A stretch of 46,664 nt of DNA from contig NZ_JAIPUS010000025.1 of the NCBI RefSeq assembly GCF_020055675.1, positions 1-46,664 of the forward strand. The letters are read 5' to 3'. The notes beneath the pieces are model-generated. The model was given only the letters and a program-made list of their open reading frames with translations, made no database searches and was not told where the DNA came from. Shown one piece after another: positions 1-46,664 of this stretch. Numbering within the stretch: position 1 is the stretch's first letter; every line of letters starts with the position of its first letter. This DNA comes from Marivita sp. GTDB lineage: Bacteria > Pseudomonadota > Alphaproteobacteria > Rhodobacterales > Rhodobacteraceae. Both the position numbers and the translations under genes were made by a program.

Positions 1-2266
1 AGATCGAGAATTCCATGCCGCTGCCGCGTTGCCGCACCGGCCCCCCCGAGAGTGTGCCACGTTGGCTGGTGCTGGGCAGCACCACCTTGATGCCGCGCGC
101 CATGGTGTAGAACAGCTCGAGAACGGAAATGTCGAAGCTCAGGCTGGTCACGGCGAGCCATGTGGCCGCTTCGCGGTCGGGGATGACAGAATCCATCCCG
201 GCATAAAAGTTGAGCACGTTGCGGTGTTCGACCATCACGCCCTTGGGCAATCCGGTAGAGCCGGAAGTGTAGATGACATAGGCGAGGTTTTCACCGGTGG
301 CGCTTGCGTCCGGGTTGGTGGCCGGGGCATTGGCAAGGCGCGGGTCACGGTCGATGACAAGCAGATCGGCGCTGCTGTCCGGCAAATCGCTGCGCAGGTC
401 GCTTTGGGTAATGACGACCGGCGCGCAACTGTCGGACAGGTAATGCGCGATCCGGTCTTGTGGATAGTCCGGATCGAGCGGCACATATGCCCCGCCCGCC
501 TTGAGGATACCCAACGCGCCCGCGACAAGGTCTGGATCACGTTTGCAGTGCAGTCCCACCATCGTGTCGGGGGCCACGCCCATCCGGCGCAGGGTATGTG
601 CGATCCGGTTCGCGCGGTCATTGAGGGATGCGAAGCTGACCGTGGTGTTTTCATGTACCAGCGCGGTGGCATCCGGGGTGCGGGCCACTTGCGCCTCGAA
701 CGCGGCGTGCATTGTGGCCGGGGCATCCGTATCGACGGCGGTGGCGTTGTAGGTCTCCAGCACATCCCGGCGTTCGCCGGGCGGAAGCGGATCAACCGCC
801 TCGGCTGCTTTGCCATCTGCCAGTTGATCGGAGATCCAGCGGAGTCGATGGATCAGGATCCGGGCAAAATCCGGGATGATGCGGCCTTCGTCGATATGAG
901 CTTTGACGGCCCCTGAGGACAGTTCGAAGGTGATCGCGGCCTGGGGCACGGCCCCGGCATTGAGCGACAGGCCAAGTGCCGGGGTTTGCAAAGCGTCCAA
1001 GGCCGGGTCGCGCAAGGGAAGGTCGCGCGCAAAGCCGGTCTCGACCTTCGGAATTTCGCGGCCCAGCGTGTCGGCGGAAACGGGCACCCATGGGCAAACA
1101 AAGCCGATGCTCGACGCTTCGACGAGCGCCGGATTGGTGAGCGCCAGTCCCGGTTCCCTTTGTGGAGACAACCGGTTTGCGAGGATCGACAGCGCCTTTC
1201 CAAGGTGGTCTGCGTTGATGCCTGTCTCTCGCGTGCTTAGCGATCGTGGTTCGGAGCGGAGAAACGGCAAGGTCAGCGGGACCGTTTCCGACAGCTTTCG
1301 CCGCCAATGGTTCTCGCGCTTTGCGGTGGTGCGCATCGTGTCACTTATGGTTGCGCGCTCCGAATCCGACAGGGACGTCAGCGCGTCGCCCAATGAAACG
1401 AGGGTCTTCGGTACGACGGGCCGGCCTGTCTCATCCGCAAGCTCCGTCAGGCGCAGCGCGGCATCGGCGAAAGCTATGGTCAGGGATGTGTCGTCCACGC
1501 CGATCACACGTCCGGCGGGGGCGCTGCTTTCTGTCCTGGAGGCGCTGCCGATATGCACGAGGCGGTCGCCAACATGCAGCTTGGGTCGGCACATCGGGTT
1601 CCAATAGGATCCATGATCCAAGGCCCGGATAAGGCGCAGCGCGGTGTCGGCGGTTTGGTCGAACCGCAGCAGGCCATGTGCCTCTGGCCGGTCGCTCAGC
1701 GCATGGTAGCCGCGCCGGTCCGTGTCCTGCCTGCGGCGATTGGGCAGCCCCGCCGCGAGTTCCGACAACAGGTCTGGAAAACTGGTCAGCCCGGCCTCGT
1801 AACACTTGGTGTTGAGTGTGAGCGCGGTGTCCTCGGGCGCGATGTCGACGCTGCGCTGGACGAGGATATCGCCGGTGTCCACGCCATCATCGATCAGGTG
1901 CCAGGTAATTCCGTGGGTCTTCTCCCCATCGATCAGCGCCCAGATCGGCGCGTTCAGCCCGGCGCGTTTGGGCAGCAGGCCATCGTGAAAGTTCACCGCG
2001 CCCTTGCGTGCCTGCGCCAACACGTCCGGGCGCAGGATCTTCAGGTTGGCGATGCTCAGCACCCAGTCGGCAGATATACCCTGCAACCGATCGGCAAGGT
2101 CCGGGCCATGCGCCTCGACCCGGATGTTGCGGGCGTTGGCCCAATCCGCCAGCGCGGGCGTGTCGGTGACCAAGGCGGTCAATCGATGTCCTTGCGATAA
2201 CAAGGTTTCCGCGCAGTGCTGCGTCAAGCTTTCGTCACCGATGATGATGCTGTCGAAATGGGTCAT
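1..2266 (-). CDS. Formyltransferase-adenylation enzyme with probable inserted luciferase-like monooxygenase (partial, NRPS-like)
   Basis: The 3' end lies beyond the left edge; 755 codons are visible. Residues about 1-200 are a formyltransferase (Formyl_trans_N) domain with the catalytic triad N92 and H94 (in NFHDGLLP) and D130 (in DDGVDTGD), followed by a Formyl_trans_C-like stretch and a linker. An NRPS adenylation domain starts near 519, with the core motif TSGSTGLPKG at 667-676 and the following motif TSLSFDISVLELF. Soon after, instead of continuing the adenylation fold, the chain reads SGGPVRQRGSGMEFSI. A start like MEFS is what I expect for a luciferase-like flavin monooxygenase domain inserted in an adenylation domain, as in the Atu3671/MupA family. 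That part is inference because the sequence ends there. The gene follows the glycosyltransferase by 3 bases and is the last visible gene of the PKS operon. Ribosome binding site is weak. Confidence 0.8.
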   Translation of the reverse strand, partial: MTHFDSIIIGDESLTQHCAETLLSQGHRLTALVTDTPALADWANARNIRVEAHGPDLADRLQGISADWVLSIANLKILRPDVLAQARKGAVNFHDGLLPKRAGLNAPIWALIDGEKTHGITWHLIDDGVDTGDILVQRSVDIAPEDTALTLNTKCYEAGLTSFPDLLSELAAGLPNRRRQDTDRRGYHALSDRPEAHGLLRFDQTADTALRLIRALDHGSYWNPMCRPKLHVGDRLVHIGSASRTESSAPAGRVIGVDDTSLTIAFADAALRLTELADETGRPVVPKTLVSLGDALTSLSDSERATISDTMRTTAKRENHWRRKLSETVPLTLPFLRSEPRSLSTRETGINADHLGKALSILANRLSPQREPGLALTNPALVEASSIGFVCPWVPVSADTLGREIPKVETGFARDLPLRDPALDALQTPALGLSLNAGAVPQAAITFELSSGAVKAHIDEGRIIPDFARILIHRLRWISDQLADGKAAEAVDPLPPGERRDVLETYNATAVDTDAPATMHAAFEAQVARTPDATALVHENTTVSFASLNDRANRIAHTLRRMGVAPDTMVGLHCKRDPDLVAGALGILKAGGAYVPLDPDYPQDRIAHYLSDSCAPVVITQSDLRSDLPDSSADLLVIDRDPRLANAPATNPDASATGENLAYVIYTSGSTGLPKGVMVEHRNVLNFYAGMDSVIPDREAATWLAVTSLSFDISVLELFYTMARGIKVVLPSTSQRGTLSGGPVRQRGSGMEFSI

Positions 2267-2269
2267 GGG

Positions 2270-3289
2270 TCAGTCCACACTGATCTGGAGAGGCGTGTCA
2301 GGGCGCATCCCGATCGCCCGGATCGAGGCTTCGGGTGTCGGTTGGCAAAGCGCGCGCAGGTCGTGGGACAGCAGATCGCGCACAAAGTGTTCCGCATCCG
2401 TGTCCGGTTTTCCCTCGGCCCAGCGGCGCAGGCGCCAGCATACCGTGCCAACCGCGTTCAGAAGGGTGGCCGAGATGGCATAGGCACGGTTGTAATTCTT
2501 GCTGTAATAATACCAGCGGCTTTGGAACCAGTAGGGTGGCGTGCGGGTCCAGCAGCCCATCCCGGTGGACACAGAGCCGATATGGCAGATTCGGCTTTCG
2601 CGGACGAAATGCACCTCGTGCCCGGCGCGACGGGCGCGCAGGCAGAGGTCCGTTTCCTCGAAATACAGAAAGAATGTTTCATCAAAGAGGCCGATCTTGT
2701 TCAACACACTGGTCCGCGCCAGCATCGATGCACCAACGATCCAGCCCACGGCGCTGGACGTTGCGGGCACGTGCAGCGGCAGGACGTAGTCTTTCAGCAG
2801 GCGCGTGACCGGACCCAAGCGCGCCGCGGCTTCGAATTCCGACGCAAGGCCGGGAAAGCGAAAGGCGCTGCAATGGGCGGCCCCGTCTTCGCCCGAGATC
2901 CTGCTCCCGGCAATGGCGGCCCTGGGATTGGCCTCAAGGTAGCTGACCAACGCCGCGATGCCGTCTTTTTCGACCGAGGCATCGGGGTTGAGGATGTAGA
3001 CGAATTCGGCGTCGGGACAGATGTCGAGCCCCGCACGGATGCCGAAGTTGTTGCCCGCGCCGAAGCCGCCATTGCGACCCGATTGCAGCACTTGAACGTC
3101 TATATGCGCGGGCCAGCGGGCGGCGCGCACGGCCTGCTGCATTTGGTGGAATGAATCGTCAGGGGACGCGTTGTCAACCAGTACGATCACGCCGCCGAAA
3201 TCAGCCATGGCCGCCGCCGCCGATTGTGCGGCCTTGACCGACAAGTCGGGCGTTTTGTAGTTCAGGACAACCGTGACGATGTTGATCAT
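2270..3289 (-). CDS. Family 2 glycosyltransferase (rhamnosyltransferase-like)
   Basis: A 339-residue GT-A fold glycosyltransferase, predicted to transfer a sugar from a nucleotide donor at the cytoplasmic face of the membrane. Visible motifs are the N-terminal VTVVLNYKTPD strand, VDNAS at 39-43, GRNGGFGAGNN at 71-81 (typical of WbbL-type rhamnosyltransferases), the metal-binding-type NPDAS at 101-105 and the acidic FEETDLC at 210-216. There is no obvious transmembrane segment. It begins 5 bases after the PKS stop codon and ends 3 bases before the formyltransferase-adenylation gene, so it is almost certainly co-translated with both. That placement suggests it glycosylates the polyketide/peptide product or an intermediate carrier. 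The donor and acceptor sugars cannot be read from sequence. Confidence 0.9.
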   Translation of the reverse strand: MINIVTVVLNYKTPDLSVKAAQSAAAAMADFGGVIVLVDNASPDDSFHQMQQAVRAARWPAHIDVQVLQSGRNGGFGAGNNFGIRAGLDICPDAEFVYILNPDASVEKDGIAALVSYLEANPRAAIAGSRISGEDGAAHCSAFRFPGLASEFEAAARLGPVTRLLKDYVLPLHVPATSSAVGWIVGASMLARTSVLNKIGLFDETFFLYFEETDLCLRARRAGHEVHFVRESRICHIGSVSTGMGCWTRTPPYWFQSRWYYYSKNYNRAYAISATLLNAVGTVCWRLRRWAEGKPDTDAEHFVRDLLSHDLRALCQPTPEASIRAIGMRPDTPLQISVD

Positions 3290-3294
3290 GCTGC

Positions 3295-6200
3295 TTACTC
3301 TGCTGCCTCCGAGGATGTGAACGGCAGCACCGTGCCCTTGCCGCCAATCTCTGCTTCCGTGGTTTCGATCAGCTTGCGCAGATAGCTGGCAAGCACACGG
3401 ACATTGGGCTCAAGCACCATGCTGTCATGGTCGCCGGGCACTTCGTAGACGTCGATCTGCGGCGTGAATTGGCCCCAGTCGTTGTCGTCGAACAGGTAGG
3501 ACCGCTCATGGTTGACCAGGCGGCGGCTCGAGACCGTCCATGTGCCTGTCAAGGGCGGACGGAACAAGGCGATGCGGCCATCCCATCCGGTCATCTGGTA
3601 GGTCGCCACGGCATCGAGAAACGCCTGTTCTATCTCCGCATTGTGGAAGCTGTGCGCGGTTTTCGTCGCATCGCTTGGCGTGCGCTTTTCGAGTTCCCAG
3701 CGCACACGGTTGCGCAGCCAGACAAACGGGTAAGCGATGCCTTTGCGCTTCGTTTCTTGCCATTGTATCAGCAGGCGGTCCTTGCGGCTCAGCGGGCGGC
3801 GCTGCGGCAGTGGCGTGTCGAGCAGAACAACCAAGGCTGCCTCGTCGCCCATTGCCTCGAGCTGATGCGCGATCTCATAGGCGGTGATGCCGCCGCCCGA
3901 GAACCCCCCGACGAAATACGGACCTTCAGGCTGAACCTGTTTCATTTCGGCGATGTAATCGCGTGCCGTATCGCGGATCGACCGGTGCGGTGTTTCATCG
4001 CCGTAAAGCCCCTTGGCCTGAAGTCCATAGAAGGGGCGATCATCGCCCAGAAGTTGGGCCAGGTGGCGCAGATTCAGGACATTGCCAAACATGCCTGCGA
4101 CAAGGAAGAACGGGGTTTTCGGGCCCCCCTCACCGTCATGCATGGCGACGACATGCTTGAACCGGCGCGTCTTGGGCTTGGGTCTGTCGGGCGCGCTTTC
4201 GGGGGTGTCGCTGATCCCGGTACGGTCGTGGATCAACGCGGCACAGGCGCGGATGGTCGGGGCTTCGAACAGGACCGAGATCGGGAAATCGACATTGTAG
4301 GTTTTGCGTATCTTGGCAAAGAGACGCACCGCGATCAGCGAATGCCCGCCCATATCAAAGAAGCTGTCTTCGACCCCGACGTCCTGCACGCCAAGAAGGT
4401 CTTCCCAGATGCCGACCAATGTGCGCTCGACCTCGGTTTCGGGCGCGATGTAGTCACCATCGAGCTGTGGACGGTCGAATTTCTGGCCCTCGCCCGTCGT
4501 TTCAGACGTGATGCCCGCCTGTTCTATCAGTGCCGGCATGTCGAGCGAGGACACGTAGAGTTGCGGCACACCCTGTCCCAGGGCGCGCAGGAAGGCATCT
4601 GCCCCATCCTCGGGCGGGATGCCCTGGGACAGGTTGTGCTGGAACCGTTCTTCGGCAGGCGACAGGGGTTGCGTTGCCCTGCCGAAATCGGCTGGTTCGA
4701 ATTCGCTCTGGCTCACCTTGATAGGGGCGGACAACGCGGCGGTATCGTCCATCCGTTTGATCGAGAAGCCCTCGATCTCCATACAAATGGTGCCGTCGGG
4801 CTTGGCCAGGATGATGTCGAAACAGGCAGTGTCATCCGCGTTCCGGTTGCGCCCGCTGGATCGAACCCAGCTGACAATCTGCCCGCAGACGCGGTGATAG
4901 ACCTTCACGCTGTCATAAGATACCGGCACCCAGAGATTTTCGGCGCTGTAGCCGTCTATCAGCTCCATCGCCCAGCCGGTCGCGATATCGAGAAGCGCCG
5001 GGTGGAAGTGCCAGCCTTCATCGCTTTGTCCTTCGGGGCCGAGGGATAGGTCGGCGATGCCTTCCCCTTGTCCGTAGGCGCAAGTGTCCAGCACCTTCCA
5101 CCGTGGTCCGAAGGACAGATGGTTTTCCTGCGCAGAGCGGAGCTTTCCGCGATCCCCAGCGCTTCGCGCCACGCCACACCGGGCGCGGATCGCCATGATA
5201 TCGACCGGTTTAGGCTGCGCCTCCGGGCTCAGCACCAGATCGGCCGCCACGGTGGGGGCAAACCCTGCGCGCCCGCCCAGCGTGTGGCTGCCAAGCACAT
5301 CCATATGGTACCCGTGATCGCGGCGGGACAGACGGAGCCGGATGTCGCGGTGGCCCGTGTCGGGAACATGCAAGGGGCGCAGGAAGGTCATGTTGCGGAT
5401 GGTAAAGCACCCGGTTTCCCCTTGTGCGCGCAGCGCCTTGGCTGCCAGCGACAGATACCCCGCTCCGGGGAACAGGGCGTCACCCTGTTTGGTCCTGTGC
5501 TCGTCAATGAACCAGTCCCCTGCGGTGTAGCGCGATTCGAAAATCCGGTGGCCAGACGGGTCGAAGCCGGTCTTGTCGAGCAGTGGCAGCGCGATCTCCG
5601 TCAATGCGGCTGATCCGGAATCGCCAAGGCGGTCTGACAAGGCGTTTGCAGCCATCCCAACCTCGGACCAGATGCCCCAATTTATGGCAACGACCCGCGT
5701 CTTGTCATTTTTGCGCGCATGGGCATAGGCATTCAGGTATTCGTTCGCTGCGACATAGTCGATCTGGCCTGCCGGGGCTGTCCGGGTCGAGGATGATGCG
5801 AAAAGCGCGATGAAATCGGTGCTGCCATCAGGGAAAAGCTGATCCAACACCTTGGTGCCGTGGATCTTGGCCGAGAAAACCTGTTCGACCGACCCGGTGG
5901 ATTTCGCCAGCAATGGCGCGTCGTCCATGACCCCTGCGGCGTGGATCACGCCGTCGATTCGGCCCTCGCGGGTGGTTGTTTCATCAACGACCCGCGTCAT
6001 GTCGGTCAGGTTGCACACGTCCGCCGCATGGCTGTGAACGGTTGCGCCGAGCGCTTCAAGCTGTTGCACCGCGCGGATGCGTCGGGCCAGTTTGTCCTGC
6101 GGCGCGTGGCGCTCGAGGTAACGGGTCCAAAGATCACGGTCGGGCAGGGCATCACGGGCTGTCAGGACCAGCGTGCAGCCCTGCGCCGCCAGCGATTTCG

Positions 6201-9200
6201 CGATGGTCAGCCCGATACCACCAAATCCACCCGTGACAAGATAGGTCCGACCCTGCTTTATCAGGGTGTCCTGCGCAGGTTGTAGCACGGTCTGGCGCAG
6301 GTCTTGTTCATAGCGCCGTCCCGCGCGCAGGGCGGCAACGGTTGATGCCGGGGTCGCGATCATGTCCTCGAGAACCTGATCCGTGAGAGTTTTCCACGCC
6401 TGTGCATGGACAGTCTGATCGCCCCGACCGCCGAGGATCCGCCTGGCAGGGGGGTCGGGCAGGGCCAGATCGACAGAAGCGACGTTCAGCTCTTGAACCT
6501 CGCGTGGAATGACACGGACCGGGCCTGCAAGAATGGCCTTTTCCGGCATGACAACGGTTTCCGCACCCAGCGCCGCCGCTCCATTCGTGAACACGGTCAT
6601 CTGCGCCGGTTTGGGCAGGGAGTCGTCCGCGATCGCCTGCGCGATGAACATGAGCGAATAAAACCCGTGTTCCTGCATCCTGTGGAAAAAACTGGACCCG
6701 GGACGATGGCTTTGATCCTTGGTCACACCCCAGAAATGCGCGATGCGGCCGGGGACCAGCCCGCGCGAAAGCATGTCGGCAAAGAGCATGTCATACCCTT
6801 CGCGCCCGCGTTCGGGGGCCAGAACATAGGTCGTGTCGTCCACGCGCGCAAAGCTGTCGCCGGGCCACACCTCGATGATGGCGTGGTTTGCATCACGCAA
6901 GCGTTTGGCGGCGGCGCTGGCGACACCGGCATCATCCATGAAGATCAGCCAGCTTTGCACCTCGGCGCTTGCCAGGTCGTCGCGCACGTCAACGGCGGTC
7001 GCGGCGTATTGTGGCCGCCAGATGGGCGTCCAGCCCCAGTGTTCGAGACCGTCGATCCGCGTCAGGAAATGCGATACCGACGGGGTTTGCGCTTCTCCGG
7101 GTGCGATGAAATAGCGGGACCGCTGAAAGGCATAGGTTGGCAGCGGCACGCGGTTGCGGCGGGCATCGCCCCAGATCTGATCCCAGTCGAAATCACCGCC
7201 AAGCGCCCAGATACGGCCCAGAACTTCGAGCATGTGGCGGTCATCCTCGACGGTTTCGTCGGGGTGGCGCAGACTGGACAGAACCTGGTTCGCGGCGATG
7301 CCGGGGGCTTGGCGGGCAAGCCCGGACAGCGCCTTGCCGGGGCCGACTTCGAGGAAGATTCGGTTTGGCCGTTCAGCCAGAGCTTGGAGGCCCTGGTTAA
7401 ACTGTACCGTTCCGCGCAGGTGGGCCACCCAGTATTCCGGGCTGGTCGCCTGGTCGGCAGTCATCCTGGTTCCGGTGCGATTCGATGTGATCGGGATCTG
7501 CGGTGGGTGCAGCGGTATCGCTTCGAGATAGGCACGGAACCGGTCGAGGATCGGATCGAGCATGCGCGAATGGGCGGCGATGTCGATCGGGATGCGCTGG
7601 AACTCGATCTCCAGTTCTTGCAGGGTCTGCTCCAGCGCCTCCAGCGCCGCGGTCGGCCCGGATGCCACGCTGAGGCCCGGACTGTTCACCGCCCCAAGAT
7701 CGAGGTGGTTGCCCAGCAGCGGCTCCAGCTCTTCCGCCGGCAGGGCGACCGAGATCATGCCGCCGGGATCAACCGTGTCAAACAGCGTGCCACGCAGGTG
7801 AACAAGGCCGATACAATCGTCAAAAGACATCACGCCCGCAACGCAGGCGGCGGTGTTTTCGCCCATGGAATGGCCTGCCAGCGCGGTTGGCTGGATACCC
7901 CAGCTGATCCAGAGCTGCGCCAGCGCGTATTCAACGATCATGATGAGCGGCAGTTGCAGCGACGGCTTGCGCAACGTCTCGGCAGCTTGATCCTCTTCGC
8001 CGTGCCGGGGTAGCCAGAGCGCGCGAATGTCCCGATTTTCCAGCGTTTCGAGATGCGCCAGTCCGCGGTCCATCCATTCGGCAAAGACCGGTTCGGTCTC
8101 GTAGAGGTCGCGGGCCATGCCGACATATTGCGCGCCGCCGCCGGGGAAGAGGAACGCGATGTCCGGCAAAGACAGCGCGTCATGGGTATGGACGCGGCGC
8201 GGGTCGCCGCGTTCGAGCTGTTGAGCCGCGTCGAGAGGGTCGGTCGCGACCACGACACGGCGCTTTTCGAAGGCGCGGCGCCCAGTGTTCAGCGTCCAGG
8301 CCACATCCGCCAGCGGTTGATCGGGGTTCGCGCGAAGATGGGTGGCAAGCCGGGCCGCGTTGGCATCCAGCGCCGGGGTATTCCGCGCCGACAGCGTCAG
8401 GATCTGGAACGGCCAGTCACTGTCTTCGGACGGTTCCGGTGTTGGCGCCTCCTCGAGCACGAGATGGGCATTCGTTCCCCCGACGCCCAGCGAATTGACC
8501 CCGGCGCGGCGGGGATGGCTGGTCCTTGGCCAATCGGTCAGCCGGTCGTTCACGCAAAATGGCGTGGTTTTGAATTGGATGGTTGGGTTGGGCTCTTCGA
8601 ATCCCAAGCTCGGCGGCATCTGGTGATGGTGCAGGGCCATCGACGCCTTGATCAGGCTGGCCACGCCCGCCGCGGTATCGAGATGCCCGATATTGGTCTT
8701 GACCGACCCGATCCGGCAATGGCCTGTCTTGTCGCTTGTGCACTCGAAGGCTTGCGTCAGTGCCGCAACCTCGATCGGATCGCCGAGATAGGTTCCGGTG
8801 CCATGACATTCGACATAATCTATGCTTTCGGCCGAAACGCCGGCCATGGCATGCGCCTCTGCAATCGCGTCAGCTTGTCCATCGACGGACGGGGCCAGAT
8901 AGCCTGCTTTGGCCGCCCCATCGTTGTTGACCGCGCTGCCCTTGATGACGGCCCAGATATGATCGCCATCTGCCAAGGCATCGGACAGGCGGCGCAACAC
9001 GACCATCCCGGCACCCGATCCGAACACCGTTCCCTGTGCGCGGTGGTCAAACGCATGGCATTGCCCATCCGGCGACAGGATCTCGTTCTCCTTGTAGAGA
9101 TACCCTTGCCCCTGCGGCAGTTCGATCGTTACGCCGCCCGCCAGCGCCATGTCGCATTCGCCGTTGAGCAGCGATTGACAGGCGTAATGCGTTGCCACCA

Positions 9201-9771
9201 ACGAGGTGGAACAGGCGGTCTGCACGTTGACGGACGGGCCATCGAGATCGAAGATATGGCTAACGCGGGTGGTCAGGAAATCCTTGTCGTTGCCGGTATG
9301 GCGCAGCAGGAACATCCCGGTGCCATCGACCAGATCGGGATTGGAACACAGGTTGAAATAGAAATAGCTGCCCATGCCACAGCCACCGAAGACACCGATA
9401 CGTCCGTCATGCCTCTCTGGCATGTGGCCCGCGTTTTCCAGAGCCTCCCACGCGCATTCAAGGAACTGGCGATGCTGTGGATCCATGATGGCCGCGTCCT
9501 TGGGCGACAGGCCAAAGAACTCTGCATCGAAGTGGTCGAAGTTTTCCAGATTGGCAGCGTAGGGCACGTAATCCCGGTGCCGCAACAGGCCCGGCGATAC
9601 GCCTGCGTCGGTCAACTCCTGCTCGAACAGCTGGCGGATCGAGCATACGCCGTCCCGCAGGTTCCGCCAATATTCCGACAGCGATGCCGCGCCCGGCAAA
9701 TGGGCGGACATGCCGACGATTGCAACATCCCCGTCCGGGACAGAAATCGGATCGGTTTTTCTATGCGTCAT
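3295..9771 (-). CDS. Single-module type I polyketide synthase, KS-AT-KR-DH-ACP-TE
   Basis: A 2158-residue modular enzyme. The ketosynthase (about 14-440) has C187 in TACSTS, H323 in ECHGTGT and H363 in TNIGHLD. The acyltransferase (about 540-870) has S635 in GHSMGE and H734; PTYAFQRSRYF at 878-888 is the post-AT linker. A ketoreductase structural half (about 905-1130) leads to the NADPH site TGGFGGIG (1180-1187) and catalytic S1327/Y1339/N1343. A dehydratase (about 1415-1675) has H1425 and D1595; its motif reads H-x4-G-x4-P, one residue longer than the usual H-x3-G-x4-P. A KR-type C-terminal segment (about 1712-1750) follows, then an ACP with S1811 in DMGGHSL and a thioesterase with S1958 in GFSGG, D1985 and H2115. 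All catalytic residues are present. No enoylreductase or methyltransferase is seen, so one extension to an unsaturated acyl product with hydrolytic or transfer release is likely. The ATG at 9771 follows GAGG. Confidence 0.97.
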   Translation of the reverse strand: MTHRKTDPISVPDGDVAIVGMSAHLPGAASLSEYWRNLRDGVCSIRQLFEQELTDAGVSPGLLRHRDYVPYAANLENFDHFDAEFFGLSPKDAAIMDPQHRQFLECAWEALENAGHMPERHDGRIGVFGGCGMGSYFYFNLCSNPDLVDGTGMFLLRHTGNDKDFLTTRVSHIFDLDGPSVNVQTACSTSLVATHYACQSLLNGECDMALAGGVTIELPQGQGYLYKENEILSPDGQCHAFDHRAQGTVFGSGAGMVVLRRLSDALADGDHIWAVIKGSAVNNDGAAKAGYLAPSVDGQADAIAEAHAMAGVSAESIDYVECHGTGTYLGDPIEVAALTQAFECTSDKTGHCRIGSVKTNIGHLDTAAGVASLIKASMALHHHQMPPSLGFEEPNPTIQFKTTPFCVNDRLTDWPRTSHPRRAGVNSLGVGGTNAHLVLEEAPTPEPSEDSDWPFQILTLSARNTPALDANAARLATHLRANPDQPLADVAWTLNTGRRAFEKRRVVVATDPLDAAQQLERGDPRRVHTHDALSLPDIAFLFPGGGAQYVGMARDLYETEPVFAEWMDRGLAHLETLENRDIRALWLPRHGEEDQAAETLRKPSLQLPLIMIVEYALAQLWISWGIQPTALAGHSMGENTAACVAGVMSFDDCIGLVHLRGTLFDTVDPGGMISVALPAEELEPLLGNHLDLGAVNSPGLSVASGPTAALEALEQTLQELEIEFQRIPIDIAAHSRMLDPILDRFRAYLEAIPLHPPQIPITSNRTGTRMTADQATSPEYWVAHLRGTVQFNQGLQALAERPNRIFLEVGPGKALSGLARQAPGIAANQVLSSLRHPDETVEDDRHMLEVLGRIWALGGDFDWDQIWGDARRNRVPLPTYAFQRSRYFIAPGEAQTPSVSHFLTRIDGLEHWGWTPIWRPQYAATAVDVRDDLASAEVQSWLIFMDDAGVASAAAKRLRDANHAIIEVWPGDSFARVDDTTYVLAPERGREGYDMLFADMLSRGLVPGRIAHFWGVTKDQSHRPGSSFFHRMQEHGFYSLMFIAQAIADDSLPKPAQMTVFTNGAAALGAETVVMPEKAILAGPVRVIPREVQELNVASVDLALPDPPARRILGGRGDQTVHAQAWKTLTDQVLEDMIATPASTVAALRAGRRYEQDLRQTVLQPAQDTLIKQGRTYLVTGGFGGIGLTIAKSLAAQGCTLVLTARDALPDRDLWTRYLERHAPQDKLARRIRAVQQLEALGATVHSHAADVCNLTDMTRVVDETTTREGRIDGVIHAAGVMDDAPLLAKSTGSVEQVFSAKIHGTKVLDQLFPDGSTDFIALFASSSTRTAPAGQIDYVAANEYLNAYAHARKNDKTRVVAINWGIWSEVGMAANALSDRLGDSGSAALTEIALPLLDKTGFDPSGHRIFESRYTAGDWFIDEHRTKQGDALFPGAGYLSLAAKALRAQGETGCFTIRNMTFLRPLHVPDTGHRDIRLRLSRRDHGYHMDVLGSHTLGGRAGFAPTVAADLVLSPEAQPKPVDIMAIRARCGVARSAGDRGKLRSAQENHLSFGPRWKVLDTCAYGQGEGIADLSLGPEGQSDEGWHFHPALLDIATGWAMELIDGYSAENLWVPVSYDSVKVYHRVCGQIVSWVRSSGRNRNADDTACFDIILAKPDGTICMEIEGFSIKRMDDTAALSAPIKVSQSEFEPADFGRATQPLSPAEERFQHNLSQGIPPEDGADAFLRALGQGVPQLYVSSLDMPALIEQAGITSETTGEGQKFDRPQLDGDYIAPETEVERTLVGIWEDLLGVQDVGVEDSFFDMGGHSLIAVRLFAKIRKTYNVDFPISVLFEAPTIRACAALIHDRTGISDTPESAPDRPKPKTRRFKHVVAMHDGEGGPKTPFFLVAGMFGNVLNLRHLAQLLGDDRPFYGLQAKGLYGDETPHRSIRDTARDYIAEMKQVQPEGPYFVGGFSGGGITAYEIAHQLEAMGDEAALVVLLDTPLPQRRPLSRKDRLLIQWQETKRKGIAYPFVWLRNRVRWELEKRTPSDATKTAHSFHNAEIEQAFLDAVATYQMTGWDGRIALFRPPLTGTWTVSSRRLVNHERSYLFDDNDWGQFTPQIDVYEVPGDHDSMVLEPNVRVLASYLRKLIETTEAEIGGKGTVLPFTSSEAAE

Positions 9772-9876
9772 GCGCGTACCTCGGTCTCTCGCGTGAACGG
9801 TTATCGCATGAATATGATGAAACTAGGGCAGTCAGCGTTGTCACAGGCGCTTTGGTCGACCGGTCGAACCCGCCGT

Positions 9877-11238
9877 TTACAGCGCGGCCAGATTGGTTAA
9901 CGCGTCGGCATTGATCCAGAATGCGAGCAGGATCGTCAAGGCGCCGACGACAGCGTATAACGCATCATGTTTGGGGTCCCACGCCCCGACATGGCGCGAC
10001 ATCCAGACAACAAAGGGATAAGCGGCCAGCCCCGCCAAGCCCTGTCCAACAAGCGCACCGAACAGCCCGCCTTGCATCAGGCCCGCAAACAGGAATCCCA
10101 ATGTCAGAACCGCCCGCGCGGCTGACAGTACAAAGAAGCGGTGGGAATCACCAGCGGCCAGCGCCGCCTGTTCATACGTCAGGACGATGATGTGGGGTAT
10201 CTGCATTGCCGAGATCAGGACAACGACCGCGCCAGCCATCAAATATCGTGGATCGTACATCAGGTCGATCAAAAGCACCCCGGCAACCGACACGGTGCCG
10301 GTCAGGCAAATCAACGCGCCTGTCAGCAAAAAGCGCATCTTCTGCAATTTTCGAAAATTCTCCGCGCTTTTGGCAGGGGGACGTTCCCTGTAGACGGGGA
10401 TCAGGACCTTGCGGGTCATCTCTCCGCCCATGAGAATCGGGAAGCTGGCGAGGAAAAAGCCGATGTTGTAAATGCCGAATTGATCGAGTGGCAGGTACGT
10501 CCCCAGAATGAGCTTGTCACCTTGCAGATAAAGAAACCCGCAGATCGTGCTGAGGAAGATCCACTTTCCGAATTTGATCAGCTCATCCGCCGCTGCGCGT
10601 TCCCAGTGGAAGCGGTTGCGTTCTCCGGGCAGTAAGACATTGTAGAAGACCAGCAACACCAGCGCCGACGAGACGCCGCTGATCACCAGCGCCCAGACCG
10701 ACTGCAGGTACCATGCGACTACGATCGCGATCACGAGGCCGATCACCTGTGACCCAAGGTTTAATGCGGTCAGGCGGCCCAGCAACAGGTGCCTGTTCGC
10801 TGTCACCATCCGTGTCGGATTGAATCCGGCGATCAGCAGGGAAAGCCCCGAAAAGGGCAGCAGCCATGCCAGCAATGGCTCACCGTAAATTGCCGCCACA
10901 GGCACCGCGATGGCGCATGCGAAAAGCCACAAGAGCACGCCGCGAATGACCTGAATGGTCCAAGCGGTATCAAGGAATTTTTGATCATCGCCGCGTTTCG
11001 ATTGCATGATAGCGGGGTTGACCCCGACATCGGAAAACATGGCCAGCCCTTGCATGATCACTGCAACCAGCGCCATGAGACCGAAGGCTTCCGGGAAGAG
11101 CAGGCGTGTCAGGATGAGGTTCGACGCAAGACGCAACGTCTGCGCCGCACCGTATCCGGCGAGGGTGAAGACCGAACTCCGCATGAAACGCGCGTTCAGC
11201 GATGCTCCGCGAAACCGGGACGACATTGCCATGATCAC
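9877..11238 (-). CDS. Oligosaccharide flippase family protein (Wzx/MOP-type)
   Basis: A 453-residue polytopic inner-membrane protein with about 12 or more hydrophobic helices and the N-terminal signature of the Polysacc_synt/MOP flippase family: a short basic head, then FTLAGYGAAQTLRLASNLI, TRLLFPEAFGLMALV and a conserved MQ-x-G-x-x-SDVG-like element near residues 62-72. The family flips undecaprenyl-linked or other lipid-linked oligosaccharides from cytoplasm to periplasm. The frame opens with GTG at 11238, sharing GTGA with the stop codon of the upstream glycosyltransferase. ATG codons at 11232 and 11226 are alternative starts. A 105-base gap without a gene separates it from the PKS start. 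Its presence between a glycosyltransferase and the PKS implies that the product is exported as a lipid-linked glycan. Confidence 0.9.
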   Translation of the reverse strand: MIMAMSSRFRGASLNARFMRSSVFTLAGYGAAQTLRLASNLILTRLLFPEAFGLMALVAVIMQGLAMFSDVGVNPAIMQSKRGDDQKFLDTAWTIQVIRGVLLWLFACAIAVPVAAIYGEPLLAWLLPFSGLSLLIAGFNPTRMVTANRHLLLGRLTALNLGSQVIGLVIAIVVAWYLQSVWALVISGVSSALVLLVFYNVLLPGERNRFHWERAAADELIKFGKWIFLSTICGFLYLQGDKLILGTYLPLDQFGIYNIGFFLASFPILMGGEMTRKVLIPVYRERPPAKSAENFRKLQKMRFLLTGALICLTGTVSVAGVLLIDLMYDPRYLMAGAVVVLISAMQIPHIIVLTYEQAALAAGDSHRFFVLSAARAVLTLGFLFAGLMQGGLFGALVGQGLAGLAAYPFVVWMSRHVGAWDPKHDALYAVVGALTILLAFWINADALTNLAAL

Positions 11239-12107
11239 CGGCCCCGGCTCCAGCCCGAGCGACCGCTTCCCTTGATGCGCACAGCAAGCGCGACGCTCGC
11301 GTAGACGGCAAATCCAACCGGGTCCCGAAACGCTTGCTTCACCTTTTCGATCGCCGGATAGGGTGGTTTGTCATCATTTTCGAGCAATTCTGGATACCTG
11401 GTCTTGATCTCGTCCACACCCGCGTTTTGCCGTCTGCGCACGCGGACCAGGTTGCGCCACCCTTCGACCAACGGCCACGAGTACGGAGCATTCACGCGCA
11501 CACGTTCTTCCGGGCGGAAACTCAACCGCACGAAGGTGTCGTCCGAGATGATGTCAGGAAAGGCGCCCCATCGCCTTCGGCCCGCCGCGTTCACCGCGAA
11601 CAGTCCGGCACCCGGCACGCCCTGCGTCATGAAAGGCACTTGCGCATAAATCCTGGCATAGGCACGTGTCGCCCATGTTCGCGGTGCGAACAGATTCAAC
11701 TGGCCACTCGCATATCGCGGTCTGGGCGTATCGAGTGCTTCGTACAAATTACCGAGCAAGCGCTCAGATATTTCAACATCTGCATCCAGGTAGACCCGTA
11801 TCGCACCTCGTGCGACTCGATCGCCGGCGTTCAATGCACCAAGCTTGCTGCCTTCCTCGCGCTCCAGAACACGGAGACACCAGCTTTTGCGCGCGAATTC
11901 CTCCTGATGCCGCAATGCGGTCTGCGCTGTCCGGTCTTGGCTGCCGTTGGAAATCACGACTGTTTCCACACCCCCTTCATGGACCCAGTCACTTTGCAAA
12001 ACGGCGCTCAGGCATGCTCCGATCAATGCCTCTTCGTTCGAGGCAGGGATCAGGATGCTGAGAACAGGCAAGGGCTCAGTCATGGGACCGCGAGGCGGAT
12101 GCGGCAT
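11235..12107 (-). CDS. Family 2 glycosyltransferase
   Basis: A 290-residue GT2 enzyme. It has the opening SILIPASNEEALIG strand (17-30), VISNGSQD at 51-58, the metal-binding DAD at 108-110, the acceptor-side SDD at 188-190 and RVRRRQNAG near 222-230 in the place of the QxxRW-type element. One or two C-terminal hydrophobic segments (about 262-278) may tether it to the membrane. It is the first gene of the PKS/glycan operon, and its stop codon overlaps the start of the flippase. The ATG at 12107 follows AAGGAATGG at a fair ribosome-binding distance; a second ATG at 12083 (MTEPLP) is possible. It is distinct in sequence from the glycosyltransferase at 2270-3289. Substrates are unknown. Confidence 0.88.
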   Translation of the reverse strand: MPHPPRGPMTEPLPVLSILIPASNEEALIGACLSAVLQSDWVHEGGVETVVISNGSQDRTAQTALRHQEEFARKSWCLRVLEREEGSKLGALNAGDRVARGAIRVYLDADVEISERLLGNLYEALDTPRPRYASGQLNLFAPRTWATRAYARIYAQVPFMTQGVPGAGLFAVNAAGRRRWGAFPDIISDDTFVRLSFRPEERVRVNAPYSWPLVEGWRNLVRVRRRQNAGVDEIKTRYPELLENDDKPPYPAIEKVKQAFRDPVGFAVYASVALAVRIKGSGRSGWSRGR

Positions 12108-12146
12108 AATCGGCCATTCCTTGGAAGCGACGCTACGTTCAGGGGT

Positions 12147-12175
12147 GCTAGGGGTCTTTCACAGGATCATGTCAA
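12147..12175 (-). promoter_or_regulatory. Candidate promoter of the glycosyltransferase-flippase-PKS operon
   Basis: On the minus strand a perfect TTGACA (12170-12175) stands 17 bases before a poor -10 hexamer, CCTAGC (12147-12152), about 40 bases upstream of the first glycosyltransferase gene. Only the -35 element is convincing. The surrounding stretch 12108-12290 separates the operon from the flagellar block and holds no gene. Confidence 0.3.
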
Positions 12176-12290
12176 TTTTAAGGTTGTTCGAGATTTTACA
12201 ACTTTTGTGCCCCGGTGGGCGGAGTTGACGCGTTACGCGTACCAACAGTCAGCAAGATAAGAATGAAACTCTCGTGGCTCGCCAATCCTC

Positions 12291-14033
12291 CTAATCCGCA
12301 TATCTTTCCTCCAACGCCTCTCGCGCCCGGCTACTCTGATCCAACTGATCCTGTGCTATCGCAACGCTCAATTGCTCTGGGCTCCCGGAAGAACCGGCCA
12401 AGGCGTCTTGTGAATTCAGGAGCGTCGCATCATCCATCCGCATCGAAGACCCAGCATCGAACCTTGTATCATTTGTTGCGGCAACAGGCGCCGGTTCGAG
12501 CAGATCCGCGGTTCTACGGGCTTCGTCCGAGAAACCCTCTTCAATCAGGCGATCAACGACTTTTCTGGCATCAGCCGCGTCAATGCTTGGGTCCAGATCA
12601 GGTAACGACGTCAGCGCGACCTGCACGAATGTCGCGCTGTCCGCATGATCAACCAGCGCCTCTATAAGCTGTGAAACAGCAATCTCTTGCACCAGTGGCG
12701 GTAACGAGCTGGTCTTTTTCAAGGCGGCCAAGGCGTCAAAAAACCTGTTGTGATCAAGATAGGCATCAAATGCCGCTTCCCAGCTTTCCATCTCTCTTTC
12801 GGTACCACGCAACTCCGTGGTGACAGCAGCCAAGCTGTCGGGGTCACCTGTCTTGTCGCCCTCCTTGCCTGCAAGGCCTGTCTTCCTTTTTGCCAGCGAC
12901 TCTTCCAATGTTGCATGGGTCACAAGCTGTGGGAAAAGGGATTTTTCATCACCTCCGAGTATTGAATTTAATCTTGGATAGAGCTGAATTTGAAGCCCGG
13001 GTGACAAAAGTTGAAAATCCTGCAATATTTGTAACTTGATGTTTCCCGGAATATCCGCTTCGCTGGTTGCGGTCGCGAGCAGAATATCAAAAAGGGGACC
13101 ACAGTCACCGAACCGTCCTGAGACTGAAGGCGCAGGATCGGAAATAGCAGAAACAAACTTGGAAAAGCCTGCGGCATCATCGGGGGAATCCGAGATAAGT
13201 TGAAATGTGGCTTTTGCCTCTTCCAATAGCCCGTTTGACAAGAGGTGAACGACCAATTCCCTGGTGATTGCTTTGTTATCAGACATTGCGCCGTCATTGA
13301 TTGACCGGGCATAATTGCTACCGTTGGTCTGACCAGTAAGCTCAGGTGTTTCTGTGCCGATCACAGACCAAAGGGCTTCGGACCACTGGCACAGCCGGTC
13401 AATTCCTTTGATCGAATTACCTCGAGTGATATCCCGTTCAACCGCCTGATGTTCGCCGTTGCGAAGTCCCTTCGGAACGTCAGAAAATCCGACGATATGT
13501 GAATTTTGACTGATCTGCGCGGCAATTGAGTTTGACAATCGATCCACGGCAGAAAAATCGAGCGCCAAGGCATCCATGGTTGGGCTTGGTTGGGGTGGTG
13601 CCTCAGGTAATTCAGGGAAAGCGCCTGGTTTGAAAGGCAACAAGGGGAGAGTGACTGTCTCTTTCTCAGTGCTCTCGAAAATGTCGATAACGAGCAGATT
13701 GTTTGCTTCGATCCGGGTTTTGATATCGCAGTTGCAGGTCACTTGCAATTCAAGGGTAGTTTTCAGCACCCTTATTGCGCCAACCCGATCTGCGCTTAAT
13801 CTATCAAACATCATATCTGTGTTCAGTTTCGAGAAGGGCGGTGTCAATATCAGGTGGAACTTGGCATCACCCATGGGCGTGTTTTCAAAACTCTCTACTG
13901 TTTGTTCCGAAGCGATTGTAAGCCGGGTAAAACTCCCGTGTTCTCCGCCGCGAACGATCCCGGTGTTTGCTTGCGCGACTCCAGCCACGACACAGACCGC
14001 AAGCAAGAGCAGGGCTGAAAGAAATTCACGCAT
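12291..14033 (-). CDS. Secreted protein of unknown function beside motA
   Basis: A 580-residue protein with a clear Sec signal peptide (MREFLSALLLLAVCVVAGVAQA, cleavage near residue 22). The mature N-terminal third looks beta-rich and contains the pair TCNCD; the rest is mostly helical, resembling a repeat-type solenoid. I do not recognise a domain with confidence. Its start overlaps the end of motA by 8 bases, so it is translated with the motor stator. Rhizobial MotC is a periplasmic protein encoded beside the stator gene motB and stabilises MotB; this protein could play that part, but I see no clear sequence match and the assignment is from position only. Base composition is slightly lower in GC than the PKS region. 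Confidence 0.75.
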   Translation of the reverse strand: MREFLSALLLLAVCVVAGVAQANTGIVRGGEHGSFTRLTIASEQTVESFENTPMGDAKFHLILTPPFSKLNTDMMFDRLSADRVGAIRVLKTTLELQVTCNCDIKTRIEANNLLVIDIFESTEKETVTLPLLPFKPGAFPELPEAPPQPSPTMDALALDFSAVDRLSNSIAAQISQNSHIVGFSDVPKGLRNGEHQAVERDITRGNSIKGIDRLCQWSEALWSVIGTETPELTGQTNGSNYARSINDGAMSDNKAITRELVVHLLSNGLLEEAKATFQLISDSPDDAAGFSKFVSAISDPAPSVSGRFGDCGPLFDILLATATSEADIPGNIKLQILQDFQLLSPGLQIQLYPRLNSILGGDEKSLFPQLVTHATLEESLAKRKTGLAGKEGDKTGDPDSLAAVTTELRGTEREMESWEAAFDAYLDHNRFFDALAALKKTSSLPPLVQEIAVSQLIEALVDHADSATFVQVALTSLPDLDPSIDAADARKVVDRLIEEGFSDEARRTADLLEPAPVAATNDTRFDAGSSMRMDDATLLNSQDALAGSSGSPEQLSVAIAQDQLDQSSRAREALEERYAD

Positions 14034-14892
14034 GGCTTTTCAAAGACCGCAATGCCTCGTCCAAAGCGCCAAAGCCGGGACGAAAATGATGGGGAATGTT
14101 TTGCCGTGCGACCTCAAGGCAGATTTTGGGGGGGTGTTGCTGCATGTGCGAAACAAATACTTCCTTGATGGTCTTGTAGAAGTTGATATCGTCGTCTGCC
14201 GCCGCTTTCACCTTGAGTGCGAAAGGGGCGACGAGGCAGTAGGCGAGAAAGACACCGAGAAACGTGCCGACAAGCGCCCCTCCGATCAGTTTTCCCAGGA
14301 CTTCGGGTGGCTGATCGATCGATCCCATAGTCTTGATAACCCCTAAAACCGCCGCAACAATTCCGAGGGCCGGCAGGCCGTCGGCAACCGATTGGAGCCC
14401 GTGCACCGAGTGTTCGAGGTGATGCCGTGTCTCGTCGATCTTCTTGTCCAAAAGCTCTTCGACTTGAATGGGGTCGTCATAGTTCATGGAGGCGGACCGC
14501 AATGTATCGCAGATGATATCCAGTGCAGCGTGATCTTTTTGCAGCTTCGGAAATTGCGCGAAAATGTCAGAATCTTGCGGGTTATCAATATGCGCTTCAA
14601 GACCGACGGGATTTTTGCGTGCGACGCTGATCAACTGATACAGCACCTGAAGCAGCATGTTGTAATCCTCGGCCCTCCATTGGCTGCCCTTGAACACCTT
14701 GAGAGTATCCTTTGCCGTCTGTTTCACGGAGGAAAACGTGTTGCCCAAGGCGAATGATCCGATCGCAGCCCCACCGATCATCATCATTTCGAACGGAAGG
14801 GATTTGAGGATGATTCCAAGCTTTCCGCCCGCCAATAGATAGCCGCCGAAAACCATCGCGAATGTAAAGGCGATCCCTGCCAGAGCGATCAT
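14026..14892 (-). CDS. motA: Flagellar motor stator protein MotA
   Basis: A 288-residue inner-membrane stator subunit that, with MotB, conducts ions to drive flagellar rotation. There are four predicted membrane helices: about 1-22, 33-52, 172-192 and 203-224. A cytoplasmic loop carries R92 and E99, matching E. coli R90 and E98 that contact FliG. P174 (DGLPALGIVAAVLGVI) and P223 match the conserved stator prolines P173 and P222. The start follows AAAGGA. It lies 33 bases downstream of flgI and overlaps the secreted gene below it by 8 bases. Its partner motB is five genes upstream in the same block. Confidence 0.96.
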   Translation of the reverse strand: MIALAGIAFTFAMVFGGYLLAGGKLGIILKSLPFEMMMIGGAAIGSFALGNTFSSVKQTAKDTLKVFKGSQWRAEDYNMLLQVLYQLISVARKNPVGLEAHIDNPQDSDIFAQFPKLQKDHAALDIICDTLRSASMNYDDPIQVEELLDKKIDETRHHLEHSVHGLQSVADGLPALGIVAAVLGVIKTMGSIDQPPEVLGKLIGGALVGTFLGVFLAYCLVAPFALKVKAAADDDINFYKTIKEVFVSHMQQHPPKICLEVARQNIPHHFRPGFGALDEALRSLKSHA

Positions 14893-14925
14893 GTCGCGTA
14901 ATCCTTTCTTGTGCGCAAAGCGCTG

Positions 14926-16026
14926 TTACATCACGACGAATTCGGCATGGAGCGCGCCAGCTGCCTTGATCGTCTTGAGGATATCGATCAGATCATTGGG
15001 CGTGATCCCCAAGGCGTTCAGGCCGGTGACGACATCAGACAATGACGTTCCGCCCGGCACCTCGGCAAGCGATACAGCGGGTTCATTGTCGATCTGTGCC
15101 CCGGTCCGCGGAACGACAACGGTTTCGCCTTCGGCGAACGGGTTTGGCTGCACTGCTATTGGCTGTTCCTGAACAGTCAATGTCAGGTTGCCCTTGGAAA
15201 CAGCAACGCGCGATACGCGGACGTTTTCACTTATCACGATGGTCCCGGAACGTTGGTCAACCACAACCCTTGCGAGCGTATCTGGCTCGATTCGCAGATT
15301 TTCGATCTGGGCCATCAGGTGCGCCGGCGACCGTTTGCCGGAGGCAGTCAGATTGACCGACACGGTCCCTGAATCGGACATCTTCGCAATGGCAGAACCA
15401 GTTGCCAGGTTGATCGCGCGCTCGACGCGGAACGCAGTGGAAAAATCCGGGCTTTTCAGAGCTATCGTGAGAGTCTTTAACCCATCGAAATCGAAGTCCA
15501 CCTCGCGTTCGACAATGGCCCCGGACGGGATGCTTCCTGCCGTGGGAACGCCCTGAACGGTTTTTGCCGCGTCCCCCTCTGCAACGACTCCGCCGGCGAT
15601 GATCGACCCTTGGGCAACAGCGTATATCTTGCCATCCGCAGCGTTCAGCGGTGTCATAACCAGTGTTCCGCCGCGTAGGCTGGAGGCGTCGCCAATGGCC
15701 GAGACTGTCACGTCAATCTTGCTGCCTGCGCGCGAAAAAGGTTTCAACTGGCTTGTCACAATCACGGCGGCCACGTTTTTGGCCCGGAATTGTTCGCCCG
15801 TTACGTTCACGCCAAGGCGTTCGAGGATGTTTGACATCATATCCTCGGTAAAGGGTGAGTTGCGCAGGCCATCCCCTGTTCCGTCCAGCCCGACAACCAA
15901 TCCGTACCCGACAAGGTCGTTCCCGCGCACGCCTTCGAAATCGGCCATGTCCTTGAGCCGGACTCCCTGGGCTGTGGCAAGGACCGGTAGAAGTATCAGG
16001 ATGCTTGCTATCAGGAATGATCTCAT
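14926..16026 (-). CDS. flgI: Flagellar P-ring protein FlgI
   Basis: A 366-residue periplasmic protein that forms the P ring around the flagellar rod in the peptidoglycan layer. A Sec signal peptide (MRSFLIASILILLPVLATAQ) precedes the highly conserved FlgI opening VRLKDMADFEGVRGNDLVGYG, with GLVVGLDGTGD and RSGTIVISENVRV further on. The C-terminal segment GGTSLSDVVTGLNALGITPNDLIDILKTIKAAGAL is diagnostic. Length is normal for the family. The start ATG shares ATGA with the flgL stop codon, so the two are translationally coupled. Confidence 0.97.
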   Translation of the reverse strand: MRSFLIASILILLPVLATAQGVRLKDMADFEGVRGNDLVGYGLVVGLDGTGDGLRNSPFTEDMMSNILERLGVNVTGEQFRAKNVAAVIVTSQLKPFSRAGSKIDVTVSAIGDASSLRGGTLVMTPLNAADGKIYAVAQGSIIAGGVVAEGDAAKTVQGVPTAGSIPSGAIVEREVDFDFDGLKTLTIALKSPDFSTAFRVERAINLATGSAIAKMSDSGTVSVNLTASGKRSPAHLMAQIENLRIEPDTLARVVVDQRSGTIVISENVRVSRVAVSKGNLTLTVQEQPIAVQPNPFAEGETVVVPRTGAQIDNEPAVSLAEVPGGTSLSDVVTGLNALGITPNDLIDILKTIKAAGALHAEFVVM

Positions 16027-17027
16027 CTCAGGTACTCCGCCAACGAGGTTCGGCTTTGGCGCGCAGCAACCCTGTAAAAGATCTCCAGCTGCTGCTGCGC
16101 CGCTTCAAAATCTGATGCTGCTTCGTATCGATCGATCCCGACCAGCGACACGCGATCAGAGGCGAGGCGGGACAGCTCCGCTTCGGTTCCGGTGCGGGCA
16201 CGTTCGATGCTTGCTTCGGTCAGGCCAAGGCTGCTTCGCTCTTCCGTCAAGATATTGTCAGATTGGAGCAGAGCTGCGCGTGACTGGCTCAATAGGTCCT
16301 TCTGATCCGGTATTCCAAGGGCTATGCTAGGATCAGAGGCCAAGGCAGCCTGCGCCAATGCCTCCAAATGGTGACGCATGGTATCGGAATCCGCCCGCAC
16401 GCCAAAGGTCGCGGTTTCATCCGAGGATAGCGGAAGGCTTATGAACCCGGTATCGGACCCCTGATAGGCCATGGTTTCAAATCCAGCGCCAGCCGAGTTG
16501 AACCAGGTATCCAGCGCAGTTCGAACATCGCTGGCTGTGACACCCCCGGCCACATCGGATCGCAGCATGTTCAACATGGTCTGTCCGTCCGGCAATGGTC
16601 GCGTCTGCGTAGCGGTCCCAGAGAAAAGCCTACGTCCAGCGACTTCGGAATTCAGCGCATTGACCGTGTCGATAAACACTTCGGCCGCCTTGTCTGACAC
16701 TGCCTTCAGTTCCGATCGGTTCTGGAGCTGTGGAGTCAGCGCCAAATCGCCACTCAACTCGGACGCTTGATCCTGGATATGGCCAAATGCGGATTGCGTG
16801 GCGCCCGCCAACAAGGCAGCTTCGGCAACTCCGCGTTGATGTTGCTCCAGAAGCTCGCTCTTGCGATCAATAAGGGATACGGCCAGCGTTGAACCGCCAA
16901 GGTGGCGTGCCTTGTCTGGTGCCAACCCCGTCGTTGCAGCCTGTGCAGCGGCATCAGCGCTGTTGCGCAGCTGGGTCTGAAACCGGCTCGACAGCATATA
17001 TGATGCAAGATCACCAATCGCGCGCAT
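16023..17027 (-). CDS. flgL: Flagellar hook-filament junction protein FlgL
   Basis: A 334-residue flagellin-like junction protein, exported by the flagellar type III system to join FlgK to the filament. It begins MRAIGDLASYMLSSRFQTQLR and ends with a helical QQQLEIFYRVAARQSRTSLAEYLR tail, both flagellin-fold ends. The frame can be opened further to a TTG at 17042, but that codon overlaps the flgK stop and has no ribosome binding site. The ATG at 17027 has AAGGA eight bases upstream and is preferred. Placed between flgK and flgI in the usual alphaproteobacterial order. Confidence 0.9.
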   Translation of the reverse strand: MRAIGDLASYMLSSRFQTQLRNSADAAAQAATTGLAPDKARHLGGSTLAVSLIDRKSELLEQHQRGVAEAALLAGATQSAFGHIQDQASELSGDLALTPQLQNRSELKAVSDKAAEVFIDTVNALNSEVAGRRLFSGTATQTRPLPDGQTMLNMLRSDVAGGVTASDVRTALDTWFNSAGAGFETMAYQGSDTGFISLPLSSDETATFGVRADSDTMRHHLEALAQAALASDPSIALGIPDQKDLLSQSRAALLQSDNILTEERSSLGLTEASIERARTGTEAELSRLASDRVSLVGIDRYEAASDFEAAQQQLEIFYRVAARQSRTSLAEYLR

Positions 17028-17038
17028 GAGAGATTCCT

Positions 17039-18487
17039 TCAAATTCTGAGAAGTTCGGACAGCATGTCGTCGACGACCTGCACGACCCGCGCGTTTGCCG
17101 CGTAGGACTTTTCCAGCTCGATGAGTTGCTGCAATTCTTGGTCGGAGTTGACTCCGCCTTCGGCTACGGACTGCCGGACGCTGTCGAAGTGGGACGAGGC
17201 AAATTCGAGTGCGTCGCTTGCCCGTACCCGGTTCGAAGAAACATCGCTTGTCAGAGATTGAATATGTCCGACAAGCGATTGAGGGACGGTTCCCAGAACA
17301 GACGATCCAGGCATTGTTGCGCTTGAGAATTGGGAATTCAGGTCAAGGAGCAGGCTTGTCTTTCCAGCGTCCCCTTGGGTGACCGCATTCACTCCCTCGC
17401 GCCATCGCCATGTTTCGTCGTTTGATGCTGACAATGACGCGTTGAGTGAGATCCGGGTCGCGATTCCGGTTTCGTTCAATGCATTGAAAGCCATGCCGGA
17501 ATCGGTGAACACACCTGGGTCACCTGGCAATAGTGTTGCATCAGGGCCGCCCGGGCCAAAGCGTTCGATCGTGTCGCGTGCGATTGCATCGAGCCGTGCT
17601 TGCGCCTCGACGCCCAGGCCGTCGCGAAGGTCGAACTGTGCGGCAAGCGCGCCGCCTTCCATCATGCCAGAGCCGGGAATATCGACCGTTTGGCCGTTCA
17701 CTTCGATCCGGGACAGGAGGCCGTTTCCAACAGTCATATGTGGCAGGACGGCACTGGGCGACTCAAAGGACAGTGTCGCGGCCCGCCCGTCAAGGAGTGT
17801 TCGTCCTTGCGTGGTAAACACTGCGACTTCGCCGCTGTCACGTTCAATGACGTGCAGGGGAACATATTCCGAAAGGTTGTCCAGAACGCCATCGCGCTGG
17901 TCCATCAGCGCATGAACGTCTCGCCCATCATGATTGGCTGTCATGATTTGCCCGTTGAGTTTTTCAAGCTGTGATAGCCCGGAACTCATCTGGTCAATGG
18001 TCGCGGAAATCTGTTGGTCAGCGCGGGTGCGCAGATCCGAAATGCCGGTGCTTGCTTTGCGCAGGGCTGAGGCCACCCCCTCTGCCGCAACGGAGATATT
18101 TCGCAACCGGGTTTCGGAGGACGGATCGGATGCTGCCGACAGCAAAGCGGTTTCGAATTTCGTCAACTTGTCCGCGACGGACCCTAGCGTATCGATGCTG
18201 CCCACCAATTTCTCAAGCCCGGCGTGGAAGGTGGAGGTTGTGGATTGTGCAGACTGATCCGCCAGTGCCAGCCGTTTTTGATGCGACAGGATCGGGTTCG
18301 CATGGCGTGTGACCTGCGCCACGGTGACGCCTCCAGACGACTGGGTTGCGTTCGATACAAGATTTACTTCGCGGCGACCGTAGCCTTCGTTCAAGGCGTT
18401 CGCGATATTTGACGATATCACGCTGGTCCCGCGGGCGTTGGCGGTCAGGCCGCTCATCGCGTTGGAGAGTGCGCCAGATAGGTTCAT
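17039..18487 (-). CDS. flgK: Flagellar hook-associated protein FlgK
   Basis: A 482-residue hook-cap/junction protein. The N-terminal D0 region MNLSGALSNAMSGLTANARG with VISSNIANALNEGYGRREVNL and the C-terminal QELIELEKSYAANARVVQVVDDMLSELL-like helix are the paired coiled-coil ends of FlgK/FlgE-type axial proteins. The central part (about 180-400) is the variable exposed domain. It follows a strong ribosome site (AGGAAGGA) and begins 28 bases after flgE. It is exported without a signal peptide through the flagellar apparatus. Confidence 0.94.
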   Translation of the reverse strand: MNLSGALSNAMSGLTANARGTSVISSNIANALNEGYGRREVNLVSNATQSSGGVTVAQVTRHANPILSHQKRLALADQSAQSTTSTFHAGLEKLVGSIDTLGSVADKLTKFETALLSAASDPSSETRLRNISVAAEGVASALRKASTGISDLRTRADQQISATIDQMSSGLSQLEKLNGQIMTANHDGRDVHALMDQRDGVLDNLSEYVPLHVIERDSGEVAVFTTQGRTLLDGRAATLSFESPSAVLPHMTVGNGLLSRIEVNGQTVDIPGSGMMEGGALAAQFDLRDGLGVEAQARLDAIARDTIERFGPGGPDATLLPGDPGVFTDSGMAFNALNETGIATRISLNASLSASNDETWRWREGVNAVTQGDAGKTSLLLDLNSQFSSATMPGSSVLGTVPQSLVGHIQSLTSDVSSNRVRASDALEFASSHFDSVRQSVAEGGVNSDQELQQLIELEKSYAANARVVQVVDDMLSELLRI

Positions 18488-18515
18488 GGCGGTATCCTTC
18501 CTGGTTCAAGGCGTG

Positions 18516-19817
18516 TCATCGTTTGATATTGGTCGCTTCCTGCAACATTTCGTCCACGGTTTGGATGACCTTGGCGTTGGAGGAATAGGCCCGTTGCGTG
18601 CGGATCAATTCGGTGAGTTCGTTGGCGATGTCGGTCGCGGATTCTTCCAGCGCGAAGGACAGGATGTCGCCGGTTGATCCGTTGCCCGCGTCCCAAAGAA
18701 AGAAACTGCCGCTTTCGGGGGTTGGCATGTAAAGCTGACTGCCTGCCGCAGCCATGCCATTCGGGTTGGGGATATCGGCCAGCGGCACCTGGTATAAGGT
18801 TCGGGTCGTACCGGTGTCGTAGAAGGCATTGACCATACCTGTTTCATCAACTTCAACAGAGGTGACCTTGCCAACCGGGGCACCGTCGCGGCCGATATTG
18901 AAGGGCGCAAAGATATCGGAGAGCTGCGAAAGGCCCTCGTTCTGACCATAGCGCCCGATATTGATATCGATGGGTCCGCTCGGTGCGGCCACGGTCAGCA
19001 CCCCGGTGGCCGGATCGTATGGGCCGCCAGAAACATCGACCACATCGCGAAGCGTGCCGCCCAAGGTTCGCGCATCATCGAATTCCAGATCATACTGGCC
19101 AATGACGGTCCCCGGATCAGCACTATCGACAATTTCCATGGACCATGCGTTGGACGTGCCGGCGCCTGGCACAGCCGGGGTGAATGTAATTTCAAGCGAC
19201 TCGGCCCGGCCCAGATTGTCATAGTATTCAACAGACTGGGTAAGCGGGTCCCCTCCCGCACCTGCTTCGGTTTCAGTTGCTGGAAGATTGATCCCGAGTT
19301 CGATCCGTGTAGTTGGTTCGCCACTGAACTGGTTGACGTTGACCCTCACAGGTTCGAGCGCTTCGCTGGTGGCGCGCGGATAATTGGGGATGCTGCCGTC
19401 AAGATTGGCGGGCCAACCCAAGAGCATCTGGCCGGATTCCGTGCGCAAATACCCGTTTGCATCCGTTCGGAATGACCCGGTTGAGGACAAGAACATTTGC
19501 GGTGTCTCGGACCCGGCCATCACCTCGGTTGCTTGCGCGACGGGCAGGAAGCCGCGACCGCTCACGGCCAGATCGGTCGGATTGGAGGTCGTGGCAATCG
19601 CGCTTTCGTGGTCGATATAGCGCTGGGTCGTGGCCCGCACACCACCGGCGGTGTAGGCGCCGCCGCCAGAGGTTACGACCATGGAGTGGAAATTGGCATC
19701 GACCCGCTTGTAGCCGGGCGTTTGCGAATTGGCGATATTGTCAGAAATTGTGGCCAGACGGGTTGCGTTGGATGAAAGGCCAACAACGCCCGCCGTAAGA
19801 GAAGAAGAGATCGACAT
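18516..19817 (-). CDS. flgE: Flagellar hook protein FlgE
   Basis: A 433-residue hook subunit. It starts MSISSSLTAGVVGLSSNATRL with the rod/hook signature ISDNIANSQTPGYKR and ends with ELTELIRTQRAYSSNAKVIQTVDEMLQEA, the paired terminal helices of flagellar axial proteins. The frame is open to 19859, but the ATG at 19817 is chosen because AAAGG stands just upstream and the encoded N-terminus matches the family. A CtrA-like box lies about 55 bases upstream. Its length fits the compact hook proteins of Rhodobacteraceae. Confidence 0.95.
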   Translation of the reverse strand: MSISSSLTAGVVGLSSNATRLATISDNIANSQTPGYKRVDANFHSMVVTSGGGAYTAGGVRATTQRYIDHESAIATTSNPTDLAVSGRGFLPVAQATEVMAGSETPQMFLSSTGSFRTDANGYLRTESGQMLLGWPANLDGSIPNYPRATSEALEPVRVNVNQFSGEPTTRIELGINLPATETEAGAGGDPLTQSVEYYDNLGRAESLEITFTPAVPGAGTSNAWSMEIVDSADPGTVIGQYDLEFDDARTLGGTLRDVVDVSGGPYDPATGVLTVAAPSGPIDINIGRYGQNEGLSQLSDIFAPFNIGRDGAPVGKVTSVEVDETGMVNAFYDTGTTRTLYQVPLADIPNPNGMAAAGSQLYMPTPESGSFFLWDAGNGSTGDILSFALEESATDIANELTELIRTQRAYSSNAKVIQTVDEMLQEATNIKR

Positions 19818-19872
19818 GAAGCGCCTTTCTGGTGTGGAGACTCGCTGTGCTCTCACCAATAAGGGCAGGGCT

Positions 19873-19888
19873 TTAACGGGGGCCTAAC
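19873..19888 (+). promoter_or_regulatory. CtrA-like box upstream of flgE
   Basis: The sequence TTAA-CGGGGGC-CTAA-C matches the CtrA recognition pattern TTAA-N7-TTAA(C) with one mismatch and exact spacing. It sits in the 101-base gap between motB and flgE, 56 bases before the hook gene start. CtrA controls motility genes in Rhodobacterales; binding here is inferred. Confidence 0.4.
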
Positions 19889-19918
19889 GGATAAAAGTCG
19901 ATGAATTTCTCTCGACAG

Positions 19919-20731
19919 TCACCACCGCAGGAAGACTAGCTCGATCCGGTTGTTCCGCTCGGCCATGGCGTTATCAACCACAGGTTCACGATCCCCATAG
20001 GCCGTGACACGGCGCAACCGTTCCGGGGTGAGACCGTATCCATTCAGGATCTCGGAAAAGCGGAAAGCGCGCTCCGAAGACCAATCCCAGACCGGGTCTT
20101 CGCGGCGGACAATCGGAACCTTGGCAACATGCCCTTCGATCGCGATTTCGTTTGTCAGAAGCTTGCTGGCCTCCCGCACGGCATAGGCGATTTCATGCAG
20201 GATCCGGGTCGGGGTGGCCTCATCCGTGAAAAGCGGTTCATCGGCGGTGTCATGAAACTCCAGGACAAGCCCTTCATCGGTGACACGGGTCACGACATGG
20301 CGCAGCCACTTGTCCTGCAGTCCGCTTTCCCCGCCGAGGCCCAGCAGGACATCCTCTACTTCCTTGAAGGCCCGTTCTTGCGCGTCTTCCTCTCGGGATG
20401 ATGTGCTTTTGCTGGTCGTGTCTTGCAGTGAGCTGGCCCCGACTCCCATGCGCGGAAGCACGTCCTCGGCGAAGACGCTGTCGCCCATGAACATGCCGTC
20501 CGACCCACTGGACAGGCGGCTGATCGGGGCAGTCGGACTGAAATAATCCGAGATCCCTTTGCGCTGTTGTTCGGTTGTCGCGTTCAACAGCCACATCAGC
20601 ATGAAAAATGCCATCATTGCAGTGACGAAATCGGCATAAGCCACTTTCCACGCACCACCGTGATGACCGCCCGCGGCGATCACTTTCTTACGCTTGATGA
20701 TAACTGGCGCGACATTTCTGTCGGTCGCCAT
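19919..20731 (-). CDS. motB: Flagellar motor stator protein MotB
   Basis: A 270-residue protein with a single N-terminal membrane helix and a periplasmic OmpA-like domain. The helix AYADFVTAMMAFFMLMWLLN contains D34, the proton-binding aspartate of stator B subunits. The C-terminal domain (about 175-270) carries IAIEGHVAKV, SSERAFRFSEIL and AERNNRIELVFL, the peptidoglycan-binding elements. The preceding segment (about 55-115) should be the plug/linker. Start follows AAGGAGTAGGGT. It is the first gene of the flagellar block, with a CtrA-like box 43 bases upstream. Confidence 0.95.
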   Translation of the reverse strand: MATDRNVAPVIIKRKKVIAAGGHHGGAWKVAYADFVTAMMAFFMLMWLLNATTEQQRKGISDYFSPTAPISRLSSGSDGMFMGDSVFAEDVLPRMGVGASSLQDTTSKSTSSREEDAQERAFKEVEDVLLGLGGESGLQDKWLRHVVTRVTDEGLVLEFHDTADEPLFTDEATPTRILHEIAYAVREASKLLTNEIAIEGHVAKVPIVRREDPVWDWSSERAFRFSEILNGYGLTPERLRRVTAYGDREPVVDNAMAERNNRIELVFLRW

Positions 20732-20773
20732 ACCCTACTCCTTACGCCCCGCAACCGGGGTAGCAGGCAGGCG

Positions 20774-20789
20774 TAAACCGTGGCTTAAC
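20774..20789 (+). promoter_or_regulatory. CtrA-like box upstream of motB
   Basis: TAAA-CCGTGGC-TTAA-C matches TTAA-N7-TTAA(C) with one mismatch and exact 7-base spacing. A further TTAA three bases on makes the spot AT-rich within high-GC surroundings. It lies in the 91-base gap between the oxidoreductase stop and the motB start. Confidence 0.4.
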
Positions 20790-20822
20790 AATTAAAAATC
20801 GACGGGTGTTTGCGTGGCGGCG

Positions 20823-22064
20823 TCAAACACCGAAGCGATCCGGCGCGTAGGCGCCCAGATCGAGATTCGACGGCTGATCGGCGATCAACCCGGCAACAAG
20901 CCGCCCGGTTTTTGGTCCTCCGGTCAAGCCGACATGCTGATGACCGAAAGCGGTATAAACTCCGCTGCGCCGGACCTGACCGATCAGGGGCAAGCTGTCG
21001 GTTGTCGCGGGGCGGTGACCCATCCAGGTCTGCTCGGACGAAAATTCCAGATGCGGGAAGGCCTCGGGGATCTGGCGGCGCAGCAGAGCAAACGGCGCGT
21101 CTGACGGTCCGGCCTCCAATCCGCCGAGTTCGACAATCCCGGCACAGCGCAGCCCCGCTTTCATCGGCGTTGCCGCGAATTTGCCGGACGAAACCATTGT
21201 CGGCGCGCGCGGACCGCCCGAGGCGTCTTTCATGACGATGTGATATCCGCGCTCTGACTCCAGAGGAATACGAAGACCCAGTTTTTTCATCAACGTCTTG
21301 GACCAAGCGCCCGATGCGATCACCACCTTGTCACAGGACATGGCACCTTCGGATGTAATGACGCGCGGTGGTGCATTCTCGGAGGCCTCGATGTCGGTTA
21401 CATCGGCACGTACAACCCGTCCGCCCATCCTCTGGAATTCATCCGCCAAGCTGGCCACATATCCGCCCGGATCGGTGACAAACCCATGATCCTTGACCAC
21501 GGCAAGACATCCGATGTTCGGACCGTAGCCCGGATCGAATTCCTGGACGGCAGGTCCTTCGATCAGCGTGGGGTCGAAGCCACGCGCCCGCCTGATCTGC
21601 CAGGTATAGGCCTCTGCCTCGAAATCGGCGCGGGAGCGGTAGGCGAAGACATAATCGCTTTTGTTCAGGTAGTCGCGGGCACCCATCCCCTCTGTCAAAG
21701 CCCAGTGCTGGGTTACCGTATCACTGGTGATCTCGGCCAAATTGCCGGATATCCGGCGCGTATCGCGGTCGTTTGCATGTTTCATATAGCCGGTCAGCCA
21801 GGGCAGCATCCGAGGCAAATAGGACCAGCGCACGAACAAGGGCGAGTCCCGGTCAAGCAGCATTTTCGGTGCTTTGAAAAACAGGTCAGGCGTTGTTTCG
21901 GGCACCATCGCACAGGCGGCCAGAAGCCCCGCATTGCCATAAGACGCGCCCTGTCCGGGGTCTGCGCGATCCACGAGGGTCACCGTCTGACCGAACCGGC
22001 GCAGCCAGATCGCTGTCGACACACCGACGATCCCGGCGCCGATCACGATGATTTTCTTGCCCAT
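20823..22064 (-). CDS. FAD-dependent D-amino-acid dehydrogenase-like oxidoreductase
   Basis: A 413-residue flavoprotein of the DAO/DadA family. The N-terminal Rossmann motif IIVIGAGIVGVSTAIWLRR (GxGxxG at 9-14) binds FAD and is followed by TLVDRADPGQGASYGNAGLLA, the DadA-type second motif. The C-terminal GHRPATTDSLPLIG and FGHQHVGLTGGPKTGRLVAGLI are the substrate/flavin-closing segments of the family. It oxidises D-amino acids, or a related amine, to keto acids, passing electrons to the respiratory chain. It lies 141 bases downstream of a TAXI-TRAP transporter in the same direction, which suggests the transporter imports its substrate. D-amino acid preference is not provable from the sequence; hydroxyproline- or glycine-type oxidases are alternatives. 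Confidence 0.88.
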   Translation of the reverse strand: MGKKIIVIGAGIVGVSTAIWLRRFGQTVTLVDRADPGQGASYGNAGLLAACAMVPETTPDLFFKAPKMLLDRDSPLFVRWSYLPRMLPWLTGYMKHANDRDTRRISGNLAEITSDTVTQHWALTEGMGARDYLNKSDYVFAYRSRADFEAEAYTWQIRRARGFDPTLIEGPAVQEFDPGYGPNIGCLAVVKDHGFVTDPGGYVASLADEFQRMGGRVVRADVTDIEASENAPPRVITSEGAMSCDKVVIASGAWSKTLMKKLGLRIPLESERGYHIVMKDASGGPRAPTMVSSGKFAATPMKAGLRCAGIVELGGLEAGPSDAPFALLRRQIPEAFPHLEFSSEQTWMGHRPATTDSLPLIGQVRRSGVYTAFGHQHVGLTGGPKTGRLVAGLIADQPSNLDLGAYAPDRFGV

Positions 22065-22163
22065 CTGTTTGTCTTTCGGTGGCGCACTACAACTGACCAG
22101 TGTTTTGTGCCCGAAACAAGCCGGGCCGCGCAGGAAAATCGGCCTTGAATTAAAAGACGTCGC

Positions 22164-22192
22164 GCAAAACCGGGGCGCAGCCGGGGTTTTGC
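22164..22192 (-). repeat. Stem-loop between TRAP permease and oxidoreductase genes
   Basis: Arms GCAAAACC (22164-22171) and GGTTTTGC (22185-22192) pair perfectly around a 13-base GC-rich loop, 13 bases past the permease stop codon. No pure T run follows, so it could be a weak attenuator or an mRNA-stabilising hairpin rather than a full terminator. Confidence 0.5.
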
Positions 22193-22205
22193 CAATCCTT
22201 GGGCT

Positions 22206-24314
22206 TCATGTCCCGGCCTGTGCCAGGCGGGGCGCGCCGAACCGGATGTTCCATGCAAGTATCGCGAGCACAACCGCTACTCCGGCAAGATTGATCATCA
22301 GCGCCTCGGGCCACAAGCACGCAAAGCCGGCGGCAAAACAGATGATCCGCATGATCCAGCCAAAGGGTCGCTCCATGCAGCCCTGCAGCCCCGCAGACAG
22401 CGCATATACCCCGACAACGGCAAAGCCGAACACCTGCAACATCGCGAGCCAATCACCCGACAGGAATGGCGTATAGGCAAACAGGACCGGCACGATATAA
22501 AGGCCCTTCGCCAGCTTCCAACTCTCGACACCAGTGGCCATTGCCGGCGCCTTGGCAATCGCCGCAGCAGTAAAGGCGGCCAGCGCAACAGGTGGGGTCA
22601 CATTGCTGTCCTGAGACAGCCAGAAGATGATCATATGCGCAGACAAAAGCGCACTTGTCGCGACCTCGGGCGGCACCACCAACTCGCGTAGGGGTGACGC
22701 AACCTCGAGCGGCAGGCTGCGGATGAGCGTTGACGCCTCGGATTGGGTCAGATCGCGATTCAGCATCTCGGCCTGTTCCGGCACGCCGAACATCAGGATG
22801 GCGTTCGCGGCATCGGGCAAGGCGCCCGCAGCCAATTGCGCGATCACGAACTGGTCGCTGATCATGCCGGACAGCGCCGGGGCCGACAGCGTGGCCAGAA
22901 CGATATAGGCCGCCGTCACCGGAAGCCCCATGCCAAGGATCAGGCTGGCCAATGCAACCAGCACAAGCGCGATCAGGATATTGCCACCAGCCCAGCTTGC
23001 GATCATCAGACTGAAGGTGTTGCCGACGCCAGCCGTCGCGATCACGTTGACGATCAGGCCCACGGCACAAAGCAGAACTGCCGTCAGCACCATGCCCTTG
23101 GTCCCCATCACGAAGGCCTCGAACACCGCTTTCGGGTTCATCGGGTTCTTGGTCAGCCAGCTTGACCCGATCACGGCGAGGATTCCGAAGACCGCGGCAT
23201 ACGTCGGGGTGAAACCCGACACCAAAAGCGCAATCAGGGTGCAGATCGGGATGATGAAGCTGGCCCCGCCTTCGCGAAAGGCCGACCCGAGCGTCTGGCC
23301 TTCGTCCGGCATCGGGGCGAGGTTGTTCCGGCGCGCTTCGATCCGCACGAAAAACGCGACTGACAGGAAATACAAGAGCGCCGGCAGGGCCGCGACCGCA
23401 ACGATGGTCTCGTAAGGGATCTGCGTGAAACTTGCCATCACGAAGGCTCCGGCGCCCATGATCGGCGGCATCAGTTGCCCGCCAGTGGACGCGGCCGCTT
23501 CGACGCCACCCGCGAATTTCGATTTGAAGCCAGCGCGTTTCATCAGCGGAATGGTGATCACGCCTGTCGAGGCGGTATTGGCAACCGCCGAGCCCGAGAT
23601 GGTCCCCGTCAGACCTGACGCGATTACCGCAACGATTCCCGGTCCGCCCACCAGTTTGCCCGCCACGGCGCGCGCCATGTTGATCACGAACTCTCCTGCG
23701 CCCGACCGCAGCAAAAAGGCGCCGAAGATGATGAACAGGAAGACATAGGTCGAGGAAATCCGCGCGATCGTGCCGAACATCGCGTCATCGCCATAGATCG
23801 ACCGGAACGCCACTGTTTCGACGCTCAGGCCCGGAAAGGCAAAGACCCCGCCGATGAACTGCCCCCAGAAGGCGACATAGGTCAGGGCCAAGATGATCAG
23901 GATCGGAATGATGATCCCGGCCACACGCCGGGTCAGCTCTATTGCGCCAAGGACACATACGGAAACCGCGATCCAGTCGAGCGGGGCAAGTTTCACCCCT
24001 CGGTCATAGATCGCGTTCTCGGCAAGGGTCAGCCAAACCGCTGACGCGGCAACGGCAATACCGAGTGTCAGGTCCAATGCAAGCGGTGCCGCCTTGCCGG
24101 ACCTCCCGCGCCACATGGGATACAGCACGGCGGCCAGCGCGGCGAATCCCGCGAAGTGCCAGCCGTTGCGTTGCAGTTCTGACAGCACCGGGTCGAAGGC
24201 CACGTAGATGTGCCCGATGGCGATCAGGAAACAGACCACCGACAAGGCCATATCCGCCGAACCGCTGAACGATCTTATGCGAGCGCTGTCGTGGTCTTTC
24301 TCGATATCTGACAT
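22206..24314 (-). CDS. TRAP transporter fused permease (TAXI-associated, 4TM/12TM)
   Basis: A 702-residue inner-membrane protein that joins the small (DctQ-like) and large (DctM-like) TRAP permease subunits into one chain. The N-terminal ~170 residues hold about four to five helices. The DctM part follows with the conserved segments GLTGTISGSAVANTASTGV, KSKFAGGVEAAASTGGQLMPPIMGAGAFVMA and LGMGLPVTAAYIVLA. It imports organic acids or amino acids using an ion gradient with the binding protein encoded 61 bases upstream. The open frame reaches 24353, but the ATG at 24314 (MSDIEKD) gives a normal hydrophilic N-terminus after GGTGGGTCC. It is a paralogue of the permease at 31323-33608. Confidence 0.94.
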   Translation of the reverse strand: MSDIEKDHDSARIRSFSGSADMALSVVCFLIAIGHIYVAFDPVLSELQRNGWHFAGFAALAAVLYPMWRGRSGKAAPLALDLTLGIAVAASAVWLTLAENAIYDRGVKLAPLDWIAVSVCVLGAIELTRRVAGIIIPILIILALTYVAFWGQFIGGVFAFPGLSVETVAFRSIYGDDAMFGTIARISSTYVFLFIIFGAFLLRSGAGEFVINMARAVAGKLVGGPGIVAVIASGLTGTISGSAVANTASTGVITIPLMKRAGFKSKFAGGVEAAASTGGQLMPPIMGAGAFVMASFTQIPYETIVAVAALPALLYFLSVAFFVRIEARRNNLAPMPDEGQTLGSAFREGGASFIIPICTLIALLVSGFTPTYAAVFGILAVIGSSWLTKNPMNPKAVFEAFVMGTKGMVLTAVLLCAVGLIVNVIATAGVGNTFSLMIASWAGGNILIALVLVALASLILGMGLPVTAAYIVLATLSAPALSGMISDQFVIAQLAAGALPDAANAILMFGVPEQAEMLNRDLTQSEASTLIRSLPLEVASPLRELVVPPEVATSALLSAHMIIFWLSQDSNVTPPVALAAFTAAAIAKAPAMATGVESWKLAKGLYIVPVLFAYTPFLSGDWLAMLQVFGFAVVGVYALSAGLQGCMERPFGWIMRIICFAAGFACLWPEALMINLAGVAVVLAILAWNIRFGAPRLAQAGT

Positions 24315-24375
24315 GGACCCACCGATCGTCAGGGGCCAGCCCATGAGGCACACGGGCTGGCCAGAGGATGTCGGA

Positions 24376-25386
24376 TTACTGCGCTATCAGGCGCTCGGGA
24401 ATGTCCAGCCCGGCTTCCTCGTAATAGCGTTGTGCACCGGGGTGCAGCGGCAGGGGCAGACCCGCGATCGCCGCTTCCAGCGACATTGCCTTGGTAGCGG
24501 GATGGATCGCCTGCAGGAAGGCCAGGTTTTCATACATTGCCTTGGTCAGCTGGTACACATCCTCTTCCGGCAAATCGGCGCTGGTGGCCAGGAAGTTGGG
24601 CTGTGCCAGGGTCTGAACTTCGGCATCCTGACCGGGGTAGGTGCCCGCGGGGATGGTGAACGGCGTCCAAAGGCCCCGATCGCCGTCACCTTGGGCCATT
24701 TCTTCTTCGGTGAAGTTGAGCAGGGTGACGGAGTCGCCAGCCGACGCCATCAGTTGGCTGATCGCACCCACCGGGATGCCGGCGGGAATGCCGACGCCCT
24801 CGACCTGACCGTTCTGCAACGCTTCGGATGACGGACCATAACCGCCAAAGACAAGGTCGTAATCGTTGTATATGTCGATGCCGAACCCTGAAAGGATTGC
24901 CGCGTTCGACCCGATCGTACCGGAATTCTGGCTGCCCAGCGCCATGCTCTCGCCCTTCAGGGCCACCATGTCCGCCATCGTGCCGGTGTTCACAGCGTCC
25001 GAGTCGATGATGTAATGCTCGACATTCTGCCACAGCATCGAGACGGATCGCATGTTCTCTTGCGGTCCGACCTCTTCCAACGGGCCAGTGCCCGTCGCGG
25101 CGTAATAACCGTAAAGCCCCTGCATGATGCCGAACTGTGCTTCGCCTTCACGGATCAGGCGCACGTTTTCGCCCGACCCGGCAGAGCTGATGGCCGACAT
25201 GCCGATGTTCTGCTCCGGCTCGAGCTTGACCTTCGCAAGCGTCGCGAGTGCCACGCCAACCGGGTAATATGTTCCCCCGGTTGATGCAGTCGCCAGAATA
25301 TAGTTTGCGCCATCGTCCTGCGCCTGGACGGATGCGCCCGACATTGCGATTGTCGCGGCGAATGCCGCGGTCTTGAGGTGGTTCAT
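24376..25386 (-). CDS. TAXI family TRAP transporter solute-binding protein
   Basis: A 336-residue periplasmic receptor. A signal peptide (MNHLKTAAFAATIAMSGASVQA) is followed by the family hallmark YILATASTGGTYYPVG and later SAISSAGSGENVRLI, EAQFGIMQG and HPATKAM/HPGAQRYYEEAG, all seen in TAXI (TRAP-associated extracytoplasmic immunogenic) receptors. TAXI receptors pair only with fused permeases, as here. The frame is open for 61 more codons upstream, but the ATG at 25386 has GGGAGGA in front and starts the signal peptide. Known TAXI ligands are few (glutamate, alpha-ketoglutarate); the neighbouring oxidoreductase hints at an amino acid. Confidence 0.94.
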   Translation of the reverse strand: MNHLKTAAFAATIAMSGASVQAQDDGANYILATASTGGTYYPVGVALATLAKVKLEPEQNIGMSAISSAGSGENVRLIREGEAQFGIMQGLYGYYAATGTGPLEEVGPQENMRSVSMLWQNVEHYIIDSDAVNTGTMADMVALKGESMALGSQNSGTIGSNAAILSGFGIDIYNDYDLVFGGYGPSSEALQNGQVEGVGIPAGIPVGAISQLMASAGDSVTLLNFTEEEMAQGDGDRGLWTPFTIPAGTYPGQDAEVQTLAQPNFLATSADLPEEDVYQLTKAMYENLAFLQAIHPATKAMSLEAAIAGLPLPLHPGAQRYYEEAGLDIPERLIAQ

Positions 25387-25437
25387 GAGGTCCTCCCGGT
25401 TGATGCGCCTTACCGACGCTTTGGCTACATTAGGCAG

Positions 25438-25464
25438 AATTCCCGACCGAAAGTAGGGAAAATT
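25438..25464. promoter_or_regulatory. Imperfect dyad upstream of TAXI gene
   Basis: Arms AATTCCC and GGGAAAATT, separated by 11 bases, form an imperfect inverted repeat about 52 bases before the TAXI gene start, in the 151-base space after the RND gene. It may be an operator; the match is short and could be chance. Confidence 0.25.
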
Positions 25465-25537
25465 TTGGTTGCGTCCAGCACAACCCTGCGAATCATGCCC
25501 GGAGCGGTGTCGAAACGGCCGACCTGCATGAGCCGCT

Positions 25538-28500
25538 CTATTCCGCAGCAACAGGTTCCAGACCTGCATCCTCCTGCGCGCGCCGCGGCGACAGAACCAG
25601 ACGCAACAGGGGCGGGACCGTCAAGAGTGTGAGGAAGGCCGACATCGCCAAACCGCCGACAACCACCGCACCCAGGCCACGGTAGAGTTCTGATCCCGCG
25701 CCCGGAAACAGAACCAGCGGCAGCATCCCGCAGACCGATGTCATCGTCGACATGAAAATCGGACGAATGCGGTTGCGCGTGGCTTCGATGATCGCATTTG
25801 CCGGAGACATGCCGCCTTCGCGCAAGAGGTGCAGTGATTGATGCACGATCAGGATGGCGTTGTTCACGACAATCCCGACAAGGATCACGAACCCCAGCAA
25901 TGTGAGCATGTCCAAGGGCTGCGTCCCGATGAGATTGAGCACGGCAAGGCCTCCGACCCCGCCTGCCGCCGCAACCGGGACCGAGATCATCACGACCAGG
26001 GGCAACACGAAAGATTCGAAAAGCACAGCCATCACGAGGAACACGATGACCAAGGCGACGGCAAGGTTGATCTGAATTGCATTCCACGTCTGCGAAAGCT
26101 GATCCGCCGTTCCGGACACGGACAGCCGCACTCCGGGCGGCAGCCCTTGCTCTTCGAGCGAGGCAATCACTTCGGTTTCCAGAAGCTCGACAGCGGCCTC
26201 GAGCGGTAGCGCATCGGAGGGGCGCACCTCGAGCGTGACGGTCCGAAGTCTCTCCAGGTGGCGAATTTCCGTCGGTCCGGCCGTCACCCGCACTTCTGCC
26301 AATTCCGAAACCGGAACGATCCGGCCGGTGGGCGTCACCACCGGGAAACTTCCCACATCCTGCGTCCGCAGCCCGTTCAGGATCGTGCTGTCCCCCTTGA
26401 GCGTAAGGTCGAGCCGCCGGTTTCCCACATTGATCTCGGCCACCCGGAGCCCGTCATTGAAGGCGTCCACCGTCGCGGCCAGGTCCTGCGTGCTCAGCCC
26501 GGCATCGGCGAGCCGGATGCGGTCCGGGATCAAACGCACCTCCGGCGCGCCCAGTTCGAGCCCCGGTATCGGGCGGAATTGATGGCCTTCGGAGCGCGGC
26601 AAAAGCTGGCCGATCGACCCCGCCGCCTGCCCGGCCACGCGCAGGATATCCTCCAGCCTGTCGCCTGAAACATTCAGCTCGATGGTCCGACCACCGCCGA
26701 CCCCGCGTCCGAACAACGAGGGTTGCGTCATGAACCCGAACGTTCCCGGCTCGGCAAAGATCGGGCGTGACAGGATTGGAATCACGTCTGCGATCCGGTC
26801 GCCGTCCACGGCTGCCGCACCAACGAAACTGTTGCCCGGCGTCGCCACGAAAAAGAAGGACTCGAGCGCCGGTTGCCCATCCGCCGTTTCGGCCTCCGGC
26901 GCCGCGGACCACATGGGTTCGGCCACCGCCTCGATGCGTTGCGCGATGGTTTCTGTGGTTTGCAGGTTGTATCCCGGCGGCGGAATGATCAGCCCGAAAA
27001 CGAGGTTGCGATTGCCTTCGGGCAGATATTCGAGCTTGGGCAGGAAAAGCCACGCTGCGGTGATTGCGGTCGTTGCAATGAGTGCGACCATGACCAGACC
27101 AACGGCCCGGAATTGCACCGTGAAACGCACATATTTCATGACCAGCCAGGTGAAAGCCCGTCCGAAATGGTCGATGCCGGGCAGAGGCATTTTCTTGGTC
27201 TGCCCACCGGCCAGCAGACGGCTCGATAAGGCCGGAATGACAGTCACTGCCACGACAAGCGACAGCAATACGGAGACCGAAATCGCCACCGCGATGTCCC
27301 GGAACAACTGTCCCGCTTCAAGTTGCATCACGAGGATCGGGATGAACACCATGACCGTCGTCAGCGCCGACACGAGGATCGCACCCCAGACCTGCTTTGC
27401 GCCGATATAGGCCGCCTCGCGCCGCGATTTGCCCTCCTCCCGCAATCGAAAGATGTTTTCGAGCACGACAATGGCCGCATCCACGATCATGCCGACGGCA
27501 AAGGCGATACCGGCCAACGAGATCACGTTCAGCGTCCGGCCTGTCACGGCCATCGCAACGAAGGTGGCGACGATGGACACGGGGATCGCCATGCTGATGA
27601 CAAGCGTCGCGCGCGGACTGCGCAAAAAGATCATCAGCACGGTCGCTGCCAGCAACCCGCCAATCCAGATGTTCTGCGTGACCAGGTCAATCGCGCCTTC
27701 GATATAGATCGTCTCGTCATAGACCTGTTCCAGCGTCAGGCCGTTCGTTGCAACCGGCCCTGCTTCGAGGGTTGCAATGACCTCCTTGATCTCTGCCATC
27801 GTCGAAATGACGTTCGCGCCCTGCTCGCGCACGATATTGAAGGCCAGCGCAGGTTCACCGCGGAACCGCAGGCGGGCGGTGTTTTCCTTGTAGGAAAACC
27901 CCACCTCCGCGACATCGCCAACCCGGACACGTCCCAACGCACCATTGTCACCCAGGCTCTGGCTGCGCAGAACGACGCTGTTGATCGCGTCTATCGTGTT
28001 CAGGTTTCCATCCGCGCGGACGGTGTATCGGCGTTTGCCTTCTTCCACATCGCCGGCGGAGATGCTGATATTCTCGGCGCGCAACCGCGCGACAACCTCC
28101 GGGATCGTCAATCCAAGCCGCGCCAGTTCCTCGGGACGGATCACGATCTGCAATTCGCGCGACACACCGCCGAACACGTTGACGGTGGAGACGCCGTTCA
28201 CGCGTTCGAGACGTTCTTTGACAACGTCTTCAACAAAGTCACCGAATTCCGGCAGGGGGCGGGTGTTACCGTCGGCTGCCTTGACCATCACCCATGCAAT
28301 CGGGCTGTCATCCGCGCCAGACGTGTTCAGCGTTGGCTCACCGGCCTCGCTGGGATAGCCGCCAACCCGGTCAAGACGGTTCGACACCAGCAGCAGGATA
28401 TCCCCCATCTCCGATCCGATGGCGAATTCGAGCGTGACAGAGGCCCGGCCGGTCCGGGCGCTGCTCGTCATGATCTCGAGACCTTCAAGCCCGCGGAACG

Positions 28501-28708
28501 CGTCTTCCTGCGGATTGATGATCTCGCGCTCGATCTCGGCCGGTGCGGCGCCTGGCCAAATGGTTTCCACCACGACAACGGGTTTGCGCACATCCGGTGC
28601 AAGCTGAACGGGAATGCGGCTCAGCGCCAATGCGCCGAAAAGGACCGCCATGACAACAACAGCGATCACGGCTATGGGGCGTTCGATGGAAGCGCGGATC
28701 AGGTCCAT
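25538..28708 (-). CDS. RND family efflux transporter, inner-membrane pump
   Basis: A 1056-residue proton-driven pump of the HAE1/AcrB family with twelve predicted membrane helices and two large periplasmic loops in a duplicated arrangement. It starts MDLIRASIERPIAVIAVVVM, the usual first helix, followed by IWPGAAPAEIEREI. The fourth-helix region reads GMIVDAAIVVLENIFRLREEG near residue 405: the AcrB proton-relay pair D407-D408 is here D-A, so only one aspartate is kept. GFVILVGIVVNNAILIVHQ near residue 960 is the matching helix of the second half. It begins 3 bases after the adaptor gene. No outer-membrane channel gene is nearby, so it would use a TolC encoded elsewhere. Substrates are unknown. 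Confidence 0.95.
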   Translation of the reverse strand: MDLIRASIERPIAVIAVVVMAVLFGALALSRIPVQLAPDVRKPVVVVETIWPGAAPAEIEREIINPQEDAFRGLEGLEIMTSSARTGRASVTLEFAIGSEMGDILLLVSNRLDRVGGYPSEAGEPTLNTSGADDSPIAWVMVKAADGNTRPLPEFGDFVEDVVKERLERVNGVSTVNVFGGVSRELQIVIRPEELARLGLTIPEVVARLRAENISISAGDVEEGKRRYTVRADGNLNTIDAINSVVLRSQSLGDNGALGRVRVGDVAEVGFSYKENTARLRFRGEPALAFNIVREQGANVISTMAEIKEVIATLEAGPVATNGLTLEQVYDETIYIEGAIDLVTQNIWIGGLLAATVLMIFLRSPRATLVISMAIPVSIVATFVAMAVTGRTLNVISLAGIAFAVGMIVDAAIVVLENIFRLREEGKSRREAAYIGAKQVWGAILVSALTTVMVFIPILVMQLEAGQLFRDIAVAISVSVLLSLVVAVTVIPALSSRLLAGGQTKKMPLPGIDHFGRAFTWLVMKYVRFTVQFRAVGLVMVALIATTAITAAWLFLPKLEYLPEGNRNLVFGLIIPPPGYNLQTTETIAQRIEAVAEPMWSAAPEAETADGQPALESFFFVATPGNSFVGAAAVDGDRIADVIPILSRPIFAEPGTFGFMTQPSLFGRGVGGGRTIELNVSGDRLEDILRVAGQAAGSIGQLLPRSEGHQFRPIPGLELGAPEVRLIPDRIRLADAGLSTQDLAATVDAFNDGLRVAEINVGNRRLDLTLKGDSTILNGLRTQDVGSFPVVTPTGRIVPVSELAEVRVTAGPTEIRHLERLRTVTLEVRPSDALPLEAAVELLETEVIASLEEQGLPPGVRLSVSGTADQLSQTWNAIQINLAVALVIVFLVMAVLFESFVLPLVVMISVPVAAAGGVGGLAVLNLIGTQPLDMLTLLGFVILVGIVVNNAILIVHQSLHLLREGGMSPANAIIEATRNRIRPIFMSTMTSVCGMLPLVLFPGAGSELYRGLGAVVVGGLAMSAFLTLLTVPPLLRLVLSPRRAQEDAGLEPVAAE

Positions 28709-28711
28709 GGG

Positions 28712-29872
28712 TCAGCCCTCGTTCTCGGTCGCAACCGCTGGCCGGTCCGACGCCGCCGCGTCGTTTTCCGAAGCGCCTTCCGGCGGGCCGGAGGGCGCAA
28801 TTTCCTGCCCCGGTCGCAGCCGCTCATTTCCGCGCACCACCACCGCGTCGCCTTCTTGCAGCCCCGACAGAACCTCGAAAGAATTGTTGAGCGCGGCGCC
28901 GATCTCGACCGTCCGCGGCACCGCTTTGCCATCTTCGTTGACGAACACGCTCCAGCCACCGGAGCTTTGGACCAGCGCATCTTTCGGCACCACGAGAACC
29001 TCGCGTGGGGTGCTGATGGGCACATCCAGCGTCACGGTCTGACCCACGGCAATCACCGCGGTTTCATCTGTGACCTCGAACCGAACGGGCCGCGTGCGGG
29101 TGGCGGCAAACTCGGTTGGCAAGACCGCCCGCAGCATCAGCGCGATCGTATCCCCGATATCCGTCGTCGCATCAACGGTCTGGTCGCTCCGCAGCGCGCT
29201 GACGAACCGGGCGGGGACGTTGGCCTCGATCTCGAGCGCAGCCGTGTCGATAAGCGTTGCCACATCGCTGCCAGCGGCGATGAACTGCCCGACTTCCGTC
29301 GAGACATCGAGAACAACCGCATCGAACGGTGCGCGCACGATCGCATTGTCCAGACGATACCGGGCTTGTTCCAACGCATTCCGCGACGCCTTCCTGCGTG
29401 CCTGCGCCTCTTGCTGTGCGCCGCGCGCCTCGGCAAAATCGCTGGCTCGCTCTTCGAGCTGGGCTTCGGCAATCGTGGAATTCTGTCGCAACCTTTCGGC
29501 CCTGCGAAAGGCCTTTTCCGCCCGGTCCAGCCGCGCTTCGGATACGGATATCCCGGCCTGTGCGATGGACAGCTGTGCCTCGGCCTGCGCCAGTTCGATA
29601 CGCAGCAGTTCGGTGTCCAGCCGCGCGAGCATATCGCCCTGCGCGATCCGGTCCCCGACGCGCACCGGCACCTCTTCGGCAACGCCCCCGACCCGCGCGG
29701 CGACCTTGCTTTCGCGTCCCGCGACAACCTCTCCGAACACCGAAACCGTTTCAGCCATCGTGGTGGTGGTGACAGCTTCGGTCGACACGCCGGCAGGGCG
29801 GCCCTGCGCGTCCGCAAGCCTCGGAAAGCCCAGTATCGTGACCAGTATTGCAATGGATGCAATCCTTCGCAT
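28712..29872 (-). CDS. RND efflux periplasmic adaptor (membrane fusion protein)
   Basis: A 386-residue HlyD/AcrA-family adaptor linking the RND pump to an outer-membrane channel. It has an N-terminal signal (MRRIASIAILVTILGFPRLADA) and a split lipoyl domain: KVAARVGGVAEEVPVRVGD then APFDAVVLDVSTEVGQFIAAG. A long helical hairpin lies between (about 90-165), rich in Glu, Gln, Arg and Ala heptads, followed by beta-barrel and membrane-proximal parts. There is no lipobox cysteine, so it is probably a soluble or signal-anchored adaptor rather than a lipoprotein. GGGAG stands 8 bases before the ATG. First gene of the two-gene pump operon. Confidence 0.93.
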   Translation of the reverse strand: MRRIASIAILVTILGFPRLADAQGRPAGVSTEAVTTTTMAETVSVFGEVVAGRESKVAARVGGVAEEVPVRVGDRIAQGDMLARLDTELLRIELAQAEAQLSIAQAGISVSEARLDRAEKAFRRAERLRQNSTIAEAQLEERASDFAEARGAQQEAQARRKASRNALEQARYRLDNAIVRAPFDAVVLDVSTEVGQFIAAGSDVATLIDTAALEIEANVPARFVSALRSDQTVDATTDIGDTIALMLRAVLPTEFAATRTRPVRFEVTDETAVIAVGQTVTLDVPISTPREVLVVPKDALVQSSGGWSVFVNEDGKAVPRTVEIGAALNNSFEVLSGLQEGDAVVVRGNERLRPGQEIAPSGPPEGASENDAAASDRPAVATENEG

Positions 29873-30184
29873 TGCTCGTCTCCCTCATGTGGCACCAACC
29901 GTCCGTTGGGCTAAACTAGCGTGTCTTTGCCGAAAGGCAGGGCCATGGCGTGCCTTTCGGGTGTCAAATGACCTGTGCCGGCGGCTTATGCCAAGAAAAC
30001 CGGCAACTCTAGGGTTTGAGCCCGGCTTTTACGATTCCAATGGGATGCGGCGCCCAATCCGTGCGCCCCTTTCCCCTTGATCCAATGATCTGCTTGCCTA
30101 TACCGTTCAAGAGTGCGTTACCGCGATAGCCGCTGCGGGGGGCAAGTCATGTCTCCTGAAGAACGCCAAAAGTGGAGGAACACA
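29873..30184. other. Divergent intergenic region between RND adaptor and TAXI genes
   Basis: These 312 bases separate two divergent transcription units and hold no convincing gene; a 24-codon in-frame extension of the TAXI gene from 30113 lacks a ribosome site. The region contains the inverted repeat at 29930-29960 and should carry the promoters of both units. No consensus -35/-10 pair stands out. Confidence 0.6.
29930..29960. repeat. Perfect 10-bp inverted repeat
   Basis: CCGAAAGGCA (29930-29939) and TGCCTTTCGG (29951-29960) are exact reverse complements around an 11-base loop that itself contains the palindrome GCCATGGC. It lies 58 bases upstream of the RND adaptor start. No T run follows, so an operator or leader hairpin is more likely than a terminator. 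Confidence 0.55.
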
Positions 30185-31168
30185 ATGAAATTTACTGTTT
30201 TGACAGGGACCCTCGCGGTCGCTGCCCTTTCGGCGACAATGTCCGTTGCCCAGGATCGCGAAGACTGGCCGGACAGCTTTACCGTCGGCACCGCATCGCA
30301 GGGTGGCACGTATTTCGCCTACGGTTCGGGCTGGGCCAATCTCGTGGCCGAGGAACTGGGCCTTTCGGGCAGCGGCGAGGTGACCGGCGGACCGATGCAG
30401 AACATGGCGCTGGTCCACACCGGCGACGCGCAGTTCGGCATGACGACGATGGGTCCGGCGGCGGAATCGCTGGCAGGGACAAACCCGATTGCGCCGGGAC
30501 TGCAGATGACCAATGCCTGCGCCATTTTCCCGATGTACCAGACCCCGTTCTCGGTCACGGCCTTGTCCTCTTCGGGCATCACCTCGATCTCCGACATCCC
30601 CGATGGCGCGCGAATCGGGTTTGGTCCGGCGGGCTCCACCTCTGACACCTATTTTCCGCGCATGATGGAAGAACTGGGCGTGGATTTCGAGCGCCGCAAC
30701 GGCGGCTGGTCCGATCTTGGCGGTCAGCTTCAGGATGGTCTGCTCGACGTGATCGCGTTTGCGGCTGGTGTTCCCGTCCCGGCGGTGAGCCAGCTCGAAG
30801 TGCAGACCGACGTGAACATCATCGAGTTCACAGAGCAAGAGCAGGCCGCGATCCTGGACGCGTTCCCGGTCTCGGAATTCGACATTTCGGCGGACATCTA
30901 TACCACGCTGGAAGAACCGGCACGGTCGGTGTCGATGTGGAACTTCGCCATCGCGAATTGCGATTTGCCGGATAGCTTTGTTCATGCGGTGGTCGATACC
31001 GTCATGTCCGACAACGAGCGCATGATGAATATCCACCGCGCCGCCGCGTCAACATTGCCCGAGAACTGGACAAAGAACACAGTGATGAATTGGCATCCCG
31101 GTGCAGCCCGCTGGTTCACGGAAAATGCCGGGGCCGAGATTCCCGCTGACATGATCCACGGCGGCTGA
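30185..31168 (+). CDS. TAXI family TRAP transporter solute-binding protein
   Basis: A 327-residue periplasmic receptor with signal peptide MKFTVLTGTLAVAALSATMSVAQ. The mature part shows TVGTASQGGTYFAYGSGWANLV, the TAXI opening, then GGPMQNMALVHTGDAQFGM and MNWHPGAARWFTENAG, the conserved C-terminal element. The ATG at 30185 has GGAGGA five bases upstream. It is only distantly similar to the TAXI protein at 24376-25386, so a different ligand is likely. The fused permease follows 154 bases downstream, after a terminator. Confidence 0.95.
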   Translation: MKFTVLTGTLAVAALSATMSVAQDREDWPDSFTVGTASQGGTYFAYGSGWANLVAEELGLSGSGEVTGGPMQNMALVHTGDAQFGMTTMGPAAESLAGTNPIAPGLQMTNACAIFPMYQTPFSVTALSSSGITSISDIPDGARIGFGPAGSTSDTYFPRMMEELGVDFERRNGGWSDLGGQLQDGLLDVIAFAAGVPVPAVSQLEVQTDVNIIEFTEQEQAAILDAFPVSEFDISADIYTTLEEPARSVSMWNFAIANCDLPDSFVHAVVDTVMSDNERMMNIHRAAASTLPENWTKNTVMNWHPGAARWFTENAGAEIPADMIHGG

Positions 31169-31223
31169 TCCCGGAGCGCGCCGCCTGCAAGGCTTTGCAG
31201 TGCGGACGGGCACCAGAACACCA

Positions 31224-31256
31224 GGCCGCGCCCCACTTGCGGGCGCGGCCTTTTTT
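31224..31256 (+). terminator. Intrinsic terminator/attenuator between TAXI gene and permease
   Basis: A perfect 10-base stem, GGCCGCGCCC (31224-31233) with GGGCGCGGCC (31241-31250), closes a 7-base loop and is followed at once by six T. It is a textbook Rho-independent terminator and stands 56 bases after the binding-protein stop codon. Partial read-through would give much more binding protein than permease. Confidence 0.88.
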
Positions 31257-31322
31257 CCACCAGAATTCGGAAAATGCGGTAACGTGCATCATGGCAGAGC
31301 CGTTCTTCGGGGGGATGAGACG

Positions 31323-33608
31323 ATGACGGATCCAGGCAACCATCAAGCCGAAGGCAATTTCGAAGGCCCGGTTCTGGCCGACGGGGTCGATGAAGAGGCG
31401 ATCGAAAGCAATCGGCGGGTCTTTACCGGCTGGTCCTACCTGTTCATGGCCGGGCTGGCGACGTTCTATGCCGCGTTCCACATGATCGCGCTCAACGGGG
31501 TATCAATTTCGGACTGGACCGGAATCGAACTGCCGTTGCTGCCACAATTCCCGCTGGAAACCTGGAATTTTCGCATCGTTCACATTTCGGGGGCGCTGGC
31601 GCTCGGCTTCCTGCTTTTCTCGGCGCATCGCTTTGTCGAGGACGGGCCGGGGCGAAAGGACACGCGGATCGTCTCGATCCTGTCCATGCTGCTGATCCTT
31701 CCAGCGCTCGTCTCCGGCTTCACGGCCATCCGGTTCGGGAACATGATCAATTCGGGCGCCTTGCCGGAAATGGGCGGCCTGACGACCTGGGCTGCCTTTC
31801 CCGGGACGGAAATCTATATCAGCGAAGTATGGTGGTTCGGCGTGCCGCTTCTGCTTGCCACGTTCGGGGCCATTGCGCTTGGCTGGATGGAACGGCGGGC
31901 GCGCGGGCGTTTTGCCGCCTCGGACGTTGTTCTGGCGGTCTGCGGGATCGTCATCGCGATCTATCTGATCGCCATTTACGGCACTGCCGCACGCAATTCG
32001 GTCGGCACGCAGTTTGTTCCCATCGGTGTCGCCTTCGCCGCCACCGCCGGAGCGGCCATGATTCTCGAACTCACCCGCCGCGTTGCGGGGCTGGCGCTGG
32101 TCATCATCACCGGGGTTTTCCTGCTCTACACGTTCACGGCGCATATGCTGCCCGGTATCCTTGCCGTGCAGAACGCCTATTCATGGCAGCGTTTCTTCGG
32201 CCATGTCTATTCGGACGCGGGTATCCTGGGGCCAACCACCGCCGTTTCCTCGACCTATATCATCCTCTTCATCATCTTTGCCGCCTTCCTTCAGGCATCG
32301 AAGGTCGGGGACTACTTCGTGAATTTCGCCTTTGCCACGGCGGGACGGGCACGCGGCGGACCGGCAAAGGTGGCGATCTTTGCCTCGGGCCTCATGGGGA
32401 TGATCAACGGCACATCTGCGGGCAACGTGGTCGCCACGGGTTCGCTGACCATTCCGCTGATGAAAAAGGTGGGCTATCAAAAGAAAACCGCCGGCGCGGT
32501 TGAGGCCGCGGCATCAACAGGTGGTCAGATCATGCCGCCCATCATGGGGGCAGGGGCCTTCATCATGGCCGAGATCACCGGCATTCCATATACCGAGATC
32601 GCGGTTGCCGCGATCATCCCGGCGGTGCTTTACTTCGTCTCTGTGTTCTTCATGGTCGATTTCGAAGCCGCCAAGCTGGGTATGCGCGGGATGCGCGAGG
32701 ACGAGCTTCCCAAGTTCCGCAAGCTAGTGACACAGGTCTACCTGTTCATCCCGATCATCATCCTGATCGCAGCGCTTTTCATGGGGTATTCGGTCATTCG
32801 GGCGGGCACCTTGGCGACGGTCGCCGCAGCGGTCGTGTCATGGTTTACGCCGCACCGAATGGGCCTGCGGTCGATCCTCAAGGCATTCGAGCTCGCTGGG
32901 ATCATGTCGATCCAGATCATCGCGGTTTGTGCATGCGCGGGCATCATCGTCGGTGTGATCTCCCTCACCGGGGTGGGGGCGCGGTTTTCCTCGGTCCTGC
33001 TTGACCTGGCCGGGGTGAGCCAGCTTCTGGCATTGTTCTTTGCCATGTGCATCGCGATCCTTCTGGGCATGGGCATGCCCACCACAGCCGCCTATGCCGT
33101 TGCCGCCTCGGTCGTGGCGCCGGGTCTCGTGCAGCTTGGCATACCGATGCTGACGGCGCATTTCTTCGTGTTCTACTTTGCCGTTCTGTCGGCCATCACG
33201 CCTCCGGTGGCGCTGGCCAGTTACGCCGCAGCGGGCATATCGGGGGCAAACCCGATGGAAACCTCGGTCACGTCCTTCAAGATCGGCATCGCCGCCTTTA
33301 TCGTGCCTTACATGTTCTTCTATAACAGCGCCCTGCTGATGGACGGGACATGGCCAGAGATCCTGCGGGCAGGCACCACCGCCGCAGTCGGTGTGTTCCT
33401 GCTGAGTTCGGGGGTGCAGGGCTGGTTCCTGGGTGGTCGGTCGGCGTGGTTCCTGCGGGTCGGGTTGGTTCTTGCCGCGCTCTTCATGATCGAGGGCGGC
33501 TGGATGACCGATCTGGTCGGCATTGGCGCGGCTGTGGTGATTTTCTTCATTCAAAAGGTCCTGCGCCCGGATCCCGACATCGCCATCCCGATACGCGGTG
33601 CGGACTGA
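31323..33608 (+). CDS. TRAP transporter fused permease (TAXI-associated)
   Basis: A 761-residue polytopic membrane protein with fused small and large TRAP subunits. The first part contains about six helices with an extra segment compared with its paralogue. The DctM-like part shows ASGLMGMINGTSAGNVVATG, KTAGAVEAAASTGGQIMPPIMGAGAFIMAE and LGMGMPTTAAYAVAASVVAPG. The frame is open to 31200, but that extension crosses the terminator; the ATG at 31323 (MTDPGNH) after GGGGGGATGAG is chosen. It would form an importer with the TAXI receptor upstream. Confidence 0.94.
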   Translation: MTDPGNHQAEGNFEGPVLADGVDEEAIESNRRVFTGWSYLFMAGLATFYAAFHMIALNGVSISDWTGIELPLLPQFPLETWNFRIVHISGALALGFLLFSAHRFVEDGPGRKDTRIVSILSMLLILPALVSGFTAIRFGNMINSGALPEMGGLTTWAAFPGTEIYISEVWWFGVPLLLATFGAIALGWMERRARGRFAASDVVLAVCGIVIAIYLIAIYGTAARNSVGTQFVPIGVAFAATAGAAMILELTRRVAGLALVIITGVFLLYTFTAHMLPGILAVQNAYSWQRFFGHVYSDAGILGPTTAVSSTYIILFIIFAAFLQASKVGDYFVNFAFATAGRARGGPAKVAIFASGLMGMINGTSAGNVVATGSLTIPLMKKVGYQKKTAGAVEAAASTGGQIMPPIMGAGAFIMAEITGIPYTEIAVAAIIPAVLYFVSVFFMVDFEAAKLGMRGMREDELPKFRKLVTQVYLFIPIIILIAALFMGYSVIRAGTLATVAAAVVSWFTPHRMGLRSILKAFELAGIMSIQIIAVCACAGIIVGVISLTGVGARFSSVLLDLAGVSQLLALFFAMCIAILLGMGMPTTAAYAVAASVVAPGLVQLGIPMLTAHFFVFYFAVLSAITPPVALASYAAAGISGANPMETSVTSFKIGIAAFIVPYMFFYNSALLMDGTWPEILRAGTTAAVGVFLLSSGVQGWFLGGRSAWFLRVGLVLAALFMIEGGWMTDLVGIGAAVVIFFIQKVLRPDPDIAIPIRGAD

Positions 33609-33716
33609 CGGCAGGGCGCGTCCTGAACCGCCTGTTCATCGTGCTGCGCCATGCGGCCGCGCTGGGTCAGGAGAGTCGCATGGAACCGGCAAGGCTCTTT
33701 CCTGATCGTCGTCTGG

Positions 33717-34760
33717 TTACAGTCGATCCAGAACACGCCCAGCCGTTCGGGCCGTATCGGCCCAGGTGGGCAAGTCTTGTCCGGCCGCCAGGGCCGCGTC
33801 CGCGTATCTGCAATAGCTGGCCTTGTCCGACAACAGCCCGGCAAGAGCCTTGGCGAAGGCCGCGTCATCGTCTGGTGCAACCAGTTGGCCGGCCGCGGCG
33901 GGCACTGTATCCGGGACGGCGCCCGACCGACAGCTGACAACCGGCAGCCCCTGCGCCAACGCCTCGTCAAAGACCAACCCATAGCCTTCGTAGCGTGTGG
34001 CGAGCGCGAAGATGGAGGCTTTCGCGTAGAGGCTGGCAAGCTCGGCCTCAGAGAGGTACCCCGCAATCCTGACCCGCGCGCCGAGGCCCAAATCCTCGTG
34101 CAGACGGGCCAGGTCCGCAGCGTGTTCGGCATCGTAAGACTTGCCGGCGATCACGGCGGTCCAGTCCAGATCGACAAGGCGCGCGAGCGCCTTCAGAAGG
34201 ACATCATGGCCCTTGCGGGGATGCAGGATGCCCACGGAGAGGATCAAGGGCGGCGTGATCGGCATGCGCATGCCAGTTGGCTGGTCAGCCCCCGGTCGAA
34301 CGATGGTGATCCGCTCCGCAGCAACATCGTAGGAATCTGTCAACACGGCAGCCGTGGAAGGGCTTGGCACGAGCACGTGGTCGACATGAGCGAGGTTCGC
34401 GCGTTCGGTCCGAAAGAGGTGGTCACGGCGTGCGTCGTCCAACCCGGTTTCCAGCGCCAGCGGATGGTGCACCATCGCCACGCTGGGCACGTGCAGGGCG
34501 GCCAGCGCGTCGGTGTCCAGTGTCGCAGAGACGAAGCCGTCGAGGATCAACACCCGGTCGGAGCAGAGCGCATTTAGCTGCGCGATGGCATCGGACATAT
34601 CGCCGGCACCCGGGTCTGGAAACGTCGTTCCGAGGCGCAGATGCAGGACGTCACGGCCTTGTCCCCGCAGGCCCTCAAGCAGGCGGCGCTCGTAAATGAA
34701 TCCGCCCGTCGGGGTGGTTATGTCACCGGGTATCGCAAAGGCTGCGCGGCGCAGGCTCAT
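33717..34760 (-). CDS. Family 4 glycosyltransferase
   Basis: A 347-residue GT-B retaining glycosyltransferase. The C-terminal half carries SVGILHPRKGHDVLLKAL, RIAGYLSEAELASLYAKASIF and the donor-binding EGYGLVFDEALAQGLPVV. The N-terminal acceptor half contains a glycine-rich TPTGGFIYERRLLEGL segment. The frame is open further upstream, but the ATG at 34760 sits in an ATGA overlap with the stop of the ABC permease gene and matches family starts. A cytoplasmic sugar transferase coupled to an ABC importer is unusual; it may belong functionally to the membrane-glycan genes upstream. Substrates cannot be told. Confidence 0.9.
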   Translation of the reverse strand: MSLRRAAFAIPGDITTPTGGFIYERRLLEGLRGQGRDVLHLRLGTTFPDPGAGDMSDAIAQLNALCSDRVLILDGFVSATLDTDALAALHVPSVAMVHHPLALETGLDDARRDHLFRTERANLAHVDHVLVPSPSTAAVLTDSYDVAAERITIVRPGADQPTGMRMPITPPLILSVGILHPRKGHDVLLKALARLVDLDWTAVIAGKSYDAEHAADLARLHEDLGLGARVRIAGYLSEAELASLYAKASIFALATRYEGYGLVFDEALAQGLPVVSCRSGAVPDTVPAAAGQLVAPDDDAAFAKALAGLLSDKASYCRYADAALAAGQDLPTWADTARTAGRVLDRL

Positions 34761-36352
34761 GCGAGTTGCTCCGGCGCATAGATCGCCAGCACTCGCCGTT
34801 CCACTGCGCCCACCAGACCATAGCCAAACGCCGATAGCGCCGCCACCAGAACGACAGACGCCCAAAGGACATCATAGTCCGAAAGTGAGGCGGAAAGCGC
34901 CATGAGGCTCCCGATGCCGGACCCGGTGGCAAGCCATTCGACAACTGTCACCGCGAGAACCGAGGCAGGCACCGCCATACGCGCTGCTGCGAAAAAGGCC
35001 GGCAGCATGGCCGGGATGCGAACCCGGAGCAAACAAGTGAGCGGTCCTGCAGCGTAGCTGTCAAAGACGGACATGACCTGAGCCGGAGCCTGTCTCAGCC
35101 CCTGAAGACAGGCCACGAAGGTGGGAAAGAAAACCATGATCGCAACAAGCACGATCGTGCCCAGGGCGCCTCGTCCGATCAGCAGCACGACCAGTGGCGC
35201 GGTCGTGACAATGGGAACGGACCGCAGCGCGATCGCCAGCGGCATGGCCGTGCCGACAATGGCTGGGACCAGGGTCAGCAGCATTGCAAGCAGAGCACCG
35301 GTCACGAGCCCGGCAAAGTAGCCCGGTATCAGGAAGATCGCGCTTTCCATCAGCGCCATGCCGATGGTGCCCCGCGTCGCCGCGGCATCCGTTGCAAGAA
35401 AAAGCGCGTCGAAGACATCTTGCGGACCCTTGGCGAAGAAGGGGTTCAAATCGAAAAGCCAGATGGACCCGGCCCAGCTTCCAAGCGCCAGAAAGAGCAC
35501 AAGGCAGATGTCGATCCAGCCATCCTGGTATCGCCGCCCGGTTGGTGCAGGCGTGGCAAGGATCACCGGCGGGTCATCCAGCAACACGCGGCGGGCCAGC
35601 GTACCGATCGCGAGATAGACAAGAACGGACACGGCGGTCGCCACGGTCGCAAGGCCCCACGTCATCTCGACATCGAGGGCGCGGATCGCGCGGATCGTAA
35701 GAACCCCCATGCCACGCTCGGCACCTGTGAACTCGCCCACCATCGCCCCCAGAAACGCCGCTGGCGCAGCGATCTGCAGCCCGGCGAAAAGGTAGGGCAG
35801 AGCAGCCATGGACCGCACATGGACCAGCGTGGAGATGCGCCCCCGCCCGTAGCTGCGCACCAGATCAAACCAGCTTTCCGGTGCGGCGCGAAGGCCGATC
35901 AGAAGCGGGATGAGCGTGGTGTAATAAACGGCGAACGCGGCCAGCGTGATCTGTGGACCGGGACCGGGCCCGAACAACACCCGCAGGATCGGACCTGTCG
36001 CCACCAAGGGCAAGCAGAAGACAAGAAGCGCGAGTCCGGTGATCACACCCTCGCTGCGAGGCCAGACCAGCGCGATCCCGGCAAGCCAGATCGCGGCGAG
36101 ATTTCCGATAACAAAGCCGGCGGCTGCATTGCCGAGCGTCACGCCAAGCGCGCGCGTCATGAGCTGCCAGTTCGCAACAAGATAGTGCAGGACCTCGCTG
36201 GGCGCGGCCAGAACGAAGGCGTCGGTCAGGACGCGCGCCGCAATCTCCCACCCCGCGAGCACGGCAAGCAGACCAAGAACAGGGCCGACCGCCGCCCGTC
36301 CGCGCCGGTTGATTGTTGGCGCCATCGCCGTGTCCAGGGCCGTTTGGGTCAT
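34757..36352 (-). CDS. ABC transporter permease, two BPD domains fused
   Basis: A 531-residue inner-membrane protein made of two tandem SsuC/TauC-type permease domains (about 1-260 and 285-531). Each half has its own ATPase-coupling loop: SYGRGRISTLVHVRSMAALPYLF in the first and SYAAGPLTCLLRVRIPAMLPAFF in the second, followed by GEFTGAERGMG and EWLATGSGIG respectively. Most relatives encode a single domain that dimerises; here one chain supplies both halves. Start and stop are ATGA overlaps with the ATPase and glycosyltransferase genes. Confidence 0.93.
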   Translation of the reverse strand: MTQTALDTAMAPTINRRGRAAVGPVLGLLAVLAGWEIAARVLTDAFVLAAPSEVLHYLVANWQLMTRALGVTLGNAAAGFVIGNLAAIWLAGIALVWPRSEGVITGLALLVFCLPLVATGPILRVLFGPGPGPQITLAAFAVYYTTLIPLLIGLRAAPESWFDLVRSYGRGRISTLVHVRSMAALPYLFAGLQIAAPAAFLGAMVGEFTGAERGMGVLTIRAIRALDVEMTWGLATVATAVSVLVYLAIGTLARRVLLDDPPVILATPAPTGRRYQDGWIDICLVLFLALGSWAGSIWLFDLNPFFAKGPQDVFDALFLATDAAATRGTIGMALMESAIFLIPGYFAGLVTGALLAMLLTLVPAIVGTAMPLAIALRSVPIVTTAPLVVLLIGRGALGTIVLVAIMVFFPTFVACLQGLRQAPAQVMSVFDSYAAGPLTCLLRVRIPAMLPAFFAAARMAVPASVLAVTVVEWLATGSGIGSLMALSASLSDYDVLWASVVLVAALSAFGYGLVGAVERRVLAIYAPEQLA

Positions 36353-37149
36353 TGCGCTGCCAGGAACGCGGCGCCATCTGCCATGCCTTTCGACAAAGCG
36401 GCAAACACACGGTCGGTCAGTGCGATAACGTGATCGCTGCGGGCAGCGTCTCGGGTACGGGGGCGCGGCAGGTCGATTGCGATATCGTCGACGATTTCGG
36501 CAGGCCGTGGCGACAGGACGATCACCCGGTCGGACAGCAGGACCGCCTCGCTGACCGAGTGGGTGACAAGGATCGTCGTCGTTCCTCGCGCTTCCCAGAT
36601 GCGGGGCAAGTCCTGCGACAATTGCTGCCGTGTCAGTTCATCGACCGCGCCGAACGGCTCATCAAGCAGCAGTAGGCCCGGGTGCGTGGCCAGCGCGCGC
36701 GCGATGGCTGCACGTTGACGCATGCCGCCGGACAATTCTGCAGGGCGTGTGTCCGCAAACCCATCGAGGCCGACCAGGCTGATCAACTGGTCGATTTCGG
36801 ACGGCTCTGCCCGGCGCCGTGCGAGTTTCAATGCAAGGTTGATGTTCCCGCGCACGCTCCGCCATGGCAGAAGGGCAGGGTCCTGAAACGCCATCGACAG
36901 CCCCGCTTGCCGCCGTGTTGCCAGCGGCGGCGCCCCGGCGATGCGCACTGTTCCGGCGCTCGGGCTTTCGAGCCCGGCCACCATGCGCAGGAGGGTCGAC
37001 TTCCCACATCCCGATGGCCCGACCAACGCGGTCGTCTGGCCGGCCTGGAATGTCAGGTCGATTGGTTGAACGGCCCTCGTTCCGCCCGCGAAGGTCTTGC
37101 TCAGATCGGCGCATAGCACCTCTGGTGGGGGCGTCAGGTCACGTGCCAT
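36349..37149 (-). CDS. ABC transporter ATP-binding protein (SsuB/TauB-type)
   Basis: A 266-residue ATPase. Walker A GPSGCGKST (44-52), Q-loop Q89, signature LSGGMRQR (139-146), Walker B LLLLDEP (159-165, with catalytic E164) and H197 are all intact. The MAFQDPALLPW context is typical of nitrate/sulfonate/taurine/THI5-type importers. The frame is open to 37257, but the ATG at 37149 fits family length and overlaps the end of the binding-protein gene by 11 bases. The stop overlaps the permease start. Confidence 0.95.
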   Translation of the reverse strand: MARDLTPPPEVLCADLSKTFAGGTRAVQPIDLTFQAGQTTALVGPSGCGKSTLLRMVAGLESPSAGTVRIAGAPPLATRRQAGLSMAFQDPALLPWRSVRGNINLALKLARRRAEPSEIDQLISLVGLDGFADTRPAELSGGMRQRAAIARALATHPGLLLLDEPFGAVDELTRQQLSQDLPRIWEARGTTTILVTHSVSEAVLLSDRVIVLSPRPAEIVDDIAIDLPRPRTRDAARSDHVIALTDRVFAALSKGMADGAAFLAAQ

Positions 37150-38137
37150 GGACCTCTTCGAGGATGGACCGGTCCCAGAGGTCCGGTGTGACGGTCTGTC
37201 CCAGAAGACCGAGCGTTTCAATATTGGCGGCAACTGTCTCGTCGGTCCACCAGCCAAACCCGTTGGCGTCTGTGAGCCCGGAGAACATCAGAGGGACCTG
37301 ACGCGCAGCCTGAAGCATCTGGGTTTCCAGGTCGAGGCCCGCGTCGGGATGCATTTCAAGCGTCAGCCGGGCCGCTGCATCTGTGTCGCCGCGATAGGCC
37401 TCCCAGCCGCGCGCCTCGCCGGACATCAGCGTGACAAGTTCGTCCCGCCGGTTGGCCAGGCTGTCGTCGGTGGCGATATAGGTCTGCGAGTGTACCGCGT
37501 AGCCGTGGTCGGCCATCAGCATCGTCAGGCTCTCGACACCCTGCATCGCCATGGAGACGGGCAAATCGGTTTCCCAACACAGCAGGCAGTCCACCTCACC
37601 GGCCAGCAGAGGCTGGGCCGAATACTGGGTCGGAACGATTTCGATGCCGTCGATATCAACCCCGTTCAAGGTGCAAAGCGCCTCAAGCACCGGCGTGTTT
37701 GCCAATGCCATGCCGATCCTTTTGCCGACCAGATCGGCGGGTTCGTTCACGGGATTGTCCGGCAATGACGCAATTACGAACGGGTTCTTTTGCATCGCAA
37801 CGCCGATGATCTTGAAAGGCGCCCCCTGATTGATGGCGGCGGCCGTGTAGTCGGCAGCCGAGATGCCAACAAGCGCTGTACCGGACACCACAGGCGGCTC
37901 GACCGGCGCGTTTGGTCCGCCGGGCAGAAGAGAGACCTCCAGGCCGTTTTCCGACCACCAGCCGCGATCGAGCGCTATGTAACTGCCTGCGAATTGCGTG
38001 GAATGCAGCCAGGACAGTTGCAGGCTGACAGTGGTTTGTGCCAGTGCAGGGCGTCCGGTCGCCAGGCCAAAGGCGCCAGCACCCAAGGCTGCCGTGCCGG
38101 CGCCGAGCAAACTACGGCGGTTCAACGTCGGTCCCAT
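37139..38137 (-). CDS. ABC transporter substrate-binding protein, NMT1/THI5-like, Tat signal
   Basis: A 332-residue periplasmic binding protein. The N-terminus MGPTLNRRSLLGAGTAALG carries a twin-arginine motif and a hydrophobic stretch ending at RPALA, so export by the Tat pathway is likely. The mature part has LSWLHSTQFAGSYIALDRGWW, SAADYTAAAINQGAPFKIIGV and QYSAQPLLAGEVDCLLCWE, features of the NMT1/THI5 group that binds pyrimidine, riboflavin or sulfonate-type ligands. Three ATG codons follow each other directly after GGGAG; the third (38137) has the best spacing. An open extension to 39232 overlaps the next gene and is not real. No thiamin or FMN riboswitch is seen upstream. Confidence 0.9.
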   Translation of the reverse strand: MGPTLNRRSLLGAGTAALGAGAFGLATGRPALAQTTVSLQLSWLHSTQFAGSYIALDRGWWSENGLEVSLLPGGPNAPVEPPVVSGTALVGISAADYTAAAINQGAPFKIIGVAMQKNPFVIASLPDNPVNEPADLVGKRIGMALANTPVLEALCTLNGVDIDGIEIVPTQYSAQPLLAGEVDCLLCWETDLPVSMAMQGVESLTMLMADHGYAVHSQTYIATDDSLANRRDELVTLMSGEARGWEAYRGDTDAAARLTLEMHPDAGLDLETQMLQAARQVPLMFSGLTDANGFGWWTDETVAANIETLGLLGQTVTPDLWDRSILEEVHGT

Positions 38138-38223
38138 CATCATCTCCCAATCGCTTTTGCCAAAGATAGATTTCACTTGAAGGGAAGCAAGGTGACGGTC
38201 CGTGGCGGATCGCCCCCGACCTG

Positions 38224-39192
38224 TCAATTCGGTGTCTTTTGCCTCGTTTCGTGCAGCTTTGCCGGCGGTTTGACCCAAACCAGAAGAAAGCCTGGTAAAA
38301 CTGTTGCGATCAAGACGAGTCCAAAAGCGACGCTCGCCGCCAAGCCGTTGCTCGCAGTCGCCCCGGCAACCGGAAACAACGCTGCCGCCGCACCCTCGCG
38401 CAAGCCCCAGCCAGAGATCGAGATCGGGATTACCATGGTAAACAGGATCAGCGGCACAAGGCCGGCAATGGCTGCAATGCCAAGGTCCACGCCGATAGCG
38501 CGCGCGCAAACGGCGAAGGCGGCAAGATTGCAAAGCGTTGTGCCCAGGCTCAGCAAGATTTGCCGGGTCAAAGCAGGACGGGCTGCGACCGACTGTAAAA
38601 AGCTGGCCCGGATCTGCCGGGCTGCGAGGCCAACCGAACCGGGCAAGTAGAATGCCCCCTGCACAAGCAAGGGCAGGCAAAGGCCGATCATCAAAAACAA
38701 TGCCACCGGCACAATGAGCCACCGGGGCCATTCCAGTCCGCCCGGAACGACCAGCGTCGCAACAAAAGACACGCCAAGCGTTGCGAACAGTGCCATCTGA
38801 CCGGTCAGACGCTCGAAAACGACCGCCTGTCCGGCCGCCACGAGACCCCCTTGCCCCCGGGAGCGCACGGCACGGTTTGCATCGCCGATGAAACCGCCCG
38901 GCAAGGACTGATTCACCACTTGCGAGATATAGTATTCCGCCAGCGCCTGACCGGTGCCAAGTTCGATACCCAATCGGCCCGCCGTGAGCTGCCAGCGTAG
39001 CGCCGACAAGAAGGTCTGAACGCTCAGCAGGATAACCCCGAGTGAAAGCCAGCCCCAGTGTGACGCCGCAAGACTGCGAGCGGCCTCGGGCCCGTCCGCT
39101 GCCCGCCAGATCAGGGCGAGCAGGCCAAGGGTGATCCCCACCTGCCCGAGCTTGACAAGCCACCGGGGGATTTGCAGCCCAAGCGCGCTCAA
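38224..39192 (-). CDS. LPG-synthase transmembrane-region family protein (flippase-like)
   Basis: A 322-residue membrane protein with about eight helices, of the PF03706 family (LPG_synthase_TM/UPF0104). Visible signatures are LSALRWQLTAGRLGI, EYYISQVVNQSLPGGFIGDANRAVR, AVVFERLTGQ and PISISGWGLREGAAA. In MprF the related part flips lipids while a separate domain makes lysyl-PG; here there is no synthetase domain, so a lipid or lipid-sugar translocation role is more plausible than lysylation. The start shares ATGA with the stop of the sulfatase-family gene. An 86-base gap separates it from the ABC binding-protein gene. Confidence 0.88.
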   Translation of the reverse strand: MSALGLQIPRWLVKLGQVGITLGLLALIWRAADGPEAARSLAASHWGWLSLGVILLSVQTFLSALRWQLTAGRLGIELGTGQALAEYYISQVVNQSLPGGFIGDANRAVRSRGQGGLVAAGQAVVFERLTGQMALFATLGVSFVATLVVPGGLEWPRWLIVPVALFLMIGLCLPLLVQGAFYLPGSVGLAARQIRASFLQSVAARPALTRQILLSLGTTLCNLAAFAVCARAIGVDLGIAAIAGLVPLILFTMVIPISISGWGLREGAAAALFPVAGATASNGLAASVAFGLVLIATVLPGFLLVWVKPPAKLHETRQKTPN

Positions 39193-40826
39193 CTGTCCGG
39201 TCCCGCAGCAATCGGACCTGAATACGCATCAAGGATGAGATCCCGCATATCCGCCATTGACCGCACCCCGAGTGTCTCCACCGGGATCAGCCCCTCGGTC
39301 CAGCCCCAGGGCTGAACGGCGGACACCAGCGTCTGCGGCCCGATGACGTGCACCGGCACGTCGGGCCTCTCGTCGCGTGCGACAAAGCCGGCGGCCTGGT
39401 GATCGCCGACCACGAAAATCAGGGGCGGATCCTCGGCATGACGCGCCGCGTAGTCGAACACGACGCGAAGCGCATAATCCACAGCCCTCCGATATTGGTC
39501 CCGCACCCGATCGCGATCGCGCCAGACGACCTCGGGGGGATCGCCTGACAAGGCCATGGCCTTGAAAAGACTGCCGTCTTCGATCTCGTCCCAATCCACC
39601 AGGTCTGGTACCGGCACCCAAGGCGCATGCGACGATCCGAGTGCGAGTTGCACGAACAACGGCCGGTCGGCCGTGTCGTTTCGCAACAGCCGGTCGAGCG
39701 CCGCGAAGGTGAATTGATCGGGCATGGTCACCCAATTGAAGGGGGGGCCGGCATAGCCAAGATCGTCGGCCGCCAGGATTGTCTCGAAGCCCATCAGCGC
39801 GGCTTCCGGCCATTCGAGGGTAATTTGCGGCATCACCGCGGCGGTATGAAACCCCGCATCCGAGGCGAGGTGGAAAAGCGATCTGCGTTCGCTGGCAAGC
39901 GCGGCACCATAACTTGTCTGATCCGCGATCCAGAGCCCGTTCGACAGGGTTGCATGGCTCAGCCAGCTTTGCCCGCCGCGCGTCGGTGCTTTCAGCAGCC
40001 CGGACTTCATGGACAGGCCCAACGCGCCAAGCCGGTCCTGCGCCGACCTCAGCGTGGCACGATGGGTGTCCGCGTAGATGGGTGTATCTAGGCTTGCCCG
40101 GCCATAGCTTTCCACGAAGACGATCAAGACGTCTCGGTCGATCTTTTCCAGTAGATCCGCACGGGTCGCGTAGGGGTCGTTTGCGGCCGCTGCTTTGAAA
40201 TTCCGCAAATCGGTTAAAGTCGCATGCGTCATTTGGATCCGCTCTGCCGCCACACGTGCGCTAAAGGCGGCACCGGGCGGCGAGACCGGAAGGCTCCAGC
40301 GCCCCATGGCCTCGCCCACTTGAGCAGTGGCGATACCGGCAAAAAGGATGGATGCCGCGGCAAGCCCCCGGGCCACGGGCGCAGGTGCGGCAATCCGTGT
40401 CCAGACCGCGCTTGCCCACCACATGGCCCGCACCACGAGCACGGCTGCTGCCAATGCGGCCAAAACGGCCCCGATGGTGAGAACCGTACCCATGGCCCCC
40501 GTCGACAGCCGCAGGCCCGCCGTGACCAGCGGCAGGTCGGCCACCGGATTGAACCCGCGGCCCAATGCCGTGAACATCGCCAGATCCGCTGTCTTCAGAA
40601 TCGCGATTGTCGCAAGGATCGCCACCAGCACGCCGCGCAGGACGACATCCCGGCCGGCGGCCGGGATCGCCGCCAAACCCAGCAGGATCACGGGCAGTTC
40701 CAGGGGAAACACGAAGAGCGCAGCCCAAGTCATTGCCGCCGGGTGGTTCGGCTGGATCAGCAAAACGTGAAAAAGCAGGCCTGCCAGACCCAGCTCCGTC
40801 AGGATTCGAATGACGCGACGCGTCAT
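39189..40826 (-). CDS. Membrane sulfatase/LTA-synthase family protein, possible phosphoglycerol transferase
   Basis: A 545-residue protein with about five N-terminal membrane helices (to about 175) and a periplasmic alkaline-phosphatase-fold domain. Likely metal ligands are E239 (VFVESYGR), H400 (SSHAPW) and D475-H476 (VVGDHQA); the nucleophile is probably S287 in GGQSWLS where LtaS/OpgB have a threonine or similar residue. LtaS and OpgB of this superfamily move glycerol-phosphate from phosphatidylglycerol to a glycan. With opgH and opgG 1.5 kb away and a phosphatidyltransferase gene just upstream, decoration of periplasmic glucans is an attractive role, but unproven. The ATG at 40826 is in an ATGA overlap; an open extension to 40871 is less likely. 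Confidence 0.85.
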   Translation of the reverse strand: MTRRVIRILTELGLAGLLFHVLLIQPNHPAAMTWAALFVFPLELPVILLGLAAIPAAGRDVVLRGVLVAILATIAILKTADLAMFTALGRGFNPVADLPLVTAGLRLSTGAMGTVLTIGAVLAALAAAVLVVRAMWWASAVWTRIAAPAPVARGLAAASILFAGIATAQVGEAMGRWSLPVSPPGAAFSARVAAERIQMTHATLTDLRNFKAAAANDPYATRADLLEKIDRDVLIVFVESYGRASLDTPIYADTHRATLRSAQDRLGALGLSMKSGLLKAPTRGGQSWLSHATLSNGLWIADQTSYGAALASERRSLFHLASDAGFHTAAVMPQITLEWPEAALMGFETILAADDLGYAGPPFNWVTMPDQFTFAALDRLLRNDTADRPLFVQLALGSSHAPWVPVPDLVDWDEIEDGSLFKAMALSGDPPEVVWRDRDRVRDQYRRAVDYALRVVFDYAARHAEDPPLIFVVGDHQAAGFVARDERPDVPVHVIGPQTLVSAVQPWGWTEGLIPVETLGVRSMADMRDLILDAYSGPIAAGPDS

Positions 40827-41572
40827 CTTCGGTGCCGCCAGAGCCACAACAGGTCGACCGCGAATGACCATGCGATCATGGCCAGGACCAACGGTACCAG
40901 AGGCAGCGCAACAGCCTCAGGCAGGATCGGTGCCTGAAGCGCGATCAGGGCGGCCAGTTGCGCCACGCACACGAGCTTGCGGCTAAAACGCTCCGGCAAG
41001 TCCCGCCGCATCCAGGGGAAAAACCATCCCCCGCTCGCGAACAGATATCTCGGGACACCCAGCAGAATAGCGGCTGGTCCGACAACGCCAGTCGTCGCCG
41101 CGCTGATCGCCAGGATCAGAGCCAGGGCGGAATCGACTTCCATGTCGAAACGCGCGCCGAAGGCGGAGGCATTGCCGTGTCGCCGGGCGAACCAGCCGTC
41201 GATGCCGTCCAGCGCCAAGGCGACAAGCGCGACGGAAAAGACGACCCATGAAGGCCCCACGCCGGCCACCAAAGGTCCCGCCAGTGCCATCGTCAGGGCA
41301 AGCCGCGCCAGCGTGATTGCATTGCAAACGCCCAGGTGCGCGTGGGGGTAACTGCGTTGCAAAGCCCGGCCCGAAACCATCGCCCCGGTGGCGAAGCACG
41401 CAAGTGCGACACCGCCCGGGACAGGCCCGACAGCGGGCATCAGCATGGTCAGCAAGACGATACCCGCAGCCAGCGCAACGGATGTTGCCGCGAATTCGGT
41501 GACCGGGTGCCGGACGACGGACTGGGATTGCGCCGGCGTCTGCTGGCCATTCTCTGCTCTGACATATGCCAT
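40823..41572 (-). CDS. CDP-alcohol phosphatidyltransferase
   Basis: A 249-residue membrane enzyme that transfers a phosphatidyl group from CDP-diacylglycerol to an alcohol. The full signature D-x2-DG-x2-AR-x8-G-x3-D-x3-D is present: D122, D125, G126, A129, R130, G139, D143 and D147. The hydrophobic profile gives about six helices. The N-terminus has an extra ~30 polar residues. It could make phosphatidylglycerol-phosphate, phosphatidylserine, phosphatidylinositol-phosphate or another phospholipid; the sequence does not settle the alcohol. It is the first gene of the minus-strand run and diverges from the cytochrome b561 gene across a 119-base promoter region. Confidence 0.93.
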   Translation of the reverse strand: MAYVRAENGQQTPAQSQSVVRHPVTEFAATSVALAAGIVLLTMLMPAVGPVPGGVALACFATGAMVSGRALQRSYPHAHLGVCNAITLARLALTMALAGPLVAGVGPSWVVFSVALVALALDGIDGWFARRHGNASAFGARFDMEVDSALALILAISAATTGVVGPAAILLGVPRYLFASGGWFFPWMRRDLPERFSRKLVCVAQLAALIALQAPILPEAVALPLVPLVLAMIAWSFAVDLLWLWRHRR

Positions 41573-41691
41573 GGGTAGAACATTGGGCCGTTGCCTGAAC
41601 AGTCAAGCCCGGCTGCCGACCCTTGAAGCGCTGAGGCCAGACGCTAATCTGTTAATTTGGTTTTTGTTTCTCACCGGTCTGGAGACAGCTC

Positions 41692-42249
41692 GTGTCAGGC
41701 CCCGCCTTCCAGTATCGTCGACCCGCGCGGGTGCTCCATTGGACAATGGCCGTGCTGGTCATTGCCATGATTGGCGCGGGTGTGCTCATGGTGCAGCCGG
41801 ATTTGGACAGGTCGTTGCAGAACGGGCTGTTTATGTTTCACAAGAACGTGGGCGTGCTGCTGCTGTTTCTCTTGATCCTGCGTGCGCTCTATCGCTGGAG
41901 GCATCCGCCGGCCGCGCTTCCCGATGATGTGCCCGGCTGGCAGAGGCAGGCCGCCGGGCTGTCCCATGTTTCGCTTTACACTTTGCTTTTGGCAATGCCC
42001 ATCGCGGGCTACATCCGGGTGAAAGCCGGCGGATTTCCGATCGAGACGCTGGATTGGCTCGGTATCCCGTCGCTGGTGCCGCGCTCGGATGCCGTGGCAG
42101 AGACGGCAAAGGTCGTTCACTACTTTTCCGGTATTGCCCTTGGCGCGTTCATTGTCCTGCACATCGGCGCCGCCGCCTATCACGGCATTCTGCGCCGGGA
42201 CGGCGTTTTCTCGCGCATGTGGCCCCCGTTTGCCAGACGGCATGGATAG
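41692..42249 (+). CDS. Cytochrome b561 family protein
   Basis: A 185-residue four-helix membrane protein that binds two b hemes and shuttles electrons from quinol to periplasmic acceptors. Candidate heme histidines are in RVLHWTMA, MFHKNVGV, VVHYFSGIALG and VLHIGAAAYHG. The start is GTG at 41692 with GGAGA ten bases before. CybB proteins are often oxidative-stress related. It is the first gene of the plus-strand unit before opgH, with 81 bases between them; whether it is co-transcribed is unclear. Confidence 0.9.
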   Translation: MSGPAFQYRRPARVLHWTMAVLVIAMIGAGVLMVQPDLDRSLQNGLFMFHKNVGVLLLFLLILRALYRWRHPPAALPDDVPGWQRQAAGLSHVSLYTLLLAMPIAGYIRVKAGGFPIETLDWLGIPSLVPRSDAVAETAKVVHYFSGIALGAFIVLHIGAAAYHGILRRDGVFSRMWPPFARRHG

Positions 42250-42276
42250 CGCATATTGTCAAAACAGGCGTTCGGG

Positions 42277-42294
42277 TTAGCTAGATTTAACTAA
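42277..42294. promoter_or_regulatory. AT-rich 18-bp dyad upstream of opgH
   Basis: TTAGCTAGATTTAACTAA is symmetric at 14 of 18 positions and lies 36 bases before the opgH start, in an AT-rich island within the 81-base gap after the cytochrome gene. It may be an operator or overlap a promoter (a TTGTCA stands at 42256). Confidence 0.35.
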
Positions 42295-42330
42295 TCCTGC
42301 CCAATCCAACGGGAGGGCTCGCGAACCGCC

Positions 42331-43896
42331 ATGTCGCTTCAAGAACAACGTTTGGGTGTGGTTGCCACGAAGCCGCCTTGGCATGGTCCACGGGTCATGG
42401 TGGCGGCACTGTCACTTGGCATGACGCTTGCGATTGTTGCGATCTTCGCAGCCAACCTGACCGACTGGACACCGTCTGCGGTCATCGCGCTGCCCCTTGT
42501 CGCCCTGACCGCGATCTGGATTTCGGGCGGCGCGGCGCTGGCGCTCCTCGGTTATTTTTTGCCTCCGCCGTATTCTGCAAAGGTGCCTGCGCATTGGCGT
42601 CCGAATTCCCGGTCGGCGATCCTCGTCACCCTGTGCAAGGAAGATCCGCAGCCGGTGGCCGCGTACCTGGAGTCTCTACACGACGGGCTGGAACGCTGCG
42701 GGCTGTCGGAGGCCACTGAAATTTTCGTCTTGTCGGACACGTCAGGCGCAGGTCTGGTCGCTCGGGAAGAGGCGGCCCTTCTGTGCCGGCAGGACGCGGG
42801 CGTTCTGACGTACCGGCGTCGCGGCAACAACCTCGGCCGCAAGCCCGGCAACATAGGTGAGTGGGTCGACACCCATGGTGCGCGTTTCGATCACATGCTG
42901 ATCCTCGACGCCGACAGCCGTATCACCCCGGGCCGCATCGCCCGCATGATCTGGCATATGGAGCGGACCCCGGATCTTGGGCTCTTGCAGGCCGGGATCG
43001 GCCTGCTGCGGGGAAGGACACGCTTCGGCCGCCATCAGCGAATTGCGTCGCGCCTTCTGACGCGGGGCTTCGGCCGAGGATTTGCCGCCTGGAGCGGTGA
43101 GAGCGGCAACTTTTGGGGCCACAATGCAATCGTGCGCGTGGCGGCGTTCCGCGTCGCCCGCACCCTGCCAGAATTCCCGGGCAATGCCCCGTGGGGCGGC
43201 ATGATCCTGAGCCATGATTTCGTCGAGGCCGCGTGGATCCGGCGCGCTGGCTGGGCTGTGGCGCTGGACCCCGACACCACTGGAAGCGCCGAGGCGGCGC
43301 CACAGACCATCGCCGAGTTTCATGCCCGCGATCGCCGTTGGTGCCAGGGCAATCTTCAGCACATCCGCTTGCTGACTGAACCGGGGCTTGATCCGGTCAG
43401 CCGCATGCACCTGATCATGGGCGTTCTCAGCTACCTTGTGGCTCCGATCTGGCTGATCGTCGTCGCGCTTGTGGCCCTTGGTGACGTGCCGGTGGCGGGG
43501 GGGCTGCCCTTGGCAGTGGTGGCGGGCGTCCTGCTCATGCCCAAGCTCTGCGCGCTGTTCGACCGCTGGCAGGCGGCCCGGACGGCGCGGCGGCGCGCGG
43601 TGATGTTGCGCGCCTCTCTGGGCGAGCTTGCTCTTTCGACCGTCATCGCGCCGCTCGTGATGCTGCGGCAAACGGGTGCGGTGATCGCCGTCTGTCTTGG
43701 TCGCGATTGTGGATGGAAGTCATCTCAGGGCGCGAGGTGGCGGCTGCGACCCGGCCTTGGCGAAGCGTCAGTTGGCTGGAGCCTCGTGGCGCTGGCCATA
43801 CCTGCGGCGGGGCCGTCCGCGATCTGGCTCGTGCCGGTGGCCCTGCCACTCTGCTTCGCCCCGCTGATCATCCGCATGCTGGATGCGCCGGCCTGA
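42331..43896 (+). CDS. opgH: Glucans biosynthesis glucosyltransferase OpgH (MdoH)
   Basis: A 521-residue inner-membrane GT2 that makes the linear beta-glucan backbone of osmoregulated periplasmic glucans from UDP-glucose and threads it to the periplasm. Two helices (about 22-78) precede the catalytic domain with D136, DAD 193-195, D296 in SHDFVEAAWIRRAGW and RDRRWCQGN (333-341) in the place of QxxRW. Several helices follow. It is much shorter than E. coli OpgH (847 residues): the long cytoplasmic N-terminal region that binds FtsZ in E. coli is absent. GGGAGGG stands 14 bases before the ATG. Its stop shares a base with the opgG start (TGATG). Confidence 0.96.
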   Translation: MSLQEQRLGVVATKPPWHGPRVMVAALSLGMTLAIVAIFAANLTDWTPSAVIALPLVALTAIWISGGAALALLGYFLPPPYSAKVPAHWRPNSRSAILVTLCKEDPQPVAAYLESLHDGLERCGLSEATEIFVLSDTSGAGLVAREEAALLCRQDAGVLTYRRRGNNLGRKPGNIGEWVDTHGARFDHMLILDADSRITPGRIARMIWHMERTPDLGLLQAGIGLLRGRTRFGRHQRIASRLLTRGFGRGFAAWSGESGNFWGHNAIVRVAAFRVARTLPEFPGNAPWGGMILSHDFVEAAWIRRAGWAVALDPDTTGSAEAAPQTIAEFHARDRRWCQGNLQHIRLLTEPGLDPVSRMHLIMGVLSYLVAPIWLIVVALVALGDVPVAGGLPLAVVAGVLLMPKLCALFDRWQAARTARRRAVMLRASLGELALSTVIAPLVMLRQTGAVIAVCLGRDCGWKSSQGARWRLRPGLGEASVGWSLVALAIPAAGPSAIWLVPVALPLCFAPLIIRMLDAPA

Positions 43897-45395
43897 TGCG
43901 GCGGCGCAGCTTCATGGCCGGGGCCGCTGCATCGGCGCTGCTGGTTCCGCGCGGACCGCGCGCTGGGCCGGCTCCCTCGCTTCTGGACAAGGCGCGGCGC
44001 CTTGGGTCCCGCCCGTTCGCGAATGAATCGCCATCTTTGCCAGCGCCCTTCGCTGGCTTGAGCTATGATGCCTATCGCGGCATCCGACCTGTCCCGGGGC
44101 GCTCGGCCTTACTTCCGCACGGCCCCGATTTCGCCTTCGATCTCCTGCCGCCCGGCTTGTTCTTTCCGGACCCGGTGCGCGTTGAGGTGGACGAGGGCAG
44201 CGGACCTGCGCCCGTGACCTTCGCGCCCGGTCTCTTTGAATTCGATGACCGCTATTTCGAAGATGTGCCCGCAGCCGCGCCGGGTGCGGGGTTCTCGGGA
44301 TTGCGGCTGCGCCATCCTCTGAATGCGCCGGACCGCTTCGACGAAGTTCTGGTGCTGCAGGGGGCGAGCTACTTTCGCGCCATCGGTCAGGCGATGGTCT
44401 ACGGCTTGTCTGCGCGCGCCGTGGCCCTGGGGACAGGCGGCCCGGAGCCAGAGGAGTTTCCGCGCTTTACCCATCTGCTGCTGCATCCGGCACCCGGCGG
44501 CACGGTCCGAATCGAAGCGGTCCTCGACAGCCCGTCGCTGGCCGGACATCTCGACATGACCCTGCGCCCCGGGGCGGACACGGTGACCGAACTTGTTGTC
44601 ACGCTCCTGCCTCGCCGGGACATCAGCGATATCGGCGTTGCGCCGCTGACTTCCATGTACCTCAAGGGGCCACTTCGTAGCTCGGTCAGCGATGATTTCA
44701 GGCCAAGGGTCCACGACAGCGATCTGCTGCTGATCGAAAACGGCGCGGGCGAGCAGCTCTGGCGACCCATTTCCAACCCCGCCCGGGTAGAGACCTCGGC
44801 ATTTCTGGACGATGGGCCTGTCAGTTTTGGCCTGTTGCAAACCAAGCGCGACTTCGCGGATTTCGAGGATACAGAGGCGCGCTATCACGCGCGTCCTTCG
44901 GCCATCGTGCGTCCGATCGGGGATTGGGGGCGCGGCGCGGTGATGCTTGTCGAAATTCCCGCGAACGACGAGTTCATGGACAATATCGTCGCCTTCTGGC
45001 GGCCGGCTGCGCCGCTCTTGTCCGGCAGAGAGTACCGCTTCGCTTATGCCATCACCTGGACGCAGGACGCACCGGAGGCCGGCACCGCACGCGCCATTGT
45101 CCAGACCCGGAGTGGACGCGAACATGATCGTCCCGGCGCCCGTCGTTACGTCATTGATATCTCGGGCTCACCGGCGGGGGTCATGCCGAAAATCACGGGC
45201 CCCGCGGCGGTGGATGTCGAGGGGATCAGCGTTTTTGCCCTGCCGGGGGGCGATGCGACGCGGCTGACTTTTCTGCTTGTGCCCGGAGACATCGACGCCG
45301 CCGATATCCGCATCCTGTTGCGCGACGCTCGCAGCCCCCATTCCCCGTCTGTCTGGGTCCATCGCTGGACCCGCGCGCGAGATGGCGGTGTCTAG
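43896..45395 (+). CDS. opgG: Glucan biosynthesis protein OpgG/OpgD family, Tat signal
   Basis: A 499-residue periplasmic protein needed for backbone branching or length control of periplasmic glucans. It starts MRRRSFMAGAAASALL, a twin-arginine signal. In E. coli it is the paralogue OpgD, not OpgG, that uses Tat, so the symbol is by operon position. Family signatures visible are LSYDAYRGIRP, GASYFRAIGQAMVYGLSARAVA, PLTSMYLKG, VHDSDLLLIENGAGEQLWRP and FLDDGPVSFGLLQ. The C-terminal region is an Ig-like fold domain. The frame is open further upstream inside opgH, but the ATG at 43896 is the right start given the TGATG overlap and signal peptide. Confidence 0.94.
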   Translation: MRRRSFMAGAAASALLVPRGPRAGPAPSLLDKARRLGSRPFANESPSLPAPFAGLSYDAYRGIRPVPGRSALLPHGPDFAFDLLPPGLFFPDPVRVEVDEGSGPAPVTFAPGLFEFDDRYFEDVPAAAPGAGFSGLRLRHPLNAPDRFDEVLVLQGASYFRAIGQAMVYGLSARAVALGTGGPEPEEFPRFTHLLLHPAPGGTVRIEAVLDSPSLAGHLDMTLRPGADTVTELVVTLLPRRDISDIGVAPLTSMYLKGPLRSSVSDDFRPRVHDSDLLLIENGAGEQLWRPISNPARVETSAFLDDGPVSFGLLQTKRDFADFEDTEARYHARPSAIVRPIGDWGRGAVMLVEIPANDEFMDNIVAFWRPAAPLLSGREYRFAYAITWTQDAPEAGTARAIVQTRSGREHDRPGARRYVIDISGSPAGVMPKITGPAAVDVEGISVFALPGGDATRLTFLLVPGDIDAADIRILLRDARSPHSPSVWVHRWTRARDGGV

Positions 45396-45407
45396 GGTCC
45401 GGACCCT
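45394..45407. repeat. Perfect 14-bp palindrome between convergent genes
   Basis: AGGGTCCGGACCCT is its own reverse complement and begins inside the opgG stop codon, 4 bases before the convergent gene ends. It may reflect a weak bidirectional hairpin or a protein site; no T runs flank it. Confidence 0.4.
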
Positions 45408-45410
45408 GAG

Positions 45411-46148
45411 TCAACCAGGTGCATGGACTTCGATTTCGGCCCGCAGCGGTCGGTGGTCCGAGGCGATGCGGATCCCCGCACTGTCCAGCGCCCGAGCGTG
45501 CAAGACACGGGCGCCGCCGGCGCCGAGGACGCGATCCAATGGCAGGAATGGACGGCGTACCGGAAACGTGGCCGGCGCAGGACCTGTGTATCGGTCCCCC
45601 AGAATGGAACGCGACAGCGCGGCACCGCTCCAGGGGCGCCATTCGTTCAAATCGCCACACAGGACAGTTGGCCGCGCGGGCCTGCGACACAGATGCTGCC
45701 CCAGCGTCCGCATCTGCGCGATCCGCAGCACCTGCGACAGCGACAAATGCGTTCCCACGACCCGCAGCGCGCACCCGTTGCTGCGGAGCTCGACAATGAC
45801 GGCGCCCCGGTGGCAATAGCCAGGCAAGTCGATAATCGTGACGGATTCGACATCGATCGCTTGTCCAGCCAGGAAAAACACCCCGAGAAAGCCGTGACTT
45901 TCGCTGCCCCAACGGCTCCAAGTCTCCCGTTGGATATGACGCAGGCCCGTGCGCGACTCGATATCCGGAAGATCGAGGATGCCCCGGTGCGGCACTCGTT
46001 CTTCGTCAGCTTCCTGGAGAACGACAAGGTCGGCTGGCGGCGCAACCACGTCCCGGACCAGAACATCGGCCGTTCGGACGGGATCGATCACGCCGTCCTG
46101 GCCACGTCCCCGATGAATGTTCCAGCTGATGATCGAAAGGCGGGTCAC
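45411..46148 (-). CDS. Endonuclease/exonuclease/phosphatase family protein
   Basis: A 245-residue protein of the EEP fold (DNase I/APE/sphingomyelinase superfamily). Motifs are ISWNIHRGRG (7-16, the metal-site Asn), LVVLQEADEE (catalytic Glu), VGTHLSLS, LCGDLNEW (GDxN) and the final SDHRPLRAEIEV. All catalytic positions are kept, so it should cleave a phosphodiester in nucleic acid, phospholipid or a related substrate. There is no signal peptide. The frame begins with GTG at 46148 without a good ribosome site; an 8-codon open frame (ATG at 46171) ends in the CTGTGA that contains this GTG, so translational coupling is possible. It converges on opgG with 15 bases between. Confidence 0.87.
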   Translation of the reverse strand: MTRLSIISWNIHRGRGQDGVIDPVRTADVLVRDVVAPPADLVVLQEADEERVPHRGILDLPDIESRTGLRHIQRETWSRWGSESHGFLGVFFLAGQAIDVESVTIIDLPGYCHRGAVIVELRSNGCALRVVGTHLSLSQVLRIAQMRTLGQHLCRRPARPTVLCGDLNEWRPWSGAALSRSILGDRYTGPAPATFPVRRPFLPLDRVLGAGGARVLHARALDSAGIRIASDHRPLRAEIEVHAPG

Positions 46149-46282
46149 AGGTTTATCCGGTACCAGTCCATGCGCCGGTGTAAAACCTCAATGGACCCGC
46201 CTTACTCTCGTTCCTGTGCCGTGCTCATGTCATGCGGCGATCTGTTCGAGGGGATGTCCGGACGCCATGAACTGCTGTCGAT

Positions 46283-46414
46283 TCACTCGGCTGCTGCGTA
46301 GGAGCCGTCTTCGCGATGCACCTCGGTGCCCGTGACCGGCGGGTTGAAACAACAGGCCATCACCAGCTCTTCGTCAGCCACGAGGGTGTGTTTGTCGTGC
46401 TGATCGACTTGCAG
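46283..46414 (-). pseudogene. ectC: Truncated ectoine synthase (C-terminal fragment)
   Basis: The 43 codons before a TGA stop read DQHDKHTLVADEELVMACC, then FNPPVTGTEVHREDGSYA to the end. This matches the C-terminus of EctC, whose cupin ends in DQHDxHxL...FxPxLTGxEVHREDGSYA in Halomonas. EctC closes the ring of N-acetyl-diaminobutyrate to ectoine, an osmoprotectant. The fragment has no start: right before codon LQV stands the TAA stop of an IS4-type transposase gene in the same frame and strand. The rest of ectC, and any ectA and ectB, would lie beyond the insertion element, outside the window. About two thirds of the protein is missing here. Confidence 0.88.
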
Positions 46415-46664
46415 TTACCCATATGTCTCCGCTGGCGGTGTTTCTGCGATGCGCGCGCCTTCGACAAGGTCGGCGAGGCGAGAGAGGCCGCGCCATATGA
46501 CGGTGGTGCCTGGTGGCGCATCGGAGCTGCGATCGAGATAGCCGCCGAGCCGCGCGATGCTCCTGATATAGAAATCGAGGTCGCGCGGGAGCTTCTGCTT
46601 GCTTTCTGGCGTCGTGCGCTCGAGCAGTTGGCGTTCGACGTTGGTGAAGACGGCAGCAGGCGAT
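46415..46664 (-). CDS. IS4-family transposase, C-terminal part (partial)
   Basis: The gene runs in from the right edge; 82 codons and a TAA stop are visible. The sequence includes ERQLLERTTPESKQKLPRDL, FYIRSIARLGGYLDRSSDAP, PGTTVIWRGLSRLADLVEGA and ends ETYG. The run IARLGGYLxRxxDxPPGxxVxWRGLxRLxD is the well-known C-terminal segment of IS4/Tn5-type DDE transposases (dimerisation region). The catalytic DDE residues would lie off the window. The stop codon directly abuts the ectoine synthase fragment. Confidence 0.9.
   Translation of the reverse strand, partial: SPAAVFTNVERQLLERTTPESKQKLPRDLDFYIRSIARLGGYLDRSSDAPPGTTVIWRGLSRLADLVEGARIAETPPAETYG
46415..46664 (-). mobile_element. Insertion sequence (IS4 family), right-hand part
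   Basis: Only one end of the element is inside the window. Its outer boundary must lie near 46400-46420 because ectoine synthase sequence is recognisable from about codon DQHD (46403 downward). The terminal inverted repeat cannot be defined without the other end; TTACCCATATG (46415-46425) is a candidate part of it. Confidence 0.75.

Follow-up and report, generated by a model that had tools for sequence, protein, structure and literature searches.

A polyketide synthase (PKS), a glycosyltransferase (GT), a nonribosomal peptide synthetase (NRPS) and a PPTase have been described as the core of a conserved roseobacter cluster of unknown product (PMC4337385; PMC5014874, the latter citing Martens et al., 2007), which was present in 28 of 57 genomes (PMC4337385). 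A Roseibaca hybrid cluster of this kind was reported to have low MIBiG similarity (PMC10584327). In addition, the type I PKS RkpA/WcbR is encoded in the rkp/wcb capsule loci (PMC3908369). The original prediction, that no described pathway carries the gene set considered here, thus needs to be corrected, with the core already published and type I PKSs of capsule loci known. The core itself is not new; a tie to polysaccharide export is not mentioned in the published descriptions in so far as these were accessible, nor was such a link found in the accessible text of the open-licence PMC literature, including PMC4359443, PMC8739492, PMC5466765 and PMC11225332.

The window, that is, the whole stretch of 46,664 nucleotides analysed, is one entire contig of a Marivita genome (G000:C5, 1–46664), and the gene of the formyltransferase-adenylation (FT-A) enzyme is consequently cut at the contig end. 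Five minus-strand genes combining an assembly line with glycan export had been predicted, and all five were recovered as ORFs, each backed by Pfam: a GT2 glycosyltransferase, a Wzx-type flippase, a PKS, a second GT2 and the FT-A gene (Table 1). The tight spacing also proposed applies to most joints, with a GTGA overlap between GTA and flippase at 11238–11235 and gaps of 5 bases (PKS to GTB) and 3 bases (GTB to FT-A); only flippase and PKS are loosely joined, by a gap of 105 bases. Scans for promoters and terminators in 9600–12500 returned no more than was found in shuffles and an Rfam search gave no matches. The AlphaFold model of GTB has a pLDDT of 90. No Pfam match to an ER domain was found in the PKS.

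Table 1. Positions of the operon genes and their domains in the window
Feature	Position	Strand	Evidence
GTA, GT2 glycosyltransferase, first gene of the operon	11235..12107	-	PF00535, 8.3e-19
Wzx-type (MOP) oligosaccharide flippase	9877..11238	-	PF13440, 2.4e-47
Type I PKS, single module KS-AT-KR-DH-ACP-TE	3295..9771	-	Pfam
PKS, ketosynthase domain	8599..9729	-	PF00109/PF02801, residues 15-391
PKS, acyltransferase domain	7336..8154	-	PF00698, residues 540-812
PKS, ketoreductase domain	5662..6246	-	PF08659, residues 1176-1370
PKS, dehydratase domain	4738..5586	-	PF21089/PF14765, residues 1396-1678
PKS, acyl carrier domain	4231..4422	-	PF00550, residues 1784-1847
PKS, C-terminal thioesterase domain	3298..4107	-	PF00975, best stretch residues 1889-1991; end placed at gene end
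GTB, GT2, rhamnosyltransferase-like, between PKS and NRPS	2270..3289	-	Pfam; TIGR01556 under cut-off
FT-A-LLM-T enzyme, N-terminal part, cut at start of monooxygenase insert	2..2266	-	PF00551, PF02911, PF00501
FT-A-LLM-T, formyltransferase domain	1775..2119	-	PF00551, residues 50-164
FT-A-LLM-T, adenylation domain, first part through motif a4	62..700	-	PF00501, residues 523-735

In relatives, the cut gene encodes one enzyme of approximately 1,530 residues which consists of a formyltransferase, an adenylation domain into which a luciferase-like monooxygenase is inserted, and a carrier. A full-length relative of 1,527 aa is held by Marivita hallyeonensis (G371), from which the order FT-A-T, as in an LgrA-type module, was read. 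Both in this relative and on contig C8 of the own genome the insert sits after motif a4 of the adenylation domain, with the C8 insert scoring 492.5 bits in a profile search with TIGR04020 (cut-off 244.45) and that of M. hallyeonensis matching PF00296 (Bac_luciferase). The N, H and D of the formyltransferase are kept in 91 of 91 sequences and the carrier Ser in 90 of 91, these being the residues which we take to have the functional roles. The code D-I-L-Q-[MFLY]-G-M-I-W-K, its positions presumably correctly assigned by motif, was read in 90 of 91 sequences, and by this code the adenylation domain is predicted to be glycine-type. Four glycine domains with a monooxygenase (MOX) have been reported to share the code DILQLGMIWK (PMC12283262), and the FMO domains of myxothiazol and melithiazol are likewise inserted after a4 (PMC10204066). 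The own genome yielded no match to a condensation domain, and a multimodular NRPS was rejected on this ground. The tested catalytic residues of the PKS (KS, AT, KR, DH, ACP and TE, the last with its Ser/Asp/His) are intact in all 89 sequences of at least 2,050 aa.

Conservation of the neighbourhood was assessed in the best 80 named loci found through GTB, 67 of them with full flanks, using the flippase, Wzz, Wzc, Wzy-like and WecG genes as five export markers. Among these best 80 loci, PKS and FT-NRPS were each found beside GTB in 77, so the gene association is not due to chance. Within the 67 full-flank loci of this set, GTB adjoins the PKS in 66 and the FT-NRPS in 65, GTA is present in 46, and at least one export marker lies within 10 kb in 59 and at least two in 57, with none of the five within that distance in the other 8. 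The flippase lies within 10 kb in 39 of the 67, against approximately 0.5% assumed per gene in a 4-Mb genome (P ~1e-71). Where longer regions were mapped (n = 19), a flippase was found within 20 kb in 15 and at least one marker in all 19. Separation of flippase and glycosyltransferases from the PKS had been named in the original prediction as the observation that would speak against it; it was seen in part for the flippase and hardly at all for GTB. A flippase more than 10 kb away is mostly still in the genome (see below), and therefore the link largely survives. Genomes G217, G185 and G292 have the PKS and FT genes with no export marker in the stretches examined; a flippase is matched elsewhere in G185 and G292. 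For the PPTase, no match was found next to the cluster in the 8 loci nearest the stretch, 7 of which are titled Marivita, while it was matched in 53 of the 61 remaining full-flank loci. It should also be noted that GTB is mobile. In G285 and G191 it is found next to WecG and further GTs, at a distance of 8–13 kb from PKS and FT, and its neighbour is Wzc in two Shinella and one Neorhizobium; by its surroundings, it behaves as a polysaccharide GT.

Past the FT-NRPS come Wzz, Wzc-like, GT and WecG genes. M. hallyeonensis has them on one stretch with the rest of the cluster; in the own genome they are on contig C8, where a Wzz (PF02706) and a Wzc-like protein of the ParA/CbiA type were identified. 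The outer-membrane exporter (Wza) is present elsewhere in both genomes, with PF02563 above the cut-off. Homologues of the linked Wzy_C-like gene, for which the Pfam score of the reference is below the cut-off, also lie elsewhere in the own genome and M. hallyeonensis (42 and 46% identity), the frame in the own genome containing one in-frame TGA. The PPTase of the own genome is on contig C71. None of these three homologues (Wzy-like, exporter, PPTase) adjoins the cluster in the two Marivita genomes tested. An initiating sugar-phosphate transferase is annotated in Ruegeria, Paracoccus and Shinella records.

At the genome level, 394 family genomes representing 393 genera were searched. The flippase and FT-NRPS occurred together in 131, FT alone in 11, the flippase alone in 13 and neither in 239 (Fisher p 1.7e-74, with genomes counted as independent and phylogeny ignored); this co-occurrence could partly be shared descent. 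GTB was detected at E<=1e-80 in 135 of the 394, a count reached after 35 weaker rows were subtracted by hand. The 11 of 142 FT genomes with no flippase match at the threshold include the good genomes G285, G191 and G217; G062 is a search miss, its flippase being visible on its contig (L156), and G144 carries a different assembly line. Restriction to Rhodobacteraceae had been considered from a search in which 5 of 385 class genomes matched at E<=1e-40, all of the own family, and was dropped, as plasmid records of Rhizobiaceae and Phyllobacteriaceae have the system; we think that homologues of 34–39% identity call for a less strict threshold. Neorhizobium, Shinella and Aminobacter place the PKS/NRPS pair within polysaccharide loci in a different gene order. 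The independently annotated Shinella zoogloeoides and Aminobacter records hold a PKS, an FT-LLM enzyme, a PPTase, a flippase, an O-antigen ligase family protein and a polysaccharide export protein in one locus; GTB had no match in the Aminobacter stretch.

As judged from gene content and neighbourhood, a predicted assembly line coupled to glycan export is well supported, and the product probably decorates a surface polysaccharide in an unusual way. It appears reasonably likely that the NRPS and PKS, each of a single module, work for an exopolysaccharide pathway of the Wzx/Wzy type, in which the lipid-linked repeat unit would receive a formylglycine-derived acyl or amide group before export. 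A lipid-linked glycan as product or acceptor had been proposed, with an acylated surface glycan or a glycolipid as the simplest reading; the tie between assembly line and export genes was found, and the acylation is something that we infer. The FT-A-LLM-T enzyme would load and N-formylate glycine, of which the inserted monooxygenase would oxidise the alpha carbon. The formyl-hydroxyglycyl unit, or a glyoxylyl unit if the carbinolamide breaks, would go directly to the KS, and the PKS would add malonate, reduce and dehydrate to give a short unsaturated acyl chain. This chain would be transferred by the TE to a sugar of the undecaprenyl-linked repeat unit, though the TE could instead simply hydrolyse. 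GTA and GTB would assemble the repeat unit, Wzx would flip it, and Wzy with Wzz/Wzc would polymerise and export the modified polysaccharide. A branch of this explanation, compatible with it, is cleavage of the hydroxylated formylglycyl carrier by the monooxygenase, which would yield formamide and a glyoxylyl starter and so a chain with a reactive aldehyde (4-oxo-enoyl) that could cross-link the matrix. It is considered unlikely. Solanimycin B keeps its hydroxyglycyl unit, with the insertion there at a8-a9 (PMC10204066); FMO domains at the same place as here do act on a glycyl residue with subsequent cleavage in myxothiazol and melithiazol (PMC10204066; PMC12283262).

That the product is a small molecule secreted free, perhaps in glycosylated form, with the polysaccharide neighbours retained by descent and the flippase acting for the polysaccharide only, is improbable. 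Publication as a secondary-metabolite cluster (PMC10584327; PMC4337385; PMC5014874), the loci whose core has no export markers in reach, and the frequency of hydrolysis among TEs are in keeping with it. However, a flippase accompanies FT in 131 of 142 genomes, the association holds in Rhizobiaceae and Phyllobacteriaceae despite the different gene order, and GTB can part from the PKS yet remain with polysaccharide genes. GTB as dedicated GT of a glycosylated free polyketide was likewise not the first choice, given its position apart from the PKS and among polysaccharide genes in G285 and G191 as well as in two Shinella and Neorhizobium. An anchor role has been suggested for the PKSs of capsule loci. 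A lipid-like anchor or acceptor in place of a side-chain decoration, to which the type I PKS of the rkp/wcb loci (PMC3908369) and possible iterative action of the single PKS module would lend themselves, is quite doubtful here, since the formylglycine-type starter, the oxygenase and the lack of an ER match better fit a small polar unsaturated acyl group.

Tentatively, the polysaccharide decoration may be extended to a glycan-modification class common to Rhodobacterales and Hyphomicrobiales, in which each repeat unit is decorated by a dedicated NRPS-PKS, the acyl group being oxidised, unsaturated, derived from formylglycine and perhaps a reactive aldehyde. The cluster is common, with the FT part in about a third of the family genomes (142 of 394), and has so far been catalogued as an orphan natural-product cluster. 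Were its product bound to a polysaccharide, it would escape any screen of culture extracts for a free molecule. These results suggest that glycans may be modified by way of an assembly line.

The locus resembles the conserved roseobacter cluster in its adjacent PKS, glycosyltransferase and NRPS (here 2–9771, with the full NRPS in M. hallyeonensis), whereas an adjacent PPTase was not matched in the 8 loci nearest the stretch. The accessible descriptions of the published cluster list four genes and make no mention of a flippase, Wzz, Wzc, WecG or polysaccharide (PMC4337385; PMC5014874). With the rkp/wcb loci it shares, by description only, a type I PKS alongside genes for capsular polysaccharide biosynthesis and export, whereas a formyltransferase-adenylation-monooxygenase partner goes unmentioned in the accessible account (PMC3908369). 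The closest solved relative of the starting enzyme is the LgrA initiation module of linear gramicidin synthetase (FT-A-T), in which a formyltransferase is likewise fused to adenylation and carrier domains; the cluster enzyme differs in its glycine-type code, its inserted monooxygenase and the PKS as next enzyme, and the own genome lacks a match to a condensation domain. The MOX-containing glycine modules of myxothiazol and melithiazol are MtaG and MelG. In these modules, too, the monooxygenase interrupts a glycine adenylation domain between a4 and a5 (PMC10204066). In contrast to their hydroxylation and cleavage, which end the chain, the module of this cluster should start the chain, and it bears an N-terminal formyltransferase.

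ORF calling and Pfam searches identified five minus-strand ORFs in the window, itself a complete contig: a GT2 glycosyltransferase (GTA), a Wzx-type flippase, a single-module PKS (KS, AT, KR, DH, ACP and TE domains), a second GT2 (GTB) and a formyltransferase-adenylation gene (FT-NRPS). The gene set of the original prediction, which placed all five in one operon, was thus confirmed, but the description needs amending for a 105-base gap among the joints (a GTGA overlap, then gaps of 105, 5 and 3 bases) and for truncation of the last gene, which is cut at base 2. A flagellar block (FlgI, MotA) lies upstream of the operon; further features of the window are listed with others in the table.

Coordinates of features in the window and in related loci
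Stretch	Positions	Feature
Window (contig C5)	1-12107	Operon, minus strand
Window (contig C5)	1-268	Adenylation piece at contig end
Window (contig C5)	22206-33608	TRAP-type transporter genes (DctM), NMT1-like gene, RND efflux pair
Contig C8, same genome (L004)	1-268	Adenylation piece homologous to the C5 end
Contig C8, same genome (L004)	2537-3562	PKS/NRPS-associated SGNH-like protein (N-terminal helix)
Locus L043	4773-5726	PKS/NRPS-associated SGNH-like protein (N-terminal helix)
M. hallyeonensis (L042)	8569-10245	Gene upstream of GTA; its 558-residue product has no Pfam match
Gloeothece (cyanobacterial) plasmid (L186)	10851-15963	NRPS gene, then directly a GTB-like GT2

A contiguous locus was found in a second member of the genus, Marivita hallyeonensis, where GTA, flippase, PKS and GTB are followed by a protein of 1,527 residues that comprises Formyl_trans_N, Formyl_trans_C, an AMP-binding domain split by Bac_luciferase, and PP-binding. 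Downstream of it lie genes for an SGNH-like protein, Wzz, a Wzc-like ATPase, an oxidoreductase-epimerase fusion, a GT2, a GT4, an epimerase, an oxidoreductase and WecG. Contig C8 of the window's genome starts within an FT-NRPS-type enzyme and bears this downstream part, with an AlaE-type gene added and without the fusion gene. The two contigs were taken as neighbours by synteny only, since the 191-base overlap of their ends is only 70% identical and the C5 end resembles other Marivita genes whereas the C8 start does not. This mismatch may stem from recombination, from a second module or from an error of assembly; a single TIGR04020 domain was found in the assembly. PPTase, outer-membrane exporter and Wzy-like genes are present elsewhere in both genomes. 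The profile of the 558-residue M. hallyeonensis protein groups it with RTX-containing proteins of other genera and with a Shinella hypothetical protein, and had no match in the window.

Among the 394 family genomes, GTB was detected in 170 at E<=1e-20 and in 135 at E<=1e-80 (the 170 less 35 weaker rows, subtracted by hand), and the formyltransferase part in 142. In 131 of these 142 the latter lies directly beside GTB, on comparison of the lists by eye, the remainder being G216, G292, G147, G245, G285, G217, G191, G185, G144, G022 and G143. Profile mapping covered the best 80 loci of a GTB-profile scan over named genomes, which lean to close relatives because only top-scoring loci were kept, and 19 of 20 longer regions. 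With adjacency limited to 400 bases, PKS and FT-NRPS each adjoined GTB in 77 of the best 80, and in 66 and 65, respectively, of the 67 loci whose flanks are both complete. The two FT-NRPS misses among the 67 are L108, where the gene is present beyond the limit, and the split locus L121 (G285). In another genome, G009 (L062-L063), the PKS is spread over several ORFs and the FT-NRPS over two, which may represent a decayed copy or sequencing error.

The core is tied to polysaccharide export genes. At least one marker (flippase, Wzz, Wzc, Wzy-like or WecG) lay within 10 kb in 59 of the 67 full-flank loci, at least two in 57, a flippase in 39 and none in 8; by chance, a single gene is assumed to fall that close to any one site in about 0.5% of 4-Mb genomes. 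All 19 longer regions, picked because their GTB scored highly and their assembly was good, carried at least one marker, and 15 a flippase. Because loci had been selected via GTB, a per-genome test was added (flippase E<=1e-60, formyltransferase E<=1e-20): 131 of the 394 genomes had both, 11 formyltransferase only, 13 flippase only and 239 neither (Fisher p 1.7e-74, uncorrected for phylogeny). The equality of this 131 with the number of genomes having formyltransferase beside GTB is coincidental. Among the formyltransferase-only genomes, G062 is a search miss, as its contig (L156) shows a flippase.

Seven formyltransferase regions away from GTB were also examined. In G285 and G191, PKS, formyltransferase, PPTase and SGNH lie together, with GTB 8-13 kb off beside WecG, Wzy-like and other glycosyltransferase genes; no flippase match was found in either genome at E<=1e-60. 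The second copy in G126 has a flippase and GT2 nearby. No export marker was detected in the stretches examined around the formyltransferase of G217, G185 and G292; a flippase match lies elsewhere in the genomes of G185 and G292, and G217 has none at the threshold. A larger assembly line of another kind occupies the G144 region.

Ruegeria and Paracoccus plasmids (L181, L182) carry PKS, GT2 and FT-LLM (luciferase-like monooxygenase) genes among glycosyltransferase and sugar-transferase genes, and the core can therefore change replicon. Outside the family, in Shinella zoogloeoides and Aminobacter, divergent PKS and FT-LLM genes share a locus with genes for a PPTase, a flippase, an O-antigen ligase family protein, a polysaccharide export protein and glycosyltransferases; the GTB profile had no match in the Aminobacter stretch. 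Unannotated Neorhizobium and second Shinella loci are also recognised by the profiles, with GTB adjoining Wzc. A giant NRPS/PKS of Rhizobium, whose formyltransferase is similar, had no such polysaccharide neighbours in its 25-kb stretch. The Gloeothece arrangement is possibly a separate pairing.

Of 72 genomes with an SGNH-like gene, 69 also have the formyltransferase. The SGNH-like protein gave only weak Pfam matches; S58, D246 and H249 are invariant, and the confident structural model starts with a long helix, suggesting an esterase or acyltransferase anchored in the membrane. In several genomes a larger adjoining ORF gives a second, weaker SGNH-like match.

Residues which we take to be catalytic were surveyed in 91 FT-NRPS (at least 1,400 aa) and 89 PKS (at least 2,050 aa) from 101 sources, some genomes being included twice. 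The formyltransferase N, H and D were kept in 91/91 and the carrier Ser in 90/91 (one gap); KS C/H/H, AT S/H, KR S/Y, DH H/D, ACP S and TE S/D/H were kept in 89/89. The adenylation code, of which the window spans only the first three residues, was DILQ[MFLY]GMIWK in 90/91, and one sequence had V at position 330; L occupied position 299 in 14 of the 91. DILQLGMIWK is described as common to four glycine domains with MOX (PMC12283262). In myxothiazol and melithiazol synthesis, FMO domains that sit between a4 and a5 are described as hydroxylating the glycyl alpha carbon, followed by cleavage; in solanimycin B the hydroxyl is retained (PMC10204066). As no condensation domain was found in the window's genome, the FT-NRPS carrier should feed the KS of the PKS directly; extension, reduction and dehydration would follow, with release or transfer by the TE.

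Parts of this cluster have been reported. The portions of the literature available describe a PKS-NRPS-GT-PPTase cluster with product unknown (PMC4337385; repeated in PMC5014874), list PKS Inhi_1972 and NRPS Inhi_1974 (PMC4062626) and record 18 of 37 species as carrying NRPS-like/T1PKS hybrids, with NRPS and PKS 992 bases apart in R. domitiana (PMC10584327), an interval about the size of the GTB gene. No link of the cluster to polysaccharide appears in those portions of the four papers. RkpA/WcbR are described as PKSs of capsule loci (PMC3908369). The cluster is accordingly regarded as a known orphan, here given a new context.
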